Assembly (NCBI RefSeq): GCF_004336745.1
Contig: NZ_SJXD01000028.1
Coordinates: forward strand, 186,001 to 250,000
Direction of reading: 5' to 3'
DNA from: Roseococcus sp. SYP-B2431
GTDB taxonomy: Bacteria > Pseudomonadota > Alphaproteobacteria > Acetobacterales > Acetobacteraceae
Length of the DNA stretch: 64,000 bases
In this document: positions 1-64,000 of the stretch, one piece after another
Layout of the letters: each line of letters opens with the position of its first letter
Position numbering within the stretch: position 1 is the first letter of the stretch
Program-made: the position numbers and the translations under genes
Notes under the pieces: model-generated
What the model saw: the letters and a program-made list of their open reading frames with translations, nothing else
Database searches by the model: none
Told to the model about the DNA's origin: nothing

Positions 1-58
1 GACGCCGCACTACACCGGCACGGACATCGCCGCGAAATTCCCGGTCGTGGTCGGGTAG
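1..58 (+). CDS. mtnD: Acireductone dioxygenase, C-terminal tail only (partial)
   Basis: The window opens inside a reading frame (codons from base 2) that encodes about 18 residues with the motif YTGTDIAAKFP before a TAG at 56-58. Acireductone dioxygenases of the methionine salvage pathway end in a similar FTGxDIAxxFP tail, and the next gene is the enolase-phosphatase that makes their substrate. The identification rests on this short tail plus context. The gene order mtnD-mtnC with a 1-base gap suggests one operon that recycles methylthioadenosine to methionine. Confidence 0.55.
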   Translation, partial: TPHYTGTDIAAKFPVVVG

Positions 59-59
59 C

Positions 60-734
60 GTGAGCGGTGGAATCACGCATGTCCTGACGGACATCGAAGG
101 GACCACCACCGCCATCGCCTTCGTCCACCGCAGCCTCTTCCCCTACGCGGCCTCCGCGCTGGAGGAGTTTTTGGCGCGGCACGGCGGCGAGGCGGAGGTG
201 GCGGCGGTGCTCGCGGAAGTGCCGGGCGAGGACAAGCTCGCGCAGCTGCGCGCCTGGATGGCGGCCGACGCCAAGGTCACGCCGCTGAAGGCGCTGCAGG
301 GCCTGATCTGGCGCGAGGGCTATGAGGCCGGCGCGCTGAAGGGCCACCTCTGGCCGGATGTGCCGGCCGCGCTGCGCGGCTGGCGCGCGCGGGGGCTGCA
401 TCTGGCGATCTATTCCTCGGGCAGCGAGGAGGCGCAGCGCCTGCTGGTGCGCCACTCCGAGGCGGGCGACCTGGAGCCGATCTTCGACGGCTTCTTCGAC
501 ACGCGCCTGGGCATGAAGCGCGAGGCCGCCAGCTACGCGGCCATCGCCCGGGCCTGGGGCGCGGCGCCGGAGAACATCCTGTTCCTCTCCGACGTCGCCG
601 AGGAGCTGGACGCCGCCCGCGAGGCCGGCCTCGCCACCTGCCAGCTCGTCCGCGCCGAGGACGGGACCAAAGCTTCGGGCCGGCATCCCGAGGCCGCCGA
701 TTTCCAGGAAGTGACAGCGCTGCTGCCGGCGTGA
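60..734 (+). CDS. mtnC: Enolase-phosphatase E1 (methionine salvage)
   Basis: This 224-residue HAD-superfamily protein matches MtnC in length and motifs. HAD motif I is DIEGT (nucleophile Asp11, with Glu13 where most phosphatases have Asp, which is typical of E1). Motif II is the SSGS stretch at 119-122, motif III Lys is in GMKREA (about 153), and the acidic motif is FLSDVAEE (about 175-182). The enzyme enolises and dephosphorylates 2,3-diketo-5-methylthiopentyl-1-phosphate to the acireductone in the cytosol. The start is GTG at 60, one base after the stop of the upstream mtnD, so the two are probably translated from one message. Confidence 0.93.
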   Translation: MSGGITHVLTDIEGTTTAIAFVHRSLFPYAASALEEFLARHGGEAEVAAVLAEVPGEDKLAQLRAWMAADAKVTPLKALQGLIWREGYEAGALKGHLWPDVPAALRGWRARGLHLAIYSSGSEEAQRLLVRHSEAGDLEPIFDGFFDTRLGMKREAASYAAIARAWGAAPENILFLSDVAEELDAAREAGLATCQLVRAEDGTKASGRHPEAADFQEVTALLPA

Positions 735-792
735 CAGGGCTTTGCCGCGCAGCTAGAACCGACTTCACCGCCATCGCGGAGAGCCGCCGCAC

Positions 793-1773
793 ATGCTGAC
801 GACCTATACCGTCGAGAACGGCCATCTCGCGATGCGCGAGGGCGTGCGCGAAGCCGAGGCTCTGCGCCGCGCCGTCTGGATCGACCTGCTGCAGCCCTCC
901 CGCGAGGAGGAGCACGCGGTGCAGGACGCGCTGCACATCGAGGTCCCGACGCGCGAGGAGATGCAGGAGATCGAAAGCTCCTCGCGCCTCTACCGCGAGG
1001 AGGACACGCTCGTCCTGACCGCCAACTTCCTCTACGGCGTCGAGACGGGCGAGTTCAGCTCGACGCCGATCTCCTTCGTGCTGGCCGGCAATTCGCTGGT
1101 GACGGTGCGCTATGCGACGCCCAAGGCCTTCCCGGTCTTCGCGGCGCGCTGCGCCAAGTCGCCGGCGCTGCTGACCAGCGGCGACGCGGTGATGCTGCAT
1201 CTCTTCGAGCAGATCGTGGACCGCCTCGCCGACATCCTGGAGCGCATCGGCGCCGACATGGACCGCGCGAGCCAGGGCGCCTTCCGCCGCGGCAAGCCGG
1301 GCGAGCCCACGCTCGGCCAGAACGACCTGAAGGAGGTGCTGCTGACGCTGGGCCAGGTCGGCGAGGTGACGACCCGCGCCTCGGAGACGCTGCTCGGGCT
1401 GAACCGCATCCTGACCTTCGTCGGCGCGGAGAAGGCGATGGCGATCCGCAAGGAGAACCAGGGCAGCATCAAGACCCTGGTGCGGGACGTGCGCTCGCTG
1501 GTCGAGCACGCGAACTTCCTCAACAACAAGGCGACCTTCCTGCTGGACGCGGTGCTCGGCATCATCAACATCGAGCAGACGAACATCATCAAGACCTTCA
1601 CCGTGGTGAGCGTCGCGCTGATGCCGCCGACGCTGATCGCCAGCATCTACGGCATGAACTTCCAGCACATGCCGGAACTCGAATGGACGGCCGGTTATCC
1701 GCTCGCGCTGGCGCTGATGATCACGACCGCGGTGGTGCCGGTCTGGTACTTCAAGCGGAAGGGATGGCTGTAA
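793..1773 (+). CDS. corA: CorA-family magnesium/divalent cation transporter
   Basis: The 326-residue protein has the CorA plan: a long acidic and helical cytoplasmic domain, then two C-terminal membrane segments. The signature Y-G-M-N lies at the end of the first membrane helix (GMN at about 287-289), followed by an acidic periplasmic loop (MPELEW), a second helix and a basic KRK tail. These are the hallmarks of the pentameric Mg2+ channel of the inner membrane. A GGAGAG site precedes the ATG. It overlaps the next gene by 10 bases in a different frame, suggesting coupling. Transport of Co2+, Ni2+ or Zn2+ instead of Mg2+ cannot be excluded from sequence. Confidence 0.92.
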   Translation: MLTTYTVENGHLAMREGVREAEALRRAVWIDLLQPSREEEHAVQDALHIEVPTREEMQEIESSSRLYREEDTLVLTANFLYGVETGEFSSTPISFVLAGNSLVTVRYATPKAFPVFAARCAKSPALLTSGDAVMLHLFEQIVDRLADILERIGADMDRASQGAFRRGKPGEPTLGQNDLKEVLLTLGQVGEVTTRASETLLGLNRILTFVGAEKAMAIRKENQGSIKTLVRDVRSLVEHANFLNNKATFLLDAVLGIINIEQTNIIKTFTVVSVALMPPTLIASIYGMNFQHMPELEWTAGYPLALALMITTAVVPVWYFKRKGWL

Positions 1774-2399
1774 GCTTCGACGCCGCATTCGGCGCGCAGC
1801 TCGACCTGCTGCTGCGCTGGCGGCGCGACGTGCGCCAGTTCCGGTCCGATCCCCTGCCCGAAGGCACGCTGGAAGCGCTGGTGGAACGCGCCTGCCTCGC
1901 GCCTTCGGTCGGGAACTCGCAGCCGTGGCGCTTCGTCGCGGTGGAATCGCCGGAGCGCCGCGCCGCCATCCGCGCGGAGTTCGAGGCCTGCAACGCCGCG
2001 GCGCTGACATCGCAGCCGGCGGAGCGCGCGGAGGCCTATGCCGCGCTGAAGCTCGCGGGGCTCGTCGAGGCGCCGGTGCATCTCGCCGTCTTCTGCGACG
2101 AGACGACGGAAGCGGGCCACGGACTCGGGCGCGCGACCATGCCGGAGACGCTGCGCGCCTCGGCCATGGGCGCGGTCTTCGCGCTCTGGCTCGCGGCCCG
2201 CGCGCGGGGGATCGGCGTGGGATGGGTCTCGATCCTGCGGGCCGATCGGCTGGCGGAGATCCTGGCGGTGCCGGAGGGCTGGAGCCTCGTCGCCTATCTG
2301 TGCATCGGCTATCCGGACGCCGAGGACGACACGCCGGAACTCGAGCGCAGGGGCTGGCAAGGGCCGGACGCGGCGGCGCGCGTCATCGCAAGACGATAG
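1764..2399 (+). CDS. bluB: BluB-like 5,6-dimethylbenzimidazole synthase / nitroreductase-fold flavoprotein
   Basis: The 211-residue product begins at the ATG at 1764; the longer open frame from 1683 would lie inside corA and adds no homologous sequence. It has the nitroreductase fold: RRDVRQFR near the N-terminus (FMN contact), SVGNSQPWRF at about 46-55, and GVGWVSIL with the IGYP segment toward the C-terminus. BluB destroys reduced FMN with oxygen to yield 5,6-dimethylbenzimidazole, the lower ligand of cobalamin. No other cobalamin gene is in the window, so the BluB name rests on family motifs (RRDVRxFR, SxGxSQPWRF). A general nitroreductase is the alternative. Confidence 0.82.
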   Translation: MAVSFDAAFGAQLDLLLRWRRDVRQFRSDPLPEGTLEALVERACLAPSVGNSQPWRFVAVESPERRAAIRAEFEACNAAALTSQPAERAEAYAALKLAGLVEAPVHLAVFCDETTEAGHGLGRATMPETLRASAMGAVFALWLAARARGIGVGWVSILRADRLAEILAVPEGWSLVAYLCIGYPDAEDDTPELERRGWQGPDAAARVIARR

Positions 2400-2460
2400 C
2401 GGCCCTCCTTGACCTCGGAGCTTCCCCACGGCTTCCATCGCGCCGCAGCAGGAGAAGCCC

Positions 2461-3414
2461 ATGGCCGCCACCCATCACGTCGCCGCGACGCCCGAGACCA
2501 TCCATTGGGGCACCTTCGACGCCAGCTTCAAGCCCGTGCTCGAAGTGGAGAGCGGCGACCTGGTGGTGATGCAGTGCATCTCCGGACCGCCGGACGTGCT
2601 GGCCGAGGCGAAGGAGCTCGGCCTCGACATCCGGCCCGAGCTCGTCGCCTATCACGCCAGCAAGCCGCCACGCCTCGGGCCGCATATGCTGACCGGGCCC
2701 GTGGCCGTGAAGGGCGCCATGCCGGGCGACACGCTGCGCGTGGACATCGAGAAGATCGATCTCGGCGCGGAGTGGGGCTATTGCGGCTTCCGGCCGCTCG
2801 GCGGCACGCTGCCGGAGGACTTCCCCTACCGGAAGATGCTCCACATCCTGGTCGACCACGAGAAGCGCACGGGCCATGTGCCGATCGGGCCCGGCATCAC
2901 CCTGCCGCTCGCGCCCTTCTTCGGCGTGATGGGCGTGGCGCCGCCGGCCGAATGGGGCGGCATCTCGACCAAGGAGCCGCGCGCGCATGGCGGCAACCTG
3001 GACAACAAGGAGATCGGCGAGGGGGCGACGCTGTTCCTGCCGGTGCATGTCCCGGGCGCGAACTTCTCCGCGGGCGATGGGCATGGCGTGCAGGGCGACG
3101 GCGAGGTCTGCATCAACGCGCTGGAGATGTGCCTGACGGGCCATTTCCGCTTCACGCTGCTGAAGGACGAGAAGCTCGCCTATCCGCGCGCCGAGACGCC
3201 GACGCACTTCATCACCATGGGCATGCACGAGGATCTCGACGAGGCGATGAAGAAATCGCTGCGCGAGATGATCGGCTTCATCACCAGCCGGACGAATCTC
3301 AGCCCGGCGGATGCCTACCAGTTCTGCTCGCTGGCGGTCGACTTCCACGTGACGCAGACCGTGAACGGCGAGAAGGGCGTGCACGGGCTGCTGAAGAAGG
3401 GCCTGCTGTTCTGA
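2461..3414 (+). CDS. Acetamidase/formamidase family protein
   Basis: The 317-residue protein has features of the FmdA/AmdA amidase family: an N-terminal HWGxFD segment, a GDLVVMQCISGPP stretch, HMLTGPVAVKGAMPGDTL, and a later GGNLDNKEIGEGATLFLPVHVPGA block followed by a conserved GDGHGVQGDGEV motif. Members hydrolyse short-chain amides such as formamide or acetamide to acid and ammonia. The start ATG at 2461 has AGGAGAA about 6 bases upstream. It stands alone between bluB and the convergent ars operon (21-base gap at its 3' end). The substrate cannot be told from sequence. Confidence 0.88.
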   Translation: MAATHHVAATPETIHWGTFDASFKPVLEVESGDLVVMQCISGPPDVLAEAKELGLDIRPELVAYHASKPPRLGPHMLTGPVAVKGAMPGDTLRVDIEKIDLGAEWGYCGFRPLGGTLPEDFPYRKMLHILVDHEKRTGHVPIGPGITLPLAPFFGVMGVAPPAEWGGISTKEPRAHGGNLDNKEIGEGATLFLPVHVPGANFSAGDGHGVQGDGEVCINALEMCLTGHFRFTLLKDEKLAYPRAETPTHFITMGMHEDLDEAMKKSLREMIGFITSRTNLSPADAYQFCSLAVDFHVTQTVNGEKGVHGLLKKGLLF

Positions 3415-3435
3415 CCGGCCTCGAGCGCGGCCCGT

Positions 3436-4485
3436 TCAGCCGCGCTCGTACCAGCCGCGCGAACGCCGGACGATGTGCACCACGGACAGCATCACCGGCA
3501 CCTCGATCAGCACGCCCACCACCGTCGCCAGCGCCGCGCCGGACTGGAAGCCGAAGAGCGCGATCGCCGTTGCGACCGCCAGCTCGAAGAAGTTGCTGGC
3601 GCCAATGAGGGCGGAAGGACCGGCGACGCACCACGCCACGCCGAGCTTGCGGTTCAGCCAATAGGCAAGGCCCGCGTTGAAGTAGACCTGGATCAGGATC
3701 GGCACCGCGAGCAGCGCGATCACCAGAGGCTGGCGGAGGATCTGCTCGCCCTGGAGGCCGAACAGCAGCACCAGCGTCGCCAGCAGCGCCGTCAGCGACC
3801 AGGGGCCGAGCACGCGCAGCGTGCGGTCCAGCGCGCCGCGCGCCAGCAGGGCTCGCCGCCAGAGCTGCGCCACCACCACCGGCACGACAATGTAGAGCAC
3901 GACCGAGAGCAGCAGCGTATCCCACGGGACCATGATCGCGGAGAGGCCGAGCAGCAGCCCCACCACCGGGGCGAAGGCCACCACCATGATCATGTCGTTC
4001 AGCGCCACCTGGCCCAGGGTGAAATGCGGCTCGCCCTCCACGAGGTTCGACCAGACGAAGACCATCGCCGTGCAGGGCGCCGCCGCCAGCAGGATCAGCC
4101 CTGCCATGTAGCTGTCGATCTGGTCCGCCGGCAGCCAGGCGCGGAACAGCGTGCCGAGGAACAGCCAGCCCAGCAGCGCCATGGAGAAGGGCTTCACCAG
4201 CCAGTTGATGCCGACGGTGACGGCGATGCCGCGCCAATGCGCGCCGAGCTGGCCAAGCGCGGCGAGGTCGATCTTCAGCAGCATGGGGATGATCATCAGC
4301 CAGACCAGCACGGCGACGGGCAGGTTCACCTCCGCCACCGTCGCGGCGCCCAGCGCATGGAAGGCGCCGGGAACCAGCTGGCCCAGCAGCACGCCCACGA
4401 CGATGCAGAGCGCGACCCAGAGCGTCAGGAAGCGCTCGAACAGGTTCATCGCCGGCGGCCTGGCCGAAAGGGCTGTCGCGCTCAT
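3436..4485 (-). CDS. acr3: ACR3-family arsenite efflux permease
   Basis: The product is about 349 residues with some ten hydrophobic segments. It carries the ACR3 signature around the conserved cysteine, APCTAMVFVWSNL, needed for As(III) transport, and the family's NDMIMV and IGASNFFELAVA segments. It exports arsenite through the inner membrane using the proton-motive force. The start ATG at 4485 overlaps the stop of the upstream arsO-arsC frame by 4 bases (ATGA); the longer open frame begins inside that gene and is not credible. It is the last gene of the ars operon, so As(V) reduced by ArsC can be exported here. Confidence 0.93.
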   Translation of the reverse strand: MSATALSARPPAMNLFERFLTLWVALCIVVGVLLGQLVPGAFHALGAATVAEVNLPVAVLVWLMIIPMLLKIDLAALGQLGAHWRGIAVTVGINWLVKPFSMALLGWLFLGTLFRAWLPADQIDSYMAGLILLAAAPCTAMVFVWSNLVEGEPHFTLGQVALNDMIMVVAFAPVVGLLLGLSAIMVPWDTLLLSVVLYIVVPVVVAQLWRRALLARGALDRTLRVLGPWSLTALLATLVLLFGLQGEQILRQPLVIALLAVPILIQVYFNAGLAYWLNRKLGVAWCVAGPSALIGASNFFELAVATAIALFGFQSGAALATVVGVLIEVPVMLSVVHIVRRSRGWYERG

Positions 4486-6206
4486 GCGAGGCGCCGCCCC
4501 TGCGCGTCCACCACCGCCTCGCCGTCCTCCTTCGCGAAGGCCGCGCGCTGCGCGCCGGGCAGGATGTCGAGCACCGTTTCGGACGGGCGGCAAAGCTTCA
4601 CGCCGAGCCGCGTCACCACGATCGGACGGTTGATGAGGATGGGATGCGCCATCATCGCGTCCACAAGCTGCTCATCCGTGAGCGCGGGATCGTCGAGGCC
4701 GAGCCCGGCATAGGGCGTGCCCTTCTCGCGCAGCAGGCCGCGCACGGAGATGCCCATGCGGGCGATGAGCGCCATGAGCTCGTCGCGCGTCGGCGGCGCC
4801 TTCAGGTACTCGATGATCCGCGGCTCCTCGCCGCTGTTGCGGATCAGGCCGAGGACGTTGCGCGAGGTGCCGCAATCCGGGTTGTGGTAGATCGTGACGG
4901 TCATGCGTGGACTTCCCTGGGGGGTGCAGCAGGAGGAGGGCGCCGCTGCGGCCGGGCGCGTGCTGCACACGCCGGTCTCCGGCAGCTCCAGCTCCACGCG
5001 CGCCGCGGCCTCCATGTCGCCCGTCAGCGCCGCCGCGATGGAGCGCACCTGTTCGTGGCCGGTGGCCAGGAGAAAGGTCGGCGCGCGCCCGTAGCTCTTC
5101 ATCCCGGCGATGAAGAAGTCCTTCTCCGGCTGCGCGAGCTCGCGCGCGCCATGCGGACGCACCGTGCCGCAGCTGTGCAGGTTGGGATCGATCAGCGGGC
5201 CGAGGGCTTCCGCGCATTCGAGCCCGGGATCGAGCCTCAGCCGGACCTCGCGCAGCATCGAAAGGTCGGGCCGGAAGCCAGTCGCGACGATCAGCTCGTC
5301 CGCGGTGAAGGAGGATGGCCGCCCGCCATGGTCGCCGATCACGCGCAGAGCGGCGCCATCGCGCCGGATCCCGGCGATGCGGAAGGGCGTGAGCACCTCG
5401 ACGGCGCAGCTTTCGACCAGATGCCGGGCCTGGCTGCCGAGCGCGCCTCGCGCGGGCAGCCCGTCCAGGTCCTCCCCGCCGAAGGCCGCCTCGAGGCGCG
5501 GCTTGCGCATGATCCAGAGGATCCGCGTCGCGGGCTCCTGCTGCCGCAGGGCGGCGAGATCGATCAGCGCATTGAGCGCGGAATGCCCGCCGCCGACGAC
5601 GGCCGTGGTCCGGCCGGCATGGCGCGCGCGCGCCGCCCCGAGCACCTCGGGGATGCCGGTGGCGACCCGGTCGGCGGCGGCGTCCTCGCCCATCGCGGGT
5701 AGCCCGTCGGCACCGGACGGGTTGGGCGTCGACCAAGTGCCGGAGGCGTCGATCACCGCGCGCGCCTCGAAGCTGCGCAGCCGGCCGCCCGGACCTTGCG
5801 TGCGGAGCACGAAGGGGAGTGCATCGCGGCCATCCGTGCGGAGCTTGTCGCAGCCCTTGCGCGTCACCGCGACGACGCGGCTGTCCAGTTGGATGTGCGG
5901 CGCGAGCGTCGGCAGGGCTGCCAGCGGCTCCAGGTAGCCGGCGACCAGCTCGCCGCCGGTCGGCACCTGGTCCATCGGCGGATGGGTCCAGCCGGCGGCG
6001 GCCAGCAGCGCGCCGGCTGCCGTGTCCACGCAGTAGCGCCAGGGCGTGAACATCCGCACATGCGCCCACTGCCGCACGCTCTGCGCGACGGCGGGGCCGG
6101 CCTCGAGGATCAGCGGCACCTCGCCGCGCGCCAGGAGCTGCGCCGCCGCGGCCAGCCCCACGGGACCGGCGCCGATCACGGCCACGGGAAAGCCGGCCTT
6201 TGTCAT
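4482..6206 (-). CDS. ArsO-like flavoprotein fused in frame to arsenate reductase ArsC
   Basis: One uninterrupted 574-codon frame encodes two normally separate proteins. Residues 1 to about 430 are a flavin monooxygenase-like, FAD/NAD(P)-binding oxidoreductase with the dinucleotide motif IGAGPVGLAAA near residue 10 and a second Rossmann motif VVGGGHSALNA near 202, as in ArsO-type proteins of ars operons. From Met435 a complete 140-residue ArsC follows, with the catalytic loop NPDCGTSRN (Cys445) and the LINRPIV segment of glutaredoxin-coupled arsenate reductases. No stop separates them. An AGGGAAG ribosome-binding-like site lies just before the internal ATG at 4904-4902, so separate ArsC could also be made. 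ArsC reduces arsenate to arsenite; the role of ArsO-type flavoproteins is not settled. The start overlaps arsR by 4 bases. Confidence 0.85.
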   Translation of the reverse strand: MTKAGFPVAVIGAGPVGLAAAAQLLARGEVPLILEAGPAVAQSVRQWAHVRMFTPWRYCVDTAAGALLAAAGWTHPPMDQVPTGGELVAGYLEPLAALPTLAPHIQLDSRVVAVTRKGCDKLRTDGRDALPFVLRTQGPGGRLRSFEARAVIDASGTWSTPNPSGADGLPAMGEDAAADRVATGIPEVLGAARARHAGRTTAVVGGGHSALNALIDLAALRQQEPATRILWIMRKPRLEAAFGGEDLDGLPARGALGSQARHLVESCAVEVLTPFRIAGIRRDGAALRVIGDHGGRPSSFTADELIVATGFRPDLSMLREVRLRLDPGLECAEALGPLIDPNLHSCGTVRPHGARELAQPEKDFFIAGMKSYGRAPTFLLATGHEQVRSIAAALTGDMEAAARVELELPETGVCSTRPAAAAPSSCCTPQGSPRMTVTIYHNPDCGTSRNVLGLIRNSGEEPRIIEYLKAPPTRDELMALIARMGISVRGLLREKGTPYAGLGLDDPALTDEQLVDAMMAHPILINRPIVVTRLGVKLCRPSETVLDILPGAQRAAFAKEDGEAVVDAQGRRLA

Positions 6207-6550
6207 GTCGAGCTCCTCTTGGGGAGGGGTGGGCAGGCGCCGGCGACCGGGAGGCAGGCCGCGACGTTGCCGCCGCAGCAGTTCTCGGTGAGGAAGCCGA
6301 CGAGGGAGTTCATCGCCTCGAATTCCGCGACGTAGATCAGCGAGCGGCCCTCCCGGCGGAAGGTCGAGAGGCCGGCCCGGCGAAGCTGCGTCAGGTGGAA
6401 GGAAAGCGTTGGCGACGGGAGGTCCAGCGCCTCGCCGATGCGGCCGGCCGAGAGACCCTCGGGCCCGGCCTGGACGAGCAGGCGGAAGATATCGAGACGG
6501 GTTTCCTGCGCGAGGGCGGCAAGCGCGGCGATGGCCGATGACTTCTCCAT
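6203..6550 (-). CDS. arsR: ArsR-family arsenite-responsive repressor
   Basis: The 115-residue winged-helix protein has the ArsR recognition region SPTLSFHLTQLRRAGL (about 46-61). It lacks the classical ELCVCDL metal site in helix alpha3. Instead the C-terminal tail carries Cys91-Cys92, Cys99 and Cys106 (CCGG then C and C), an arrangement like the Acidithiobacillus-type ArsR whose As(III) site is C-terminal. This resemblance is from memory of the family. The gene is first in the ars operon and overlaps the fused arsO-arsC gene by ATGA. It probably represses the operon by binding the inverted repeat right upstream and releases on As(III) binding. The Shine-Dalgarno GGAG is only 2-3 bases from the ATG. 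Confidence 0.9.
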   Translation of the reverse strand: MEKSSAIAALAALAQETRLDIFRLLVQAGPEGLSAGRIGEALDLPSPTLSFHLTQLRRAGLSTFRREGRSLIYVAEFEAMNSLVGFLTENCCGGNVAACLPVAGACPPLPKRSST

Positions 6551-6570
6551 ATCTCCAGAATAATGGAAAT
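6551..6570 (-). promoter_or_regulatory. Candidate ArsR operator (inverted repeat)
   Basis: Directly before the arsR start lies the imperfect inverted repeat ATCTCCA-N6-TGGAAAT (6 of 7 positions pair). It sits in an AT-rich patch unlike the GC-rich surroundings and overlaps the ribosome-binding site. Position and symmetry fit an autoregulatory ArsR site; no direct evidence. Confidence 0.45.
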
Positions 6571-6602
6571 TATGACGCCGTCAATCGCCGAGGGCACCAA
6601 CG

Positions 6603-6635
6603 AAAAAGCCCTCCGGCAGGGCTCTGCCGGAGGGC
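6603..6635 (-). terminator. Rho-independent terminator of the first binding-protein gene
   Basis: A perfect 12-bp stem (GCCCTCCGGCAG paired with its complement, loop GGCT) spans 6608-6635. Read on the minus strand it is followed by five T residues (6607-6603). It lies 41 bases after the stop of the minus-strand gene at 6677-7705 and isolates it from the arsR promoter. Confidence 0.85.
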
Positions 6636-6676
6636 GGATAGGACAGGCGCGCAACGCCGCGCCGGTCGCTGCCGTG

Positions 6677-7705
6677 TCACCGCATCGGCAGCGCGTACAT
6701 CAGCCCGCCATTGGTCCAGAGATTGTTCTGCGCGCGCGGCAGGCCCACCGGGGTCCGCTCGCCCATGGTCCGCTCGTAGAGCTCGCCGTAATTCCCGATC
6801 GCGCGGATCGCGTTATAGGCCCAGGCCGGGTCCAGCTTCAGCGACTGGCCGAGCTCGGGCGTGGCGCCCAGCAGGCGGCGGACATTGGCGTTGGTGCTGC
6901 TGCGGCGCATCTCCTCCGCAGTGGCGGCGGTCACGCCCAGCTCCTCGGCCTCGAGGAGCGCATAGGTGTACCAGCGCACAAGGTCGAACCATTCGTCGTC
7001 GCCGCGGCGGATATAGGCGGCATAGGGCTCCTTCGAGAACCGCTCCGGCAGCACCGTCCAGTCGCGCGGATTCTGCATGGTGGAGCGCGTCGCGGCGAGC
7101 TGCGAGGCATCGGTGCCGAAGGCGTCGCAGCGGCCGGCCTGCAGCGCGGCGGCCGCCTGGTCGGTCCGCTCGAAGACCACCGGCGTGAAGGGCACGTTGA
7201 CGCTGCGGAAGTAGTCGGCCGTGACCTGCTCGTTCGTCGTGCCCTGGATCAGGCAGATCGTCGCGCCGCTGAGGTCGCGCACGCGCTGCACGCCCAGGCT
7301 GTTGCGGACCATGAAGCCGTGGCCGTCGTAGAAATAGGTGACCGCGTGGCGCAGGCCGAGCGTGGTGTCGCGCAGCATGGTCTGCGTGCTGCCGCGGATC
7401 AGCACGTCGATCTCGCCCGAGCCCAGCGCGGTGAAGCGCATGGAGGCCGTCAGCGGGATGAAGCGCACCTTGGTGATGTCGTTGAAGATCGCGACCGCGA
7501 GGCCGCGGCAGAGATCGACCTCGAGGCCCTGATAGACGCCGCGGCTGTCGGGCAGCGACATGCCGGCATTGCCGGTGTGGACGCCGCAGGCGAGCGTGCC
7601 GCGCTGGCGCACCTGATCCAGGGTGGGACCGGCCTGGGCGGCGGTGCCGAGCACGCCGACGAGCGCCGCGGCCAGCGTGGCGCGGAGGAGTTCGTTCCAT
7701 TTCAT
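6677..7705 (-). CDS. General L-amino-acid ABC transporter substrate-binding protein (AapJ/BztA type), copy 1
   Basis: The 342-residue protein has a Sec signal peptide ending near AAQA (about 24) and a type II periplasmic binding fold of the polar amino-acid family: RGTLACGVH near the N-terminus, LEVDLCRGLAVAIF, FTALGSGEIDVL, the TTLGLRHAVTYFYDGHGFMV strand-helix and ICLIQGTTNEQ. Length and motifs match AapJ/BztA, which deliver broad-range L-amino acids to an ABC importer. No permease or ATPase genes accompany it. Two close paralogues follow upstream at 7847-8875 and 9064-10104, each with its own hairpin. It either serves a transporter encoded elsewhere or has a sensory role. Confidence 0.9.
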   Translation of the reverse strand: MKWNELLRATLAAALVGVLGTAAQAGPTLDQVRQRGTLACGVHTGNAGMSLPDSRGVYQGLEVDLCRGLAVAIFNDITKVRFIPLTASMRFTALGSGEIDVLIRGSTQTMLRDTTLGLRHAVTYFYDGHGFMVRNSLGVQRVRDLSGATICLIQGTTNEQVTADYFRSVNVPFTPVVFERTDQAAAALQAGRCDAFGTDASQLAATRSTMQNPRDWTVLPERFSKEPYAAYIRRGDDEWFDLVRWYTYALLEAEELGVTAATAEEMRRSSTNANVRRLLGATPELGQSLKLDPAWAYNAIRAIGNYGELYERTMGERTPVGLPRAQNNLWTNGGLMYALPMR

Positions 7706-7796
7706 GATTGACGTCCCTGGTCCCTGTGGCAGCGGGCAGAATGGTCCGCGCGGGCCGTGGCGAAGTCAATCATCGCATGTGCTGCGCTGCGAAGGT

Positions 7797-7839
7797 GCGC
7801 GGCAGAGCCCCCGGCGCAGTGCCGGGGCCTCTGCCGCGC
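7797..7839 (-). terminator. Long hairpin after the second binding-protein gene
   Basis: Two 19-base arms pair with a single mismatch around a 5-base loop (GCAGT). It starts 8 bases past the stop of the minus-strand gene at 7847-8875. No T run follows on the minus strand, so it may act as a weak or Rho-assisted terminator or as an mRNA 3' stabiliser. Confidence 0.55.
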
Positions 7840-7846
7840 GGCGTGC

Positions 7847-8875
7847 TCAGCGCATGGGCAGGGCGTACATCAGCCCGCCATCCGTCCAGAGCCGGTTCGG
7901 CCCGCGCGGCAGCGCGACCGGGGTCCGCTCGCCCATGGTTCGCTCGTAGAGCTCGCCGTAATTTCCGATCGCGCGGATCGCGTTGTAGGCCCAGGCCGCG
8001 TCCAGCTTCAGCGACTGGCCGAGCTCCGGCGTCGCGCCCAGCAGGCGGCGCACATTGGCGTTGGTGCTGGTGCGGCGCATCTCCTCGGCGTTCTGGGAGG
8101 TGACGCCCAGCTCCTCCGCCTCGATGACCGCCGTGGTGTACCAGCGCACCACGTCGAACCACTCGTCGTCGCCGCGGCGGACATAGGCGCCGTAGGGCTC
8201 CTTGCTGAAGCGCTCCGGCAGGATGGTCCAGTCGGACGGCGTCTGCATGGTGGAGCGCACGGCGGCGAGCTGCGAGGCGTCGGTGCCGAAGGTGTCGCAG
8301 CGGCCGGCCTGCAGCGCGGCGGCCGCCTGGTCGGTGCGCTCGAAGACCACCGGGCGGAACTGGACGTTGACGCTGCGGAAGTAGTCGGCCGTGACCTGCT
8401 CGTTGGTCGTGCCCTGGATCAGGCAGATCGTCGCGCCGGCCATGTCGCGCACGCGCTGCACGCCCGCGCTGCTGCGCACGATGAAGCCGTGGCCGTCGTA
8501 GAAGTAGGTGACGGCGTGGCGGAGGCCGAGCGTGGTGTCGCGCAGCATGGTCTGCGTGCTGGTGCGGAAGAGCACGTCGACCTCGCCCGAGCCCAGCGCG
8601 GTGAAGCGCGTGGAGGAGGAGAGCGGGATGAAGCGCACCTTCGAGACGTCGTTGAAGATCGCCGCCGCAAGGCCGCGGCAGAGATCGACGTCGAGCCCCT
8701 GCCAGACGCCCCGGCTGTCCGGCAGCGCGAAGCCGGCAACGCCGGTGTTGATGCCGCAGTTCAGCTGACCGCGCGCCCGGATCTGATCCATGATCGGGCC
8801 GGCCTGGGCGGCGGCGCCGGTCAAGGCGAGGAAACCCGCGGCCAGAGCGGCGCGGATGGGCTTGTCCCATGTCAT
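7847..8875 (-). CDS. General L-amino-acid ABC transporter substrate-binding protein (AapJ/BztA type), copy 2
   Basis: From the ATG at 8875 (GGGAAG site 6-7 bases upstream) this is 342 residues, the same length as copy 1 and nearly collinear with it: signal peptide ending AAQA, RGQLNCGIN, LDVDLCRGLAAAIF, FTALGSGEVDVL, TTLGLRHAVTYFYDGHGF, QGTTNEQVTADYFRSVNV and the C-terminal NYGELYERTMG. The longer frame to 8962 adds a non-homologous leader. The very high similarity to copy 1 marks a recent tandem duplication, with the differences concentrated in the signal peptide and a few ligand-facing positions. No transporter partner is adjacent. Confidence 0.9.
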   Translation of the reverse strand: MTWDKPIRAALAAGFLALTGAAAQAGPIMDQIRARGQLNCGINTGVAGFALPDSRGVWQGLDVDLCRGLAAAIFNDVSKVRFIPLSSSTRFTALGSGEVDVLFRTSTQTMLRDTTLGLRHAVTYFYDGHGFIVRSSAGVQRVRDMAGATICLIQGTTNEQVTADYFRSVNVQFRPVVFERTDQAAAALQAGRCDTFGTDASQLAAVRSTMQTPSDWTILPERFSKEPYGAYVRRGDDEWFDVVRWYTTAVIEAEELGVTSQNAEEMRRTSTNANVRRLLGATPELGQSLKLDAAWAYNAIRAIGNYGELYERTMGERTPVALPRGPNRLWTDGGLMYALPMR

Positions 8876-8966
8876 GTTGATCTTCCCGATCCCTGTTTTT
8901 AGTGACCGGGATGGTCGATGGACGCGCCGCCCCAAGTCAACGAAGAGATGCGGCAATCCCAAGATG

Positions 8967-8997
8967 AAAACGCCGCCGCCCTGGTGGGCCGCGGCGG
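8967..8997 (-). terminator. Possible terminator after the third binding-protein gene
   Basis: CCGCCGC (8973-8979) pairs with GCGGCGG (8991-8997). On the minus strand the stem is followed by TTTTCATCTT. It lies in the 188-base gap before the second copy. A second perfect 9-bp hairpin without a T run lies just 5' on that strand at 9004-9025 (loop CGGA). Confidence 0.45.
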
Positions 8998-9063
8998 ATT
9001 TCTGCGCGCGGCCGGAGCCGCGCGCCGCGAATTTGGGCAGCCGCGCCTACGGGGCGGCCGTCG

Positions 9064-10104
9064 TCACCGGAAGGGCGGCGCGTAGAGCAGGCCGCCGCGC
9101 GTCCAGATCTCGTTCTGCGCGCGCGGCATGGCGAGCGGCGTGTTCGGGCCGAGGCTGCGGTCGTAGAGCTCGCCGTAATTGCCGATCGCGCGGATCGCGT
9201 TATAGGCCCAGGCCGGGTCGAGCCCCAGCGCCTGGCCGACCTCGGGCACCGCGCCCAGCAGCCGGCGGATGTTGGCGTCCCGCGAGCTGCGTCGCATCTC
9301 CTCGGCATTGGCGGCCGTGATGCCCTGCTCCTCCGCCTCGATGATCGCATAGGTGAACCAGCGCAGGATCTCGAACCAGCGCTCGTCGCCGCGCCGGATC
9401 ACCGCCGTATAGGGCTCCTTGCTGAACCGCTCGGGCAGGATCACCCAGTCGTTCGGGCTGGGCAGTGACGAGCGCATGGCGGCCAGCCCCGAGGCGTCGA
9501 AGCCGAAGGCGTCGCAGCGCCCGGCGGAAAGGGCGGCGAGCACCTGCTCGTTCTGCTCCAGCAGCACGGGCCTGAAGGTCAGGTTCTGGGCGCGGAAGTA
9601 CTCGGCCGTGATCTGCTCGTTGGTCGTGCCGGGGTTGAGGCAGATGGTCGCGCCCGCCAGCCCGCGGACGTTCTGCACATTGGCGTCGCGGCGGGCCATG
9701 AAGCCGTGGCCGTCGTAGAAATAAGGCTCGACGAAGCGCAGGCCGAGCGTGGTGTCGCGCATCACCGTCATGGTGCTGGTGAGGAAGAGCAGGTCCACCT
9801 CGCCGGCGCTGAGCGCGGTGAAGCGCGTGGCGAAGGAGAGCGGCACGAAGCGCACCTTGGTGGCGTCGGCGAAGATGGAGGCGGCGAGGCCCCGGCACAG
9901 GTCGGCCACCATGCCGCGATACTCGCCGCGGCTGTCGATGGTGGTGAAGCCCGGCGTATTGGCGTTCACGCCGCAGACCAGCGTGCCGCGCTGGCGGATC
10001 TGGTTCAGCGTCGGCGAGGTCAGGGTGGACTGCGCCATGGCGCCCGCCGAGGCGACACAGAGGGCGAGCGCCGCGAGCGGCGCGCGCAGCCAGGATTTCA
10101 GCAT
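9064..10104 (-). CDS. General L-amino-acid ABC transporter substrate-binding protein (AapJ/BztA type), copy 3
   Basis: The 346-residue product starts at the ATG at 10104 (GGGAGA about 9 bases upstream) and has a signal peptide ending near AMAQ. It keeps the family blocks (RGTLVCGVN, VADLCRGLAASIF, FTALSAGEVDLL, TTLGLRFVEPYFYDGHGFMA, NPGTTNEQITAEYFR, NYGELYDRSLG) but is more divergent from copies 1 and 2 than they are from each other. It is thus the outgroup of the tandem array and may bind different amino acids. It is the first gene of the three in transcription order, but separate hairpins and spacing suggest each is its own unit. Confidence 0.9.
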   Translation of the reverse strand: MLKSWLRAPLAALALCVASAGAMAQSTLTSPTLNQIRQRGTLVCGVNANTPGFTTIDSRGEYRGMVADLCRGLAASIFADATKVRFVPLSFATRFTALSAGEVDLLFLTSTMTVMRDTTLGLRFVEPYFYDGHGFMARRDANVQNVRGLAGATICLNPGTTNEQITAEYFRAQNLTFRPVLLEQNEQVLAALSAGRCDAFGFDASGLAAMRSSLPSPNDWVILPERFSKEPYTAVIRRGDERWFEILRWFTYAIIEAEEQGITAANAEEMRRSSRDANIRRLLGAVPEVGQALGLDPAWAYNAIRAIGNYGELYDRSLGPNTPLAMPRAQNEIWTRGGLLYAPPFR

Positions 10105-10223
10105 GTCGGTTCGTCTCCCAATTCCCGGAGGCCGGATGGCCGGCGCGTCCAGGTCCCGGAGGCTGCGCCGCCGCCGGATTCGGATCAAGCGCGGAATGGA
10201 GTCCGGGCAGCTCCGCCCACCCG

Positions 10224-10922
10224 TCAGCCGGCCGTCGCCGTCTCCGCCTGGACGATCCGCCCGTCCTCCATCGCGACGATCCGGTCGGCGATGTCCAGGA
10301 TGCGCGGGTCGTGCGTCACCAGCAGGATGGGCACGCCGCGGCCCCTCGCCAGGTCGCGCAGCAGATGCACCACCTCCTGCCCGCTCACCTTGTCGAGCGC
10401 CGCCGTCGGCTCGTCGGCCAGGATCAGGCCGGGATCGCCGGCCAGCGCCCGCGCCACCGCCACGCGCTGCCGCTGCCCGCCCGAGAGCTGCGCGGGCGGC
10501 TTCTCAGCATGGCCGCTCAGCCCCACGGCATCCAGCATCTCGCCCGCCCGCCGAAGCCGCTGCGCCTCGGTCATGCCGCCGTCCAGCTCCATCGACATGG
10601 CGACGTTCTGCCGCGCCGTCAGGAAGCCGAGCAGGTTGTGGTTCTGGAAGATGAAGCCGATGCGCCGGCGCAGCCGCACCCGCTCGGCCTCCGAGGCGCC
10701 GGCCAGCTCCTGCCCCAGCACCCGCGCCGTGCCCTGCTGCATGGCGCGCAGGGCGCCGATGAGCGTGAGCAGGGTCGTCTTGCCCGAGCCGGACGGGCCC
10801 GTGAGGAGCACGATCTCGCCGGGCGCGATGGAGAGGTCCACCTCGCGCAGCACGACGCGCCGCAGCTCGCCCGCGCCATAGGCGAAGGTGATGTCGCGCA
10901 GCTCGACGGGCGGCTTCTTCAT
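10224..10922 (-). CDS. devA: DevA-type ABC exporter ATPase
   Basis: The 232-residue ATPase has Walker A GPSGSGKTT, Q-loop FIFQNHNLLGFLT, signature LSGGQRQRVAVARA, Walker B LILADEPTAALD and switch His in LLVTHD. It belongs to the LolD/MacB/DevA group by its size and the GKTTLLTLIGALR start. The start ATG at 10922 overlaps the permease stop by 4 bases; the longer frame begins inside the permease. With the permease and the membrane-fusion protein upstream it forms a DevBCA-like exporter. In cyanobacteria DevBCA exports heterocyst glycolipids; the substrate here is unknown. Confidence 0.9.
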   Translation of the reverse strand: MKKPPVELRDITFAYGAGELRRVVLREVDLSIAPGEIVLLTGPSGSGKTTLLTLIGALRAMQQGTARVLGQELAGASEAERVRLRRRIGFIFQNHNLLGFLTARQNVAMSMELDGGMTEAQRLRRAGEMLDAVGLSGHAEKPPAQLSGGQRQRVAVARALAGDPGLILADEPTAALDKVSGQEVVHLLRDLARGRGVPILLVTHDPRILDIADRIVAMEDGRIVQAETATAG

Positions 10923-12187
10923 CAGAACATGTCCGCCGGATTGGCGTCGCGCAGCTTGCGCACGGCGAAGATGCCGGCGATCGCGCACATGGAGAAGATC
11001 ATCAGGAACACCGTCAGCGCGCGCTCCGGCTGCATGTGGAGCGGCAGGAAGGTCGCCTTGCCCACCAGGTCGTAGAGGAACCAGGAGAGGCCGAAGCCCG
11101 GGATGAAGCCGATGACGGCGAGGATCATCGCCGAGCCCATCACGACGCGCGTGAGATAGAAGTTGGAATAGCCCATCGCCTTGAGCGTCGCGTATTCGGC
11201 GATGTGGCTCGCGATGTCGGAGAAGAGGATCTGGTAGACGATCACCATGCCGACCACGAGGCCCATCAGGCTCCCGAAGACGAAGATGAAGCCGATCGGC
11301 GTGCCGTTCTCCCAGTAGGCGCGCTCATGCGCCACGAGCTCGGCATGCGTCATGATCTCCACGTCGCCCGGCAGCAGGGCGCGCAGCCGGCCGCGCACCG
11401 CGGCGGGGTCGGCGCCCTCGCGCAGCTTCAGCGCGACGAGGTCGGTGTTCGACGCGGCCCGCTGCGTGATGCGCTGAAAGTTGGTCTCGCTCATCACGAC
11501 ATTGCCGTCCGCGCCGAAGCTCGGCCCGATCTCGACGATGCCGACCAGCTCCACCCGCCGCGTGCCGAGCTGCACGTCGAAGGCCCCCCGCTCCGCGAAG
11601 AGCTGGCCGATGGGCCCGAATTCCGGGCGCGAGCGGCTGTCGAAGGCCACCGTGTCCGGCCGCTTCAGCGCCTCCGCGATGCCCTCGAGGCCCGGAAAGG
11701 TCACCGCGCCCGCGCCGGCATCGAGGCCGATGAGCTGCACCGCGCGGCGCCGCCCGGTCTCCGGGTTCCGCCAGGTGCTCTGCGAGAGATAGATGGGCAC
11801 GGCGATCTCGACATCCGGGTCGGCCAGCGCCTGGAAGGCGCGGGCGCGTGGCAGCGGCTCGGGCCGGAAGCTGGCATCCGTCATGGGGTGGACAAGGAAG
11901 ATGTCGGCGCGCATGGCGCCGAGCAGGTTGGTCGCGCTGTCGAAGAGCGCGCCGCGGAAGCCGAGCTGCATGAAGACCAGCACGCAGGCGAACATCACCC
12001 CCGCCATCGCCGCGAGGAGCCGCGACTTCTCCGCGCGCAGCTGGCGCCAGGCGAGGCGCAGCGGCAGGAGGACGAGGTCGGCCAGGCCCGGCGAGGGCTT
12101 CGCGGCCGCCGGCGTTTCCGGCGGCGCGCCGCCGTTGCGCTCCGGTGCCCAGGGCAGCAGCTTCGGGAGGGCAGCGATCTCGTTCAT
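10922..12187 (-). CDS. devC: DevC-type ABC exporter permease (FtsX/MacB fold)
   Basis: The 421-residue protein has one membrane segment near residues 55-75 (MAGVMFACVLVFMQLGF), a large periplasmic domain, then three C-terminal segments (IGFIFVFGSLMGLVVGMVIVY, a VVMGSAMILAVIGF helix and a final TVFLMIFSMCAIAGIF helix). This is the FtsX-like layout of DevC/MacB permeases. The start ATG at 12187 overlaps the membrane-fusion gene stop (ATGA); a longer open frame runs back through that gene and is not real. Several DevC hallmarks (LATLKAMGYS-like EYATLKAMGYSN, QILFSDI) support the name over MacB or LolC. Confidence 0.9.
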   Translation of the reverse strand: MNEIAALPKLLPWAPERNGGAPPETPAAAKPSPGLADLVLLPLRLAWRQLRAEKSRLLAAMAGVMFACVLVFMQLGFRGALFDSATNLLGAMRADIFLVHPMTDASFRPEPLPRARAFQALADPDVEIAVPIYLSQSTWRNPETGRRRAVQLIGLDAGAGAVTFPGLEGIAEALKRPDTVAFDSRSRPEFGPIGQLFAERGAFDVQLGTRRVELVGIVEIGPSFGADGNVVMSETNFQRITQRAASNTDLVALKLREGADPAAVRGRLRALLPGDVEIMTHAELVAHERAYWENGTPIGFIFVFGSLMGLVVGMVIVYQILFSDIASHIAEYATLKAMGYSNFYLTRVVMGSAMILAVIGFIPGFGLSWFLYDLVGKATFLPLHMQPERALTVFLMIFSMCAIAGIFAVRKLRDANPADMF

Positions 12188-13248
12188 CGGGCCGCCACCG
12201 GCACGTCGGAGCTGCTGCCCCCCGCGCGTATGGCGACCTGCACCTGCATGTTGGTCCGCCGCCGCAGCAGCGCGACGCCCTCGTCGGAGAGCGTGAGCCG
12301 CACCTCCACCGTCCGCGAATCCACGGCCGCGACGGGATCCGTCCCGGCCTGCGTCGTGCGCCGGACCTGCCATCCGATCTCGCGCACCGTGGCGCCGACG
12401 CGGCGGTTCTCGCCGGGGATCACCACCTCGGCCGCGGCGCCCACGCGCAGGCGCGGCAGGTCGGTCTCGAAGACATCCGCGACCACGTCCAGCCGCGTCA
12501 GGTCTGCCATCTCCATCAGCCCGTCGCTGCCGACCTGATCGCCGGGGCGGGCGAAGATGCGCAGGATGGTGCCGTCGACCGGCGCCGTCACGCGCGAGAG
12601 CCGCGCATCCGCCTCCGCCTTGGCCAGCGCGGCCTCGGCGGCGGCGACCCGCGCCTCGGCGAGTTGGACGTCCTCCGGACGGGCGGTGGAGAGGGTGACG
12701 AGATCCGCCTCCGCCTGCATGCGCTCGGCCTCCAGGCGCGTGACGGCGAAGCGGTTGCGCTCGGCGGCCGCCTCGGAGCCGGCGCCCGAGGGTACCAGGC
12801 GGTTCGTGCGGCTGGCGTCGCGCCGCGCGATCTCCTCCTGCGCGGCGAGGCCGGCGATGCGGGCGCGCTGGGCCTGGATCTCGCTGGCGCGGCCCGCCTC
12901 GCGCGTGCGCTGCAGCGCAGTGCGCTGCTCGGCCACGGCGGCGCGGTTCTGCGCGACGGTCGCGTCCTTCAGCGCGGCATCGGCGAATTCGGCGACCACC
13001 TGGCCGGCACGCACGTCGTCGCCCTCCTGGACCAGCAGCCGCTCCAGCCGCGTCACCGCCATACCGCCCGGCTGGTTGAGCTTCCTGATGCGGGAGGCGG
13101 GCTCGACGCGGCCCAGCGCGCCGACGCCCTGCGGCGGCGCGGGCGCGGCGGCGACCGGCGCGGGCTGGGGCGCCTTCCCGGCGAGCACATACCATCCGCC
13201 AGCGCCGAGCACGGCCAGCGCGGCGGCGGCCAGGAGCCAGCGCCTCAT
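12184..13248 (-). CDS. devB: DevB-type membrane-fusion (HlyD-family) protein
   Basis: The 354-residue protein has an N-terminal membrane anchor (LLAAAALAVLGAGGWYVLAG), a split biotinyl-lipoyl domain (GRVEPASRI...VQEGDDVRAGQVVAEF and ...VTAPVDGTILRIFARPGDQV), a long alanine-rich coiled coil between (about 85-200), and a beta-barrel after. That is the HlyD/DevB periplasmic adaptor plan. Start ATG at 13248 overlaps the tetR stop by 4 bases. It would link the DevC/DevA pump to an outer-membrane channel; no TolC-like gene is in this cluster. Confidence 0.9.
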   Translation of the reverse strand: MRRWLLAAAALAVLGAGGWYVLAGKAPQPAPVAAAPAPPQGVGALGRVEPASRIRKLNQPGGMAVTRLERLLVQEGDDVRAGQVVAEFADAALKDATVAQNRAAVAEQRTALQRTREAGRASEIQAQRARIAGLAAQEEIARRDASRTNRLVPSGAGSEAAAERNRFAVTRLEAERMQAEADLVTLSTARPEDVQLAEARVAAAEAALAKAEADARLSRVTAPVDGTILRIFARPGDQVGSDGLMEMADLTRLDVVADVFETDLPRLRVGAAAEVVIPGENRRVGATVREIGWQVRRTTQAGTDPVAAVDSRTVEVRLTLSDEGVALLRRRTNMQVQVAIRAGGSSSDVPVAAR

Positions 13249-13829
13249 GCGAGGTCTCCGATCAGGGTGGCGAGCGCGGCGCGCAGCGCCCGCTGCTCCT
13301 CGTCGGAGAGCCGGTACATCTCGAAGACGCGCGACATGAAGAGCCCGTCGCATGCGGCCATGACCGCCATGGCGTGGCCCGGCGGCAGCCCATCCTCGCG
13401 CAGCTTCGCGCGGATGCGGGCGAAGACCTCGCGGATGGGGTCCAGAAGAACGGGATCCTGGTGGAAGGAGGCGAGGAAGACGCCGGCGGCGCGCTCGTGC
13501 TGCTCGCAGACCGAATCGGGATGATCGAAGGTCCAGGCCAGCATGGCGCGGGTAACGCGACCCCGTCCGGGGGGTTGCAGCGCCAAGACGGCCTCGAAAT
13601 GGGCCTCGATGGAGGCGGACAGCCGCGTCAGCAGCCCGATGAGCAGCGCCTGCTTCGAGGCGAAATGATAGAGCAGCCCGCCCTTGGAGACCCCAGCCTC
13701 GCGGGCGGCCGCGTCGAGCGTCAGGCCGGCGACGCCTTTTACCTGCACGATGCGTTCCGCGGAATCCAGGATGCGGGTGCGGGCATCGGCTGGGGCCGGG
13801 GCGTGGGGGATCGTATCGGGCATGGCCAT
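13245..13829 (-). CDS. TetR-family repressor of the adjacent exporter
   Basis: The 194-residue protein has an N-terminal TetR helix-turn-helix (RILDSAERIVQVKGVAGLTL, AREAGVSKGGLLYHF at about 42-56) and a helical C-terminal ligand domain. It is first in a four-gene unit with devB, devC and devA, all overlapping by 4 bases. Two ACCG-N-CGGT palindromes lie immediately upstream, so autoregulation and control of the exporter are likely. Start at 13829; a second in-frame ATG is two codons on. The inducer is unknown. Confidence 0.9.
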   Translation of the reverse strand: MAMPDTIPHAPAPADARTRILDSAERIVQVKGVAGLTLDAAAREAGVSKGGLLYHFASKQALLIGLLTRLSASIEAHFEAVLALQPPGRGRVTRAMLAWTFDHPDSVCEQHERAAGVFLASFHQDPVLLDPIREVFARIRAKLREDGLPPGHAMAVMAACDGLFMSRVFEMYRLSDEEQRALRAALATLIGDLA

Positions 13830-13836
13830 GAACTAG

Positions 13837-13880
13837 ACCGTCCGGACGGTTTGTCAAGGCAACTATACCGGCCGGACGGT
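13837..13880. promoter_or_regulatory. Paired TetR operator palindromes
   Basis: Two 14-base sites with centres 30 bases apart: ACCGTCCGGACGGT (13837-13850, perfect palindrome) and ACCGGCCGGACGGT (13867-13880, one arm changed). They sit in the 122-base gap between divergent tetR and the GAF kinase, and the first begins 7 bases from the tetR start. A minus-strand TTGACA lies between them (13857-13852). The 30-base spacing (about three helical turns) puts two dimers on the same face. They may also affect the divergent kinase. Confidence 0.8.
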
Positions 13881-13951
13881 TCACAAAATTTCAGCCGCCT
13901 TCCTATCACAGGAGGGTGACAATCCCTGCCGACGGCCCCTAATCCCGAACC

Positions 13952-15118
13952 ATGGATCATGATTTCGACCGGGATATCAGCGCCATCGAGGCAATCCCTG
14001 CCGTTCCCACGATCCTGGAAGTGATCTGCCGCACCACCGGCATGGGCTTCGCCGCCGTGGCGCGGGTGACGGAGGACCGCTGGATCGCCTGCGCCGTCCG
14101 GGACGAGATCGCCTTCGGCCTCAAGCCGGGCAGCGAGCTCGTGGTCGAGACCACGATCTGCCACGAGATCCGCGCCCTGCCGGAGGCGGTGGTCATCGAC
14201 CACGTCGCCGAGGATCCGGCCTACCGGGACCATCCCACGCCGCGGCAATACGGCTTCCAGAGCTACATCTCGATGCCCATCATCCTGCCCGACGGGCGAT
14301 TCTTCGGCACGCTCTGCGCGGTCGATCCGCGCCCGGCCCGGCTCCGGACGCCGGAGGTGATCGGGATGTTCAGGCTCTTCGCCGAGTTGATCGCCTTCCA
14401 TCTCGACGCGCATCGCCGCGTGGCGGAAAGCGAGGCCGCGCTGGCCGGGGAGCGCGAGACGGCCGAGCTGCGCGAACAGTTCATCGCCGTCCTGGGCCAC
14501 GACCTGCGCAATCCGCTGGCGGCCATCGCCTCCGGCACGCGGCTGCTGCTGAGCCGCGCGCCGGACGAGTTCTCCGTCCAGATCATCGGCATGATGCAGG
14601 CCAGCGTCACGCGGATGACCGGGCTGATCGAGAACGTGCTGGACTTCGCGCGCGGCCGGCTCGGCGGCGGCATCGCCCTCACGCGCCGGACCGACGAACC
14701 GGTGGCCCCGCTCCTGCTCCAGGTCCTCGCCGAGATGCGCACGGCCCAGCCCGAGCGCGTCATCGAGGCGCGGATCGACCTGCCCGAGCGCCTGCACGGC
14801 GATTCGCGGCGGATCGCGCAGCTCTTCTCCAACCTGCTCGGCAATGCCCTGACCCATGGCGCGGAGGACACGCCGGTTCGTGCGGAGGCGCGCATGGCCG
14901 GAGGCATGCTGGAACTCTCGGTGGCCAATGGCGGGACGCCCATCCCGGCGGAGAAGCAGGCCAGGCTGTTCCAGCCCTTCTTCCGCGGCAGCGCGGCCGA
15001 AGGCGGGCTGGGTCTGGGCCTCTACATCGCGGCCGAGATCGCGCGCGCGCATGACGGCACGATCGAGGTCCGTTCGACGCCGGAGGAGACCGTCTTCACC
15101 TTTCGCATGCCGGCCTGA
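13952..15118 (+). CDS. GAF-domain sensor histidine kinase
   Basis: The 388-residue cytosolic protein has a GAF domain (about 15-155, with YGFQSYISMPIILPDGRFFGTLCAVD), a HisKA dimerisation helix with phosphoacceptor His in LGHDLRNPLAAI (about 186-197), and a HATPase domain with N box LFSNLLGNALTHG and G2 box GGLGLGLYIAAEIA. There is no membrane segment or receiver, and no response regulator is adjacent. The GAF domain resembles those of short bacteriophytochrome-like or redox-sensing kinases but lacks an evident chromophore Cys. It is divergent from the tetR-dev operon and shares its intergenic operators. Confidence 0.88.
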   Translation: MDHDFDRDISAIEAIPAVPTILEVICRTTGMGFAAVARVTEDRWIACAVRDEIAFGLKPGSELVVETTICHEIRALPEAVVIDHVAEDPAYRDHPTPRQYGFQSYISMPIILPDGRFFGTLCAVDPRPARLRTPEVIGMFRLFAELIAFHLDAHRRVAESEAALAGERETAELREQFIAVLGHDLRNPLAAIASGTRLLLSRAPDEFSVQIIGMMQASVTRMTGLIENVLDFARGRLGGGIALTRRTDEPVAPLLLQVLAEMRTAQPERVIEARIDLPERLHGDSRRIAQLFSNLLGNALTHGAEDTPVRAEARMAGGMLELSVANGGTPIPAEKQARLFQPFFRGSAAEGGLGLGLYIAAEIARAHDGTIEVRSTPEETVFTFRMPA

Positions 15119-15192
15119 CGCCTTGGCCCGACAACTTCCCGTCGGCGGATCGATTCTGTATGCTCCAGCAAATATTTCGCGAGGAGATCCAG

Positions 15193-15573
15193 ATGTTTCG
15201 CCGCACGACGCTTGCCGTTTGCCTGGCCCTGGCAGCCGCCACGCCGGCTTTCGCCCAGAAGACCGCCCCTGGCGGCCAGGCCCCGGCGCCAGGCGGAGCC
15301 CCGGCGATCCGGCTGGAGAACAGCACCTCCAACATCGTGAACAACGTCTATGCGTCGCTGACCTCGCAGAACAGCTGGGGCAATGACCGGCTGGGCGCGA
15401 ACGAGGTGATCCAGGCCGGCGGGAACCGCGAGTTCCAGCTGCCGCCGGGCGATTGCATGTACGACATCCGGGTGGTCTACCAGGGTGGCGTCGCCGAGGA
15501 GCGCCGCCGGGTGAACGCCTGCACGGAGGGCAATGTGGTGCTGCCCATGGCGGCGCAGCGACTCTCGCGCTGA
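15193..15573 (+). CDS. Small secreted protein of unknown function
   Basis: The 126-residue product starts at ATG 15193 with GAGGAG 6 bases before; the upstream ATG at 15160 lacks a site. A clear Sec signal peptide (LAVCLALAAATPAFA, cleavage after residue 19 or so) precedes a Pro/Gly-rich linker and a compact domain with NNVYASLTSQNSWG, a PPGDCMYDIRVVY strand pair and a second Cys in NACTEG, so one disulfide is likely. I do not recognise the family. It is probably a periplasmic or exported protein, 74 bases after the kinase gene and possibly co-transcribed. Confidence 0.75.
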   Translation: MFRRTTLAVCLALAAATPAFAQKTAPGGQAPAPGGAPAIRLENSTSNIVNNVYASLTSQNSWGNDRLGANEVIQAGGNREFQLPPGDCMYDIRVVYQGGVAEERRRVNACTEGNVVLPMAAQRLSR

Positions 15574-15579
15574 AGCCGG

Positions 15580-15627
15580 AAGGGCGCTCGCTGCGCCCTT
15601 GCCCGTGACGCCTCCGGGGTCACGGGC
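15580..15627. terminator. Tandem hairpins between convergent genes
   Basis: AAGGGCG/CGCCCTT (15580-15600, 7-base loop) is followed by a 9-bp stem GCCCGTGAC/GTCACGGGC (15601-15627). A further GC-rich stem follows to about 15650. They fill the gap between the plus-strand secreted-protein gene and the minus-strand lpxK and can serve both directions. No T run. Confidence 0.5.
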
Positions 15628-15653
15628 CGGGCACGGCCGGGCCCGGCCGAGGC

Positions 15654-16601
15654 TCAGGCCGCCGCGGCCTCCGTGGCCAGGGCGCGGTCCAGCAGCGCGT
15701 CGATCCGGGCCGGGTCCTCCCATCGCAGCGTGACGCTCACCACGCGCACCTTGGTCTGGAACTCGGGCGGGATGCGCACCCAGTCCTTGCGCGTCGTGAC
15801 CGGGACGGCGCCCAGCCGCTCGGCCTGGGCCAGCAGCGCGCGCATGTCGCCGGCGTCGAAGGGATAGTGGTCGGCGAAGGCCTCGCTGCCCGCCACCACG
15901 GCGCCGCCGAGCCGCAGCGTGGTGAAGAACTTTCGCGGATTGCCGATGCCGCAGAAGGCAAAGACGTTCTGGCCGGAGAGCTCCGCCATCTCGGGCCCGG
16001 AGACCAGGTCGGCGCGCAGCACCGGCATCTCCGGCGGGAGCAGCGCCAGCGCGCCGGTCTCGTCCTGCCCGATGAGCACGGCCGCGACGCAGCGCGCGGC
16101 CCCGGCGGCGACGCTCTCGCGCAGCGGGCCGGCCGGGATCACCCGGCCATTGCCGAAGCCGGCGCTGCCGTCGATGGTCAGCAGGGAGAGCGTCTTCTCA
16201 AGCGTCGGGTTCTGCAGCCCGTCATCCATCACGATGACGCCGGCACCGGCGTCCACGGCGCATCTCGCGCCCTCGGCGCGGTCGGCGCTCACCCAGGTCG
16301 GCGCCAGGGCCGCGAGCAGCAGGGCCTCGTCGCCCACGGCCTCGCTGCCATGCTTCGCCGGCTCGACGCGGACGGGGCCCTTCACGCTGCCGCCATAGCC
16401 GCGGAGCAGGAAGTGGCTGGCGACGCCGCGCGCGGCGAGCCGGCGGCCGAGGTCGATGGTCAGCGTGGTCTTGCCCGCTCCGCCCGCGGTGACGGAGCCG
16501 CAGCAGATCACCGGGACCGGGGCGCGCCAGCCGGGCCGCGCCATGCGCCGCGCGGTCGCGCCGGCATAGACCGCGGCGAAAGGCGAGAGCAGCAGGGGCA
16601 T
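15654..16601 (-). CDS. lpxK: Tetraacyldisaccharide 4'-kinase
   Basis: LpxK phosphorylates the 4' position of the lipid A disaccharide at the inner membrane. The P-loop is GSVTAGGAGKTT (family GNxTxGGxGKTP), followed by LLRGYGG, a GDEALLLA block and IVMDDGLQN (Walker B-like), then CGIGNPRKFF and HYPFD, all canonical. From the ATG at 16601 the product is 315 residues. However, in-frame sequence upstream (IKAPDFWGRRGG, 16640-16605) matches the usual LpxK N-terminus, and no ATG, GTG or TTG exists there before the waaA stop. The true start may be a rare codon (ATC at 16640 or 16646). It lies 61 bases after waaA. Confidence 0.9.
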   Translation of the reverse strand: MPLLLSPFAAVYAGATARRMARPGWRAPVPVICCGSVTAGGAGKTTLTIDLGRRLAARGVASHFLLRGYGGSVKGPVRVEPAKHGSEAVGDEALLLAALAPTWVSADRAEGARCAVDAGAGVIVMDDGLQNPTLEKTLSLLTIDGSAGFGNGRVIPAGPLRESVAAGAARCVAAVLIGQDETGALALLPPEMPVLRADLVSGPEMAELSGQNVFAFCGIGNPRKFFTTLRLGGAVVAGSEAFADHYPFDAGDMRALLAQAERLGAVPVTTRKDWVRIPPEFQTKVRVVSVTLRWEDPARIDALLDRALATEAAAA

Positions 16602-16662
16602 GATTCCCCCCCGGCGTCCCCAGAAATCGGGCGCTTTGATGCTGATGCTGACGTCCTCTTCT

Positions 16663-17934
16663 CTAAGCTTTCCCCGCGGCCTTACCCGGCAGCAGGTCCA
16701 GGAGCGCCACCGCCAGCCGGCCCGGCAGGTCGGAGGCGGCGGAAACAACGCGGGTCGCACCGGCCACGAGGCCGGCCGCCCTCTCCGGGTGGGATAGCAT
16801 ATCCGCAACGACCCCCGCCAGCGCGGCCGCGTCGGGCAGCTGGCGGGCGCCCCCCGCGGCGAGAAGCGCGGCAGTGGCGTCCGCGAAGTTCTCCATGTGC
16901 GGGCCGAGGATCATGGGGCAGCCCAGCCGCGCGGCCTCCAGCGGATTCTGGCCGCCATGGCGGATCAGGCTGCCGCCGACCAGCGCCACCGAGGCCAGGC
17001 GGTAGAAGAGCCCGAGCTCGCCCAGCGTGTCCGCGATATAGGCCGGCCCCTCTCCGGGCGGCAGGCCCGCGCCGCGCCGGGGGGCGCCGGCCGCCGCGGC
17101 GATCTCGGATCCGCGCTCGGGATGGCGGGGGACGATTATGGTGAGAAGGTCCGGGACGCGGGGCGCCAGCTCGCGCGCGGCGGCGAGGACCAGCTCCTCC
17201 TCCCCGGGATGCGTGCTGGCGGCCAGCAGGACGGGGCGGGCGCCGATCGCGGCGCGAAGCTCCGCCAGCTTCCCGGGATCCGCCGGCAGGGGATCGGCGG
17301 CGAGCTTGAGGTCGCCCGCCGGGGCCAGGCGCCGCGCGCCGAGGGCGGTCAGCCGCGCGGCATCCTCGGCCGAGCGCGGCACGATCAGCGAGAAGCCGCC
17401 CAGCAGCCGGCGGATCAGGCCCGGGCCGAAATTGCGCCAGCGGCGGAAGGAGCGGCCCGAGATGCGGGCATTGAGCAGCGCCGTCGGGATCCCCCGCGCG
17501 GCGCAGGCGCCGAGCAGGTTGGGCCAGAGCTCGCTCTCCACGAGGCAGGCCGCGTCGGGCCGCCAGCCGTCGAGGAAGCGGGCCACCCAGGGGGGAACGT
17601 CCAGCGGCACGTAGCGGTGGATGACGCGCGCGCCGAGCTCCCCGGACAGGCGCTGGGGGAGCAGCTGCGCCGAGGTCGCGGTGCCGGTGGTGACGAGGAA
17701 GCTCAGCGCCGGGTCGCGGGCGAGGAGCGCGTCGAGCAGGGGCAGGATGGCCAGCGTCTCGCCGACGCTGGCCGCGTGGAGCCAGAGGAGGCGGCCCTCC
17801 GGCCGGGCGGCGCCGTGGCCCTCGCGCTCGGGCAGGCGGGCCGCCTCCTCCTTGCCCAGGCGGACGCGGCGCCGGAGGTTCCAGCGCAGCGCCGGGACCG
17901 CGAGGGTGGCGGCGAGGTGCCAGATCCGGCTCAC
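16663..17934 (-). CDS. waaA: Kdo transferase
   Basis: WaaA (KdtA) adds Kdo sugars to lipid IVA. The protein of about 423 residues has a membrane-proximal N-terminal stretch followed by RRRVRLGKEEAARLPER, WLHAASVGE (family motif), VTTGT, Y-x-PxD (RYVPLDVPP), VESELWPN, and the C-terminal GGSLIRHGGQNPLEAARLGCP donor-binding block. I chose the GTG at 17934 (site GAGGGGCAGG upstream, after the DUF374 stop at 17945); an ATG at 17985 would overlap the upstream gene by 41 bases and add 17 non-homologous residues. It sits between DUF374 and lpxK as a lipid A/core unit. Confidence 0.92.
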   Translation of the reverse strand: MSRIWHLAATLAVPALRWNLRRRVRLGKEEAARLPEREGHGAARPEGRLLWLHAASVGETLAILPLLDALLARDPALSFLVTTGTATSAQLLPQRLSGELGARVIHRYVPLDVPPWVARFLDGWRPDAACLVESELWPNLLGACAARGIPTALLNARISGRSFRRWRNFGPGLIRRLLGGFSLIVPRSAEDAARLTALGARRLAPAGDLKLAADPLPADPGKLAELRAAIGARPVLLAASTHPGEEELVLAAARELAPRVPDLLTIIVPRHPERGSEIAAAAGAPRRGAGLPPGEGPAYIADTLGELGLFYRLASVALVGGSLIRHGGQNPLEAARLGCPMILGPHMENFADATAALLAAGGARQLPDAAALAGVVADMLSHPERAAGLVAGATRVVSAASDLPGRLAVALLDLLPGKAAGKA

Positions 17935-17944
17935 GACCTGCCCC

Positions 17945-18628
17945 TCATGGGCGCGGCCGTCCGACGGCGGCGTCGGCGGCGTCACAGGCGGCGTCGAGGC
18001 CGGCCACGATGGCCGGCAACAGGGCCTCGGCGCCGCCGCGCGGGACGAGGATGGGCGCGCCCACGACCAGCACGCCGCGGGCGAAGGGCAGCGGGACGAC
18101 CATCCGGTCCCAGCTCCGCAGCTGGATGCCGCGCGCGGAGCGGCCGGCGACGGGGAGCACGGGCTTGCCGCTCATCGCCGCGAGCTGGGCAACGCCGGGG
18201 GCGGCCTGGCGGCGCGGGCCGCGCGGCCCGTCGGGCGTGATGCCGACGAAGGCGCCGCCGCGCAGCAGCCGCATCAGCGCGAGCATCCCTGCCGCGCCGC
18301 CCTTCGAGGAGGAGGCGTGGACCATGGTGAGGTCGAAGCGCTTCACCACGGCGCCGATGAAGCGGCCGTCCCGGTGGCGGGAGACGAGGACGTGGCCGGT
18401 GCCGAGGCCGGCGCGCGCCTGGCCCAGCTTCCAGAGCTGCGGCATGACGGGCAGGTTCTCATGCCAGAAGGCGGCGATGACGGTGCCATGCGCGGCGAAG
18501 GCGGCGTCGATGTGCTCGCCGCCGAGAAGGCGCCAGCGCGTCGTGCGATAGACCAGGGCGAGGTAGAGCCCCAGCAGATGCGCGGCGCCAGCCTGGAAGG
18601 TGGGGTGGCGCGTCAGCCGGCGCAGCAT
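17945..18628 (-). CDS. DUF374 lysophospholipid acyltransferase-like protein
   Basis: The 227-residue protein has an N-terminal hydrophobic segment and the DUF374 pattern: FWHENLPVMP (in place of HX4D), SRHRDGRFIG, and a GGAFVGITPDGPRGPRR motif for phosphate or glycerol binding. Members are related to LPLAT acyltransferases and regularly neighbour waaA and lpxK in alphaproteobacteria, so a role in lipid A or envelope lipid acylation is likely but unproven. The stop lies 11 bases before the chosen waaA start. Confidence 0.85.
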   Translation of the reverse strand: MLRRLTRHPTFQAGAAHLLGLYLALVYRTTRWRLLGGEHIDAAFAAHGTVIAAFWHENLPVMPQLWKLGQARAGLGTGHVLVSRHRDGRFIGAVVKRFDLTMVHASSSKGGAAGMLALMRLLRGGAFVGITPDGPRGPRRQAAPGVAQLAAMSGKPVLPVAGRSARGIQLRSWDRMVVPLPFARGVLVVGAPILVPRGGAEALLPAIVAGLDAACDAADAAVGRPRP

Positions 18629-18792
18629 GCGGTTCTGTCAGGCATCTTTGTGCCTGCGCGGGTCGCACGGCGGGGCGCGGGATGCAAGTCTGAGACGTGG
18701 CCGGGGGGGCGGATCGGCCCCGCCGCTCTTCGAAGGCCGCGGCTATATCACCAGGCGGATCCGCGCGTGGACGAGGGCATCACGCGAGGGGT

Positions 18793-18810
18793 CTGAGGGC
18801 GCGCCCTCAG
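18793..18810. terminator. 18-base perfect palindrome at the tldD stop
   Basis: CTGAGGGCGCGCCCTCAG spans the last two codons region and stop of tldD (stop at 18809-18807). It can fold on either strand, but there is no T run, so terminator function is tentative. The remaining gap to DUF374 (18629-18792) shows nothing else I can call. Confidence 0.35.
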
Positions 18811-20243
18811 ATCTTCGTCCCGCCCACCGTCAGCCCGGTCATCTTCAGCGTCGGCTGGCCGACGCCCACCGGCACGCCCTGCCCCTGCTTGCCGCAGGTG
18901 CCGATGCCAGGGTCCATGGCGCTGTCGTTGCCGATCATGGACACCTTCGTCATCGCGTCCGGGCCGTTGCCGATGAGCGTCGCGCCCTTCACCGGCGCGC
19001 CGATCCTGCCGTCCTCGATGAGATAGGCCTCGCTCATCGAGAAGACGAATTTTCCGGAAGTGATGTCCACCTGGCCGCCGCCGAAGTTCACGGCGTAGAT
19101 GCCCTTCTTCACGCTGCCGATGATCTCCTCGGGCGAGGCCTCGCCGCCCAGCATGATCGTGTTGGTCATGCGCGGCATGGGGCTGTGCGCGTAGCTCTGG
19201 CGCCGCCCGTTGCCGGTCGGCTGCACGCCCATCAGCCGCGCGTTCTGCCGGTCCTGGATGAAGCCGCGCAGGATGCCGTCCTCGATCATCACGGTGCGGC
19301 CGGAGGGCGTGCCCTCGTCGTCCACGGTGAGGCTGCCGCGGCGGTCGGCGATGGTGCCGTCATCCACCACGGTCACGCCCGGCGCCGCGATCCGCCGGCC
19401 CAGCAGCCCCGCGAAGGCCGAGGTCTTCTTGCGGTTGAAGTCGCCCTCCAGCCCGTGGCCGATCGCCTCGTGCAGCAGGATGCCGGGCCAGCCCGGGCCG
19501 AGCACCACCTCGGTCTCGCCAGCCGGGCTCGCCACGCTCTCAAGGTTCACCAGCGCCTGGCGCAGCGCCTCCTTCACGCCGCGCTGCCAGCCGCCATCGT
19601 CCAGCACGCGCGCATAGGCGAAGCGGCCGCCCGTGCCGAAGCTGCCGGTCTCGCGGCGCCCGTCCTGCTCGACCACGACGCTCACGTTGAAGCGGATCAG
19701 CGGGCGCAGGTCGGCCACGCGCAGCCCGTCGGGGCGCAGGATCTGCACCGCCTGCCACTCGCCGCTGAGCGAGGCCATTACCTGCGTCACGCGCGGGTCC
19801 AGCGCGCGGGCATAGGCGTCCAGCTCCAGCAGCAGCGCGGTCTTCTCCGCGAAGCCCATGGCGTTCAGCGGGTTCGCCGCCTCGTAGAGCTGCGTGTTGG
19901 TCGCCCGCGGTCCGACGTCGAGCGTGCCGCTGCGCCCCTGCCGCACCGCGCCGACGGTCGAGGCCGCGCGCGCCAGCGCCGCATCGGTGATCTCGCCCGA
20001 ATGCGCGTAGCCCGCCGCCTCGCCCTGCACCGCACGCAGGCCAAAGCCGCGCGCGGTGTCGTAGCTGGCGGAGCGGATGCGGCCGTCCTCCAGGCTGATC
20101 GCCTCGCTCTCGCGATATTCGAAGAACAGCTCGCCGTCCTCGGCGCCCTGGGTGGCGTCGCGCAGGCGGCGGCGCGCGGCCTCGGGATCGAGCTCCGCAT
20201 AGAAGAGGCGGTCGGTGACGGCGAGCGGGGTGTCGAGCGGCAT
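18807..20243 (-). CDS. tldD: TldD metalloprotease
   Basis: The 478-residue protein has the TldD hallmark HEAIGH (about residues 258-263), the zinc site of the TldD/E (PmbA) family, followed by GLEGDFNRKKTSAFAG, and the C-terminal GKFVFSMSEAYLIEDG and IGNGPDAMTKVSMIGNDSAMDPG blocks. TldD with TldE degrades unfolded peptides and matures some ribosomally made peptides. No tldE is in the window. I chose ATG 20243 (GGAAG site) over GTG 20258. Confidence 0.93.
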   Translation of the reverse strand: MPLDTPLAVTDRLFYAELDPEAARRRLRDATQGAEDGELFFEYRESEAISLEDGRIRSASYDTARGFGLRAVQGEAAGYAHSGEITDAALARAASTVGAVRQGRSGTLDVGPRATNTQLYEAANPLNAMGFAEKTALLLELDAYARALDPRVTQVMASLSGEWQAVQILRPDGLRVADLRPLIRFNVSVVVEQDGRRETGSFGTGGRFAYARVLDDGGWQRGVKEALRQALVNLESVASPAGETEVVLGPGWPGILLHEAIGHGLEGDFNRKKTSAFAGLLGRRIAAPGVTVVDDGTIADRRGSLTVDDEGTPSGRTVMIEDGILRGFIQDRQNARLMGVQPTGNGRRQSYAHSPMPRMTNTIMLGGEASPEEIIGSVKKGIYAVNFGGGQVDITSGKFVFSMSEAYLIEDGRIGAPVKGATLIGNGPDAMTKVSMIGNDSAMDPGIGTCGKQGQGVPVGVGQPTLKMTGLTVGGTKI

Positions 20244-20316
20244 GGAACTTCCGATCACGCGGCGCAGGGAAACATGGGACGCGCCTCAGCCACGATAGGT
20301 GTTCAGTGCGGAGCCG

Positions 20317-23300
20317 TCACGCAAGGGGCTCCGCCGGGCCCGCCTGGTCCGATTGGACGATCGCGCTCGCCGGAAAGGCGATGCGCGCGGTGGTGCCGAC
20401 CCCCGGAACGCTCTCCAGCTCCAGCGTGCCGCCCTGCGCCTCGGTCAGCGCGCGGCACAGGTGCAGCCCCAGGCCCGATCCCGGGAAGCGGCGGGCCAGC
20501 GCGCTGTCGATCTGCGTGAAGGGCTCGAAGACGCGTTCCAGGTCCCTGGCCTCGATGCCGATGCCGGTGTCGCGCACCTCCACGACGAAGCCGCCCGCAT
20601 CGGCCCGGGCCCGCAGCGTGATCTCCCCGCCCGCCGGCGTGAACTTGGTCGCGTTGCTGAGCAGGTTCAGCACCACCTGGCGCAGCCGCCGCCCATCGGC
20701 GCGCAGCAGCGGCAGCGAGGCCGGCAGGTCGGTCGCGAGAAGCAGCTTCCCGCTCGCCGCCGAAGCGCCGACCATCCGCGCCGCGCCCTCCAGCAGCGGG
20801 ACCGGCGAGACGTTCTCCAGCACCACCGGCAGGCTGCCGCTCTCGGCGCGGGTGATGTCGAGGATGTCGTCGATCAGCGAGAGCAGGTGCCGCCCCGCCT
20901 CCTGGATGGCCGCGGCGAATTCCTCCACCTCCTCGGGCGAGCTGCGGCCGTGCAGCACCTCGGAGAAGCCGATGACCGCGTTCAGCGGCGTGCGCAGCTC
21001 GTGGCTCATGGTGGCGAGGAAGCGCGACTTGGCGCGGCTCGCCGCCTCGGCCTGCACGCGCGCCGCCTCCAGCTCCGCGCGCACGCGCCGGTCCTCGGTG
21101 ACGTCGGTGTAGGTGACCACCCAGCCGCCGTCCGGCGTGGGGTCGGAGACGACCTCCAGGATGCTGCCGTTGGGCCGCGTGCGGATCGACTGCAGGGAGA
21201 CGGTGCGGTCCTGCCGCTTGATTCGCTCGGTGCGCGCCAGCGCCCCTTGGTCCGTGCCGTATTCGTGCCGCCGGTGGAGGGTCTCGACCATGGCGTCGTG
21301 GCTCGTGCCGGGCATGAGCAGGCTTTGCGGCAGCTCCAGAATCTCGTGCAGCTTGGCATTGGAGGCGACGACATGGCCGGTGCTGTCGAACAGCACGATG
21401 CCGTGGCGGATATTTCCCAGCATGACACCGAGGATCTCGGCGCGGCGCGCGGCCTCCGCCTCGGCCCGCACGACCGCGGTGACGTCCGTCAGCGAGATGA
21501 CGAAGCCGCCATCCGGCGTCGGGTCCGTGTTGACGATGAGGACGCGGCCATCCGCGGCCATGCGCTGGCTGCGGTGCGACTGCCGGCGGTCCATCTCGGC
21601 CAGCCGCCGCATGTTGCGCAGCCCCTCCTCGCCGGCGCCGAAAGTGCCGGTCCTCGCCTGGACGGCGAGGTTCTCCTCCAGCGTGTGCCCGATGCGGGAT
21701 TCGAGGTCCGGCACCTCCGTCAGCTCGGCGGCGAGCGCGTTGAAGGCGACCAGCCTGCGCTCCGCGTCGTAGAGCATGATGCCCGAGGTGTTGTTCTCGA
21801 GCATGGTCTTGAGCACGCCGGCGCGCTGCTCGGCCGCCTCCTCGGCGCGGACCAGCGACGTCACGTCGGCGATCGAGACGACATGGCCGCCATCCGGCGT
21901 CGGGTCGGAGGAGATGTCGAGCCGCCGGCCGTCCGGCAGGTTGCGCTGGATGCGGTGCGGCAGGCTGCGGTCCAGCTCGACGAAGAACCGCTCCCAGGTC
22001 TCGCCGTCCTGGTCCGGCCCGTCGAACATCCCGCGCTGGCGCTGGGCGGCCAGGAGCTCACGCTGCGTGATGCCGGGGACCACCATGCCCGGCAGGCCCA
22101 TCAGCTCGCCGGCGAGGGCGTTCGCGGCGACCAGCCGCTGCTCGCTGTCATAGAGCGCGATGCCCTGCCGGCTGTTGTCCAGCATGACCTGCAGGATGCC
22201 GGCGCGGCGCTGCGCCTCCTCCCGCGCATCCACCATCTCCGTCACGTCCGAGACGGAGATGACGAAGCCGCCATCGGGGGTCGGATCGGAGGCGATGTCG
22301 CGCACGCGGCCATCCGCGAGGCGGCGCTGGTAGCGGATCGACTTCGTGCGGTCGACGGCCAGCATCTCCTGCACGAACCACGCGTGGTCGTCGCCGAAAT
22401 CCTTGCGCGCCTGGCTGGTGATGACCTCCTCATAGGTCTTGCCGACCATCTCCTCGACGGAGGCGAAGCCGGTGAGTTCCAGGTTGATGCGGTTGGTGGC
22501 GACGACGCGGCGGTCGGGGCCGTAGAGGATGATGGTGTGGCGCGAGGCGTCGAGCGTGGCGGTGAGCGCGGCCGCCTGGGCCTGGGCCTGCTCGCGGGCC
22601 AGCACCAGCTCGGTCACGTCCGAGAGCGAGACGACGTAGCCGCCATCCGCTGTCGGGTCGGACATGATGTCCATCACCGTGCCGTCCGCGCGGCGGCGCT
22701 GGTAGCGGATGGGCTTCGTGCGGTCCTGAGTCTCGAAGAGCGCCGCGCGCCGCGCCTCCTCCTCGGGCGAGACGCCTTCGAGACGGCGCTGCCGCGCGAC
22801 CACCTCCGCATGCGTCAGGCCGACCATGGAGAGGCCGTCCGGGAAGCCGCCCAGATGGGCCGCGATGTCGTTGGCGGCGACCACCCTGCCCCCGGCGTCG
22901 AAGAGCGTGATGCCCTGGCGCGCGGCGTTCAGCGTGGTGGCCAGCACCTCGGCGCGGCGCTCCACCTCGCGCTCGGCGACGACGCGGGCGGTGATGTCGG
23001 TGAGCGTCAGGACGAAGCCGCCGCCGGGCACCGGGCTCGTCAACACCTCCAGCTCGGTGCCGTCCGGTCGCCGGCGGCGCACGTGCCGCGCCCGCGCCCA
23101 GTCCGCGTTGACGGATTCCTCGATGTAGCGCTCGGCCTGCTCGTCCGTGCCGAACTCCCCGGTCGCGGCCTGCAACCGCATGATCTCCTCGTGCCGCATG
23201 CCGGGCCGCAGGGCGTCGCCGATGCCCATTACCGCGCCGCAGAGGGCATTGGCCGCGAGCAGCCGATGGTCGGCATCGAAGAGCGCGATGCCGTGGCGCA

Positions 23301-24855
23301 TGTTGTCGAGGACGGTCTGCAACGTGGCCGCGCGGCTCGTCGCCTCGGCCTCGGCCGCGACCTGCGCCGTAACATCGGTGTAGCTGCGGACGAAGCCCCC
23401 ATCCGGCAGCCGGTCGGTGACGACCTCGATCGTGGCGCCGTTGTTGCTGCGGCGGCGGTAGCGGTCGGGCCCGTGGAGCTCGCGGCCGCGCCGGCCCGCG
23501 AGGAACCTCTCCGTCATCTCGCGGCCGCCATGGACGCCATAGGCGATCTGCAGCTCGCGCAGCTGCTCGAGCGTGATGCCGGGGACGAACTTCTCCGGCG
23601 GCACGCCGCAGAGATGCGCGGCCAGGCGGTTGGCGACGACGACGCGCGTCGAGGCGTCGAACATCGCGATGCCGTGGCGCGTGCTCTCGATCATGGTCCG
23701 GAAGAGCTCGGCGCGCTGGCGCAGCTCGGCCTGGGCGGCCTCCAGCGCGGTGATGTCGGCCACCACCATGGCGTGACCGCCATCGGGCAGCGGCACGCTG
23801 CGGTGCACCGTGGAGACGCCGGCCAGGCGCTGCTCGAAGCTGTAGGGCGCGGCGACGAGGGTGAGGCGGCGGCGCACCTCCTCCTCCGGATCGGCGACTC
23901 GGCCGAACTCGCCCTCGATCGCGCGGCGCAGCAGGATGTCGCGCAGGTTCTCGCCGACCTGGATGGGGCTGCGCGCCATGATCCGGTTGTAGGCCGGGTT
24001 CACCATGGTGCATGTGCGGTCCGCCGCATAGACGGCCACGCCGACCGGCAGCGCCTGCATCAGGGCATCGTGCAGCGCGATGCGGCGGCGCGCCTCCTGC
24101 TCGGCCGCGTGCTTCTCCGTGACGTCGGTGATCTCGGCGAGCCAGCCGCCGTCCGGCATGAGCTGGTTCTCGAAGCGCAGGGTCCGGCCGTTGGGCCTGG
24201 TGCGCTCCATCTGCCAGGTGAGGCCCTTGGGATAGGCGGACATGCGGGCGATCACGGCCCTGGCCGTCTCGGCGTCGAACTCGCCGGCCTCCTGCTGGCG
24301 CTGGACGATCTCGGACACCGTGGCGCCCTCGCGCAGCGAGCGCGGGTCGAGGCCGATGAGCTTGGCATAGGCGGGGTTGCTCAGCGACAGCCGGTGGTCG
24401 GCATCGTATTGCGCGACGCCCGTGCCGAGGCGGGACAGCGCCTCGGCGGCGGCGCGGGACCGCAACTCCGCCGCGTCCCGCGGCTGCACGTGGTCCGTGA
24501 CGTCGACGATGGTCAGCACCCGGCCGCCGCCGGGCAGCGGCGCGAGCCGCAGCTCGAGCGCCCGGCCCGTCACGTCGCGCAGCAGGCGACGATGGCCGCG
24601 CGCCGGATCGAGCTCCAGCACCTCGCGCAGGCGCTGCTCGGGGTCGCCCGGGCCGAAGGTGCCGTGGAAAGCGAGCCGGCGCAGCACCTCGTCTTCCGCC
24701 GCGCCGGGAGGCAGGCTCGCCGCCTCCAGGCCCAGCAGCGCCAGCATCTCCGCATTGGCCAGAAGGAGCCGGCGCTCCCCGGAAAATCCCATCAGCGCGA
24801 CCGGGAGGGCGGCCAGCGCCTCGGCGCCGGGGCTCTCGATCTCGCCGGCGCTCAT
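20317..24855 (-). CDS. Giant soluble hybrid sensor: ten PAS-like repeats plus histidine kinase
   Basis: The 1512-residue protein begins at ATG 24855 (ATGA overlap with ctaA); the open frame to 25809 is antisense-free read-through of ctaA in another frame. Ten repeats of about 120 residues cover residues 1 to about 1265. Each has a G-I-x-L-x-D core (for example HGIALFDADHRL) and ends in PDGG-x6-DVT followed by a short helical linker; this is the PAS_7-like type. After them come HisKA with MSHELRTPLNAV (His1285) and a HATPase domain with NATKFTP, DTGIGI and GSGLGLHL. There is no membrane segment and no receiver. Each PAS could bind a cofactor or mediate dimerisation; no partner regulator is adjacent. 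Confidence 0.9.
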   Translation of the reverse strand: MSAGEIESPGAEALAALPVALMGFSGERRLLLANAEMLALLGLEAASLPPGAAEDEVLRRLAFHGTFGPGDPEQRLREVLELDPARGHRRLLRDVTGRALELRLAPLPGGGRVLTIVDVTDHVQPRDAAELRSRAAAEALSRLGTGVAQYDADHRLSLSNPAYAKLIGLDPRSLREGATVSEIVQRQQEAGEFDAETARAVIARMSAYPKGLTWQMERTRPNGRTLRFENQLMPDGGWLAEITDVTEKHAAEQEARRRIALHDALMQALPVGVAVYAADRTCTMVNPAYNRIMARSPIQVGENLRDILLRRAIEGEFGRVADPEEEVRRRLTLVAAPYSFEQRLAGVSTVHRSVPLPDGGHAMVVADITALEAAQAELRQRAELFRTMIESTRHGIAMFDASTRVVVANRLAAHLCGVPPEKFVPGITLEQLRELQIAYGVHGGREMTERFLAGRRGRELHGPDRYRRRSNNGATIEVVTDRLPDGGFVRSYTDVTAQVAAEAEATSRAATLQTVLDNMRHGIALFDADHRLLAANALCGAVMGIGDALRPGMRHEEIMRLQAATGEFGTDEQAERYIEESVNADWARARHVRRRRPDGTELEVLTSPVPGGGFVLTLTDITARVVAEREVERRAEVLATTLNAARQGITLFDAGGRVVAANDIAAHLGGFPDGLSMVGLTHAEVVARQRRLEGVSPEEEARRAALFETQDRTKPIRYQRRRADGTVMDIMSDPTADGGYVVSLSDVTELVLAREQAQAQAAALTATLDASRHTIILYGPDRRVVATNRINLELTGFASVEEMVGKTYEEVITSQARKDFGDDHAWFVQEMLAVDRTKSIRYQRRLADGRVRDIASDPTPDGGFVISVSDVTEMVDAREEAQRRAGILQVMLDNSRQGIALYDSEQRLVAANALAGELMGLPGMVVPGITQRELLAAQRQRGMFDGPDQDGETWERFFVELDRSLPHRIQRNLPDGRRLDISSDPTPDGGHVVSIADVTSLVRAEEAAEQRAGVLKTMLENNTSGIMLYDAERRLVAFNALAAELTEVPDLESRIGHTLEENLAVQARTGTFGAGEEGLRNMRRLAEMDRRQSHRSQRMAADGRVLIVNTDPTPDGGFVISLTDVTAVVRAEAEAARRAEILGVMLGNIRHGIVLFDSTGHVVASNAKLHEILELPQSLLMPGTSHDAMVETLHRRHEYGTDQGALARTERIKRQDRTVSLQSIRTRPNGSILEVVSDPTPDGGWVVTYTDVTEDRRVRAELEAARVQAEAASRAKSRFLATMSHELRTPLNAVIGFSEVLHGRSSPEEVEEFAAAIQEAGRHLLSLIDDILDITRAESGSLPVVLENVSPVPLLEGAARMVGASAASGKLLLATDLPASLPLLRADGRRLRQVVLNLLSNATKFTPAGGEITLRARADAGGFVVEVRDTGIGIEARDLERVFEPFTQIDSALARRFPGSGLGLHLCRALTEAQGGTLELESVPGVGTTARIAFPASAIVQSDQAGPAEPLA

Positions 24856-25979
24856 GCGCCCGGCTCGCCCGATCCGGAACGGCGCGGCGTCGAATGGCGC
24901 ATCGGGGGTTCGCGCAATGCGTGCCACGCGCAGAGCCCGGCCGCGAGCACGCCGGCCGCCAGCGCCTGATGCGCCGTGCCCAGGGCCGGCGGCACCACAT
25001 GCAGCAGCGTGACGATGCCGAGCACGTATTGCGCGGCCACCGTGCCGGCCATCACCAGCACCGCGCGGCGCGCGAAGCCGTCGGGCAGCCGGCGCCATGC
25101 GGCGATGGCGGCGCCGATCATGGCCAGCCCGGTCAGCGTGGCCAGCAGGCGGTGATTGAACTGCACGGCCGCGATATTGGCGGTGAAGTTGCGCCAGACG
25201 GGATCGAGCTGCAGATAGCCCTCCGGTACCAGCTGCCCGTCCATGAGCGGGAAGGTGTTGTAGGTGAAGCCCGCGCGGAGGCCGGCGACGAAGCCGCCCG
25301 CCAGCATGGTCAGGGCCGCGAGCCAGAAGGCCGCGAGCACCTGCCGGCGGACCTTTCCGGTGCCCGGCACGGCGACGGCCGGCCGGCCGCGCAGCAGGTC
25401 GAGCGCCGTCCAGACGATCGCGGCGAAGAGGACCAGCGCCAGCATGAGGTGCACGACGAGCCGGTAGGGCGAGACCGTCGTGCGGTCCGCGTCGAAGCCC
25501 GAGGCGACCATGAACCAGCCGATCGCGCCCTGCATGCCGCCCAGCAGGAAGAGCAGGCCGAGCCGCGGCATCAGCCCGCGCGGGATCGCGCCGCGCCACC
25601 AGAACCAGAGGAAAGGGAGCAGGTAGGCGAGGCCGATCACCCGGCCCCAGAAGCGGTGCGCCCATTCCAGCCAGAAGATCCGCTTGAAGCCCTCGATGCC
25701 GAAGCCCGCATTCACCAGTTCGTATTGGGGAATGGTGCGGTAGAGGTCGTAGAGGCGGCGCCATTCGGCCTCGGAAAGCGGCGGCAGCGTGCCGCCGAAG
25801 GGCGCCCATTCCATGATCGAGAGGCCGGAGCCGGTGAGGCGCGTGGCGCCGCCGAGCGCGATCATGAGCCAGATCGCCCCGGCGACGGCGAGCAGCCAGT
25901 AAGCCACCGCGCGCTGCTTGGTTCCCTCGCCCCGCGCGGCGGGCGGCAGGGCGGGTCGGCTGCGAGTGTCAAACGGCAT
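24852..25979 (-). CDS. ctaA: Heme A synthase (COX15/CtaA family)
   Basis: The 375-residue membrane protein has eight hydrophobic segments and the CtaA type-2 motifs: GGATRLTGSGLSIMEW, the heme-ligand histidines in EWAHRFWGR and VHLMLAL, QFNHRLLAT and AHQALA, plus MQGAIGWFMV. It oxidises the C8 methyl of heme O to a formyl group to give heme A for cytochrome c oxidase. It starts at ATG 25979, with CAGGA 3 bases before and a TATTATAAC box only about 10 bases upstream, so the message may have a very short leader. The downstream PAS kinase overlaps it by 4 bases, so the two are co-transcribed. Confidence 0.93.
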   Translation of the reverse strand: MPFDTRSRPALPPAARGEGTKQRAVAYWLLAVAGAIWLMIALGGATRLTGSGLSIMEWAPFGGTLPPLSEAEWRRLYDLYRTIPQYELVNAGFGIEGFKRIFWLEWAHRFWGRVIGLAYLLPFLWFWWRGAIPRGLMPRLGLLFLLGGMQGAIGWFMVASGFDADRTTVSPYRLVVHLMLALVLFAAIVWTALDLLRGRPAVAVPGTGKVRRQVLAAFWLAALTMLAGGFVAGLRAGFTYNTFPLMDGQLVPEGYLQLDPVWRNFTANIAAVQFNHRLLATLTGLAMIGAAIAAWRRLPDGFARRAVLVMAGTVAAQYVLGIVTLLHVVPPALGTAHQALAAGVLAAGLCAWHALREPPMRHSTPRRSGSGEPGA

Positions 25980-26087
25980 GGTCCTGTTATAATACCGATC
26001 TTTCCGCTTGGCAGCCCAAGGGAATTGCGCCTCCCCGCCGTTTCCGCCGGGCTTGTGGCGCCCGCGCCGCGCTGGTAACGCGCGGCG

Positions 26088-26822
26088 ATGTCCGCCGCAC
26101 CGCTGGTTTCGGTCGTCATTCCCGTGCGGAACGAGGCCCCGAACATCGCCCCGCTCGTCGCCGAGATCGAGACCGCGCTCGAGGGCGTGGCGCATGAGAT
26201 CGTCTATGTGGACGACGGCTCCACCGACGACACATCCCCTGTGCTGCGACGGATCGCGGCCGGCGGGACGCCGCTCCGCTGGCTGAGGCACCGGGTCAGC
26301 TGCGGGCAATCCGCCGCGATCGTCAGCGGCGTGAAGGCGGCGCGCGGGACCTGGATCGCGACGCTGGACGGCGACGGCCAGAACGATCCGGCCGACATTC
26401 CGAAGCTGCTGGCGCGCGCGGAGCGCGAGGGCGGCGAGGTCATGGTCGCGGGCCACCGGGTAAGCCGCAAGGACTCCTGGGTGAAGCGGCGCTCCTCGCG
26501 CATCGCGAATGCCATCCGCTCCCGCCTGCTGCGCGACGCCACGCCGGATACGGGCTGCGGGCTGAAGCTGTTTCCCCGCGCGCTCTTCCTCGGCCTTCCG
26601 CATTTCGACCACATGCACCGCTTCCTGCCCGCGCTCGCGCTGCGCGCCGGGGCGAAGGTCGTGAGCGAGCCGGTCAACCATCGCCCCCGCATGCGCGGGG
26701 CCTCCAACTACGGCACCTTCGACCGGCTGGCGGTCAGCCTGCTCGACCTGATCGGCGTGGCCTGGCTGCAGCGGCGGGGGAGGCGGCCGGACATCGAGCC
26801 GCCGGAGAGCGGGGCCCCGTGA
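26088..26822 (+). CDS. Family 2 glycosyltransferase, dolichol/undecaprenyl-phosphate sugar synthase type
   Basis: The 244-residue GT2 protein has VSVVIPVRNEAPNI, VDDGSTDDT, LDGDGQNDP (DxD-type metal site near residue 98) and a C-terminal NHRPRMRGASNYG segment typical of polyprenyl-phosphate mannose or glucose synthases. It lacks the two C-terminal membrane helices of GtrB, so it is the soluble DPM1-like type. It overlaps the next membrane-protein gene by 4 bases (GTGA). Likely role: charging a lipid carrier with a sugar for envelope glycans. The sugar is unknown. Confidence 0.87.
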   Translation: MSAAPLVSVVIPVRNEAPNIAPLVAEIETALEGVAHEIVYVDDGSTDDTSPVLRRIAAGGTPLRWLRHRVSCGQSAAIVSGVKAARGTWIATLDGDGQNDPADIPKLLARAEREGGEVMVAGHRVSRKDSWVKRRSSRIANAIRSRLLRDATPDTGCGLKLFPRALFLGLPHFDHMHRFLPALALRAGAKVVSEPVNHRPRMRGASNYGTFDRLAVSLLDLIGVAWLQRRGRRPDIEPPESGAP

Positions 26823-27505
26823 GGCCCGCCGCCCTCGGCCGTTTCCTGCTGATGGCGGGGGGCCTGGCCCTCGGCGGGCTGCTGCTGCGGCTCCTCGGCG
26901 CGGCCCCGGGCACGGAATGGGTGGATCTCTATATCCGCGACCAGGGCGCGCTGGGGGAGAGCCTCTTCGTTCTCATCGGCGCCGCGGCGCTGGCGGCCGG
27001 CCTGCCGCGGCAGGCGGTGGCCTTCCTCGGCGGCTATGCCTTCGGCACGGTCGTCGGCGTGGGACTGGCCCTGGCGGCGCAGGTCCTGGGCTGCGCGATC
27101 GCCTTCTTCTGGGCGGGCGCGGTGGGGCGCGGCTGGGCCGAACGGCGGCTGGACGGGCGCTTCGGGCCGCAGCTGCGGCCGATCGTGGCGCTTCTGCGCG
27201 AGAATCCCTTCGGCGCGACGCTGGCGCTGCGGCTCTTCCCGGTGGGCAACAACCTGGCGCTGAACCTCCTCGCGGGCATGTCGGGCATCCCGGCGGGGGC
27301 CTTCCTCGCGGCCTCGCTGCTCGGCTACGTGCCGCAGACGGTGGTCTTCGCCCTGCTCGGCAAGGGCGTGCGGGTGGACGGCCTGTGGCAGCTCGCGATG
27401 TCGGGCGTGCTGCTGGCCGCCAGCATCGGGCTCGGCGTCTGGCTGATGCGGCGCCACCGCGCGGGGCGCGCCGTGGGAGACCAGGCGAGCTTCAAGGGGC
27501 CTTAG
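26819..27505 (+). CDS. VTT-domain (TVP38/TMEM64, DedA-like) membrane protein
   Basis: The 228-residue protein has about six hydrophobic segments and a central VTT/SNARE-associated region (GGYAFGTVVGVGLALAAQVLGCAIAFFWAG, then RLFPVGNNLALNLLAGMSGIP and YVPQTVVFALLG). TVP38/DedA proteins are linked to lipid-carrier or phospholipid flipping. Its coupling (GTG start at 26819 overlapping the GT2 stop) suggests a joint task, for instance handling of the polyprenyl-phosphate sugar. Its C-terminus overlaps the convergent hydrolase gene by 14 bases. Confidence 0.82.
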   Translation: MRPAALGRFLLMAGGLALGGLLLRLLGAAPGTEWVDLYIRDQGALGESLFVLIGAAALAAGLPRQAVAFLGGYAFGTVVGVGLALAAQVLGCAIAFFWAGAVGRGWAERRLDGRFGPQLRPIVALLRENPFGATLALRLFPVGNNLALNLLAGMSGIPAGAFLAASLLGYVPQTVVFALLGKGVRVDGLWQLAMSGVLLAASIGLGVWLMRRHRAGRAVGDQASFKGP

Positions 27506-28541
27506 CGCCAGCCGCCAGGCCGAGCAGGAACTCCGAGACCGGCGCCGCCAACTTGGAGGCATCCTCGCGGAAGGCGAGATGGCCGAAGTCGCTTTCCAGC
27601 TCGAAATAGCGCGCGTCCACGCCGGCGGCCGCCAGCCTGCCCATGACCTCCGGCGCGAGCGTCGCCGGGAACACCCGGTCACTCGGACAGAGGCTGTAGA
27701 GCACCTTGGCCCGGATGCGCGGGAACAGCGGCTCCACGTCGAAATGCGACGCCGCCAGGCCGAGCCGGATGAAGGCATTGGCGTCGAAATGGCGGCCCAT
27801 CTCGGCGGCGGCGAGCAGCGCCGGCTCGCGCGCGGCGGGGTCGGGGATGCGGGCCTCCAGGACCTCCTTCAGACCATAGAGGCGCAGCGTCTCCGCCCAG
27901 AGCGAGACCATGGTCGCCTCCAGCCCGCCATGCTCGGCATAGCGGCCGCCATGCCAGTTGGGATCGCTCCAGAAGCGGAGGACGGAGCTTCCGACCTGCT
28001 CCAGCGCGCTCGGCGGCGTGCGCGGCGCGCCGACCACGGGGATGATGCCCGCCATGAAATCGGGGAACTCGACCGCCCATTGAAAGGCCAGGATGCCGCC
28101 GAAGGACGGCCCGGCCACCGCCACCAGCCGCGTCACGCCGAGGGAATCCAGCAGGGCGCGCTGGGCGCGCACCATGTCGCGTGTCGAGACCAGCGGGAAG
28201 TCGGGGCCATAAGGGCGGCCGGTGCGCGGATCGAGGCTGGTCGGCCCCGTCGAGCCCCAGCAGGAGCCGAGCATGTTGGACGCGACGACGAAGTGGCGGT
28301 CCGTGTCGATGGCCCGGCCCGGGCCGATCAGCCCGTCCCACCAGCCGTCGCCCGCCTCGCCGGCCGCATGCGCGCTGGAGGTGAAGCCGTGGGTGACGAG
28401 GATGGCGTTATCGCCGGAAGGCGCCAGCCTGCCCCAGCTCTCATAGGCCAGGACGGGCGCGGGCAGCACCGCCCCGCAATCCAGCGCCATGTCGGGCAGC
28501 AGGCAGAAGCGGCTGCCCGCCGGCGCGCGTGGGTCGGTCAC
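27492..28541 (-). CDS. MetX-like alpha/beta hydrolase (homoserine acetyltransferase family)
   Basis: The 349-residue protein has the MetX-type alpha/beta fold: LAYESWGRL, VTHGFTSSAHA, LGSCWGSTGPTSLDP and RTGRPYGPDFP are all MetX-like, but the nucleophile elbow is GPSFGG instead of GGSMGG and the end reads FGHLAF rather than GHDAF. It is shorter than true MetX (about 370-400). The window also holds metA, so this copy may acetylate something else or be a hydrolase. It starts at GTG 28541, overlapping the stop of the upstream binding-protein gene (GTGA), so the two are coupled. Confidence 0.78.
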   Translation of the reverse strand: MTDPRAPAGSRFCLLPDMALDCGAVLPAPVLAYESWGRLAPSGDNAILVTHGFTSSAHAAGEAGDGWWDGLIGPGRAIDTDRHFVVASNMLGSCWGSTGPTSLDPRTGRPYGPDFPLVSTRDMVRAQRALLDSLGVTRLVAVAGPSFGGILAFQWAVEFPDFMAGIIPVVGAPRTPPSALEQVGSSVLRFWSDPNWHGGRYAEHGGLEATMVSLWAETLRLYGLKEVLEARIPDPAAREPALLAAAEMGRHFDANAFIRLGLAASHFDVEPLFPRIRAKVLYSLCPSDRVFPATLAPEVMGRLAAAGVDARYFELESDFGHLAFREDASKLAAPVSEFLLGLAAGAKAP

Positions 28542-30094
28542 CGGCGCTCCAGGTCCCAGAAGACGGACATCTCCTTGACGCCGCGGCGGATGTTGTTCCG
28601 ATAGGCCGTCTGCACGAGGTACTGGCCGATCGGCACATAGGGCAGGTCCTGCAGGGCCTGGAGCTGGAGGCGCCGAGCCTGCTCCTGCTGCGCCGGGAGG
28701 TCCGGCGCGTCGAGCCAGGCAGCGCGCAGCGCCTCGACCCGCGGCAGGTCGGCCCAGCCGAAGGGGCCGCGATTTCCGCGCAGGAAGCCGTTCACCGCCG
28801 GGTCCAGGGTCTGCAGGCCGACGGCGCCGATGGCATAGACGTTCCAGCCGTCCTGCCGCATGCGGCGCTGGAACATGGTCGCCGCATCCATCTCCAGCGC
28901 GTCCACATTCATGCCGAGGCGGCGCAGCAGATCGGCCGCGACCATGTTCATGGCGGAGACGAAGCCGATGTCGCTCGCATTGATCAGCGTGACTTTCTCG
29001 CCGGCATAGCCTGCGGCCTGGAGGTCGCGCTTCGCCCTCTCCAGATCGCGCGGACTGCCCAGCGCGGCCAGGCCGGCCTCGCTCGCCAGCGGCGTGCCCG
29101 GGCAGAAGAAGCCGAGGCCCGTGCGCCAGAGCGTTGGGTCCTGCCCCATCACCGCGATGCAGAAATCCGTCTGGTCCACGGCGCCCAGCACGGCGCGGCG
29201 GATGGCCGGATTGTCGAAGGGCGGCAGGCGGTGGTTGAACTGGAGGAAGCCCACATAGCCGCTGCTCTCGCAGGGCTCGACGATCAGGTTCCGGTTGCGG
29301 CGGAGCGGCGCGATCAGGTCGGGCTGGATCTGGTCGTACCAGTCGATCTCGCCGGTCGCGAGCGCATTGGCCGCCGTGCTGGCATCGGGGATGATGCGAA
29401 GCTCCACGCGCTCCAGCGAGACACGCTTGGGCCCGGCGGTGAAGCTGGGCCCGCCGGAAGGACGCGGCACATAGCCTGCGAATTTTTCGTAGGAATAGTG
29501 CGATCCGCTGAGGCTTTCCCCCGGCAGATAGCGCAGCGGGCCCGAGCCCACGACCTCGCGGATTGGCTGGCCGGGCGGTCCCTGCAGCAGCCGCTCGGGC
29601 ATCATGACGGGGACGAAGCCGATCACCTTGGCCAGCGCGTCCGGCAGCCGCGGGAAGGGCCGCTTGAGGCGGAACTGGATCACCCGGTCCTCCGGGGCCG
29701 AGACCTCGTCCACCACGGCGTAGAGCGCCTGGCCGTAGGCGTCGATGCGCCCCCAGCGTGCGAGCGAGGCCACGCAGTCCCGGGCGCGGACGGGCTCGCC
29801 GTCATGGAAGCGCAGGCCCTCTCGCAGCGTCAGGCGCCAGAGCCTGCCGTCGTTCTCCGTGGCCGCGCCCTCGACCATCTGGGGCTGGGGCCGGAGCTGC
29901 GCGTCAAGGCCATATAAGGTGTCGTAGGCCATGTAGGCGTGGCCCCGCGTGACTAGCGAGGTGGTGGCGAGGGGGTCCAGCACCGCGAGATCCGCGAAGG
30001 GCACGAAGCGCAGCGGCCGGGCGCGCTGCGCGTGACCCAGGCGCGGCGCAGCGATCGCGGCGGCGGAGGTCGTGAGGAGATGACGGCGCTGCAT
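28538..30094 (-). CDS. Family 5 (peptide/nickel-type) ABC transporter substrate-binding protein
   Basis: The 518-residue protein has a Tat-like signal (MQRRHLLTTSAAAIAAPRLGHAQ; arginine-rich start rather than twin-arginine consensus) and SBP_bac_5 motifs: LDPLATTSLVTRGHAYMAYDTLYG, LREGLRFHDGEPVRARDCV, GSGPLRYL, LQFNHRLPPFDNPAIRRA. No permease or ATPase is adjacent. It is flanked by two alpha/beta hydrolases, at 27492-28541 (4-base overlap) and 30121-30924 (26-base gap). This suggests the ligand is an ester, amide or peptide that these enzymes process after uptake. That link is inference. Confidence 0.88.
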   Translation of the reverse strand: MQRRHLLTTSAAAIAAPRLGHAQRARPLRFVPFADLAVLDPLATTSLVTRGHAYMAYDTLYGLDAQLRPQPQMVEGAATENDGRLWRLTLREGLRFHDGEPVRARDCVASLARWGRIDAYGQALYAVVDEVSAPEDRVIQFRLKRPFPRLPDALAKVIGFVPVMMPERLLQGPPGQPIREVVGSGPLRYLPGESLSGSHYSYEKFAGYVPRPSGGPSFTAGPKRVSLERVELRIIPDASTAANALATGEIDWYDQIQPDLIAPLRRNRNLIVEPCESSGYVGFLQFNHRLPPFDNPAIRRAVLGAVDQTDFCIAVMGQDPTLWRTGLGFFCPGTPLASEAGLAALGSPRDLERAKRDLQAAGYAGEKVTLINASDIGFVSAMNMVAADLLRRLGMNVDALEMDAATMFQRRMRQDGWNVYAIGAVGLQTLDPAVNGFLRGNRGPFGWADLPRVEALRAAWLDAPDLPAQQEQARRLQLQALQDLPYVPIGQYLVQTAYRNNIRRGVKEMSVFWDLERR

Positions 30095-30120
30095 GGGCGG
30101 GCGTGTCCTGTCGAGGGGCT

Positions 30121-30924
30121 TCAGGCGGCGAGGAAGGCGCCGATCTCGGCCGAGGCTGCGGGCTCCTCCTCCAGCACCAGATGGCCGGCGCCCTCGTGGA
30201 CCGAGAGCCGCGCCTGCGGCAGCAAGCGGGCCCAGGCCTCGCCATGCGCCAGGGGACGGAGGCGGTCGCCGCTGCCCCAGACGAGCAGGGTCGGCGTGCG
30301 GATTCGGTGCAGCCAGCGCTCCAGCTTGGGATTGCCCGAAGGGTGGTCCCAGGTGATGCGCGCCGTCGCCTTGGTCTCGCGGTAGCGGAGCGTGAGGAAG
30401 GGCAGGTCGTGGCCCTCGGGCAGATAGGGCTTCAGCCGCTCCGGCCGCGCGGTGAGGTGGGCCATCACCTCGGACGGATGCAGCGAGAGCAGGTCGGTCG
30501 AGGGCGGGTCGCGCACCACCAGGCCCGACGGCGCGACCAGCACGAGCTTGTCCAGCCGCTCCTGCTGGACGAGGGCGATCTCGGCCGCCATCCAGCCGCC
30601 GAATGAATAGCCGACGAGCGACATCCGCCCGAGCTTCAGCGCATCGAAGAGGTCGAGGTAATGCAGCACGTAGTCCTGCATGGAATCGATGCGCGCATCA
30701 TCGGCCGATTCGCCGAAGCCCGGATGGTAGGGAACGATCACGCGATGCGTCTTCGTCCAGTCCCGCAGGTAGTCGAAGCCGGTGAAGGTGCCGCCGCCAT
30801 GCAGGAAGACGACCGGCTCGCCCGTGCCGCGGACATGGACGACCGTGCGGATGCCGTTGAGCTCGAGCTCGATGCGCTCGAAGCCCTCGAGGGTCGCCCT
30901 GCCGCGTTCAAGCGCTGACTGCAC
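30121..30924 (-). CDS. Alpha/beta hydrolase
   Basis: The 267-residue protein is a standard alpha/beta hydrolase: oxyanion HGGGTFTGFD, nucleophile elbow GYSFGG (Ser about 108), acid in WGSGDRL and His in GAGHLVLEE. It resembles meta-cleavage and ester hydrolases. It starts at GTG 30924 with GGGAGAG 6 bases upstream. It is the first gene of a three-gene minus-strand unit with the orphan binding protein and MetX-like protein. It is divergent from a luciferase-like oxidoreductase across 91 bases. Confidence 0.85.
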   Translation of the reverse strand: MQSALERGRATLEGFERIELELNGIRTVVHVRGTGEPVVFLHGGGTFTGFDYLRDWTKTHRVIVPYHPGFGESADDARIDSMQDYVLHYLDLFDALKLGRMSLVGYSFGGWMAAEIALVQQERLDKLVLVAPSGLVVRDPPSTDLLSLHPSEVMAHLTARPERLKPYLPEGHDLPFLTLRYRETKATARITWDHPSGNPKLERWLHRIRTPTLLVWGSGDRLRPLAHGEAWARLLPQARLSVHEGAGHLVLEEEPAASAEIGAFLAA

Positions 30925-30963
30925 GTCTCTCTCCCAACTGTCGCCATCGGCGCTGATTGCCCT

Positions 30964-30978
30964 TAGCCTTCGAGGCTA
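30964..30978. promoter_or_regulatory. 15-base palindrome in a divergent promoter region
   Basis: TAGCCT-TCG-AGGCTA lies midway in the 91-base gap between the divergent hydrolase and oxidoreductase genes. It is a candidate operator for shared control; no regulator gene is nearby. Confidence 0.35.
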
Positions 30979-31015
30979 GAACGCAATCGCTGCCAGTGCG
31001 AGAGGAGCAGACTCC

Positions 31016-32194
31016 ATGCCCATCCTGCCGAACACCGAGTTCTTCGCCTGGCACTTCATGCCTTATACGAAGTTGCCCGAGGACATCGACCAGCACGGCT
31101 CGCTCTGGGTGGACTTCTCCAACTCGCATTTCGATCCCGAGGAAGGCCACCGCCTCTACCAGCGCTACATCTCCGAGCTGGTGCTGGCAGAGAAGCTGGG
31201 CTTCGACGGGCTCTGCGTGAACGAGCATCACGCGACGCCCTACAGTCTGATGCCGGTGCCCTCAGTGATTGCCGCCGCGCTGATCCCGCAGACCAGCCGG
31301 GCGAAGATCTGCGTGATGGGCACGCCGCCGGGGCTGGATTATCCGCATCGCCTCGCCGCCTCCTACGCCATGCTGGATGTGATGTCCGGCGGGCGGCTGG
31401 AGGTCGCCTTCCCGCTCGGCACGCCCATGGAATACTGGGCCGGCGCCGTCAGCCCGGTGACCGCGCGCGAGCGCCAGCAGGAGGCACTGGACCTCATCAT
31501 CCGCGCCTGGACCGAGCCCGGCCCACTGCGGCACGAGGGGCAGTTCTACAACTACCGCTTCCTGAACGTCTGGCCGCGGCCGTTCCAGCAGCCGCACCCG
31601 CCGGTCTACCTGGTCGGCTCCGGCAGCCCGGAGACCATCGAGCTCGCGGCCCAGCGTGGCTTCGGCTACTCGTCCACTTTCAGCCCGATCAAGAGCCAGC
31701 TCGCCGCACAGGCGAGGCTCCGCGAGCGGGCCAAGGAGTACGGCCACACCATCCGCCCGGACCAGATCCCCATGGTCTGCATGGCCTATGTCGGCGAGAC
31801 GGACGAGCAGGCGATGGAGGAGATGCTTCCGCACGTGAAGTTCTTCTTCAACACGCTCACCCGCGCCGGCCGCTTCATCGACGCGCCGGGCTATCTCTCC
31901 GAGGAGCAGTTCGTCGCGCGCAACGGCAAGATGCTGCCCGACACCCACGGCAAGTTCGACTGGGACCAGATCCTGACGCAGTTCCGCGTGGTGGCCGGCA
32001 GCCCCAAGACCGTGGCCGACCGCGTCGAGGCCTGGGCCGAGGAGGCCGGCACCAGCCGCGTCATCTTCCAGGTCCATCGGGCGGATATGCCCCACTGGAA
32101 GGTCGTGAAGACCATCACGGCACTGGGCGAGCAGGTCATCCCGGAGCTGAAGCGCCGGCGCGACAAAGCGCCGGCGAGGATGGCGGCGGAGTAG
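31016..32194 (+). CDS. LLM-class flavin-dependent oxidoreductase
   Basis: The 392-residue protein has the bacterial luciferase-like barrel: LGFDGLCVNEHHATPYSLMPVPSVIAAALI is the usual family core (EHH), then GVSRERQ-like VTARERQQEALDLIIRAW and the PVYLVGSGSPETIELAAQRGFGY strand. Such enzymes use FMNH2 and oxygen (or F420) to oxygenate substrates. It has GAGAGGAG about 9 bases upstream of the ATG. Substrate unknown. The divergent hydrolase/binding-protein unit may belong to the same catabolic route (inference). Confidence 0.88.
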   Translation: MPILPNTEFFAWHFMPYTKLPEDIDQHGSLWVDFSNSHFDPEEGHRLYQRYISELVLAEKLGFDGLCVNEHHATPYSLMPVPSVIAAALIPQTSRAKICVMGTPPGLDYPHRLAASYAMLDVMSGGRLEVAFPLGTPMEYWAGAVSPVTARERQQEALDLIIRAWTEPGPLRHEGQFYNYRFLNVWPRPFQQPHPPVYLVGSGSPETIELAAQRGFGYSSTFSPIKSQLAAQARLRERAKEYGHTIRPDQIPMVCMAYVGETDEQAMEEMLPHVKFFFNTLTRAGRFIDAPGYLSEEQFVARNGKMLPDTHGKFDWDQILTQFRVVAGSPKTVADRVEAWAEEAGTSRVIFQVHRADMPHWKVVKTITALGEQVIPELKRRRDKAPARMAAE

Positions 32195-32214
32195 CCAGCC
32201 GGCACCTGGGAGCG

Positions 32215-32487
32215 TCAGTGCAGCCGGAACACTCCGTTCGAGTAGCGCAGCTCCGCCGGCTTGATCAGCGCCTCGCTGGCGACGCGGACGGAGTGCAGGG
32301 GGCCGTCGATCTCGCGGCGCCAGAAGTCCAGGAAGCGGGTGAGCTCCGGGAATTCCGGCGCCAGGTCGTGCTTTTGCCAGAGGAAGGTCTGCAGCACGGC
32401 CGGGTGGTCGGGCATGTGGTAGAGGATCTCGGCGGTCATCAGCCGCCAGTCGGGCTGTCGCACCATGGGCACCAGAACGTCGAGCAT
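32215..32487 (-). CDS. usg: Usg-family protein
   Basis: From ATG 32487 (GGAGGAG about 10 bases upstream) the product is 90 residues. TTAEILYRMPDHP-like LMTAEILYHMPDHPAVLQTF, FLDFWRREIDGPLHSVRVA and the C-terminal RLH closely fit the Usg family known from alphaproteobacterial tryptophan-operon neighbourhoods; its function is unknown. The longer frame to 32574 starts in the groESL promoter region and is not credible. No trp genes are in the window. It runs towards the convergent oxidoreductase with a 20-base gap. Confidence 0.85.
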   Translation of the reverse strand: MLDVLVPMVRQPDWRLMTAEILYHMPDHPAVLQTFLWQKHDLAPEFPELTRFLDFWRREIDGPLHSVRVASEALIKPAELRYSNGVFRLH

Positions 32488-32618
32488 GGGCGCTGGACTC
32501 CTCCGACGATGATCTCCCTTGGGCCGGCTTGCCTGCCGGCGCCCGCGGGCCTCTCTGTGAAGGCAGCGTGACATGACTTCGTTGCGCGTCGCGACAAATT
32601 TCGTTTGATTTCAGCAGA

Positions 32619-32645
32619 TTGGCACTCCGAGCCTTAGAGTGCTGC
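32619..32645. promoter_or_regulatory. CIRCE element 1 (HrcA site)
   Basis: TTGGCACTC-N9-GAGTGCTGC matches the CIRCE consensus (TTAGCACTC-N9-GAGTGCTAA) at 15 of 18 arm positions with the exact 9-base spacer. It lies upstream of the -35 hexamer. HrcA is not encoded in the window. Confidence 0.85.
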
Positions 32646-32653
32646 CATTTGCC

Positions 32654-32682
32654 TTGACTCGCCCGAGGGCCCGGCCTAGATC
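32654..32682 (+). promoter_or_regulatory. groESL promoter, sigma32- and sigma70-like
   Basis: TTGACT (32654-32659) and TAGATC (32677-32682) are 17 bases apart. Extended, CCTTGAC and CCTAGAT also resemble the alphaproteobacterial RpoH consensus (CTTGA and CCTAT-T). The -10 box abuts the second CIRCE, so HrcA could block both holoenzymes. Confidence 0.7.
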
Positions 32683-32683
32683 G

Positions 32684-32710
32684 CTGGCACTCCCTGCAGG
32701 TGAGTGCCAG
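32684..32710. promoter_or_regulatory. CIRCE element 2 (HrcA site)
   Basis: CTGGCACTC-N9-GAGTGCCAG is a perfect inverted repeat with CIRCE spacing; core GCACTC/GAGTGC is intact. It lies just after the -10 box, in the classical repressing position at the transcription start. With element 1 it gives two HrcA sites 65 bases apart centre to centre. Confidence 0.85.
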
Positions 32711-32766
32711 CAGGCGCCACCCGGGGAGCTTCCCATCGCCTGATCTTTTCAGGAGGAAAGAGCCCC

Positions 32767-33081
32767 ATGAAGTTCCGTCCCTTGCACGACCGCGTCCTCG
32801 TCCGCCGCATCACGGCCGAAGAGAAGACCGCGGGCGGCATCATCATCCCCGACACCGCCAAGGAGAAGCCGCAGGAAGGCGAAGTGCTCGCCGTCGGCAA
32901 TGGCACCGTCAGCGAGGAGGGCACCGTCCGCCCGCTCGACGTCAAGGCTGGCGACCGCATCCTGTTCGGCAAGTGGTCCGGCACGGAGGTCAAGATCGAC
33001 GGCGAAGAGCTGCTGATCATGAAGGAATCCGATGTCATGGGCATCATCGAAGGGTCGGCCGAGGCCAAGAAGGCCGCCTGA
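32767..33081 (+). CDS. groES: Co-chaperonin GroES
   Basis: The 104-residue protein is a complete Gro[14 protein letters not shown], mobile loop [55 protein letters not shown]. It caps GroEL to enclose folding substrates. GGAGGAAAG precedes the ATG at 32767. It is the first gene of groESL, controlled by two CIRCE sites and a heat-shock promoter. Confidence 0.97.
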
Positions 33082-33119
33082 TCAGGCGCCTACAGGCTCC
33101 CGTTCCAACAACATATTGA

Positions 33120-34775
<1,656 letters not shown>

Positions 34776-34806
34776 GTCCGGGTCTCCAGAACCTGCACCG
34801 AATGGG

Positions 34807-34837
34807 AAGGCGGCCCTCGCGGGCCGCCTTTCTTTTT
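34807..34837 (+). terminator. groESL terminator
   Basis: AAGGCGGCCC pairs with GGGCCGCCTT around TCGC (34807-34830), followed by TCTTTTT. A strong rho-independent terminator. Confidence 0.93.
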
Positions 34838-35043
34838 GCGCCGCTGCCCGCCGATGCTAGGCTCGCGCAGCGGCGGACTAACATAGGTGTTTGACTTGCC
34901 GGCAGCGTTCTGCGCTTCCTGAAGGCGCCTTCCTTGCCGTGCCGACCCCAGACGTTCTCCCAAGAGCTGGACGCACCGTTTGTCCGGCCGGAGGAGGCGT
35001 TTCGCGTCGGAACTCTCCGCACGCATTGATCAGGAGACAGCGG

Positions 35044-35244
35044 ATGGCCACTGGCACCGTGAAATGGTTCAACGCCACCAAGGGCTTCGGCTTCATCACG
35101 CCGGCCGGCGGCGGCAAGGACGTCTTCGTCCACATCACCGCCGTGCAGGCCGCGGGGCTCCAGGGCCTCAAGGACGGGCAGTCGGTGACGTTCGACCTCA
35201 CCGAGGAGCGCGGCAAGACGGCCGCCGTCAACCTCAAGGTCTGA
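35044..35244 (+). CDS. cspA: Cold-shock protein (CspA family)
   Basis: The 66-residue protein has both RNA-binding motifs, KGFGFI (RNP1) and VFVHI (RNP2), and the start [12 protein letters not shown]. It binds single-stranded RNA and acts as an RNA chaperone. The ATG at 35044 has GGAGAC before it. About 200 bases lie between the groESL terminator and this start, so the message may have a long 5' leader, which often controls cold-shock genes; I see no clear -35/-10 pair. Confidence 0.95.
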
Positions 35245-35279
35245 GGCAGGGGAGGCCGCGCCTCCCTTTGCCAGAGTGG

Positions 35280-35314
35280 AAAGGCCTCTCGCGGGATCCG
35301 CGGGAGGCCTTTTC
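35280..35314 (+). terminator. cspA terminator
   Basis: AAAGGCCTC and GAGGCCTTT arms with inner CGCGG/CCGCG pairing around GAT, ending in TTTTCT; starts 35 bases after the cspA stop. Confidence 0.88.
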
Positions 35315-35380
35315 TGATGGACCCGCGCTGCGAAATGGCATATAGAATGACGCATTGGCCCGTCATCTGGGGTGCAGTTC

Positions 35381-35776
35381 ATGGCCAGGGGTTTTTCCGA
35401 GGCGCAGAGCGCCTTCGAGCCGGCAGGCCCGGCCCGCTACATGGACCCTCTCGGCCATGTCGCCATTCCGGCTCTCGCGGAGGCCTTCGGCGTCTCCGGC
35501 GCGCAATTCGCCGAGACCGCCGGCCTCACCCCCGAGGCCGTGCACCGCACCTCGCGCCTGCACGCCCCCAAGACCCAGGCCCGCGCGCGCGAGGTGCTGG
35601 AGATCCTCTACCGCATCACCGAATGGGCCGGCGGCGAGAAGCAGGCCATGGCCTGGTACCGCGCCGAGCCCCTTCCCGCCTTCGGTGGCCGCACCGCCGA
35701 GGCGCTGGTGAAGGAGGGCCGGGCCGCCCCCCTCCGCGACTATCTGGACCACATTGCCACCGGCGGCTTTGCTTGA
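35381..35776 (+). CDS. Xre/MbcA/ParS-type antitoxin
   Basis: The 131-residue protein starts at ATG 35381 (GGGGTG 6 bases upstream; an in-frame GTG at 35372 is the alternative). It has an Xre-like N-terminal half (VAIPALAEAFGVSGAQFAETAGLTPEAVHR) and the DUF2384 C-terminal block (EVLEILYRITEWAGGEKQAMAWYRAEPLPAFGGRTAEALVKEGR) that plugs RES toxin active sites. It is directly followed by, and overlaps, a RES gene, so it is the antitoxin of that pair and probably autorepresses it. Confidence 0.88.
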   Translation: MARGFSEAQSAFEPAGPARYMDPLGHVAIPALAEAFGVSGAQFAETAGLTPEAVHRTSRLHAPKTQARAREVLEILYRITEWAGGEKQAMAWYRAEPLPAFGGRTAEALVKEGRAAPLRDYLDHIATGGFA

Positions 35777-36279
35777 GATGGCAGGGCACGGCCTGGCGGG
35801 CGCATCATCCGCGATGGTCCTGGGCGCCGCTCTCGGGTGAGGGCGCGGCGCTCAAGGGGGGGCGCTTCAATCCGGTCGGCGTGCCGGCGCTGTATCTGGC
35901 GCTGAGCATCGAAGGAATGTGGATCGAGATGGGGCACGGCTTCGCCCACCGCCTCGATCCCCTGACCGTCTGCTCCTACGAAGTCGACGTGGATGGGATC
36001 ATCGACCTGCGCGAGCCGGCCGGCGTCACGCTGGCGGAGATGGCCTGTCCCTGGGCCCTGGATCGCGCCGAGGGCCGCAAGCCGGCATCATGGGGCCTTG
36101 CCCAGCGCCTGATCGCCGACGGCGCTTCCGGCATCCTCGCGCCGTCTTTCGCCCATCAGGCGCGGCCGGAGATGACGAACCTCGTGCTGTGGCGCTGGGG
36201 GCCGGAACCGCCCCACAAGGTGACGGTCCACGATCCCTCGGGACGGCTGCCGAGGAACGATCTGTCCTGGCGGAGCTGA
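35773..36279 (+). CDS. RES-domain toxin (NAD+-targeting)
   Basis: The 168-residue frame opens with TTG at 35773, overlapping the antitoxin stop by 4 bases (TTGA); an ATG at 35778 is out of frame and the first in-frame ATG would cut off the conserved core. RES motifs are present: GRFNPVGVPALYLALS near residue 30 (Arg of the R-E-S triad), then EGMWIEMGH, and a Ser-containing tail with ASGILAPSF. RES toxins degrade NAD+ by phosphorolysis. The minimal start spacing suggests strict translational coupling. Confidence 0.82.
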   Translation: MRWQGTAWRAHHPRWSWAPLSGEGAALKGGRFNPVGVPALYLALSIEGMWIEMGHGFAHRLDPLTVCSYEVDVDGIIDLREPAGVTLAEMACPWALDRAEGRKPASWGLAQRLIADGASGILAPSFAHQARPEMTNLVLWRWGPEPPHKVTVHDPSGRLPRNDLSWRS

Positions 36280-36331
36280 CGCGGGAAGGCCCCCCTCCGC
36301 GCTTCGGCGCCCCTCGCGACCAGCCCCGGAA

Positions 36332-36358
36332 GCGCGCAGATCTACGGTGTCTGCGCGC
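36332..36358. terminator. Hairpin between convergent RES and RraA-like genes
   Basis: GCGCGCAGA pairs with TCTGCGCGC (9 bp, 9-base loop) in the 95-base gap between convergent genes. No T run; may terminate both. Confidence 0.5.
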
Positions 36359-36374
36359 CTTCGATCCTCATGCT

Positions 36375-37049
36375 TCAGGCGCCCTCGCAGCCCTTCTCCC
36401 TCAGGCTCGCCAGCACCCAGTCGCGCGGCCAGGCCCCGGCCTGGATCTCCTTCTCGGCCTGGAGCTCCTTCGCCTGATGCTTCTCCGCATCGGCGATCAC
36501 CCGCTCGGCATCGGCCAGCGGCACCACCACCACGCCGTCCTCGTCGCAGCAGATGAGGTCGCCGGGCATCACCACCTGACCGCCGCAGGAAACCGCATAG
36601 CCGATCTCGCCGGGCCCATCCTTGAACGGGCCCGCCGGCGTATGGCCGCGCGCCCAGACGCCGAGCTCCATCTTCGCCAGCTGCGGGATGTCGCGCACGG
36701 CCCCGTCCACGATGACGCCGCCGAGCTTCCGCTTCGTCGCGTGGCCCAGCATCAGGTCGCCCATCAGCCCGACCGTCAGGTCGCCATTGCCGTCGGCCAC
36801 GATGACGTCGCCCGGCTCGGCCATGTCGACCGCGCGGTGCAGCATCAGGTTGTCGCCGGATCGCGCCTTCACCGGAAAGGCCGGGCCGCAGAGCCGCTTG
36901 CGGCCGCCGAAGGAGTGGAAGGTGCCGGAGAGCGCCTGCAGCCGGTTCATCACGTCGCCGATATTCGCGACGGGCAGCTTTTGGGCGCGGGCGACGAGGG
37001 ACGGGTCCACCCGCGTGGTGACGGGGCGGATGCGGAAGCCGACGGGCAT
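36375..37049 (-). CDS. RraA-like 4-hydroxy-4-methyl-2-oxoglutarate aldolase family
   Basis: The 224-residue product starts at ATG 37049 (GGAGGAA site). It has RraA/HMG-aldolase motifs: NIGDVMNRL, AGNGD-like VADGNGDLTVGLMGDLM, the GGVIVDGAVRD active-site segment (Arg and Asp of the aldolase) and GDLICCDEDGVVVVP. Class II HMG aldolases split 4-hydroxy-4-methyl-2-oxoglutarate into two pyruvates and need a divalent metal; true RraA instead inhibits RNase E. The retained aldolase residues favour an aldolase or decarboxylase. Substrate not determinable. Confidence 0.85.
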   Translation of the reverse strand: MPVGFRIRPVTTRVDPSLVARAQKLPVANIGDVMNRLQALSGTFHSFGGRKRLCGPAFPVKARSGDNLMLHRAVDMAEPGDVIVADGNGDLTVGLMGDLMLGHATKRKLGGVIVDGAVRDIPQLAKMELGVWARGHTPAGPFKDGPGEIGYAVSCGGQVVMPGDLICCDEDGVVVVPLADAERVIADAEKHQAKELQAEKEIQAGAWPRDWVLASLREKGCEGA

Positions 37050-37114
37050 GGGAAGTTCCTCCAGAATCGGCGGCATGCCACCACGGGCCGCGGCGCTGGG
37101 GAAGACCCACGGCC

Positions 37115-37867
37115 TCAATCGCCCCAGGCGATGTCCTCCTCGCGCGCGAGCCCCTGGAACATCGGCCGCGCGAAGAGGAAGCCCTGCGCAAAACGCAGGC
37201 CGATCTCGCGCAGCACCCGCGCCTCCTCCGCGCGTTCGACCCCCTCGGCCACGAGCTTGATGTCCATCTCGCGCGTGAAGCCGACCAGGCCCGACAGGAT
37301 GGCGCGGCGCATCCGGTCCTCGTCGCAGCCCCGTACCAGCGCGCGGTCGACCTTGATGATGTCCGGCCGGATCTCGACCAGCCGGCCGAGGTTCGAATAG
37401 CCGACGCCGTAGTCGTCCAGGGCGACCGAGAAGCCGTGGCGCCGGTAGGCCTCGATGATCGAATGGAGATGCGCGTCGTCCACGCGCTCGTTCTCGATGA
37501 ACTCGAAGGTCAGGCGGTCGAGCGGAAAGCCGGTGCGCTCGGCCGCCTCCAGCGTGCGGCGGATGCAGGCGCGCGGCTCGTAGACGGCATTGGGCAGGAA
37601 GTTGATGTTCAGCCGCGTCCGCATGCCTAGCCGCGCGGCCGTCTCGATGGCCGTGACGCGGCAGGCCTGGTCGAAGGCGTAGCGGTTGGCGTCGGTCACC
37701 TGCGCCAGGACCTGGGCGGCGGGCTCGCCGGCGGGGCCACGCACCAGCGCCTCATGCGCCACGATGCGACGATCGAAAAGGTCCACGATCGGCTGGAAGG
37801 CCATGGCGATGGGGAAGAGGGGCCGGTCCTCCCGGCAGGCTTCGCAGGCGATCGGCACGGCTGTCAT
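37115..37867 (-). CDS. Stand-alone EAL-domain cyclic-di-GMP phosphodiesterase
   Basis: The 250-residue protein is one EAL domain: FQPIVD, HEALVRG (E39-A40-L41), NINFLP, FEFIENE (catalytic Glu), DDYGVGYSN (from DDFGTGYS), IKVDRALV and AEGVE. The main catalytic residues are kept but several positions are atypical (NINFLP for NxSxxQ, DDYGVG for DDFGTG). It may hydrolyse c-di-GMP slowly or only bind it. A CxxC (Cys8, Cys11) at the N-terminus could be a redox or metal site. Its upstream region is AT-rich. Confidence 0.85.
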   Translation of the reverse strand: MTAVPIACEACREDRPLFPIAMAFQPIVDLFDRRIVAHEALVRGPAGEPAAQVLAQVTDANRYAFDQACRVTAIETAARLGMRTRLNINFLPNAVYEPRACIRRTLEAAERTGFPLDRLTFEFIENERVDDAHLHSIIEAYRRHGFSVALDDYGVGYSNLGRLVEIRPDIIKVDRALVRGCDEDRMRRAILSGLVGFTREMDIKLVAEGVERAEEARVLREIGLRFAQGFLFARPMFQGLAREEDIAWGD

Positions 37868-37965
37868 AGCGGTATCCTCCCTGCCCTCAACGCGCCGGAA
37901 AGGCGTGCAGTATCATCGGTCCGGCACGATTGTCGCCGGCACGAGGCGTGTCCACCGCCGCCGCA

Positions 37966-38045
37966 CTAGAGCTTTTTCTGTTCGATTAGGCTCACTTCAA
38001 AGCTATAACCTATTGTTTCCTCGAAGCATTTTCACCAGATCATGC
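37966..38045. repeat. AT-rich block resembling a dispersed intergenic element
   Basis: Within the 202-base gap between the EAL gene and the sensor kinase lies a block with GAGCTTTTTCTGTTCGATTA and GAAGCATTTTCACC, far less GC-rich than its surroundings. It reminds me of the GAGCTTTTTC-type palindromic intergenic elements of Rhizobiales. It may also hold the EAL promoter. It could be a degraded mobile repeat; I cannot test copy number. Confidence 0.35.
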
Positions 38046-38069
38046 GAAGCAGCAGGATCGGGATCTGCG

Positions 38070-39488
38070 CTAAGGTACCCTGGCCCCGCGGGCGCGCGCC
38101 GGCAGCTCCAGCCGGGCGGCGAGCCCGCCCAGCGCGCTGACGCCCAGCGACAGCCGGCCGCCCACCAGCTCCGAGAGGTCGGCGACGATCGAGAGGCCGA
38201 GGCCCGATCCCTGCACCGCCTCGTCCAGCTTGGTGCCGCGGCCGATCGCAGCCTCGCGCTGCTCGACGCCCATCCCGGCCCCGTCATCCTCGACGGCGAT
38301 CAGGACGACCGGCCGCGCCTCGCCGTCCGGCGCCGGGTTGCGGCTCAGCGACACCGCGATGCTCACCCGCGAGCGCGCCCATTTGCAGGCGTTCTCGGCA
38401 AGGTTGCCGATCATCTCGGCCAGGTCCTGGCGATCCACGCGGGCCGTCGCCGCGGAATCCCCGACCGCGCGCAGCTCGAGATGCGCCGCCGCCGGCAGGC
38501 GCGCCATGGCGGTCGCGATCTCCTCCGCCACCGCCAGCGCGGGCGTGTCCACCGCCGCCGCGCCGGCCAGCGCGCCGACCCGGGCGCGGGCGAGATGGTG
38601 GTCCACCAGCCGTTCCATGGCCGCCGCCTCCCCCAGCGCGCCCTCCACGTCCGGCTCGTCCTGCTGGAGCGAGACGCGCAGCACGGCGATGGGCGTCTTC
38701 AGCGCATGGGCCAGATTGCCGACATGGGTGCGCGCGCGCTCGATCGTGGCGCGGTTCTGGGCCACCAGCTCGTCGATCTCGACAACGAGCGGCGCGACCT
38801 CCAGCGGAGCCTGCAAGGGCTGCAGCGTCTCGCGCGACCCGTCGCGCACCTCGGCCAGCGCCCGGCGCACACGCCGCAGCGGCATCAGCGCCCAGAGCAC
38901 CTGGCCCACGGCACCGGCCACCAGGCCGAGGCCGAGGATCGTGAAGACGAGCAGGAGGATGCGGCTGGTTTGCGCGATGCCCTCCTGCGCTTCCGCCGTC
39001 GTGGAGGCGACCTGCACGAGCAGGGGCGCCGTGCCGTTGAGGGAGGAGCGCGTCTCCTCGCTGGGGGTCACGACGCGGGCGAGGACGCGCATCTCCTCGC
39101 CGCGCGGCCCGGCCGCGGAATAGACCTGCACCTGGCCCTGCCGGCCCGTCGATGCGGGCGGCGGCGGCAGCCGGGCGTCCCAGAGGGACGGCGACGTGGC
39201 CATGCGGCCGTCGCCGGCGGTCACCTGCCAGTAGTGGCCCGAGAGCGGCCGCTGGAACTCCGGGTCCGACAGCGCGCGCGACGCGACGCGGGGCCTCGCA
39301 TCCGCCGACACTGAAAGCGCCGCGACCAGGGCGTCGAGCTGCGCCGCGAGGCGGCTGTCGAAGGCGGCCTCGACCTGCCGGGTCAGCACGGTGAAGGCCA
39401 GCCATCCCGCGAGCGAAAGCCCGCCGCCCACCCAGATGGCCGAAATGAGCGTCAGGCGCAGCGTGAGCGAGCGCAGCGGAAAGCTCAT
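38070..39488 (-). CDS. Sensor histidine kinase (PhoQ/QseC-like, HALKTP type)
   Basis: The 472-residue protein has an N-terminal membrane helix (LISAIWVGGGLSLAGWLAF), a periplasmic domain of about 140 residues, a second helix (LLLVFTILGLGLVAGAV), a HAMP segment, and HisKA with the PhoQ-type box LAHALKTPIAVL, then HATPase with N box NLAENACKWA and G boxes. It starts at ATG 39488, overlapping the regulator stop by 4 bases. With the OmpR-type regulator and PepSY protein it forms a PhoPQ/PmrAB-like envelope-stress circuit. The signal is unknown. Confidence 0.9.
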   Translation of the reverse strand: MSFPLRSLTLRLTLISAIWVGGGLSLAGWLAFTVLTRQVEAAFDSRLAAQLDALVAALSVSADARPRVASRALSDPEFQRPLSGHYWQVTAGDGRMATSPSLWDARLPPPPASTGRQGQVQVYSAAGPRGEEMRVLARVVTPSEETRSSLNGTAPLLVQVASTTAEAQEGIAQTSRILLLVFTILGLGLVAGAVGQVLWALMPLRRVRRALAEVRDGSRETLQPLQAPLEVAPLVVEIDELVAQNRATIERARTHVGNLAHALKTPIAVLRVSLQQDEPDVEGALGEAAAMERLVDHHLARARVGALAGAAAVDTPALAVAEEIATAMARLPAAAHLELRAVGDSAATARVDRQDLAEMIGNLAENACKWARSRVSIAVSLSRNPAPDGEARPVVLIAVEDDGAGMGVEQREAAIGRGTKLDEAVQGSGLGLSIVADLSELVGGRLSLGVSALGGLAARLELPARARGARVP

Positions 39489-40177
39489 GCGCCGCGGCTG
39501 GCCTTCCCCGGGGGCAAGGCGATGCGATAGCCGAGGCCGCGCTCGGTCTCGATGATCGCGGCGCCGAGCTTGCGGCGGATGCGCCCGATCACGACCTCGA
39601 TCGTGTTGGAGTCGCGGTCGAAGTCCTGGTCGTAGAGGTGCTCCGTCAGCTCCGTCTTGGAGACCGGCCGGGCCCCGCACTGGGCCATATAGGCCAGGAG
39701 GCGGAATTCCAGCCCGGTCAGCCGCACCGGCGTCCCCTGGAGGCTCACCGCGGCGGACACGGTGTCGAGCGCCACCTCGCCGCCGTGGCCCAGGCTGATC
39801 TCGGGCCGGGCGACGCCCCGGGCGCGGCGGATCAGCGCCTGCATCCGCGCCACCAGCTCGCCGATGGCGAAGGGCTTGGCCATGTAGTCGTCCGCGCCGG
39901 CGTTCAGCCCCTCCACCTTCTCGGTCCAGGCGCCCCGGGCGGTGAGCACGAGGACCGGTACGGTGAGCCCGGCGGCGCGCCAGCGGCGCAGAACGCTCAG
40001 CCCGTCCAGGCGGGGCAGGCCGAGATCGAGCACGACCACGTCATAGGGCTCGGTCTCGCCGAGGAAGAGGGCCTCCTCGCCGTCCGCCGCGTGGTCCACG
40101 GCGAAGCGCGCCTCCAGCAGGGCGGCGCGGATCTTCGTCGCGAGCGTGGCATTGTCCTCGACCAGGAGGGCGCGCAC
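39485..40177 (-). CDS. OmpR-family response regulator
   Basis: The 230-residue protein has a receiver with phosphoacceptor Asp51 (VVVLDLGLP), Thr/Ala switch (LTARGA) and Lys101 region (YMAKPF), then a winged-helix DNA-binding domain with SKTELTEHLYDQDFDRDSNTIEVVIGRIRRKL. It overlaps PepSY (stop/start share base 40177) and the kinase (4 bases). Together they are a three-gene operon. Binding sites are not visible in the window. Confidence 0.93.
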   Translation of the reverse strand: MRALLVEDNATLATKIRAALLEARFAVDHAADGEEALFLGETEPYDVVVLDLGLPRLDGLSVLRRWRAAGLTVPVLVLTARGAWTEKVEGLNAGADDYMAKPFAIGELVARMQALIRRARGVARPEISLGHGGEVALDTVSAAVSLQGTPVRLTGLEFRLLAYMAQCGARPVSKTELTEHLYDQDFDRDSNTIEVVIGRIRRKLGAAIIETERGLGYRIALPPGKASRGA

Positions 40178-40542
40178 TAGTTCGCCCTTTCCTGGACGCG
40201 GCCCTTGGTCCGCCGGAGCTCGCCGTTCTCGGCGAAGAGCTCCACCTCGAACATCCGGCCGTCCGGCGGCAGGAAACGGAACTCGTAGACCCAGCGGCCG
40301 TCCTCGCGATCAAGCTCCACCTTCACGATGCGGCCGACGTAGCGCCGCTCTACCCGCGCCATCAGCTCGGCCAGGCCCATGATCTGGCCGGATTCCCGGG
40401 CGAGCCGCGCAGCCCTGCGCCGGTTGTCCTCGTCATCGTCGTCGTCGTCCCCGGCCCGGGCGCCGGGCATGGGCTCGCCGGCCACCATCAGCCCGAGGGC
40501 GGTGAGAAGAAGGCCTTTTTCGAGCAGGTCGCGCCGGTTCAT
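40177..40542 (-). CDS. PepSY-domain periplasmic protein of the two-component operon
   Basis: The 121-residue protein has an N-terminal signal (LLEKGLLLTALGLMVAGEPMPGARA), an acidic DDDDDDED run at 32-39, and a PepSY fold (LMARVERRYVGRIVKVELDREDGRWVYEFRFLPPDG, about 60-95). PepSY proteins next to kinases often act as periplasmic sensors or inhibitors. The acidic run could bind divalent cations, which would fit a PhoQ-like system, but this is inference. It is first in the operon with the regulator and the kinase. Confidence 0.85.
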   Translation of the reverse strand: MNRRDLLEKGLLLTALGLMVAGEPMPGARAGDDDDDDEDNRRRAARLARESGQIMGLAELMARVERRYVGRIVKVELDREDGRWVYEFRFLPPDGRMFEVELFAENGELRRTKGRVQERAN

Positions 40543-40670
40543 GCCATCGCCTTAGGATGCCGCTCCTAAACTCAGGATGAACAGGAGGGTCACTGCCGGT
40601 TCATCGCGCCCCCGCCATAAACGCGCCGACCATAAACGCCCAGGCCGGTGACCGGCGCCAGGAGATTTGG

Positions 40671-40856
40671 ATGTTCGCTGCGATCGACGGGGGACTGCTC
40701 GGCCTGGCGGAGATGATGGCGGCGCTCGGCATCCTGCCAGGCATCCTGGCGCTGGCGTCGCGCAAGGCCGGGACGCCGCGCCTGGAGCGGGCGGTGCCCC
40801 GGCCGTTCCACTTCGGCGCGGCGACGGCCGCCCGCCGGATGGATCATCGCGCTTAG
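40671..40856 (+). CDS. Possible small protein, unknown function
   Basis: A 61-codon frame with a good AGGAG site 7 bases before ATG 40671. The N-terminal half is hydrophobic (GGLLGLAEMMAALGILPGILAL), consistent with a single membrane helix, followed by a basic tail. It stands alone in a 556-base interval between PepSY and the LpxH-like gene. I do not recognise it. The rest of the interval (40543-40670 and 40857-41098) shows nothing I can call. Confidence 0.4.
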   Translation: MFAAIDGGLLGLAEMMAALGILPGILALASRKAGTPRLERAVPRPFHFGAATAARRMDHRA

Positions 40857-41098
40857 GTCATCCACTGCCGCAGCGGGGCCGCAGCCTCCTCGATCCGGGG
40901 TACCGGGTCGGGCCCGCCTGATTCACGCCCACGCCGAAGGGGCCCGACGCGAGCAGCCTATCACCCGCGCCGTGACGGCCCAGCGAATCCTCCGCGGCAG
41001 GAACGAGACATGCCACCCGCGCGGGGGTCATGGAAGATTCACGTGCAAACCCAGGCAGGCGCACGCATTCCCGGCGTATTCACAGACGGAGCGGGCTC

Positions 41099-41908
41099 AT
41101 GGCGCCAAGTAACATCGTCGGAGCGGAAGCCGGAACCATGCGCGTGCGGAGCATCTTCATCTCCGACATGCACATCGGCACGCGGGGCGCGCGCGCCGAC
41201 ATGCTGCTCGACTTCCTTGCCAGGGTGCAGTGCGAGCAGCTCTACCTCGTCGGCGACGTCATCGACGGCTGGCGGCTTCGCAAGTCCTGGTACTGGCACG
41301 ACGAGTTCGACCAGGTGATGCGCGTCGTGCTCGGCCTCGCCCAGAACGGCACCAGGGTCACCTACATTCCCGGCAACCACGACGAGATGTTTCGCGAATG
41401 GCTCGGCCTCGAGATCGCCGGCGTGAGGCTGATGCGCGAGGCCGTCCATCACGGCGCGGATGGCCGCCGCTTCCTCGTCATCCATGGCGACGAGTTCGAC
41501 GGCGTCATCCGCTACGCCAAGTTCCTCGCCTATCTGGGCGACTGGGCCTACGACACGGCGCTGGTCCTGAACCGCTGGTTCAACCTGGCCCGCCGGAAGT
41601 TCGGCTATCCCTACTGGTCGCTCTCGCAGTGGCTGAAGCGTCAGGTGAAGGAGGCGGTGAAGGCGATCGACCGCTTCGAGGTCGCGCTGGCCGGCGAGGC
41701 CCGCCGCCGCGGCCTGGACGGCGTGATCTGCGGCCATATCCACCATGCCGAGATGCGCGTCGTGAACGGCGTCATGTACATGAACGACGGCGACTGGGTG
41801 GAGAGCTGCACCGCGCTCGTCGAGCATGCCGACGGCCGGTTCGAGCTGCTGGAGTGGGCCGCGATGCAGCGCGCGCCCCAGAGGATGCGGGAGGCCATGC
41901 CGGCCTGA
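41099..41908 (+). CDS. LpxH/LpxI-like metallophosphoesterase
   Basis: The 269-residue product is a calcineurin-like phosphoesterase of the UDP-2,3-diacylglucosamine hydrolase (LpxH-type) family: FISDMHIG (metal Asp/His), LVGDVIDGW, IPGNHDE, HGDEFD and GHIHHAE. It is longer than Escherichia LpxH (240) and belongs to the class found outside the lipid A operon. I chose ATG 41099 (GGAG 7 bases upstream) over 41138. The stop overlaps the GT4 gene start (ATGA). The pairing suggests a phospholipid or lipid-linked sugar is made or trimmed jointly with that transferase. Confidence 0.88.
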   Translation: MAPSNIVGAEAGTMRVRSIFISDMHIGTRGARADMLLDFLARVQCEQLYLVGDVIDGWRLRKSWYWHDEFDQVMRVVLGLAQNGTRVTYIPGNHDEMFREWLGLEIAGVRLMREAVHHGADGRRFLVIHGDEFDGVIRYAKFLAYLGDWAYDTALVLNRWFNLARRKFGYPYWSLSQWLKRQVKEAVKAIDRFEVALAGEARRRGLDGVICGHIHHAEMRVVNGVMYMNDGDWVESCTALVEHADGRFELLEWAAMQRAPQRMREAMPA

Positions 41909-42906
41909 TGCACCTCACCATCGTCTCGGATGCCTGGCGCCCGCAGGTCAACGGCGTGGTCCGCACGCTGGAGCGCGTCGCCGGCGAGCTGATGGCGCTG
42001 GGCGACGCCGTGGAGGTGATCGGTCCCGACCGCTTCCGCAGCTTCGCCATGCCCGGCTATCGCGACATCCGCCTCGCCTATCGGCCGCGTCCCGCGCTCC
42101 GCGACATGCTGGACGCCGCCCGGCCCGACGCGCTGCACATCGCCACGGAGGGGCCGCTCGGCCTCGCCACGCGCGCCATCTGCGCCGAGCGGGGCTGGCG
42201 CTTCACCACGAGCTTCCATACGCGCTTCGCCGAATACGTCGCGGCGCGCACGGGCATCCCGCCGCGCCTCGTCTGGGCGCTGCTGCGCCGCTTCCACAAT
42301 GCCGGCGCGGGCACCTTCGCCGCGACGCAGACCCTGCAGGACGAGCTGGCGACGCGCGGCTTCCGCCACGTGCTGCCCTGGACCCGCGGCGTGGACCTCG
42401 CCTTGTTCCAGGACGGCGCGCGCGACGCCTGGAAGGGGTTGCCCGGCCCCATCTTCCTCTATGCCGGCCGCATCGCCGTCGAGAAGAACATCGCCGCCTT
42501 CCTGGAGCTCGACCTGCCAGGCACGAAGGTCGTGGTTGGCGACGGTCCGCAGCGCGCCGCGCTCCAGTCGCGCTACCCGGCCGCCCACTTCGCCGGCTGG
42601 CGCCACGGCGAGGATCTGGCCGCGGCCTATCGCGGTGCCGACGTGATGGTCTTCCCCTCGCGGACCGACACCTTCGGCCTCGTGCTGCTGGAGGCCATGG
42701 CCTGCGGCACGCCGGTCGCCGCCTATCCCGTCATGGGCCCGCGCGACGTGGTGGGCCCGGGCGGCGTGCTGGACGAGAACCTCCAGCGCGCCTGCCTCGC
42801 CGCGCTGGACGTGCCGAGGCCGCGCGCCCGCCTCCAGGCCGAGCGCTTCTCCTGGCCCGCCTGCGCGGCCAGCTTCCGCGACCAGCTCGTGACGATCGAA
42901 GGCTGA
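41908..42906 (+). CDS. Family 4 glycosyltransferase (MgtA-like)
   Basis: The 332-residue GT-B enzyme has the N-terminal acceptor motif RPQVNGVVRTLERVA, the TSFHTRF strand, FLYAGRIAVEKNI (phosphate-binding region), and the E-x7-E donor motif PSRTDTFGLVLLEAMACGTPVAAY. It resembles GDP-mannose-dependent lipid mannosyltransferases (MgtA-like), which glycosylate diacylglycerol or phosphatidylinositol carriers. It is coupled to the LpxH-like phosphoesterase by a 4-base overlap. Donor and acceptor are not certain. Confidence 0.87.
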   Translation: MHLTIVSDAWRPQVNGVVRTLERVAGELMALGDAVEVIGPDRFRSFAMPGYRDIRLAYRPRPALRDMLDAARPDALHIATEGPLGLATRAICAERGWRFTTSFHTRFAEYVAARTGIPPRLVWALLRRFHNAGAGTFAATQTLQDELATRGFRHVLPWTRGVDLALFQDGARDAWKGLPGPIFLYAGRIAVEKNIAAFLELDLPGTKVVVGDGPQRAALQSRYPAAHFAGWRHGEDLAAAYRGADVMVFPSRTDTFGLVLLEAMACGTPVAAYPVMGPRDVVGPGGVLDENLQRACLAALDVPRPRARLQAERFSWPACAASFRDQLVTIEG

Positions 42907-42965
42907 CAGAAAAGGCCGGTCGGGCAGAATTGCTGCGCCGCAGCTTTATGCCTTCCGCCGCATGA

Positions 42966-44111
<1,146 letters not shown>

Positions 44112-44234
44112 TCCGCCGCGCCGGATCGCGCCCTGGCCTTTGGCGGGGAAGCGATTCGCCGGTTCGGCGGCTCCTGGCCTAGGATTTCATCAACGGATCG
44201 GCCCGGTCGGCCCATCCTCACGACGGAGACCGGA

Positions 44235-46304
44235 TTGCGCGGGCGGATCGACGGCGTCTCCGAGGGCATCCTGCGCGGCTGGGCCTGGGATCCGGCCCGG
44301 CCCGGCCATCGGCTGACCCTGCGGCTGGTGGTGGATGGCGAGATGGTGGCCCCCGTCACCGCCGCATGGCCGCGCGCCGACCTCGAGCAGGCCGGCCTGG
44401 GCGACGGCCGCCACGGTCTGGAATTCGCCCTGCCCCTGCGCTTCCAGGACGGCGCGCCGCATGAGATCGCGATCGAGGCCTGGTGGCACGACAAGCCCAT
44501 CCGGCTCGACGCCGTCACGCCCCGCATCCCGCGACGGCTGCACATGCTGCGCGGGCGTCTGGAAGGCGCCCCGCGCGGTCGGCTGCGGGGCTGGGCCTGG
44601 GACCAGTCGCGCCCCGAGGCCGCCGTCGCGCTCGAGCTGTGGCACGACGGCAGGGTCGCGGCGCGCCTGCTGGCCGACCGCCACCGCCCGGAGCTGGCGC
44701 ATGGCGGCATCGGCGGCGGCGCGCATGGCTTCGAGCTCGACCTGGCCGGCGTCGCGCCGGTGGGGTCAGAGCTGGAGCTGCGCTGCGCCCCGGAATTCGG
44801 CGAGTGGTCGCTCGGACGCCTCGTGGTGCCCGCCGGCGGCGAGGAGGGCCCCCGGCCGCGACAGCACTTCCTCGAAGAGGCGCGCCAGGCGGAGGCCCGG
44901 CAGGAGCCCGCCGCCGCAGCGCGCATCCTGGAGCATGGGCTTCGCCTCCACCCGGGCGATTTCGACCTGCTGGTGCTGCGCGCGCGGGCCCTGCTCGACC
45001 TCCAGCAATGGGAAGCCGCGGAGGAGTCCGCCCGGCAGGCCCGGGCCGTCCGGCCCGGCCATGCCGCGCCGACCATGCTGCTGGCCCGCCTCGCCGGGGC
45101 ACAGGGGCGCCACGCCGAGGCGGCCGCGCATTGGTCCGGCATCACGCCCCGGGACAGCGCCTGGCGCGAGCGGCTGCAGCGCCGGCCACGCCATCTCGCC
45201 GCGCTCGGCCGAACGGCCGAGGTCCTGGCGGAGCTGGCGCTGGCCGCCCGGCACAGGCCGGAGGACCCCGCGCTGGCCCGGAGCCTGGCCGATACAGCCG
45301 AGGCGCTGGGCGCCACCGGCTCCGCCCGCGCCCATCTGCGCCGCCTCGCCGAGCTCGCGCCCGGCAGCCGGGCCGCGCCGGCACGGCTCGCCCCGCTGGA
45401 GCCGCGGCCGCCCGGCCATGGGCCGGCGGGGCTCGCCTCACCCCTGGTGAACCCGACTCTGCGGGCCTGGGACGGGCCCGTCTCGGGCGCGGTGGAGGGC
45501 GAGGCCCGGGTCGCGGCGGGGCTCGTGCTGCGGGGCCGGGGGCTGCGCTTCGCGGCCGCGGCGCCGCGCGCGCTCCGGCCGGGCGAGCTGCCGGCCTATG
45601 GGCTGCGGCTGGCGGTGGCGGAGGGCGCGGCCGAGGCGGAATTCGCGCTGGAGCCGGTGTCCACCGGCCTGCGCATGGCGCTCGCGCTGGAGGGGTCCCA
45701 GGGGCAAGGGCCCGGCATGGCGGCGACGCTGCTCCTGCGGCGCGCGGGCCAGCCGGACCGCCTGCTTCTGGAGACCCGGACCGAGCCGCGCCCGCGGCTG
45801 CTCCGCTTCGACCTGCCGCCCGTGCGAGAGGGCGCGTTGGTGCTCCGGCTGGAGGGGCCAGGCACGGTGGTGGTGCATCCGCCACGGCCGCTCGCGCGGC
45901 TCGACGGGGCTCAGGCAGTGCCGGGAGACTTCGAGACGCCGGGACTGGCCGCGCGGCTCGCCCTGCCGCCGCACCGCGCGCCGCGCCGCGACATGCCGGC
46001 GGAAATCGGGGTGCCCTTCACGACGATCGAGATCGCGCCGGCCGCGCCGGCCGGAACCTTGCGCGCGGTGCTGGACGGCACCTCGGCCCCCTTTGAATGC
46101 GTCCTCGCGGCGGGGGCATCCCCGGTGGCCGATCCGCGCCTCCGCATCCTGGCGGAGGGCGCGCCGCCGGTCCGGGGCTGGGTCGCGCAGCTGGAGGCCC
46201 CGCCGGAGGGCGGGGCCGGCTGGCTCTCGGCGCTGCACCGCGCGGCGGCGGTGGCCGGAGCCGCGAGCGCGCCGGGCGTCAGGCTGGAGTGGCGGGCGCC
46301 CTGA
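44235..46304 (+). CDS. Large protein with two GWAWD modules and TPR-like repeats
   Basis: The 689-residue product opens with TTG at 44235 (GGAG 6 bases upstream). Two N-terminal modules of about 100 residues each contain LRGWAWD (residues 13-19 and 116-122) and an LVVDG/ELWHDG strand, ending in GRHGLEFALP and AHGFELDL. A TPR-like helical stretch follows (about 215-390; AARILEHGLRLHPGDFDLLVLRARALLDLQQWEAAEESARQA), then a beta-rich C-terminal half without recognised motifs. There is no signal or membrane segment. I know no function; the shared module with the adjacent glycosyltransferases suggests a scaffold or glycan-assembly factor. The 3' end overlaps the convergent gene by 26 bases. Confidence 0.75.
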   Translation: MRGRIDGVSEGILRGWAWDPARPGHRLTLRLVVDGEMVAPVTAAWPRADLEQAGLGDGRHGLEFALPLRFQDGAPHEIAIEAWWHDKPIRLDAVTPRIPRRLHMLRGRLEGAPRGRLRGWAWDQSRPEAAVALELWHDGRVAARLLADRHRPELAHGGIGGGAHGFELDLAGVAPVGSELELRCAPEFGEWSLGRLVVPAGGEEGPRPRQHFLEEARQAEARQEPAAAARILEHGLRLHPGDFDLLVLRARALLDLQQWEAAEESARQARAVRPGHAAPTMLLARLAGAQGRHAEAAAHWSGITPRDSAWRERLQRRPRHLAALGRTAEVLAELALAARHRPEDPALARSLADTAEALGATGSARAHLRRLAELAPGSRAAPARLAPLEPRPPGHGPAGLASPLVNPTLRAWDGPVSGAVEGEARVAAGLVLRGRGLRFAAAAPRALRPGELPAYGLRLAVAEGAAEAEFALEPVSTGLRMALALEGSQGQGPGMAATLLLRRAGQPDRLLLETRTEPRPRLLRFDLPPVREGALVLRLEGPGTVVVHPPRPLARLDGAQAVPGDFETPGLAARLALPPHRAPRRDMPAEIGVPFTTIEIAPAAPAGTLRAVLDGTSAPFECVLAAGASPVADPRLRILAEGAPPVRGWVAQLEAPPEGGAGWLSALHRAAAVAGAASAPGVRLEWRAP

Positions 46305-49300
46305 CCTCCCAGCCCGGTGCGGGATCGATCTCGCCGGCGCGGGCCTGCGGATGGAGGGTGCAGCGGCGGTCGCGCAGCCGCGGCAGCACGCGCGCCAGGG
46401 CCGGGCTCGCCAGGCTGTCGCAGAGGATCGCGACGCCCGCGACATCGCCGGCGAGCGCCGCCGCGAGGCGGGATTCCGGGACGGGGCGGTAGATCACCGC
46501 CGAATCCGCGTCGTTCGCGCAGCCCTCGGCGCGCGGGCTCTCGCGCAGGTCCAGCCGCAGCCAGACCTCGACCGGCGCGGGCCGCGCGAAGGCGAGGCGG
46601 CGGGCGCGCAGCTCGCGATAGAGGCGGTCGTAATCGGCGGCCATGGCCGCGGTGTCGCGGGCCGCGCCCTCGCCCTGCTGCCAGGCGCGCAGCTGGATGC
46701 GCCGGCGGCTGAGGCCGGCGGGATCGCGGGCGATCGCGCGCAGGCGGTCCAGCACGGCCTGGGGCGAGGATTCCGGCGGCACCAGCCAGCCGCCGCCCTG
46801 CGCGCGCAGCCGCTCGCCCACGGCGCCGAGATCGATCCCCAGCACGGGCAGGCCCGCGGCCCAGAGCTCGGTCAGCGTGTGCGAATGCGTCTCCGGCCAG
46901 CGCGAGAGCACGGCGCCGATGTCGGGCGCGATGTCCCGCGCGCGCGCAGAAAACTCGTCCCGCGGATAGGGGCCATGGATCGTCAGGCCGGGCATGGAGA
47001 ACGTGCCCTGCGCCGTCCCCAGGACGTGGAACTCGACGGTCCGGCCCTCGTCCAGCAGGGCCATGGCGCGGATCCACCCGAGGCCCTTGGCCGTGTCGAG
47101 ATGGCCGGGCAGGAGCACGCGCAAGGGACGGCCCGCGAGGCTCGCCGTGCGCGCGGCGGAGAGCCGGGGAAAGTCGCGGCCATGCGGGATCACGCGGAAG
47201 TCGGCCTGCGCCAGCCCGGGAAAGGTCTCGACGTGGCGCGCACGGACATGGGGCGCGGTCGTGACCAGCGCGTCGGCGGCGGCGAGGGCCGCGCCGGTCT
47301 GCTCGCGCCAGCGCCGTGCCCAGGCGCCGCGCAGATGCGGGACCTCGGCCTCGGGCCAGAGCTCGGCCCGGCATTGCCCGGGCGCGTCGGTGCAGCAGCC
47401 GGGACAGGGCTCGCCCGTGGCGTCGAGCAGCTTGAGGCTGGCGCAGAGCATGTAGAAATCATGCAGCGAGGCCACGACGGGAATGCCCAGCGCCCGAGCC
47501 ACCATCGGCAGGCCGAGCCCGTGCCAGGCAAAATGGCGCAGATGCACGAGCTCGATCGCGTGGCGGGTGAGCAGGCCCGCGAAGGCGCGGTCGTATTCGG
47601 CGCTGGCATGCTCGGCGAGGCGGATGGGCCGGTTGAGCGCCACCTGCTCCACCTCCCGCAGCGCGCCGGATTCGAGGCGCTTCAGCGTCAGCACGGTGCC
47701 GTCGCTGCCGAGCAGGAAGGGCTCGTAGCGGTCCTCCAGCGCGCGCATCAGGTCGAGGTTGGTGAGCGGCGTGCCGCCCGCCTCCAGGGCGAGGACGAAG
47801 AGGATTCGCGGGCGCGGTGCCGGCCGCGCGAAGGCGCCGCCCATACGCCAGCGCGCGGCCGCCATCTGCGGGTCGGCGAGGAAGGCGTGGACCAGCGCGG
47901 GATATTCCGGGAAGCGGGCATCCACCGCCTCGCGGCCGGCCCGCAGGAGCGCCTCGCGCTCCGCGCCGAAGCTGGCCGCCTCGCGGTGGCGCACGAAGCT
48001 GCGGTCGTCCACCACATGGCGCAGCCCGGCGCGCAGCGCGCGCATCGACCACTCGTTCTCCTCGCCATAGCCGCGCGGGAAGGATTCGGCGTCGAGCAGC
48101 CCGGCGCGGTCGATGGCATCGCGGCGGAGGTAGAGGCAGAAGCCATGGCCCGTGGGCGCCTCGGGCGGGGTGGCGAGCGAGGATTGCGCGCAGAGGCGGG
48201 ACAGTTCCGTCGTGCTCATCCCCTCCGGCACGGGCGGGGTGGAGAAGGCGCCGGCCCGGTCGGAGAAGGGCGTGGCCGAGGCGGTCTCCGGCGTCGACCA
48301 GGCCGCCGCCATCAGGTTTTCGATCCAGCGCGCCGGCACCTCGGTGTCGGAATTCAGCAGGATCACGTCGTCGCGACCGGCGGCGGCGATGCCTCGGTTA
48401 CAGCTCGCGGTGAAGCCCAGGTTCCGGTCGTTGCGGAGAATTTCGATGCCCGCGCGGCCTTGCAGCTTGCCGAGAATCTCTGCGACGGCCGGGTCGGTGC
48501 TGGCGTCGTCCACCAGGATGAGCCGCGCGGGGGCCGCGCTATGCGCGATCACGCTGGCCAGGCAGTTCCGCAGCGCCTCCGCGGCATTGTGGATCGGGAT
48601 CACCACCGCCACGCGCGGCCGGCCGCGCGAGAGGGCGCGAAAGGCGCCGGCACCGAAGCCGGGCGCCAGCGGCAGATGCCGCAGGGTGACGGGAGAGCCG
48701 GGCAGCGCCCCCGCCTCCCCGGCGATGCGCGCGGAAACGGCGAGGGTCGGGCGGCCCGTGGGCGAATGGGGCAGCGGCAGTGCGAAGCGGCCGCCATCGG
48801 CGCGCAGCGGCGGAAACTCGCGCCCGTCCAGCGCGAGGATCACGGCCGGCGGGCGTTCCGGCTCCAGCTCGGCCCAGCCGCGCAGTGCCCCGCCTTCCCA
48901 GACGTCGAGCCCGCCGCGAGCGCGGGCGGGCAGCACCTCCTCCCGGGCCGCGATCTCCTGCCCGCGCGCGACCAGCGACCAGCGCCGGACCAGGCCGTCG
49001 CCGAAGGGCTGGATCCCGTCCAGCATCGGGCCGAGCACCGCGGCGGGCAGGAAGAAGCCCAGCCGCTCGCCCCGGAATCGCGCGCCGAAGAGGAGGTCCG
49101 TGCGCGTCGCGTTCAGCGGGATGTCGCAGACCTTCGCGCCATCGGCGTGCAGCGCCAGGTCGGGCCCGCCGAGCCATTGCGCGGGGTCGTAGGCCCAGCC
49201 CGAGAGCTGCGCCTGCGAGAACCACTCGATCGCGCCCATCGGCGTGAAGGCGGCCCAGCGCGCCCCGTCCGCGGTGGCGAGCGGCAGGCCGTCGGCGCAG

Positions 49301-49539
49301 AGCGTGACCTGGAATCCGGGCGCGTCGCCGGGCCAGGGAATGTCCTCGCGGAAGGCGCGGGCCTCCCCGCCGCCGGGAAAGGCGAAGGCATGCGCGATGC
49401 GGTGGGTGAGGCCGTCCAGCTCGAGCGTCAGCACGGGCCAGTCGCGGCCCGGCGGCACTGCGACCGAGCCGCCGATGCACAGGAAGCCGGGGCCGTGCTG
49501 GAGCGAGTCCAGCCCGCCGATGGGCGCGTCAGCCGCCAT
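46279..49539 (-). CDS. Multidomain glycosyltransferase: GWA modules, GT2, then GT4-like
   Basis: The 1086-residue protein has GWA modules near the N-terminus (LSGWAYD at 112-118 and LRGWAE at 219-223), a GT2 domain (about 309-560; VAVVIPIHN, LVDDAST, LLNSDTEVP with Asp398, GYGEENEW acceptor box), and a C-terminal GT-B/GT4-like domain (about 585-980; HGRDFPRLS, VLLPGHLDTAKGLGW, SHTLTELWAAGLPVLGIDLG). A Cys cluster CPGCCTDAPGQC lies in the second transferase. Two transferases in one chain suggest sequential sugar addition. The start overlaps the upstream GT2 gene by 11 bases, and its end overlaps the convergent gene. Confidence 0.85.
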   Translation of the reverse strand: MAADAPIGGLDSLQHGPGFLCIGGSVAVPPGRDWPVLTLELDGLTHRIAHAFAFPGGGEARAFREDIPWPGDAPGFQVTLCADGLPLATADGARWAAFTPMGAIEWFSQAQLSGWAYDPAQWLGGPDLALHADGAKVCDIPLNATRTDLLFGARFRGERLGFFLPAAVLGPMLDGIQPFGDGLVRRWSLVARGQEIAAREEVLPARARGGLDVWEGGALRGWAELEPERPPAVILALDGREFPPLRADGGRFALPLPHSPTGRPTLAVSARIAGEAGALPGSPVTLRHLPLAPGFGAGAFRALSRGRPRVAVVIPIHNAAEALRNCLASVIAHSAAPARLILVDDASTDPAVAEILGKLQGRAGIEILRNDRNLGFTASCNRGIAAAGRDDVILLNSDTEVPARWIENLMAAAWSTPETASATPFSDRAGAFSTPPVPEGMSTTELSRLCAQSSLATPPEAPTGHGFCLYLRRDAIDRAGLLDAESFPRGYGEENEWSMRALRAGLRHVVDDRSFVRHREAASFGAEREALLRAGREAVDARFPEYPALVHAFLADPQMAAARWRMGGAFARPAPRPRILFVLALEAGGTPLTNLDLMRALEDRYEPFLLGSDGTVLTLKRLESGALREVEQVALNRPIRLAEHASAEYDRAFAGLLTRHAIELVHLRHFAWHGLGLPMVARALGIPVVASLHDFYMLCASLKLLDATGEPCPGCCTDAPGQCRAELWPEAEVPHLRGAWARRWREQTGAALAAADALVTTAPHVRARHVETFPGLAQADFRVIPHGRDFPRLSAARTASLAGRPLRVLLPGHLDTAKGLGWIRAMALLDEGRTVEFHVLGTAQGTFSMPGLTIHGPYPRDEFSARARDIAPDIGAVLSRWPETHSHTLTELWAAGLPVLGIDLGAVGERLRAQGGGWLVPPESSPQAVLDRLRAIARDPAGLSRRRIQLRAWQQGEGAARDTAAMAADYDRLYRELRARRLAFARPAPVEVWLRLDLRESPRAEGCANDADSAVIYRPVPESRLAAALAGDVAGVAILCDSLASPALARVLPRLRDRRCTLHPQARAGEIDPAPGWEVRAPATPA

Positions 49540-51568
49540 GCCAGCGGCGATTGTAGGTCCAGGCGTTGAGCAGCGTCAGGTTCCAGCGCCCCTGCCCTGC
49601 GGCGAAGCGGCCCTGCGACTGGCGCTCCAGATGCGTGACCTCGGCGGTGTCCGCCATCACGCGGCGCAGCCCGTCGCGCGCGAGCTTCGCGCAGAGGTCG
49701 GCATCCTCGAAATCGCCGATGACATAGGCCGGATCGAAGCCGCCGTAGCGCCGCGCGACCTCGCGCCGCATCGCCAGGCAGGCGCCGGTGAGCGCCGGCA
49801 CGTCGCGCGGCGCCGGCGCGGCGGCCGGCGGGCGCAGGCCCTTGCCGGGATGCTCGGGAAAGACCCAGCCCGCCCGGTCCGCGGCGGCTTCGGGGACCAT
49901 GCCGCCATGCTGGAGGCTGCCATCGGGATAGAGCAGCCGCGCGCCAGCCGCGCCGATCGACGGATCGTCGAGCGCGGCGACGAGGCGGTCGAGCCAGCCC
50001 GGCGATTCCGGGAAGGCGTCGGCATTGAGGAAGACGACCACGCGGCCCCGCGCGCGCTCCAGGCCGAGGTTGCTCGCCGGGCCGAAGCCGCGCTGCTCCG
50101 CCGGGAGAAGGAGGCGCGCCGCAAGGCCGAAGCGGCGCGACAGGGCGGCGACCAGCGGGACCGCCGCCTCGCGCCGCGGCGGATCGTCCAGGACCAGGAT
50201 CACCTCGTCGCCCGGCAGGTCGGAGAGCAGCGCCGCCTGCGCGGTCAGCAGGTCGAGCCTTCCGTGCAGGGGGATCACGAGGCTGGCGCGGGGCGCGTCC
50301 GGCATGGCCCCGAAGACGCGCTCCTCCACCGCCATCGGCTGCGCCAGCCGCGCGCGGTTCAGCGCGACCAGCGGCGCGCCGAGCACCGCGTCGAAGGCCT
50401 GGTCCAGCCGCTCCGCCGGGATCGCGCCGATCCCCTCCAGCAGGCCGCGCAGCGCCGGCAGGCCCCAGGAGGGCGCGGGCAGCGACAGCGTGCCCGTCTC
50501 GCCCGAATGCAGCTCCACCTCCAGCCAGGCCTCGCCCGTCCAGGCCGAGGCCGGCGCGCGCGCGGTGAAGCCCTGGCCGTCGTTCGCCGGCACGTCGATC
50601 CAGGCGAGGTCGAAGCGCGCGTCGCCGTGGCGCAGGCGCAGGGCGGCGACGGCCTGGTGCGGGTCGGAGAAGCTGCCCTGCAGCAGCGTGCCCGCCTCGG
50701 TCGGCACCACGCGCGCCACCTGGATCCGCACCGGACTGGAGAGCCAGCCGGCGGTGCTGCGGCCGGTGAAGGCGCGCTGCAGCAGGCGCTCCAGCTCCGG
50801 CTTTCCCGCGCCGCGCGCCTCGGCCAGATGGCGGCGCAGGCGCGCCAGCAGATCCTCCGGCAGCGGGCGCGGCGCGATCCGCGACCCGGCCGGCGGCGAG
50901 AAGCGCAGCGGCGGCAGCCCCGGCGGCAGGATCTCCACGCCGGTGGCCTCCATCTCCGACTCGGGCACGGCGGCGATCAGACCGAGCTGGCCCTCCCCGG
51001 CGTCGAAGGCCAGCAAGGACACAGGGGAGGCGCCCGAGCCGCCCAGCCGCAGCGGCACCGGCGCGGCGGTCAGCGCGGCCTCCGGCGTCGCGTCGGCGAG
51101 GCGCAGGACCAGCAGACGATGGCCCGTCCCGGGCAGCGGCCCGCAGGCATCGAACGTGCCGTCGCCTTCCGGGACCGGAGGGGCGGCGGGCAGGGCCGGA
51201 ACCCCGCTTTCGCCCAGCGCGATGTCCGGCCCCAGCCGCAGCACCACCGAGGCCGGCACGGGCCGCGCCGGCCGGAAGGGCGCCGGGGCGCCGCCGGGCG
51301 GCGTGACCAGGATGCCGTCCGCCGCGAAGGCCACGCCGACGCTCGGCGCCTGCGCCTCGGTCGCGGAGAGCGGAAACAGCAGCTCCTCGCCCCATTGCCC
51401 GTCGAGGAAGTCGTTCACGATGAGATGCGGCTCGCCCTGCACGCCGCGGATGACGACGTGCAGGCGGATGTCCTCGCCCTGGTGGTAATTGGCGCTTTGC
51501 GACTGCGCCATGGCGCGCGGCGCGAAGGACAGGCTCTGCGCGAAGGGGGGCCGGAGGAAGGCGCTCAT
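49529..51568 (-). CDS. GT2 glycosyltransferase with a long beta-rich N-terminal region
   Basis: The 679-residue protein has a C-terminal GT2 domain (about 420-679): ASLVIPLHGRLDLL, ILVLDDPP, GFGPASNLGLERARG, VVFLNADAFPE and GDFEDADLCAKLAR, the last being the usual acceptor/base box. Residues 1 to about 400 are beta-rich and include a module distantly like the GWA modules (LQGSFSDPHQAVAAL at about 290). It overlaps both neighbours (4 and 11 bases), giving a three-gene minus-strand unit with the GT at 51565-52605 and the double transferase. Confidence 0.85.
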   Translation of the reverse strand: MSAFLRPPFAQSLSFAPRAMAQSQSANYHQGEDIRLHVVIRGVQGEPHLIVNDFLDGQWGEELLFPLSATEAQAPSVGVAFAADGILVTPPGGAPAPFRPARPVPASVVLRLGPDIALGESGVPALPAAPPVPEGDGTFDACGPLPGTGHRLLVLRLADATPEAALTAAPVPLRLGGSGASPVSLLAFDAGEGQLGLIAAVPESEMEATGVEILPPGLPPLRFSPPAGSRIAPRPLPEDLLARLRRHLAEARGAGKPELERLLQRAFTGRSTAGWLSSPVRIQVARVVPTEAGTLLQGSFSDPHQAVAALRLRHGDARFDLAWIDVPANDGQGFTARAPASAWTGEAWLEVELHSGETGTLSLPAPSWGLPALRGLLEGIGAIPAERLDQAFDAVLGAPLVALNRARLAQPMAVEERVFGAMPDAPRASLVIPLHGRLDLLTAQAALLSDLPGDEVILVLDDPPRREAAVPLVAALSRRFGLAARLLLPAEQRGFGPASNLGLERARGRVVVFLNADAFPESPGWLDRLVAALDDPSIGAAGARLLYPDGSLQHGGMVPEAAADRAGWVFPEHPGKGLRPPAAAPAPRDVPALTGACLAMRREVARRYGGFDPAYVIGDFEDADLCAKLARDGLRRVMADTAEVTHLERQSQGRFAAGQGRWNLTLLNAWTYNRRWHGG

Positions 51569-52605
51569 GCCGGCAGCCCGCGATACAGCGACAGCAGCGC
51601 CGCGGCGGCCCCGGCCTCGCTCGCCGGCGGGGCCAGGGCGGCCTGGAGCGCCGCCAGCTCCCCGGGCGCTTCCAGCAGGCGCATCAGCGACTCGGCCAGG
51701 GCGGCGCCGGAGCCGATGCGGAGGGTCGGGCGCCGATGCGCGGCCGCCATCGCGACGACCGGCTCCGGATCGCGCGACGGGAGCAGCACGAGATGCGCCG
51801 CCGCCATGCCTGCGGAGGAGAGGACCAGCGGCGAGCCGGGCTGCCCGGCCGCATGCTCCAGCATCGCGTCCGGGCCGCCGTGCACCTCGATCCGCAGCCT
51901 GCGGCCCTCAGGCGGCGGCAGGCTGGCCAGCAGCCCGGCCGCCGCAGCGAGAGAAGCCGCATCCCCCGGGCCCGGGAAGGCGGCCGCGACCAGGAAGTGC
52001 CGGGACGGCGGCGGCTCGCCCGCCTCCGCCTCCGGGGGCAGCGGCGGGGAGACCACGAGCCGCGCGGGATCGAGCCCGAAACCCTTGCAGGCGGCGCGCA
52101 GCCCCTCGTTCGGCAGCAGGACCGTGGCCTCGCGCAGGAAGCGGCGGAGCAGCGCGGCGGCCAAGAAACGCGGCACCTTCTCTTCCTCCTCCTCCGGAGC
52201 GCCGGAGACGAGCCCGATCCGCTGCGCGAGCCCGGCATCCAGCGTGACCACGATCCGCGCCCGGGGGCATTCGCGCCGAAGGAGCGCGAAGAGCTCCACC
52301 CCGAAGGGCGCGAGGTCGTGCAGGTGCACCAGCTCCGGCCTCAGTCGGCGCAGCAGGTCGCCCAGCCGGTCCAGCAGATGGAGGTCGGGCTGGGTGAGGT
52401 CCATCGACCCGAAGCCCGCCTCGGCCTCCACCAGGAACTCGGCCGGGCCGAAGGGCTGGAAGATCCGCACGCCCGGCGGCGGCCGCGAGGGGCCGGCGCC
52501 GGCCAGGAACCAGGCCTCCGCCACGCGCGACAGCAGGCGGAAGGCCCGGAACGCCGCGGCATCGGCGGGGCTTCCGCCCAGCGCCGGATGGCGGGCGGCC
52601 ACCAC
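51565..52605 (-). CDS. GT4-like glycosyltransferase (start uncertain)
   Basis: The frame of at least 346 residues opens with GTG at 52605, but in-frame upstream sequence (SRPRILVV, to about 52640) extends the first strand of the GT-B fold and has no ATG, GTG or TTG. Features are RILVVAARHPALGG-type N-terminus, LVHLHDLAPFGVELF, and a donor-domain half with VVSPPLPPEAEAGE; the E-x7-E motif is not clear, so the donor half is degenerate. Probably a glycan transferase of the same unit; the catalytic state is doubtful. It diverges from the plus-strand GT at 52774. Confidence 0.6.
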   Translation of the reverse strand: MVAARHPALGGSPADAAAFRAFRLLSRVAEAWFLAGAGPSRPPPGVRIFQPFGPAEFLVEAEAGFGSMDLTQPDLHLLDRLGDLLRRLRPELVHLHDLAPFGVELFALLRRECPRARIVVTLDAGLAQRIGLVSGAPEEEEEKVPRFLAAALLRRFLREATVLLPNEGLRAACKGFGLDPARLVVSPPLPPEAEAGEPPPSRHFLVAAAFPGPGDAASLAAAAGLLASLPPPEGRRLRIEVHGGPDAMLEHAAGQPGSPLVLSSAGMAAAHLVLLPSRDPEPVVAMAAAHRRPTLRIGSGAALAESLMRLLEAPGELAALQAALAPPASEAGAAAALLSLYRGLPA

Positions 52606-52773
52606 CAGGATGCGGGGCCGGGAAAGCGCGTCGAGGTCCAGCGAAGGGGCCTTTCGATCGGCGGAACAGGGCTCTACCTCTATCGCCCGTTCCGCCGGCG
52701 CTCAAGCTTGGCTTCCTCGGCCTCCTGCCGGATGCTAAGCCGAATGCAGGCCGTGGAAGGTATTGGCGACCGC

Positions 52774-54618
52774 ATGGATGGCAGCACCGAGACGGGACAG
52801 GAGGCCGGCGACGGCGCGTTGCGCCTTCATCCCGACCCGCCGTCGCTGCGCGGCTGGGCCCGTCCGGCACCGCTTTCGCCCGATCCCTCCTTCCCTCCAG
52901 AGATCGGCCTCGACATCGAGGGACTCGGCACGCGCGTGCTGACGGCGCGGGCCGACGGCGCCGGCGGCTTCGTCATCGACTGGCCCTTGCCGGCGACGCT
53001 GCGCGACGGCGTCCCGCGCGAGGCCCGCGCCTTCCACCTCGTCACCGGGCGGGAACTGGCCGGCTCGCCGCTGCGCCTGGAGGCCGGCTCCGCCGGGGAA
53101 GCCCCCGCGCCGCCCCGGCCCGCCGCGGCGGCGGGCTTCCCGCCGCTCTCCCGCTGGCCGGGCGGCCTGGCCGGCGTGCTGCCGGCCGCGATGGCGGAGC
53201 TGGCCGAGGGGCTGCAGGGCGGCGCCCAGCCCCCGGCCGCCACGCAGCGCTTCGAGATGGTGCCGGAATCGCAATCCTCCGGCCCGGGCGTGCGGCTGCT
53301 GCTGGACGCGGCCTCCCCGCGGGTCTCGCTGCTCTTTCGGCTGGACGAGGTGCCGGCCGGCCGGCTGGTGGTGACCGCCTGGCTGCCGGAGGCCACCGAG
53401 CCGAACATGCATGCGGTGCTGGAGCTCTCCATCCAGGCGCGGGAGGGGCCGGGCTTCCGGCCGCTGCGCGTGCTGCGCCGGGCGCGCGCCTTCCGGCGCC
53501 CGGTGGAGATCCCGGTCGAGCTCCAGCCCTCGGAGACGGGAGCCGGCGCCTGGCTCGCCGTCGAGGCGCTCGGGGCCAAGGGCCTCGCCGCGCTGGCGCC
53601 GCGCGCCGCCCCGCAGATGCACGCCTCGCCGCGCTTCGAGGATGGGCGGCTAGAGGCGACCTTCGGGCGGGCGGAGACCTTCGCCCGCATCCACGGGGCG
53701 GCGCCCCGGCCAGGGCCAGCGCCCGATCCAGCGCGCCGCCTGCCCGCCGGCGCGCATCCGTTCACGCAGGTCGTGCTGCCCGTGCACAATGGCAGCGACG
53801 AGGTGCGCGCCTGCCTGCGCGCCCTCAGCGCCGCCGCGACGGGGCCCATGCAGGTCGTCGTCGTGGACGATGGCAGCCGCGACCTCACCGCCGAAATGCT
53901 GCGCGAGGAGGCGGCGCGCGACCCGCGCATCGTCCTGCACCGGCGCGAGATGAACCGCGGCTACACCAAGTCGATCAACGAGGGCGTGGCGCTCACCGGC
54001 GCCGACTGGGTCGTGGTGCTGAACTCCGACACGGTGGTGCCCCGGGGCTGGCTGGACCGGTTGCACGCCGCCGCGCGGGCACGGCCGGGCGCCGGCATGG
54101 TGGGCCCCATCTCGAACGCCGCGAGCTGGCAGAGCCTGCCCGCCGTGAAGCGGCCGGACGGCAGCTGGTCCACGAACGACGCCATCCGGCCGGAGCACCT
54201 GGACCGGGTGCAGGCGCTGCTCGATGCCGCGACCGAGCGGGCCTATCCCGACTTCCCGCTGCTCAACGGCTTCTGCACGCTGATCTCGCGGGAGGTCTTC
54301 GATCGCGTGGGCCTCTACGACGAGGAGGCCTTCCCCATGGGCTACGGCGAGGAGACCGACCTCTGTCTGCGGGCGCGCGCCGCCGGCTTCCGCCTCGTCG
54401 TCGCGGACGACTGCTTCGTCTTCCACCACAAGAGCGTCTCCTTCGGCGCCGGGCGCACCGAGCTCACGCGCGCCGGCGGACTGGAAATGACCAACAAGCA
54501 TCCCGGAGTCGTGATCCCCGTGCTGGAGCGGATGATGCAGGAGAACGCCGTGCTGGGCCGCCTTCGCGGCCGGCTCGCCGGAATCGCGGAGCTCCTGGCC
54601 GAGGGGGAGTCCGCGTGA
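52774..54618 (+). CDS. GT2 glycosyltransferase with N-terminal GWA module
   Basis: The product is about 614 residues from ATG 52774 (GGAAGG 13 bases upstream); ATG 52744 is an alternative. Near the N-terminus is LRGWARP with a GFVIDWPLP strand, again the GWA type module. Residues about 330-600 form a GT2 domain: [55 protein letters not shown] and the HHKSVSFG tail, which marks the rhamnosyltransferase/WbbL-like subtype. The 3' end overlaps the next transferase (GTGA). The plus-strand set 52774-56725 reads GT2, GT4, gmd. Confidence 0.85.
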
Positions 54619-55682
54619 CGCGGCTCGCCTTCGTGCTGCCGGTGCGCGGCGGCGCCGGCAGCGCGCATTCCGTCGTGCAGGAGGTGTCGGCGATGCGCGA
54701 CCTCGGCGTCGAGGCGCGCATCCTGGTGAACGCGGCCAATGCCGAAGGCTTCCGCGAGAACCACGCGCGCTTCGACTGGGTGCTGGACGGCGGCGTCGGC
54801 GTCTTCGACGGACCGCAGGAGCTGGGCCGTCTGATCGCGGGCGAGGGTGCGGTGGTCGCGACCACCGCATCCTCCGTCCACTGCATCGCCAGGGCCGCGG
54901 AGACCCTTCAGGGCCCGGCCTTCCGCACCGGCTACTGCGTGCAGGACTACGAGCCGCTCTTCCATCCGGAGGGCAGCATGGAGCAGGACAAGGCGCTCGC
55001 GAGCTTCTCCCTCCTGCGCGGCTGCACCTACATCGCCAGGTCGAACTGGCTGGCCGAGATCGTGCATTCGGCCCATGGCCATGCCGCCGCGCTGGTGGTG
55101 CCGAGCATCGACCACGGGCTCTTTGGCCCGGCCCGCCGCGCGGAAGGCGCCGCGCTGCGCGTCGTCGCCATGGTGCGGCCGGGCACGCCGCGCCGCGCGC
55201 CGCTTCGCACGCTGCGCCTGCTGGGCCGCCTCGCTGCCGGCGCGTTCGGGCCGGTGGAGGCCATCGGCTTCGGCGCCTCCGGCGAGGAACTGGCCGCGCT
55301 CGGCATGGAGCCGCCGGCCGGCGTGACGCTGACCGGCCGGCTCAGCCAGGCCGGCGTCGCCGGGCTGCTGCGCGAGGCCGACGCCTTCCTCGACCTCTCG
55401 GACTTTCAGGCCTTCGGCCGCACCGCGGCCGAGGCCATGGCCTGCGGCTGCCTGCCCCTGGCGCCGCGGCTGGGCGGCACGGTGGATTTCCTGGAGGACG
55501 GAGTGAGCGGCTTCCTGGCCGACACCAGCGACGAGGCTTCGGTCGACGCCGCGCTGCGGCGGCTGCTCTCGCTTTCGGAGAGCGAGCGGCGGAGGATGCG
55601 CCTCGCGGCGCTGGATGCGGTGGCGGATTTCACGCCCGTGCGCGCCGCCATCTCGGAGCTGCGGGCATTGGGCCTGGGCTGA
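54615..55682 (+). CDS. GT4 glycosyltransferase, WsaF-like
   Basis: The 355-residue protein starts at GTG 54615 (4-base overlap). It has [21 protein letters not shown], then the [14 protein letters not shown] segment typical of WsaF-type rhamnosyltransferases and a donor motif [21 protein letters not shown]. Such enzymes add rhamnose or related deoxy sugars to S-layer or O-antigen glycans, which fits the adjacent gmd. Donor identity (GDP- or dTDP-linked) is inference. Confidence 0.85.
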
Positions 55683-55708
55683 ATGGTCTTGGACGAAGAG
55701 GGATTTGC

Positions 55709-56725
55709 ATGGCGCGACCGACAGCCCTGATCACCGGCGTGGCCGGCCAGGACGGTTCCTACCTGGCCGAGCTGCTGCTGGAGAAGGGCTATCTCGTGCA
55801 CGGCATGCACCGCCGGGCCTCGGGGACCGGCCGCATCGACCATCTGCGCGGCGCGGAAGGCTTCCGCCTGCACCACGGCGACCTGACCGACGGTTCGGCG
55901 ATGATCCGCCTGCTGCAGGCGATCGCGCCCGACGAGATCTACAATCTGGCCGCGCAGAGCGACGTGGCGGTGAGCTTCGAGGTGCCGGAATACACGGCCG
56001 ACAGCGACGCGATGGGCGTGGTGCGGCTGCTGGAGGCCATGCGCATCCTGAAGCTCGACGCCACGCGGTTCTACCAGGCCTCGACCAGCGAGCTCTACGG
56101 CAAGGCGCGGGCCGTGCCGCAGAGCGAAGCCACGCCCTTCCATCCGCGCTCGCCCTATGCGGTGGCCAAGCTCTACGCCTTCTGGATCACGGTGAACTAC
56201 CGCGAAGCCTATGGCATGCACGCCTCCAACGGCATCCTGTTCAACCATGAGAGCCCGCGGCGCGGCCTCGGCTTCGTGACGCGCAAGATCACCCATGCCG
56301 TGGCGTCGATCCATCGCGGGAAGCTGGACTGCCTGCGCCTCGGCAATCTCTCGGCCAAGCGCGACTGGGGCCATGCGCGCGACTACGTCGAGGGGATGTG
56401 GCGCATGCTCCAGCAGGAGCGGCCCGACGACTACGTGCTCGCCACCGGCACCAACCACACGGTCCGCGAGTTCACCGAGCTCGCCTTCCGCGAGACCGGC
56501 GTGACGCTGGGCTGGGAGGGCGAAGGCGAGGAGGAGATCGGCCGCTGCGCGGCGACCGGCCGCGTGCTGGTGCGCGTGGACCCCGCCTTCTTCCGTCCGG
56601 CCGAGGTCGAGCTGCTGATCGGCGATGCCTCCCGCGCTCACGAGCGGCTGGGCTGGGCGCCGCGCATCGGCCTGGCCGAGATGGTCGCCGAGATGGTGAG
56701 GGCCGACCTGGACGCGCCGGGGTAG
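55709..56725 (+). CDS. gmd: GDP-mannose 4,6-dehydratase, copy 2
   Basis: The 338-residue copy has [20 protein letters not shown], catalytic [13 protein letters not shown] and [12 protein letters not shown]. It differs from copy 1 in its N-terminal third but shares a 91-base identical stretch (56359-56449 against 43721-43811) and another block with about 97% identity. It follows the WsaF-like transferase by 26 bases. The two Gmds likely feed the same GDP-6-deoxyhexose pool. No fucose synthase or GDP-rhamnose reductase gene is in the window. Confidence 0.93.
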
Positions 56726-56780
56726 GATTCCGCCGCGCCGTGGCGTCGCGCCCGTTCCCGCCGCGCCTGTCCCCGCCGCG

Positions 56781-57467
56781 TCACATCTCCGACCAGCGCC
56801 GCAGCAGGTTGTGGTAGCCGCCGGTCAGCGAGAGCACGCTCGGGTGGTCGTCCGGCAGTTCCTGGCGCAGGCGGATGATGGCGAGATCCATCTCGTGCAG
56901 GAAGGCGCGCTGCCCGTCGTCCTTCACCAGCGACTGCGACCAGAAGAAGGAGGACCAGCGGCTGCCGCGCGTGATCTCGGTCACGTGGTGCAGGCTGGTC
57001 GCCGGATAGACGACCATGCTGCCCGCCTCCAGCTTCACCTTCTGGTGGCCGTAGGTGTCCTCCACCACCAGCTCGCCGCCGTCGTATTCGGAGGGGTCGG
57101 TGAGGAAGAGCGTGGAGGAGACGTCGGCGCGCATGCGGAAGCCCCCGGCATTCGGCACCACGCGGATGGCGTTGTCGACATGGGCGCCGAACTTCATGCC
57201 CAGATCGTAGCGGTTGAACATCGGCGGATAGACCCGGAAGGGCAGCGCCGCCGAGGTGAACATGGCGTTGCGCCCGAGGGCACGCAGGATCAGCTCGCTG
57301 AGTTCGCGGGCGACGGGGCTGCTCTCGGGAATCTGGAGGTTGAACTTGACGAGGGCGGACTGCTCGCCGGCGGTGGCGCGGCCATCGGCCCAGGCGGCCG
57401 CCTCCAGGGCCCCGCGGCAATGCGCGACCTCCTCCGGGGTGAGGACCTGGGGGATGGTGACGAGCAT
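56781..57467 (-). CDS. piuC: PKHD-type Fe(II)/2-oxoglutarate hydroxylase (PiuC family)
   Basis: The 228-residue protein from ATG 57467 (GAGGAAG site) carries PiuC/PKHD motifs: [25 protein letters not shown] (Fe ligands His and Asp), [40 protein letters not shown] (third His and 2-oxoglutarate Arg) and SFFWSQSLV. PiuC genes sit next to catecholate-siderophore receptors and are iron-regulated; the substrate is unknown. The receptor gene is 140 bases upstream on the same strand. Confidence 0.92.
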
Positions 57468-57484
57468 GGGAACTTCCTCTGTCT

Positions 57485-57601
57485 TCGAGGGGCTCCGCCC
57501 CTCGAGCATCCCGGCAGGAAACTCGGTTTCCTGCACCTTGGTGAGCAAAAGGGCCAGGGCCAAAGGCCCTGGCGGGGAGCGCGAGGGGCAAAGCCCCTCG
57601 C
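57485..57601 (-). promoter_or_regulatory. Four tandem hairpins between the siderophore receptor and piuC
   Basis: Four perfect 9-bp stems with 3-base loops fill this stretch: 57485-57505 (TCGAGGGGC), 57514-57534 (GCAGGAAAC), 57553-57573 (GCCAGGGCC) and 57581-57601 (GCGAGGGGC). The first and last share the core CGAGGGGC/GCCCCTCG, so cross-pairing is possible. They lie between two co-oriented iron genes. They could attenuate piuC relative to the receptor or protect an mRNA end; no T run is seen. Confidence 0.6.
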
Positions 57602-57607
57602 ATCCTC

Positions 57608-59875
57608 TTAGTAGGCCGCCGAGAGGCTGAACAGCACCGTCCGCCCCGAAGAGGGGATGACGCGATTCGCCCAGAGCTGGTCGAAGTTCGTCTCGTTGGA
57701 CAGGTTGTAGCCGTTCACCGCCACCCGCCACTGGTTGCGCGAGCCGAACCGGTGCGAGACCACGGCGTCGAGCGAGAAGTTCGCGCCCACCTCGGCCGTG
57801 TTCTGGTTGTTCAGGAACACCTGGTCGCGCCAGGTGAAGCCGCCGCCGAAGGTCACGTTGTAGGGCGTGTCGCGGAAGGCCTCATAGGTGGTCCAGAGCG
57901 CCGCTGCATGGCGCGGCACGAATTGCACGCGGCGGCCGACCGTGCCCGCGGTGGCGGAGCGCGTCGTCTCGCTGTCCATGTAGGTGTAGTTGGCGTTGAT
58001 CGCCCAGGCGTCGGTGATCTGGCCGGTCACGCCGATCTCGACGCCCTGGTTGCGCTGGTCGTCGCCCGACTGGGTGGTGGTGCCCAGCAGCGGGTCGGTG
58101 ACGAAGGCGCCCTCCTTCTCGATGCGGAAGAGCGCGCCGTAGAGGCCGAGGCGGTTGTTCAGCAGGCTGAACTTGGCGCCGAGCTCGTAGACCGTGTTGC
58201 GCTCCGGATCGAGGCTCTGGTTGCCCGTGTTGAAGGTGCCGGGCTGGGTGGTGATGAAGGAGCCGGCCGGGCTCGTCGAGCGGCCGTAGGAGAAGTAGTA
58301 GCTCTGCTGCGGCGTCGGCTCGAAGATCAGCGCGGCGCGCGGATCGACGAAGGTCTGGTTGCTGGAGAGCGCCGTCGTCGCCGCGCCGGCGCCATAGGTC
58401 TTGTAGTCGATGTCGTAGTTGCTCACGCGCACGCCGCCCACGACCGAGATCTGCGGCGTCAGCCACATGCGGTTGGTGGCGAAGCCGCCGATGTAGCGCT
58501 GGTCCGTCTCGCGCACATTGGCGCCCGTGCCCGGCACCACGCTGTAGCCGGCCGACGAGTACTGGCCCGTGAAGAGGCTCACGGTCGGCCGCGTGGCGGG
58601 GTTGAGGCCGTAGCCGGTGCGCTGGTCGTTCTGCACCCAGACATCGAGGCCCGCCGTCGCCTCATGGCGAATCGGCCCGGTGTTGAAGCGCGCCACCGCG
58701 GTGGTGACGTTCTGGATGCCCCAGGTCTGCTGGTGGAAGGGGTTGCCCGCGCCGCCCGCCTGCACCATCGGCACAGTGCGCGGGTTGCTGTCAAACAGGG
58801 CGTTCACGCAATTGGGCGCGGTGCCGCAGCTCACCACGGAGGTGGCGAAGTTGCGGTTCACGAAGCCCACGCGCGTGTCGTTGTAGATGGTGAGCCAGTC
58901 GGTCGCGCGGTGCTGCAGCCGGGCGGTGACGCGGTCGACCGTCGTGTCGTCGCGGTCGAGGCCCCAGCCGTACCAGGTGCGGCGGTTCACGCCGTAATTC
59001 GTCACCGGGCGCGCGATGGCGGAGCCGGGCGCCGTCACGGTCGGCACGCCGAAGTCGGGGACCCGGTTGTCCTGCATGTGCAGGTAGTCGAGCGTAAAGG
59101 TCGTCGCGGTGCCCAGGCCGACGGCGAAGGAGGGCGCGATGCCCCAGCGGCCGGAGGAGACGCCGTTGCGGTCCACCAGCTGGGTGTGGTTGCCCATGAT
59201 GTTCAGCCGGACGGCCGAGGTCTCGCCGATCTGCCGGTTGATGTCGATGGTGCCGCGGCCCATCGGGCCCATGCCGGTGGTGAGCGTGCCGCTATAGGCG
59301 TTGCCCAGGTGCGGCGTGCGGGTCTGCAGGTTGATGGCGCCGCCGACCGTGTTCTGGCCGAAGGTCGTGCCCGAGGGACCCTTCAGGACCGAGACGCTCT
59401 CCAGGTTGAAGGCGTCGCGCGTGTAGCTGCCGAAGTCGCGGAGGCCGTCGACATAGACGTCGTTCTGGGCGGAGAAGCCACGGATGCGGAAGCTGTCGCC
59501 GTTGACGCCGCCATTGCCCTCGCCGATCGAGGTCGTGATGCCGGGGACGTTGCGCAGCGCCTGGTCGACGGTGGTCACGCCCTGCTGCTCCATGATGGCG
59601 CGGGGGATCACGTTGATGGTCTGCGGCGTGTCCTGCACCGTGCCGGGCAGGCGCGAGATGCCGGTCGGGCGCTGCAGCGTGTTGGCGGGCTCGGGCGCCT
59701 GCCCCGACACGTCCATCACGGGAAGGTTGAGGGAAGGCGAGACCTCGACAGGCGCCGTCGGCGCCGGCGCCTGCGCCATGGCCTGGGCCTGCAGCCCGGC
59801 CGAGATGGCGACGGCGAGGCTGGCGGTGATGGCGGCCTGGGAAGCGGTGCTCTGCAGCAGGGCACGACGGGACAT
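57608..59875 (-). CDS. TonB-dependent siderophore receptor (catecholate, Fiu-like)
   Basis: The 755-residue protein has a signal peptide ending near AMAQA, a TonB-box region near PVMDVSG, a plug domain ([71 protein letters not shown]) and a 22-strand barrel ending with an aromatic C-terminus (LFSLSAAY). Plug and barrel, together with the adjacent piuC, fit Fiu/PiuA-type catecholate receptors. The 268-base region upstream has an AT-rich CTAATTCTTAATTTCAG stretch (about 59900-59916) where an iron regulator could bind. Confidence 0.93.
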
Positions 59876-60143
59876 GCGACTCTCCGGATTGTTGCGACTA
59901 ATTCTTAATTTCAGCGCGACAAGGGATCAATCTTCGCAGTCGGACGTTACGTTCCGTTTTGGTGAATCCCGGCTCGGCCGTGGCTCAAAAGCCACAGCCG
60001 TTGCGACGCCCGGCCTTCACCGCTAGCGTCCGGCGGCCGTCACGCGGCCTGTCGACGGAAGGAAATGCCCGATTTCCCAGTCCTCGCCGATTCCCCCCGG
60101 GATCGTCAGCCTCGCCGATTACGAGCCTGTCGCGCGCCAGCGC

Positions 60144-61160
60144 ATGGGCGAGAACGCCTGGGCCTATATCTCCACCGGCTCGGCCGACGAGCTGACCCTG
60201 CGCGCCAATCTCGCGGCTTTCGGGCGGCTGCGCCTGCAGGGGCGCGTCCTGGCCGACATGGCCGGCGCGCAGACGCGCGTCACCCTCTTCGGCGACAGCT
60301 TCGACTATCCGATGCTGCTGGCGCCCGTGGCCTTCCATCGCCTCGTGCACCCCGAGGGCGAGCTGGCGACCGCCTTCGGGGCCGGCGCGATCCGGGCCGG
60401 CATGGTGGTCAGCACCCAGGCCAGCGTCCCGCTGGAGGAGGTGGCGCGCCAGGCGACCTCGCCGCTGTGGTTCCAGCTCTACCTGCAGCATGACAGGGAG
60501 TTCACGAGGTCGCTGGTCCAGCGCGCCGCCAATGCCGGCTACCGCGCCCTCGTCCTGACCGTCGACGCCCCCGTGACGCTGCGCAACCAGGAGCAGCGCC
60601 TCGGCTTCCGGCTGCCGCCGGGAATCCAGGCCGTGAACCTGCGCGGCATGGCCGCGCCCCCTCCCCCGCGGGCGGAGCCGCATGAAAGCGAGGTGTTCCG
60701 CGGCCTGCTCGACCCCGCGGCCACCTGGAAGGACATCGCCTGGCTGCGCTCCGTCACGGACCTGCCGGTGGTGCTGAAAGGCATCATGTCCCCGGCCGAT
60801 GCCGCCCGCGCCGTCGCGGAGGGGGTGGACGGGATCATCGTCTCCAACCACGGGGGCCGCGCCCTGGACACGGCACCTGCCAGCATCGAGGCATTGCCGC
60901 GCGTCGCCGAGGCGGTGGCGGGCCGCATCCCCGTGCTCATGGACGGCGGCATCCGCCGCGGGAGCGACGTGCTGAAGGCGCTGGCGCTGGGCGCGAAGGC
61001 CGTGCTGGTCGGCCGGCCCTGTCTCTACGGCCTCGCCGTCGGCGGCGGGGTGGGCGTGGCGCATGTGATGAAGATCCTGCGCACCGAGCTGGAGATCGCC
61101 ATGGCGCTGACCGGCTGTGCGTCCCTGGAGGCGATCGACCGTTCGGTGATCTGGGAGTAG
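60144..61160 (+). CDS. FMN-dependent alpha-hydroxyacid oxidase/dehydrogenase, N-terminus apparently frameshifted
   Basis: The 338-residue frame matches the lactate/glycolate oxidase family from its first helix on: SADELT near residue 13, [25 protein letters not shown], the FQLYLQHD strand, VLKGIMSP, the catalytic His in [11 protein letters not shown] and Arg in MDGGIRRG. In-frame codons before ATG 60144 encode [15 protein letters not shown], the expected family N-terminus, but no start codon exists there. An ATG at 60065 with GGAAGGA before it is in another frame and joins this one if one C of the C6 run at 60093-60098 is skipped, giving PGIVSLADYE. So the true gene may be 60065-61160 with a 1-base frameshift. 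The substrate could be lactate or a longer 2-hydroxyacid. Confidence 0.8.
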
Positions 61161-61215
61161 CCGGCCGGGACCATGCTCCCGGTTGCCAATCCGCGGCGCC
61201 CCGATTACGCATGGC

Positions 61216-61350
61216 GGCACATCAGGAGTTGGGCCGACGCCCGACGCCAACCTGCCTCCCGGGCAAGGTGGCGCTCCCGCAAGGGAGGATGTGGCCGAAC
61301 CGGCAACCAACGGGTCCCAGCCACGGCGTCCGTTCCGCTCCGATGCCACG
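61216..61350 (+). ncRNA. SAM-clan riboswitch-like leader of metA (candidate)
   Basis: The region has a core GGAGGATGTGGCCGAACCGG followed by CAACC, close to the SAM-I core GGAGGGACUGGCCC..AAACCCGGCAACC, then CACGGCGTCC-GTTCC and GATGCC, like the 3' part of S-boxes. Possible P1 arms are GGCACATCAGGAG (61216-61228) and CTCCGATGCC (61338-61347). Two inserted hairpins (GCCA..TGGC near 61246-61272 and CTCCC-GCAA-GGGAG at 61274-61287) differ from a standard S-box. It precedes metA by about 35 bases, where SAM control is expected. I cannot fold it here. Confidence 0.45.
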
Positions 61351-61360
61351 GAGGACGCAC

Positions 61361-61393
61361 ATGGCTTCAGGATTTTCCCGCCGATGCCGATAA
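61361..61393 (+). CDS. Ten-codon leader ORF overlapping metA
   Basis: ATG at 61361, 5 bases after a strong GGAGGA (61350-61355), opens a frame that reads [10 protein letters not shown] and stops with TAA at 61391-61393, inside metA codon 4. metA itself has only AGGA 11 bases upstream. This is the arrangement of a translationally coupled leader peptide. Whether it is translated is unknown. Confidence 0.4.
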
Positions 61394-62304
61394 GGATTCC
61401 CGACGACCTGCCCGCCCGCGCCACGCTGGAGGCCGAGGGCGTCATGGTGATGCGCGAGGCGGACGCCCGGCGGCAGGACATCCGCCCCATGCGCATCGGG
61501 CTGCTCAACCTCATGCCGGACAAGGTGCGGACCGAGACGCAGTTCGCGCGGCTGCTGGGCGCAACCCCGCTGCAGGTCGAGCTCACGCTGGTGAAGATGA
61601 CCAACCACGTCGCGCGCAACACGTCGGGCGAGCATATCCTCTCCTTCTACCGCGACTGGCAGGATGTCCGCGCCGAGCGCTTCGACGGCTTCATCGTCAC
61701 CGGCGCGCCGGTCGAGACCCTGCCCTTCGAGCAGGTCACCTACTGGGACGAGCTGCGCCGCGTCTTCGACTGGACGCAGACCCATGTGCACCACAGCTTC
61801 CACGTCTGCTGGGGCGCGCAGGCGGCGGTGCACCACTTCCACGGCATGCCCAAATACCCGCTGCCGGAGAAGGCCTTCGGCGTGCACCGGCACCTGAACC
61901 TCGCGCCGGCCTCGCCCTATCTGCGCGGCTTCTCGGACGATTTCGCGATTCCCGTCTCGCGCTGGACCGAGGTGCGGCGGGAGGACATCCCGCCCGGCAG
62001 CGGGCTGCGCGTGCTGATGGAATCCGAGGAGGCGGGCCTCTGCCTGCTGGAAGACCCGGCGCACCGCGCGCTGCACATGTTCAACCACATCGAATACGAT
62101 TCCAGCTCGCTGGCGGAGGAGTATTTCCGGGATCTCGCCGCGGGGAAGAAGATCGCCAAGCCGCTCGGCTATTTTCCCGAGGACGACCCCTCGCGCCCGC
62201 CCGGCAACCGCTGGCGCAGCCATGCGCACCTGCTCTTCGGCAATTGGATCAACGAGCTCTACCAGACGACGCCCTTCGACCTGGAGGAAATCGGCCGAGG
62301 GTGA
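61384..62304 (+). CDS. metA: Homoserine O-acyltransferase, MetA type
   Basis: The 306-residue protein is a full MetA: start [11 protein letters not shown] (the MetA N-terminus), [38 protein letters not shown], catalytic Cys in [20 protein letters not shown], and the terminal catalytic [15 protein letters not shown]. MetA acylates homoserine with succinyl- or acetyl-CoA as the first step of methionine synthesis. I chose ATG 61384 over the longer frame to 61183, which lies in the leader. A SAM-clan-like leader and overlapping leader ORF precede it. Confidence 0.95.
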
Positions 62305-62366
62305 GCCATCCCCGGCGAGCACGGCCGGGCCTTGCGGATCTCGACGCCGCCCAGCGGGCGGAGCCC

Positions 62367-62915
62367 TCAGCGCCGGAAGCAATCCCTCGCGTGATCGTTC
62401 ACCATCCCGGCCGCCTGCATCCAGGAATAGACGATCACCGGCCCCACGAACTTGAAGCCGCGCTTCTTCAGCGCCTTCGACATCCGCTCCGAAAGCTCGG
62501 TCTTCGCCGGCACGGTCGCCCCGTCGCCCTGGATCGTGCCGCCACCGACCATGTCCCAGGCGAAGTCCGAAAAATCCTCGCCGGCGGCCTGCATGGCGAG
62601 GTAGGCGCGCGCATTGCCGATGGTGGCCTCGATCTTCGCCCTGGCGCGGATGATCCCGGCATCGCCCATCAGCCGCTCCACATCCGCCGGACCGAACGCC
62701 GCGACCTTCTCCGGGTCGAAGCCCGCGAAGGCGCGGCGATAGCCCTCGCGCTTGCGCAGCACCGTGATCCAGGCCAGCCCGGCCTGCGCGCCCTCCAGAT
62801 TCAGCAGCTCCCATAAGGCGCGGGAATCGCGCTCGGGGACGCCCCATTCGCCGTCGTGGTACGCGCGCAGCAGCGGGTCGCTCTCGCACCAGCGGCAGCG
62901 ATGGCGCTCCGTCAC
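62367..62915 (-). CDS. tag: DNA-3-methyladenine glycosylase I
   Basis: The 182-residue Tag has the family start CRW, AYHDGEWGVPERD and GFKFVGPVIVYSWMQAAGMVNDH. Zinc ligands of the enzyme family (Cys, His, His, Cys) map to Cys7, His20, His175 and Cys179. It cuts 3-methyladenine from alkylated DNA. It starts at GTG 62915, overlapping the sufE stop (GTGA); the longer frame to 63260 is spurious. It is coupled to sufE and the CarD-family gene upstream. Confidence 0.93.
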   Translation of the reverse strand: MTERHRCRWCESDPLLRAYHDGEWGVPERDSRALWELLNLEGAQAGLAWITVLRKREGYRRAFAGFDPEKVAAFGPADVERLMGDAGIIRARAKIEATIGNARAYLAMQAAGEDFSDFAWDMVGGGTIQGDGATVPAKTELSERMSKALKKRGFKFVGPVIVYSWMQAAGMVNDHARDCFRR

Positions 62916-63337
62916 CCGCGCGCCGCGGCCTGGATGCGGGCCAGAACGGAGGCCACGCCGTTGCGGCGCGAGAGGCTGATATGCTCGCCCAGGCCCAGGC
63001 GCTGGAGGAAGTTGGGATCCGCCTCCCGGATCTCCTCGGCCGTGCGGCCGTTGAAGACGCGCAGCACCAGCGCCATCAGCCCCTGCACGATCGCGGCGTC
63101 GCTGTTGATGCGGAAGAAGAGCCGGTCGCCGTCGCGCGTCGGGACGAACCACACGCGCGACTGGCAGCCCGGCACAAGGTTCGCCTCCACCTTCTCCTCC
63201 GGAGTGAGCACGGGAAGCTCCCGCCCCATGTCCATCAGATACCGGTAGCGGTCCTCCCAATCGTCGAAGAGGGAAAATCCCTCCTCGAGATCGGCGATCA
63301 CCTCCTCGATGGTGGAGGAGGGCGCTTCGACGGTCAT
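62912..63337 (-). CDS. sufE: SufE cysteine desulfurase activator
   Basis: The 141-residue protein has the SufE sulfur-acceptor site VPGCQSRVW (Cys58) and the FRINSDAAIVQGLMAL, LRVFNGRTAEEI and LSRRNGVASVLARI segments. It takes sulfur from SufS for iron-sulfur cluster assembly in the cytosol. It lies between carD (7-base gap) and tag (4-base overlap), apart from any suf operon in the window. Confidence 0.95.
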   Translation of the reverse strand: MTVEAPSSTIEEVIADLEEGFSLFDDWEDRYRYLMDMGRELPVLTPEEKVEANLVPGCQSRVWFVPTRDGDRLFFRINSDAAIVQGLMALVLRVFNGRTAEEIREADPNFLQRLGLGEHISLSRRNGVASVLARIQAAARG

Positions 63338-63344
63338 GGTCCGC

Positions 63345-63977
63345 TCAGCTGGCCTTGGCGAAGGCGACGAGCTGGTCGCTGGCGGTCAGCTTGTCGATCT
63401 TCTCGATGGCCGCGTATTCCGCCGCTAGGCGCTCCAGCGCCTGCTCGTAGATCTGGCGCTCGCTGAAGGACTGGTCGGGCTGGCCGGCATTGCGCTGCAG
63501 GTCGCGCACGACCTCGGCGATCTGGATCGGGTCGCCACTGTTGATCTTCGCCTCGTATTCCTGCGCGCGGCGCGACCACATGGTGCGCTTGATGCGCGCG
63601 CGGCCCTTCAGCGTGTCGATCGCGGCCTCGAACTCCTTCTGCGTGAACAGCTTCCGCAGGCCGGCCGTGGGCACCTTGTTGACGGGAACGCGCAGCGTCA
63701 TGCGGTTCTCCTCGAAGGTGACGACGATCATGTGCAGTTCCATGCCCGCGGCCTCGATGATCTCGATGCCCTGCACGGTGCCGACGCCGTGGGTCGGATA
63801 GACGACGTGGTCGCCCGCCTTGAGCTCGATCTTGGCGGCCGGCGGGCGCGGCGGGCCGGACTGCGCTTCCGCGAAACCGGGACGGCCGGGGCTGCGGACC
63901 GCGAAGGATGGCGGCATGTTGGGCCTTCCCATGGGCGGGCGCGGGGACATCGGATTGCCGCCGCTGCGCATGGGCAT
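63345..63977 (-). CDS. carD: CarD-family transcription regulator (start uncertain, may be partial)
   Basis: The frame from ATG 63977 gives 210 residues. After a Pro- and Met-rich N-terminus (about 1-45) comes the CarD RNA-polymerase-interaction domain (FKAGDHVVYPTHGVGTVQGIE-like KAGDHVVYPTHGVG at about 52-65, KVPTAGLRKL) and a helical DNA-binding C-terminus (QIAEVVRDLQRNA). CarD binds RNA polymerase beta and stabilises open complexes. The frame stays open to the window edge (codons to 63998), so the real start may lie outside. Context with sufE is typical of alphaproteobacterial CarD. Confidence 0.87.
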   Translation of the reverse strand: MPMRSGGNPMSPRPPMGRPNMPPSFAVRSPGRPGFAEAQSGPPRPPAAKIELKAGDHVVYPTHGVGTVQGIEIIEAAGMELHMIVVTFEENRMTLRVPVNKVPTAGLRKLFTQKEFEAAIDTLKGRARIKRTMWSRRAQEYEAKINSGDPIQIAEVVRDLQRNAGQPDQSFSERQIYEQALERLAAEYAAIEKIDKLTASDQLVAFAKAS

Positions 63978-64000
63978 GTTGGGCGGCGCGGCGACGATGA

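Follow-up and report, generated by a model that had tools for sequence, protein, structure and literature searches.

The carbohydrate-binding module of Wzt, which we take to be Ig-like, is among the described systems closest to the one reported here. Another is the ORF6 terminator of Klebsiella O7, an enzyme in which one report describes a methyltransferase, a coiled coil, two glycosyltransferase (GT) modules, and a predicted immunoglobulin-like fold indicative of a carbohydrate-binding module (CBM) (PMC11231755). In plants, the GT31 galactosyltransferases GALT1-6 bear a galectin-like domain, as stated in a second report (PMC8121149). Among the titles and abstract openings listed for open-licence literature, we found no publications on the module described below or on bacterial galectin-transferases.

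The window, that is, the whole stretch of 64,000 nucleotides that was analysed, lies on contig NZ_SJXD01000028.1 of a 4.7 Mb genome and contains a cluster with the order gmd, A (TPR), B (GT2-GT4), C (GT2), GT4-like, E (GT2), GT4, and second gmd, where A denotes the protein at 44235-46304 (+), B that at 46279-49539 (-), C that at 49529-51568 (-), and E that at 52774-54618 (+). The start codon of A, TTG, is uncertain, the reading frame being open from 44112. The features are as follows.

42972-44111, first gmd gene
44235..44525, + strand, A, module copy 1 (residues 1-97); profile E 2.9e-29, HHalign 99.7%, AlphaFold2 model
44541..44834, + strand, A, module copy 2 (residues 103-200); profile E 1.6e-28, HHalign 99.5%
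44880..45368, + strand, A, TPR region; Pfam TPR_19 6.8e-8, TPR_14 3.2e-5
46702..47778, - strand, B, GT4 region (residues 588-946); Pfam PF13439 1.7e-10, PF00534 1.1e-4 (below the PF00534 cut-off)
48109..48606, - strand, B, GT2 domain; Pfam PF00535 1.8e-22
48664..48924, - strand, B, module directly before GT2 (residues 206-292); E 0.04 alone, L008 copy at the aligned place, HHalign 97.4%
48970..49245, - strand, B, module (residues 99-190); profile E 1.9e-14, HHalign 92.6%
49261..49518, - strand, B, possible very remote extra module (residues 8-93); iterated search, weak in homologue L074 (E 0.014), HHalign negative
49583..50284, - strand, C, GT2 domain; Pfam PF13641 7.2e-13, PF00535 6.8e-11
50459..50731, - strand, C, remote module (residues 280-370); homologue-based, undetectable in C alone
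51248..51538, - strand, C, galectin-like domain (residues 11-107); PDB profile search, relatives' Pfam matches, Foldseek
51565..52605, - strand, GT4-like protein between C and E, no module found; Pfam PF13579 4.6e-8
52807..53085, + strand, E, remote module (residues 12-104); L060 copy at the aligned place, BLAST, HHalign 97.9% with homologues
53770..54471, + strand, E, GT2 domain; Pfam PF00535 8.6e-22
54615..55682, + strand, GT4 protein after E, no module found; Pfam PF00534 1.4e-13
55709-56725, second gmd gene

An earlier note on this DNA had placed the cluster between two gmd genes and had described A as two modules with TPR-like repeats and no transferase, and B as modules ahead of a GT2 and a GT4 domain. 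These descriptions stand, the TPRs of A and the GT2 and GT4 of B being matched by Pfam, both copies in A by the profile, and two module copies being N-terminal in B. By eye, the start of the GT4 protein at 54615..55682 is similar to that of the ORF following the E homologue in L071.

The copies in A and B are found directly. The initial profile consisted of the two copies of A, with which 21 loci were found in named genomes, and it was grown to 31 and then to 120 copies. In the own genome (150 of 309 first-look candidates scored), both copies of A were matched at the E-values given above, as were 49048-49245 in B (E 1.9e-14) and, at a borderline level, 48781-48924 (E 0.04); one further place was at chance level (E 1.3, 31-row profile). 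The 120-row profile returned the same four places in A and B and, apart from the chance-level place, module matches in this genome were confined to the cluster, with no direct match in C or E. The second copy of B has a counterpart at the corresponding alignment position in homologue L008 (E 2.8e-18), and the E-values of the family profile reach 1e-37 in relatives. In HHalign comparisons against a profile of 105 copies, built without the window and without any locus that served as a homologue, the copies of A scored 99.7% and 99.5% as single sequences, while B 90-200 and B 200-308 reached 92.6% and 97.4% with homologues and 94.3 and 92.8% as single sequences.

The remaining copies required relatives. 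Residues 24-136 of E align by BLAST with a module protein of another genus, over its module, at 38-40% identity (E around 4e-5), and in the homologue of E in L060 the aligned position holds a clear module (E 2e-16). With homologues, HHalign gave 97.9% for E 1-130, 44% for C 265-385 (score 26.8), and 1.1% for B 1-96 (score 14.4); the single-sequence scores were 25.1, 11.2, and 10.1, respectively, against a best score of 20.9 among 108 control pieces, which were single sequences and are thus an inexact yardstick for profile scores. For C, and most of all for B 1-96, the evidence for a copy therefore comes from homologues and not from the segment's own sequence, neither being detectable by HHalign as a single sequence. 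In iterated HMM searches, run over 6,386 ORFs, every one of five seeds (C 272-372, E 8-105, B 1-96, B 95-190, and B 203-300, each taken only with its homologues) led to the family, with 180-188 family matches in the last round. Control seeds from B, C, and E never did so in 17 of 18 cases; the exception, C 1-100, is ascribed to three homologues bearing N-terminal module copies, which is the likely cause. In C, the motif reads GSFSDP, with the GW lost, while its homologues read GW-x-x-DP, then R-x-D...GF. At the level of sequence comparison, the module is confirmed as a real, unnamed family in this cluster, and the copies of all four proteins relate to one profile. The proposal that A, B, C, and E share it, with more remote copies in C and E, is thus upheld, directly by the profile for A and B and through homologues for E and C, of which C is the weakest.

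The module, some 75-95 residues long, had also been thought to lie outside named domains, a claim that a convincing library match would have overturned. None appeared in Pfam, where 31 copies gave eight unrelated families with one member each (best 0.014), or in NCBIfam, where 120 copies gave 21 unrelated families with at most three members each (best 0.0069); one member matches an Ig-like NCBIfam model at 0.15. In the PDB, a relative by sequence was sought and rejected, as short matches only were obtained, chiefly to fluorinase and mitoribosomal uS5m, falling around R-x-DL...GxGxHGF (best 0.0029 for the whole chain and 0.043 for the chain's stretch), which we take to be convergent. AlphaFold2 of the isolated first copy of A (44226-44507) gave seven strands and one short helix (pLDDT 93.8, pTM 0.82), so that the module is confidently modelled as a small beta-sandwich, in line with the beta-rich character attributed to it. 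Foldseek returned weak matches to this model, many of them to Ig or FN3 domains, with a best E-value of 0.067; among the matches listed, the highest TMq was 0.47 and the highest TMt 0.49, none having a TM of 0.5 or more. The module may resemble bacterial Ig repeats with an R-x-DV motif. Near-invariance within it is seen at G-W, R-x-D-L, G-x-G, and F. We discern no catalytic signature among the conserved residues, which look as though they serve the fold and not a binding site; apart from W, F, and some partly conserved positions, the alignment has no evident conserved aromatic set of the kind typical of glycan binders.

In Acetobacteraceae, the module was found at E 1e-3 in at least 198 of 249 genomes, and in a phylum sample in at least 37 of 398, five of these being Acetobacteraceae; both counts are lower bounds, with up to 20 first-look candidates scored per genome in the family and up to 12 in the phylum sample. 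Local domain models, seeded from Pfam-labelled stretches, placed GT2 or GT4 in 68 of 113 module ORFs and left 45 without, many ORFs being cut by locus ends; these GT models overlook some domains, such as the GT4 that Pfam finds in L078:2456-5935, and may add others, L012:4384-7410 having Hint_2 only by Pfam. By the same models, Hint_2 lies ahead of the module in 44 of the 113. Excluded from this count were the loci of the own genome, L077 (10 bases), L028-L030 and L061, which lie on contigs of named loci, as well as L059, L060, and L065-L069, in whose place the longer L070-L076 were used; L104 duplicates L018.

Pfam searches of 56 host proteins of relatives (61 module ORFs less three duplicates and two window proteins) found Hint_2 in 28, GT4-type domains in 28, GT2-type in 6, TPR in 3, and AIDA in 2, with single matches to methyltransferase, sulfotransferase, radical SAM, subtilase, and others. 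Further fusions above the Pfam cut-offs join the module to a sulfotransferase in L134 and a methyltransferase in L145, while in L082, L088, L126, L128, and others it occurs without a recognised partner or anchor. The earlier note's view that the module recurs with different catalytic partners agrees with these mosaic architectures, which include GT2, GT4, sulfotransferase, and methyltransferase, and also Hint_2 and TPR. The constant company of GT2 or GT4, which it proposed to check, is not upheld, given the 45 of 113 module ORFs that lack a GT domain by the local models; with Hint_2, TPR, sulfotransferase, methyltransferase, and membrane-anchored hosts, the module is therefore not tied to these transferases. 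Hint_2, considered as an obligate partner, was rejected, the own genome having none at E 0.001. Two module ORFs are present in 7 of 40 loci and a single one in 32 (the two ORFs of L102 overlap, and L104 was counted as empty as a duplicate of L018), and A-type and B-type proteins are again near each other in L078 and Chelatococcus L008.

At the start of C lies a domain of a different kind. Residues 1-130 alone had three PDB matches, all of them galectins (best 0.033), and with a profile of C and two homologues the best match improved to 2.3e-14, the best 60 of 126 matches all being galectins. In C this domain matched no Pfam family at E 1 and did not reach the PF00337 cut-off, nor did PF00337 match anywhere in the own genome; its homologues in L150 (24.3 bits) and L152 (24.8) pass the gathering cut-off of 22.1. 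By the PDB matches, residues 11-107 of C are homologous to solved galectins. The single-sequence model of this domain is poor (pLDDT 61, pTM 0.61), and Foldseek ranked galectins 1-7 for it, at E-values of 0.36 and above. What we take to be the sugar-contacting residues of galectins are H, N, R, W, and E, and in an alignment of nine galectin-like domains H, N, W, and E are kept in at least 80% of sequences and in C, where the usual HxNPR reads H-x-x-x-R.

Such domains are rare (PF00337 in 4 of 299 family genomes), yet where present they accompany the module. Four loci picked for galectin contain eight ORFs with the domain by our own profile, seven of which have the module in the same ORF; the exception, in L163, has TPRs, identified on its counterpart in L152, which is the same gene. 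The window and the other loci together comprise 6,520 ORFs, of which three are galectin-like: C and those of L150 and L152, the latter two being identical with the genes of L164 and L163, respectively. Clusters of three relatives combine galectin-like domains with the module in the same proteins.

Ten of 33 module ORFs shorter than 400 residues have their most hydrophobic 19-residue window (mean of at least 1.6) within 45 residues of the C-terminus, usually preceded, in the ORFs inspected by eye, by a long charged, helix-like stretch. Two of the loci with such tail-anchored ORFs, L123 and L125, represent one genus. In three of four family loci (L103, L108, and L109; not L018/L104), the tail-anchored gene has a GT2 with a C-type module no more than about 2.6 kb away, and an ORF with a C-type module adjoins it in four of six other loci (L120, L121, L123, and L125; not L122 or L124), these four ORFs being cut by the locus end before any GT2 position. 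By hydrophobicity windows, A, B, C, and E lack a hydrophobic stretch at the N-terminus, and B has one moderately hydrophobic window (1.73), at residue 1025. In tail-anchored proteins the N-terminal part stays in the cytoplasm, and the partner enzymes use cytoplasmic donors; together with the lack of N-terminal hydrophobic stretches, this leads us to infer that the module probably works in the cytoplasm.

On balance, we lean towards the view that the module is a distinct, unnamed, non-catalytic tether on cytoplasmic proteins that build or decorate surface glycans. It would hold its host protein near a shared partner, either a growing lipid-linked glycan or another subunit; A, with two modules and TPRs and no transferase, could then be a scaffold, B, C, and E the catalytic subunits extending a glycan fed by the gmd genes, and the galectin-like domain of C an additional sugar grip. 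A tether agrees with a homology that is backed by controls, with conserved residues in which no catalytic signature is apparent, with the partner enzymes, tail-anchored versions, and galectin-like domains found with the module, and with the renewed proximity of A-type and B-type proteins in L078 and L008. Nevertheless, Hint_2, borne by 28 of 56 hosts, is not a glycan enzyme domain, the conserved residues are fold-like rather than site-like, just 7 of 40 loci have two module ORFs, L082, L088, L126, L128, and others have no recognised partner or anchor, and galectin domains occur in just 4 of 299 family genomes.

The tether may take two forms, which we consider about equally likely. One, tentative at present, is that each copy binds the nascent glycan and thereby brings the transferases to one acceptor. 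The partners act on glycans, and this form is favoured by the galectin-like domains, found in the same ORFs as the module and at the start of C, as well as by the predicted Ig-like fold taken as a sign of a CBM in the Klebsiella O7 enzyme (PMC11231755); against it, the module has no similarity to a named CBM in Pfam or NCBIfam, its alignment has no evident aromatic platform, and half of the hosts scanned bear Hint_2. The other, likewise tentative, is docking, in which copies would bind each other or a common protein, and A or tail-anchored relatives would gather transferases at the membrane. Here it is the non-catalytic TPR and tail-anchored carriers, several encoded near module-bearing GTs, that argue in favour, as do the tandem copies, although no conserved interface was identified and 32 of 40 loci have a single module ORF. 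A broader version of glycan binding, which we put forward as speculation, is that the module and bacterial galectins form a cytoplasmic set of readers, in Acetobacteraceae and other Proteobacteria, that holds one growing glycan for successive enzymes; in this equally speculative picture, transferases, TPR scaffolds, membrane-anchored proteins, and sulfo- and methyltransferases would bear the readers in free combination.

That the module is a passive spacer, merely folding against the neighbouring domain, seems unlikely to us: conservation mostly of G, W, R, D, L, and F would suit such a role, but the sequence is kept even where the partners are unrelated, and the module also exists in small and in membrane-anchored forms. 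Chance resemblance of Ala/Gly/Arg-rich sequence, for which high-GC coding and the C and B 1-96 segments undetectable as single sequences might speak, is exceedingly improbable in view of E-values to 1e-37 in relatives, the control pieces and segments, and the model with a pLDDT of 93.8, and for A, B, and E it is already refuted.

The domain, found in roughly four-fifths of the genomes sampled from a large bacterial family and common to transferases, scaffolds, and membrane-anchored proteins, is nameless in every library that we searched. Should it prove to be a tether or a glycan reader, this would help to account for the ordering, on a single acceptor, of transferases that lack membrane parts, and the domain could be used as a marker for finding glycan-assembly proteins.

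Among known systems, fibronectin III and Ig-like domains share with the module a seven-strand, beta-rich model and provide many of its weak Foldseek matches; they differ in that the best E-value is 0.067 and the highest listed TM 0.49, and in that the module has a short helix at R-x-D-L. The O-antigen CBMs of Wzt and Klebsiella O7 ORF6 (PMC11231755) are likewise non-catalytic domains on cytoplasmic glycan-assembly proteins, but the module's sequence matches no family in Pfam and no listed Foldseek TM is 0.5 or more. A separate comparison, which concerns the N-terminus of C and not the GWA module, is with the plant GALT1-6 enzymes, which are lectin-transferase fusions (PMC8121149). C is bacterial, of GT2 type by Pfam rather than GT31, and below the PF00337 cut-off, but it too has a galectin-like start and a GT2 end, so that a galectin-like domain on a bacterial transferase appears to parallel the fusions of plants.

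Relatives of protein A, which carries two GWA modules (the unnamed small beta-sandwich domain) and TPR repeats, include proteins in other genomes that combine TPRs with GT4 domains in one chain, and A therefore looks like a member without a transferase of a modular family:

L078:2456-5935, minus strand, A relative with TPR-GT4 fusion
L070:6628-9675, plus strand, A relative with TPR-GT4 fusion

Single-ORF fusions of Hint_2, GWA module and GT4, in this order, occur at several loci (L009, L013, L019, L020, L083 and others), reaching 3,155 residues in L013, and 4,022 in L083, where the ORF is cut by the locus end; these parts are split over two adjacent ORFs in L022, L079 and L087. An AIDA stalk was found in 2 of the 56 module-bearing proteins of relatives scanned against Pfam.

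For the GT2 protein E, a homologue and its next ORF have a lower third-position GC than the neighbouring called ORFs (0.62-0.87), which suggests that the two were acquired together by horizontal transfer:

L071:9771-12903, plus strand, E homologue and next ORF (third-position GC 0.54 and 0.51)

Protein C, a bacterial GT2 protein, starts with a further domain:

51248-51538 of the window, minus strand, galectin-like domain

Its relatives occur in L150/L164 (same genes), L152/L163 (same genes), L162 and L165, fused to a GWA module in L162, L164 and L165.

In seven loci (L120, L121, L123, L125, L103, L108, L109), a small protein combines the module, a helix-like stretch and a C-terminal membrane anchor, and nearby a module of the remote type seen in protein C (residues 280-370 there) lies on a GT2 or on an ORF truncated at the locus boundary. 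Together, these genes look like a conserved pair in the class.

Regarding known structures, the module's helix region is resembled by a short R-x-DL-x-x-AGIG-x-G-x-H stretch of fluorinases (PDB 5lmz and 1rqp, residues about 208-240; E 0.013 to 0.6), a likeness that is probably convergent.
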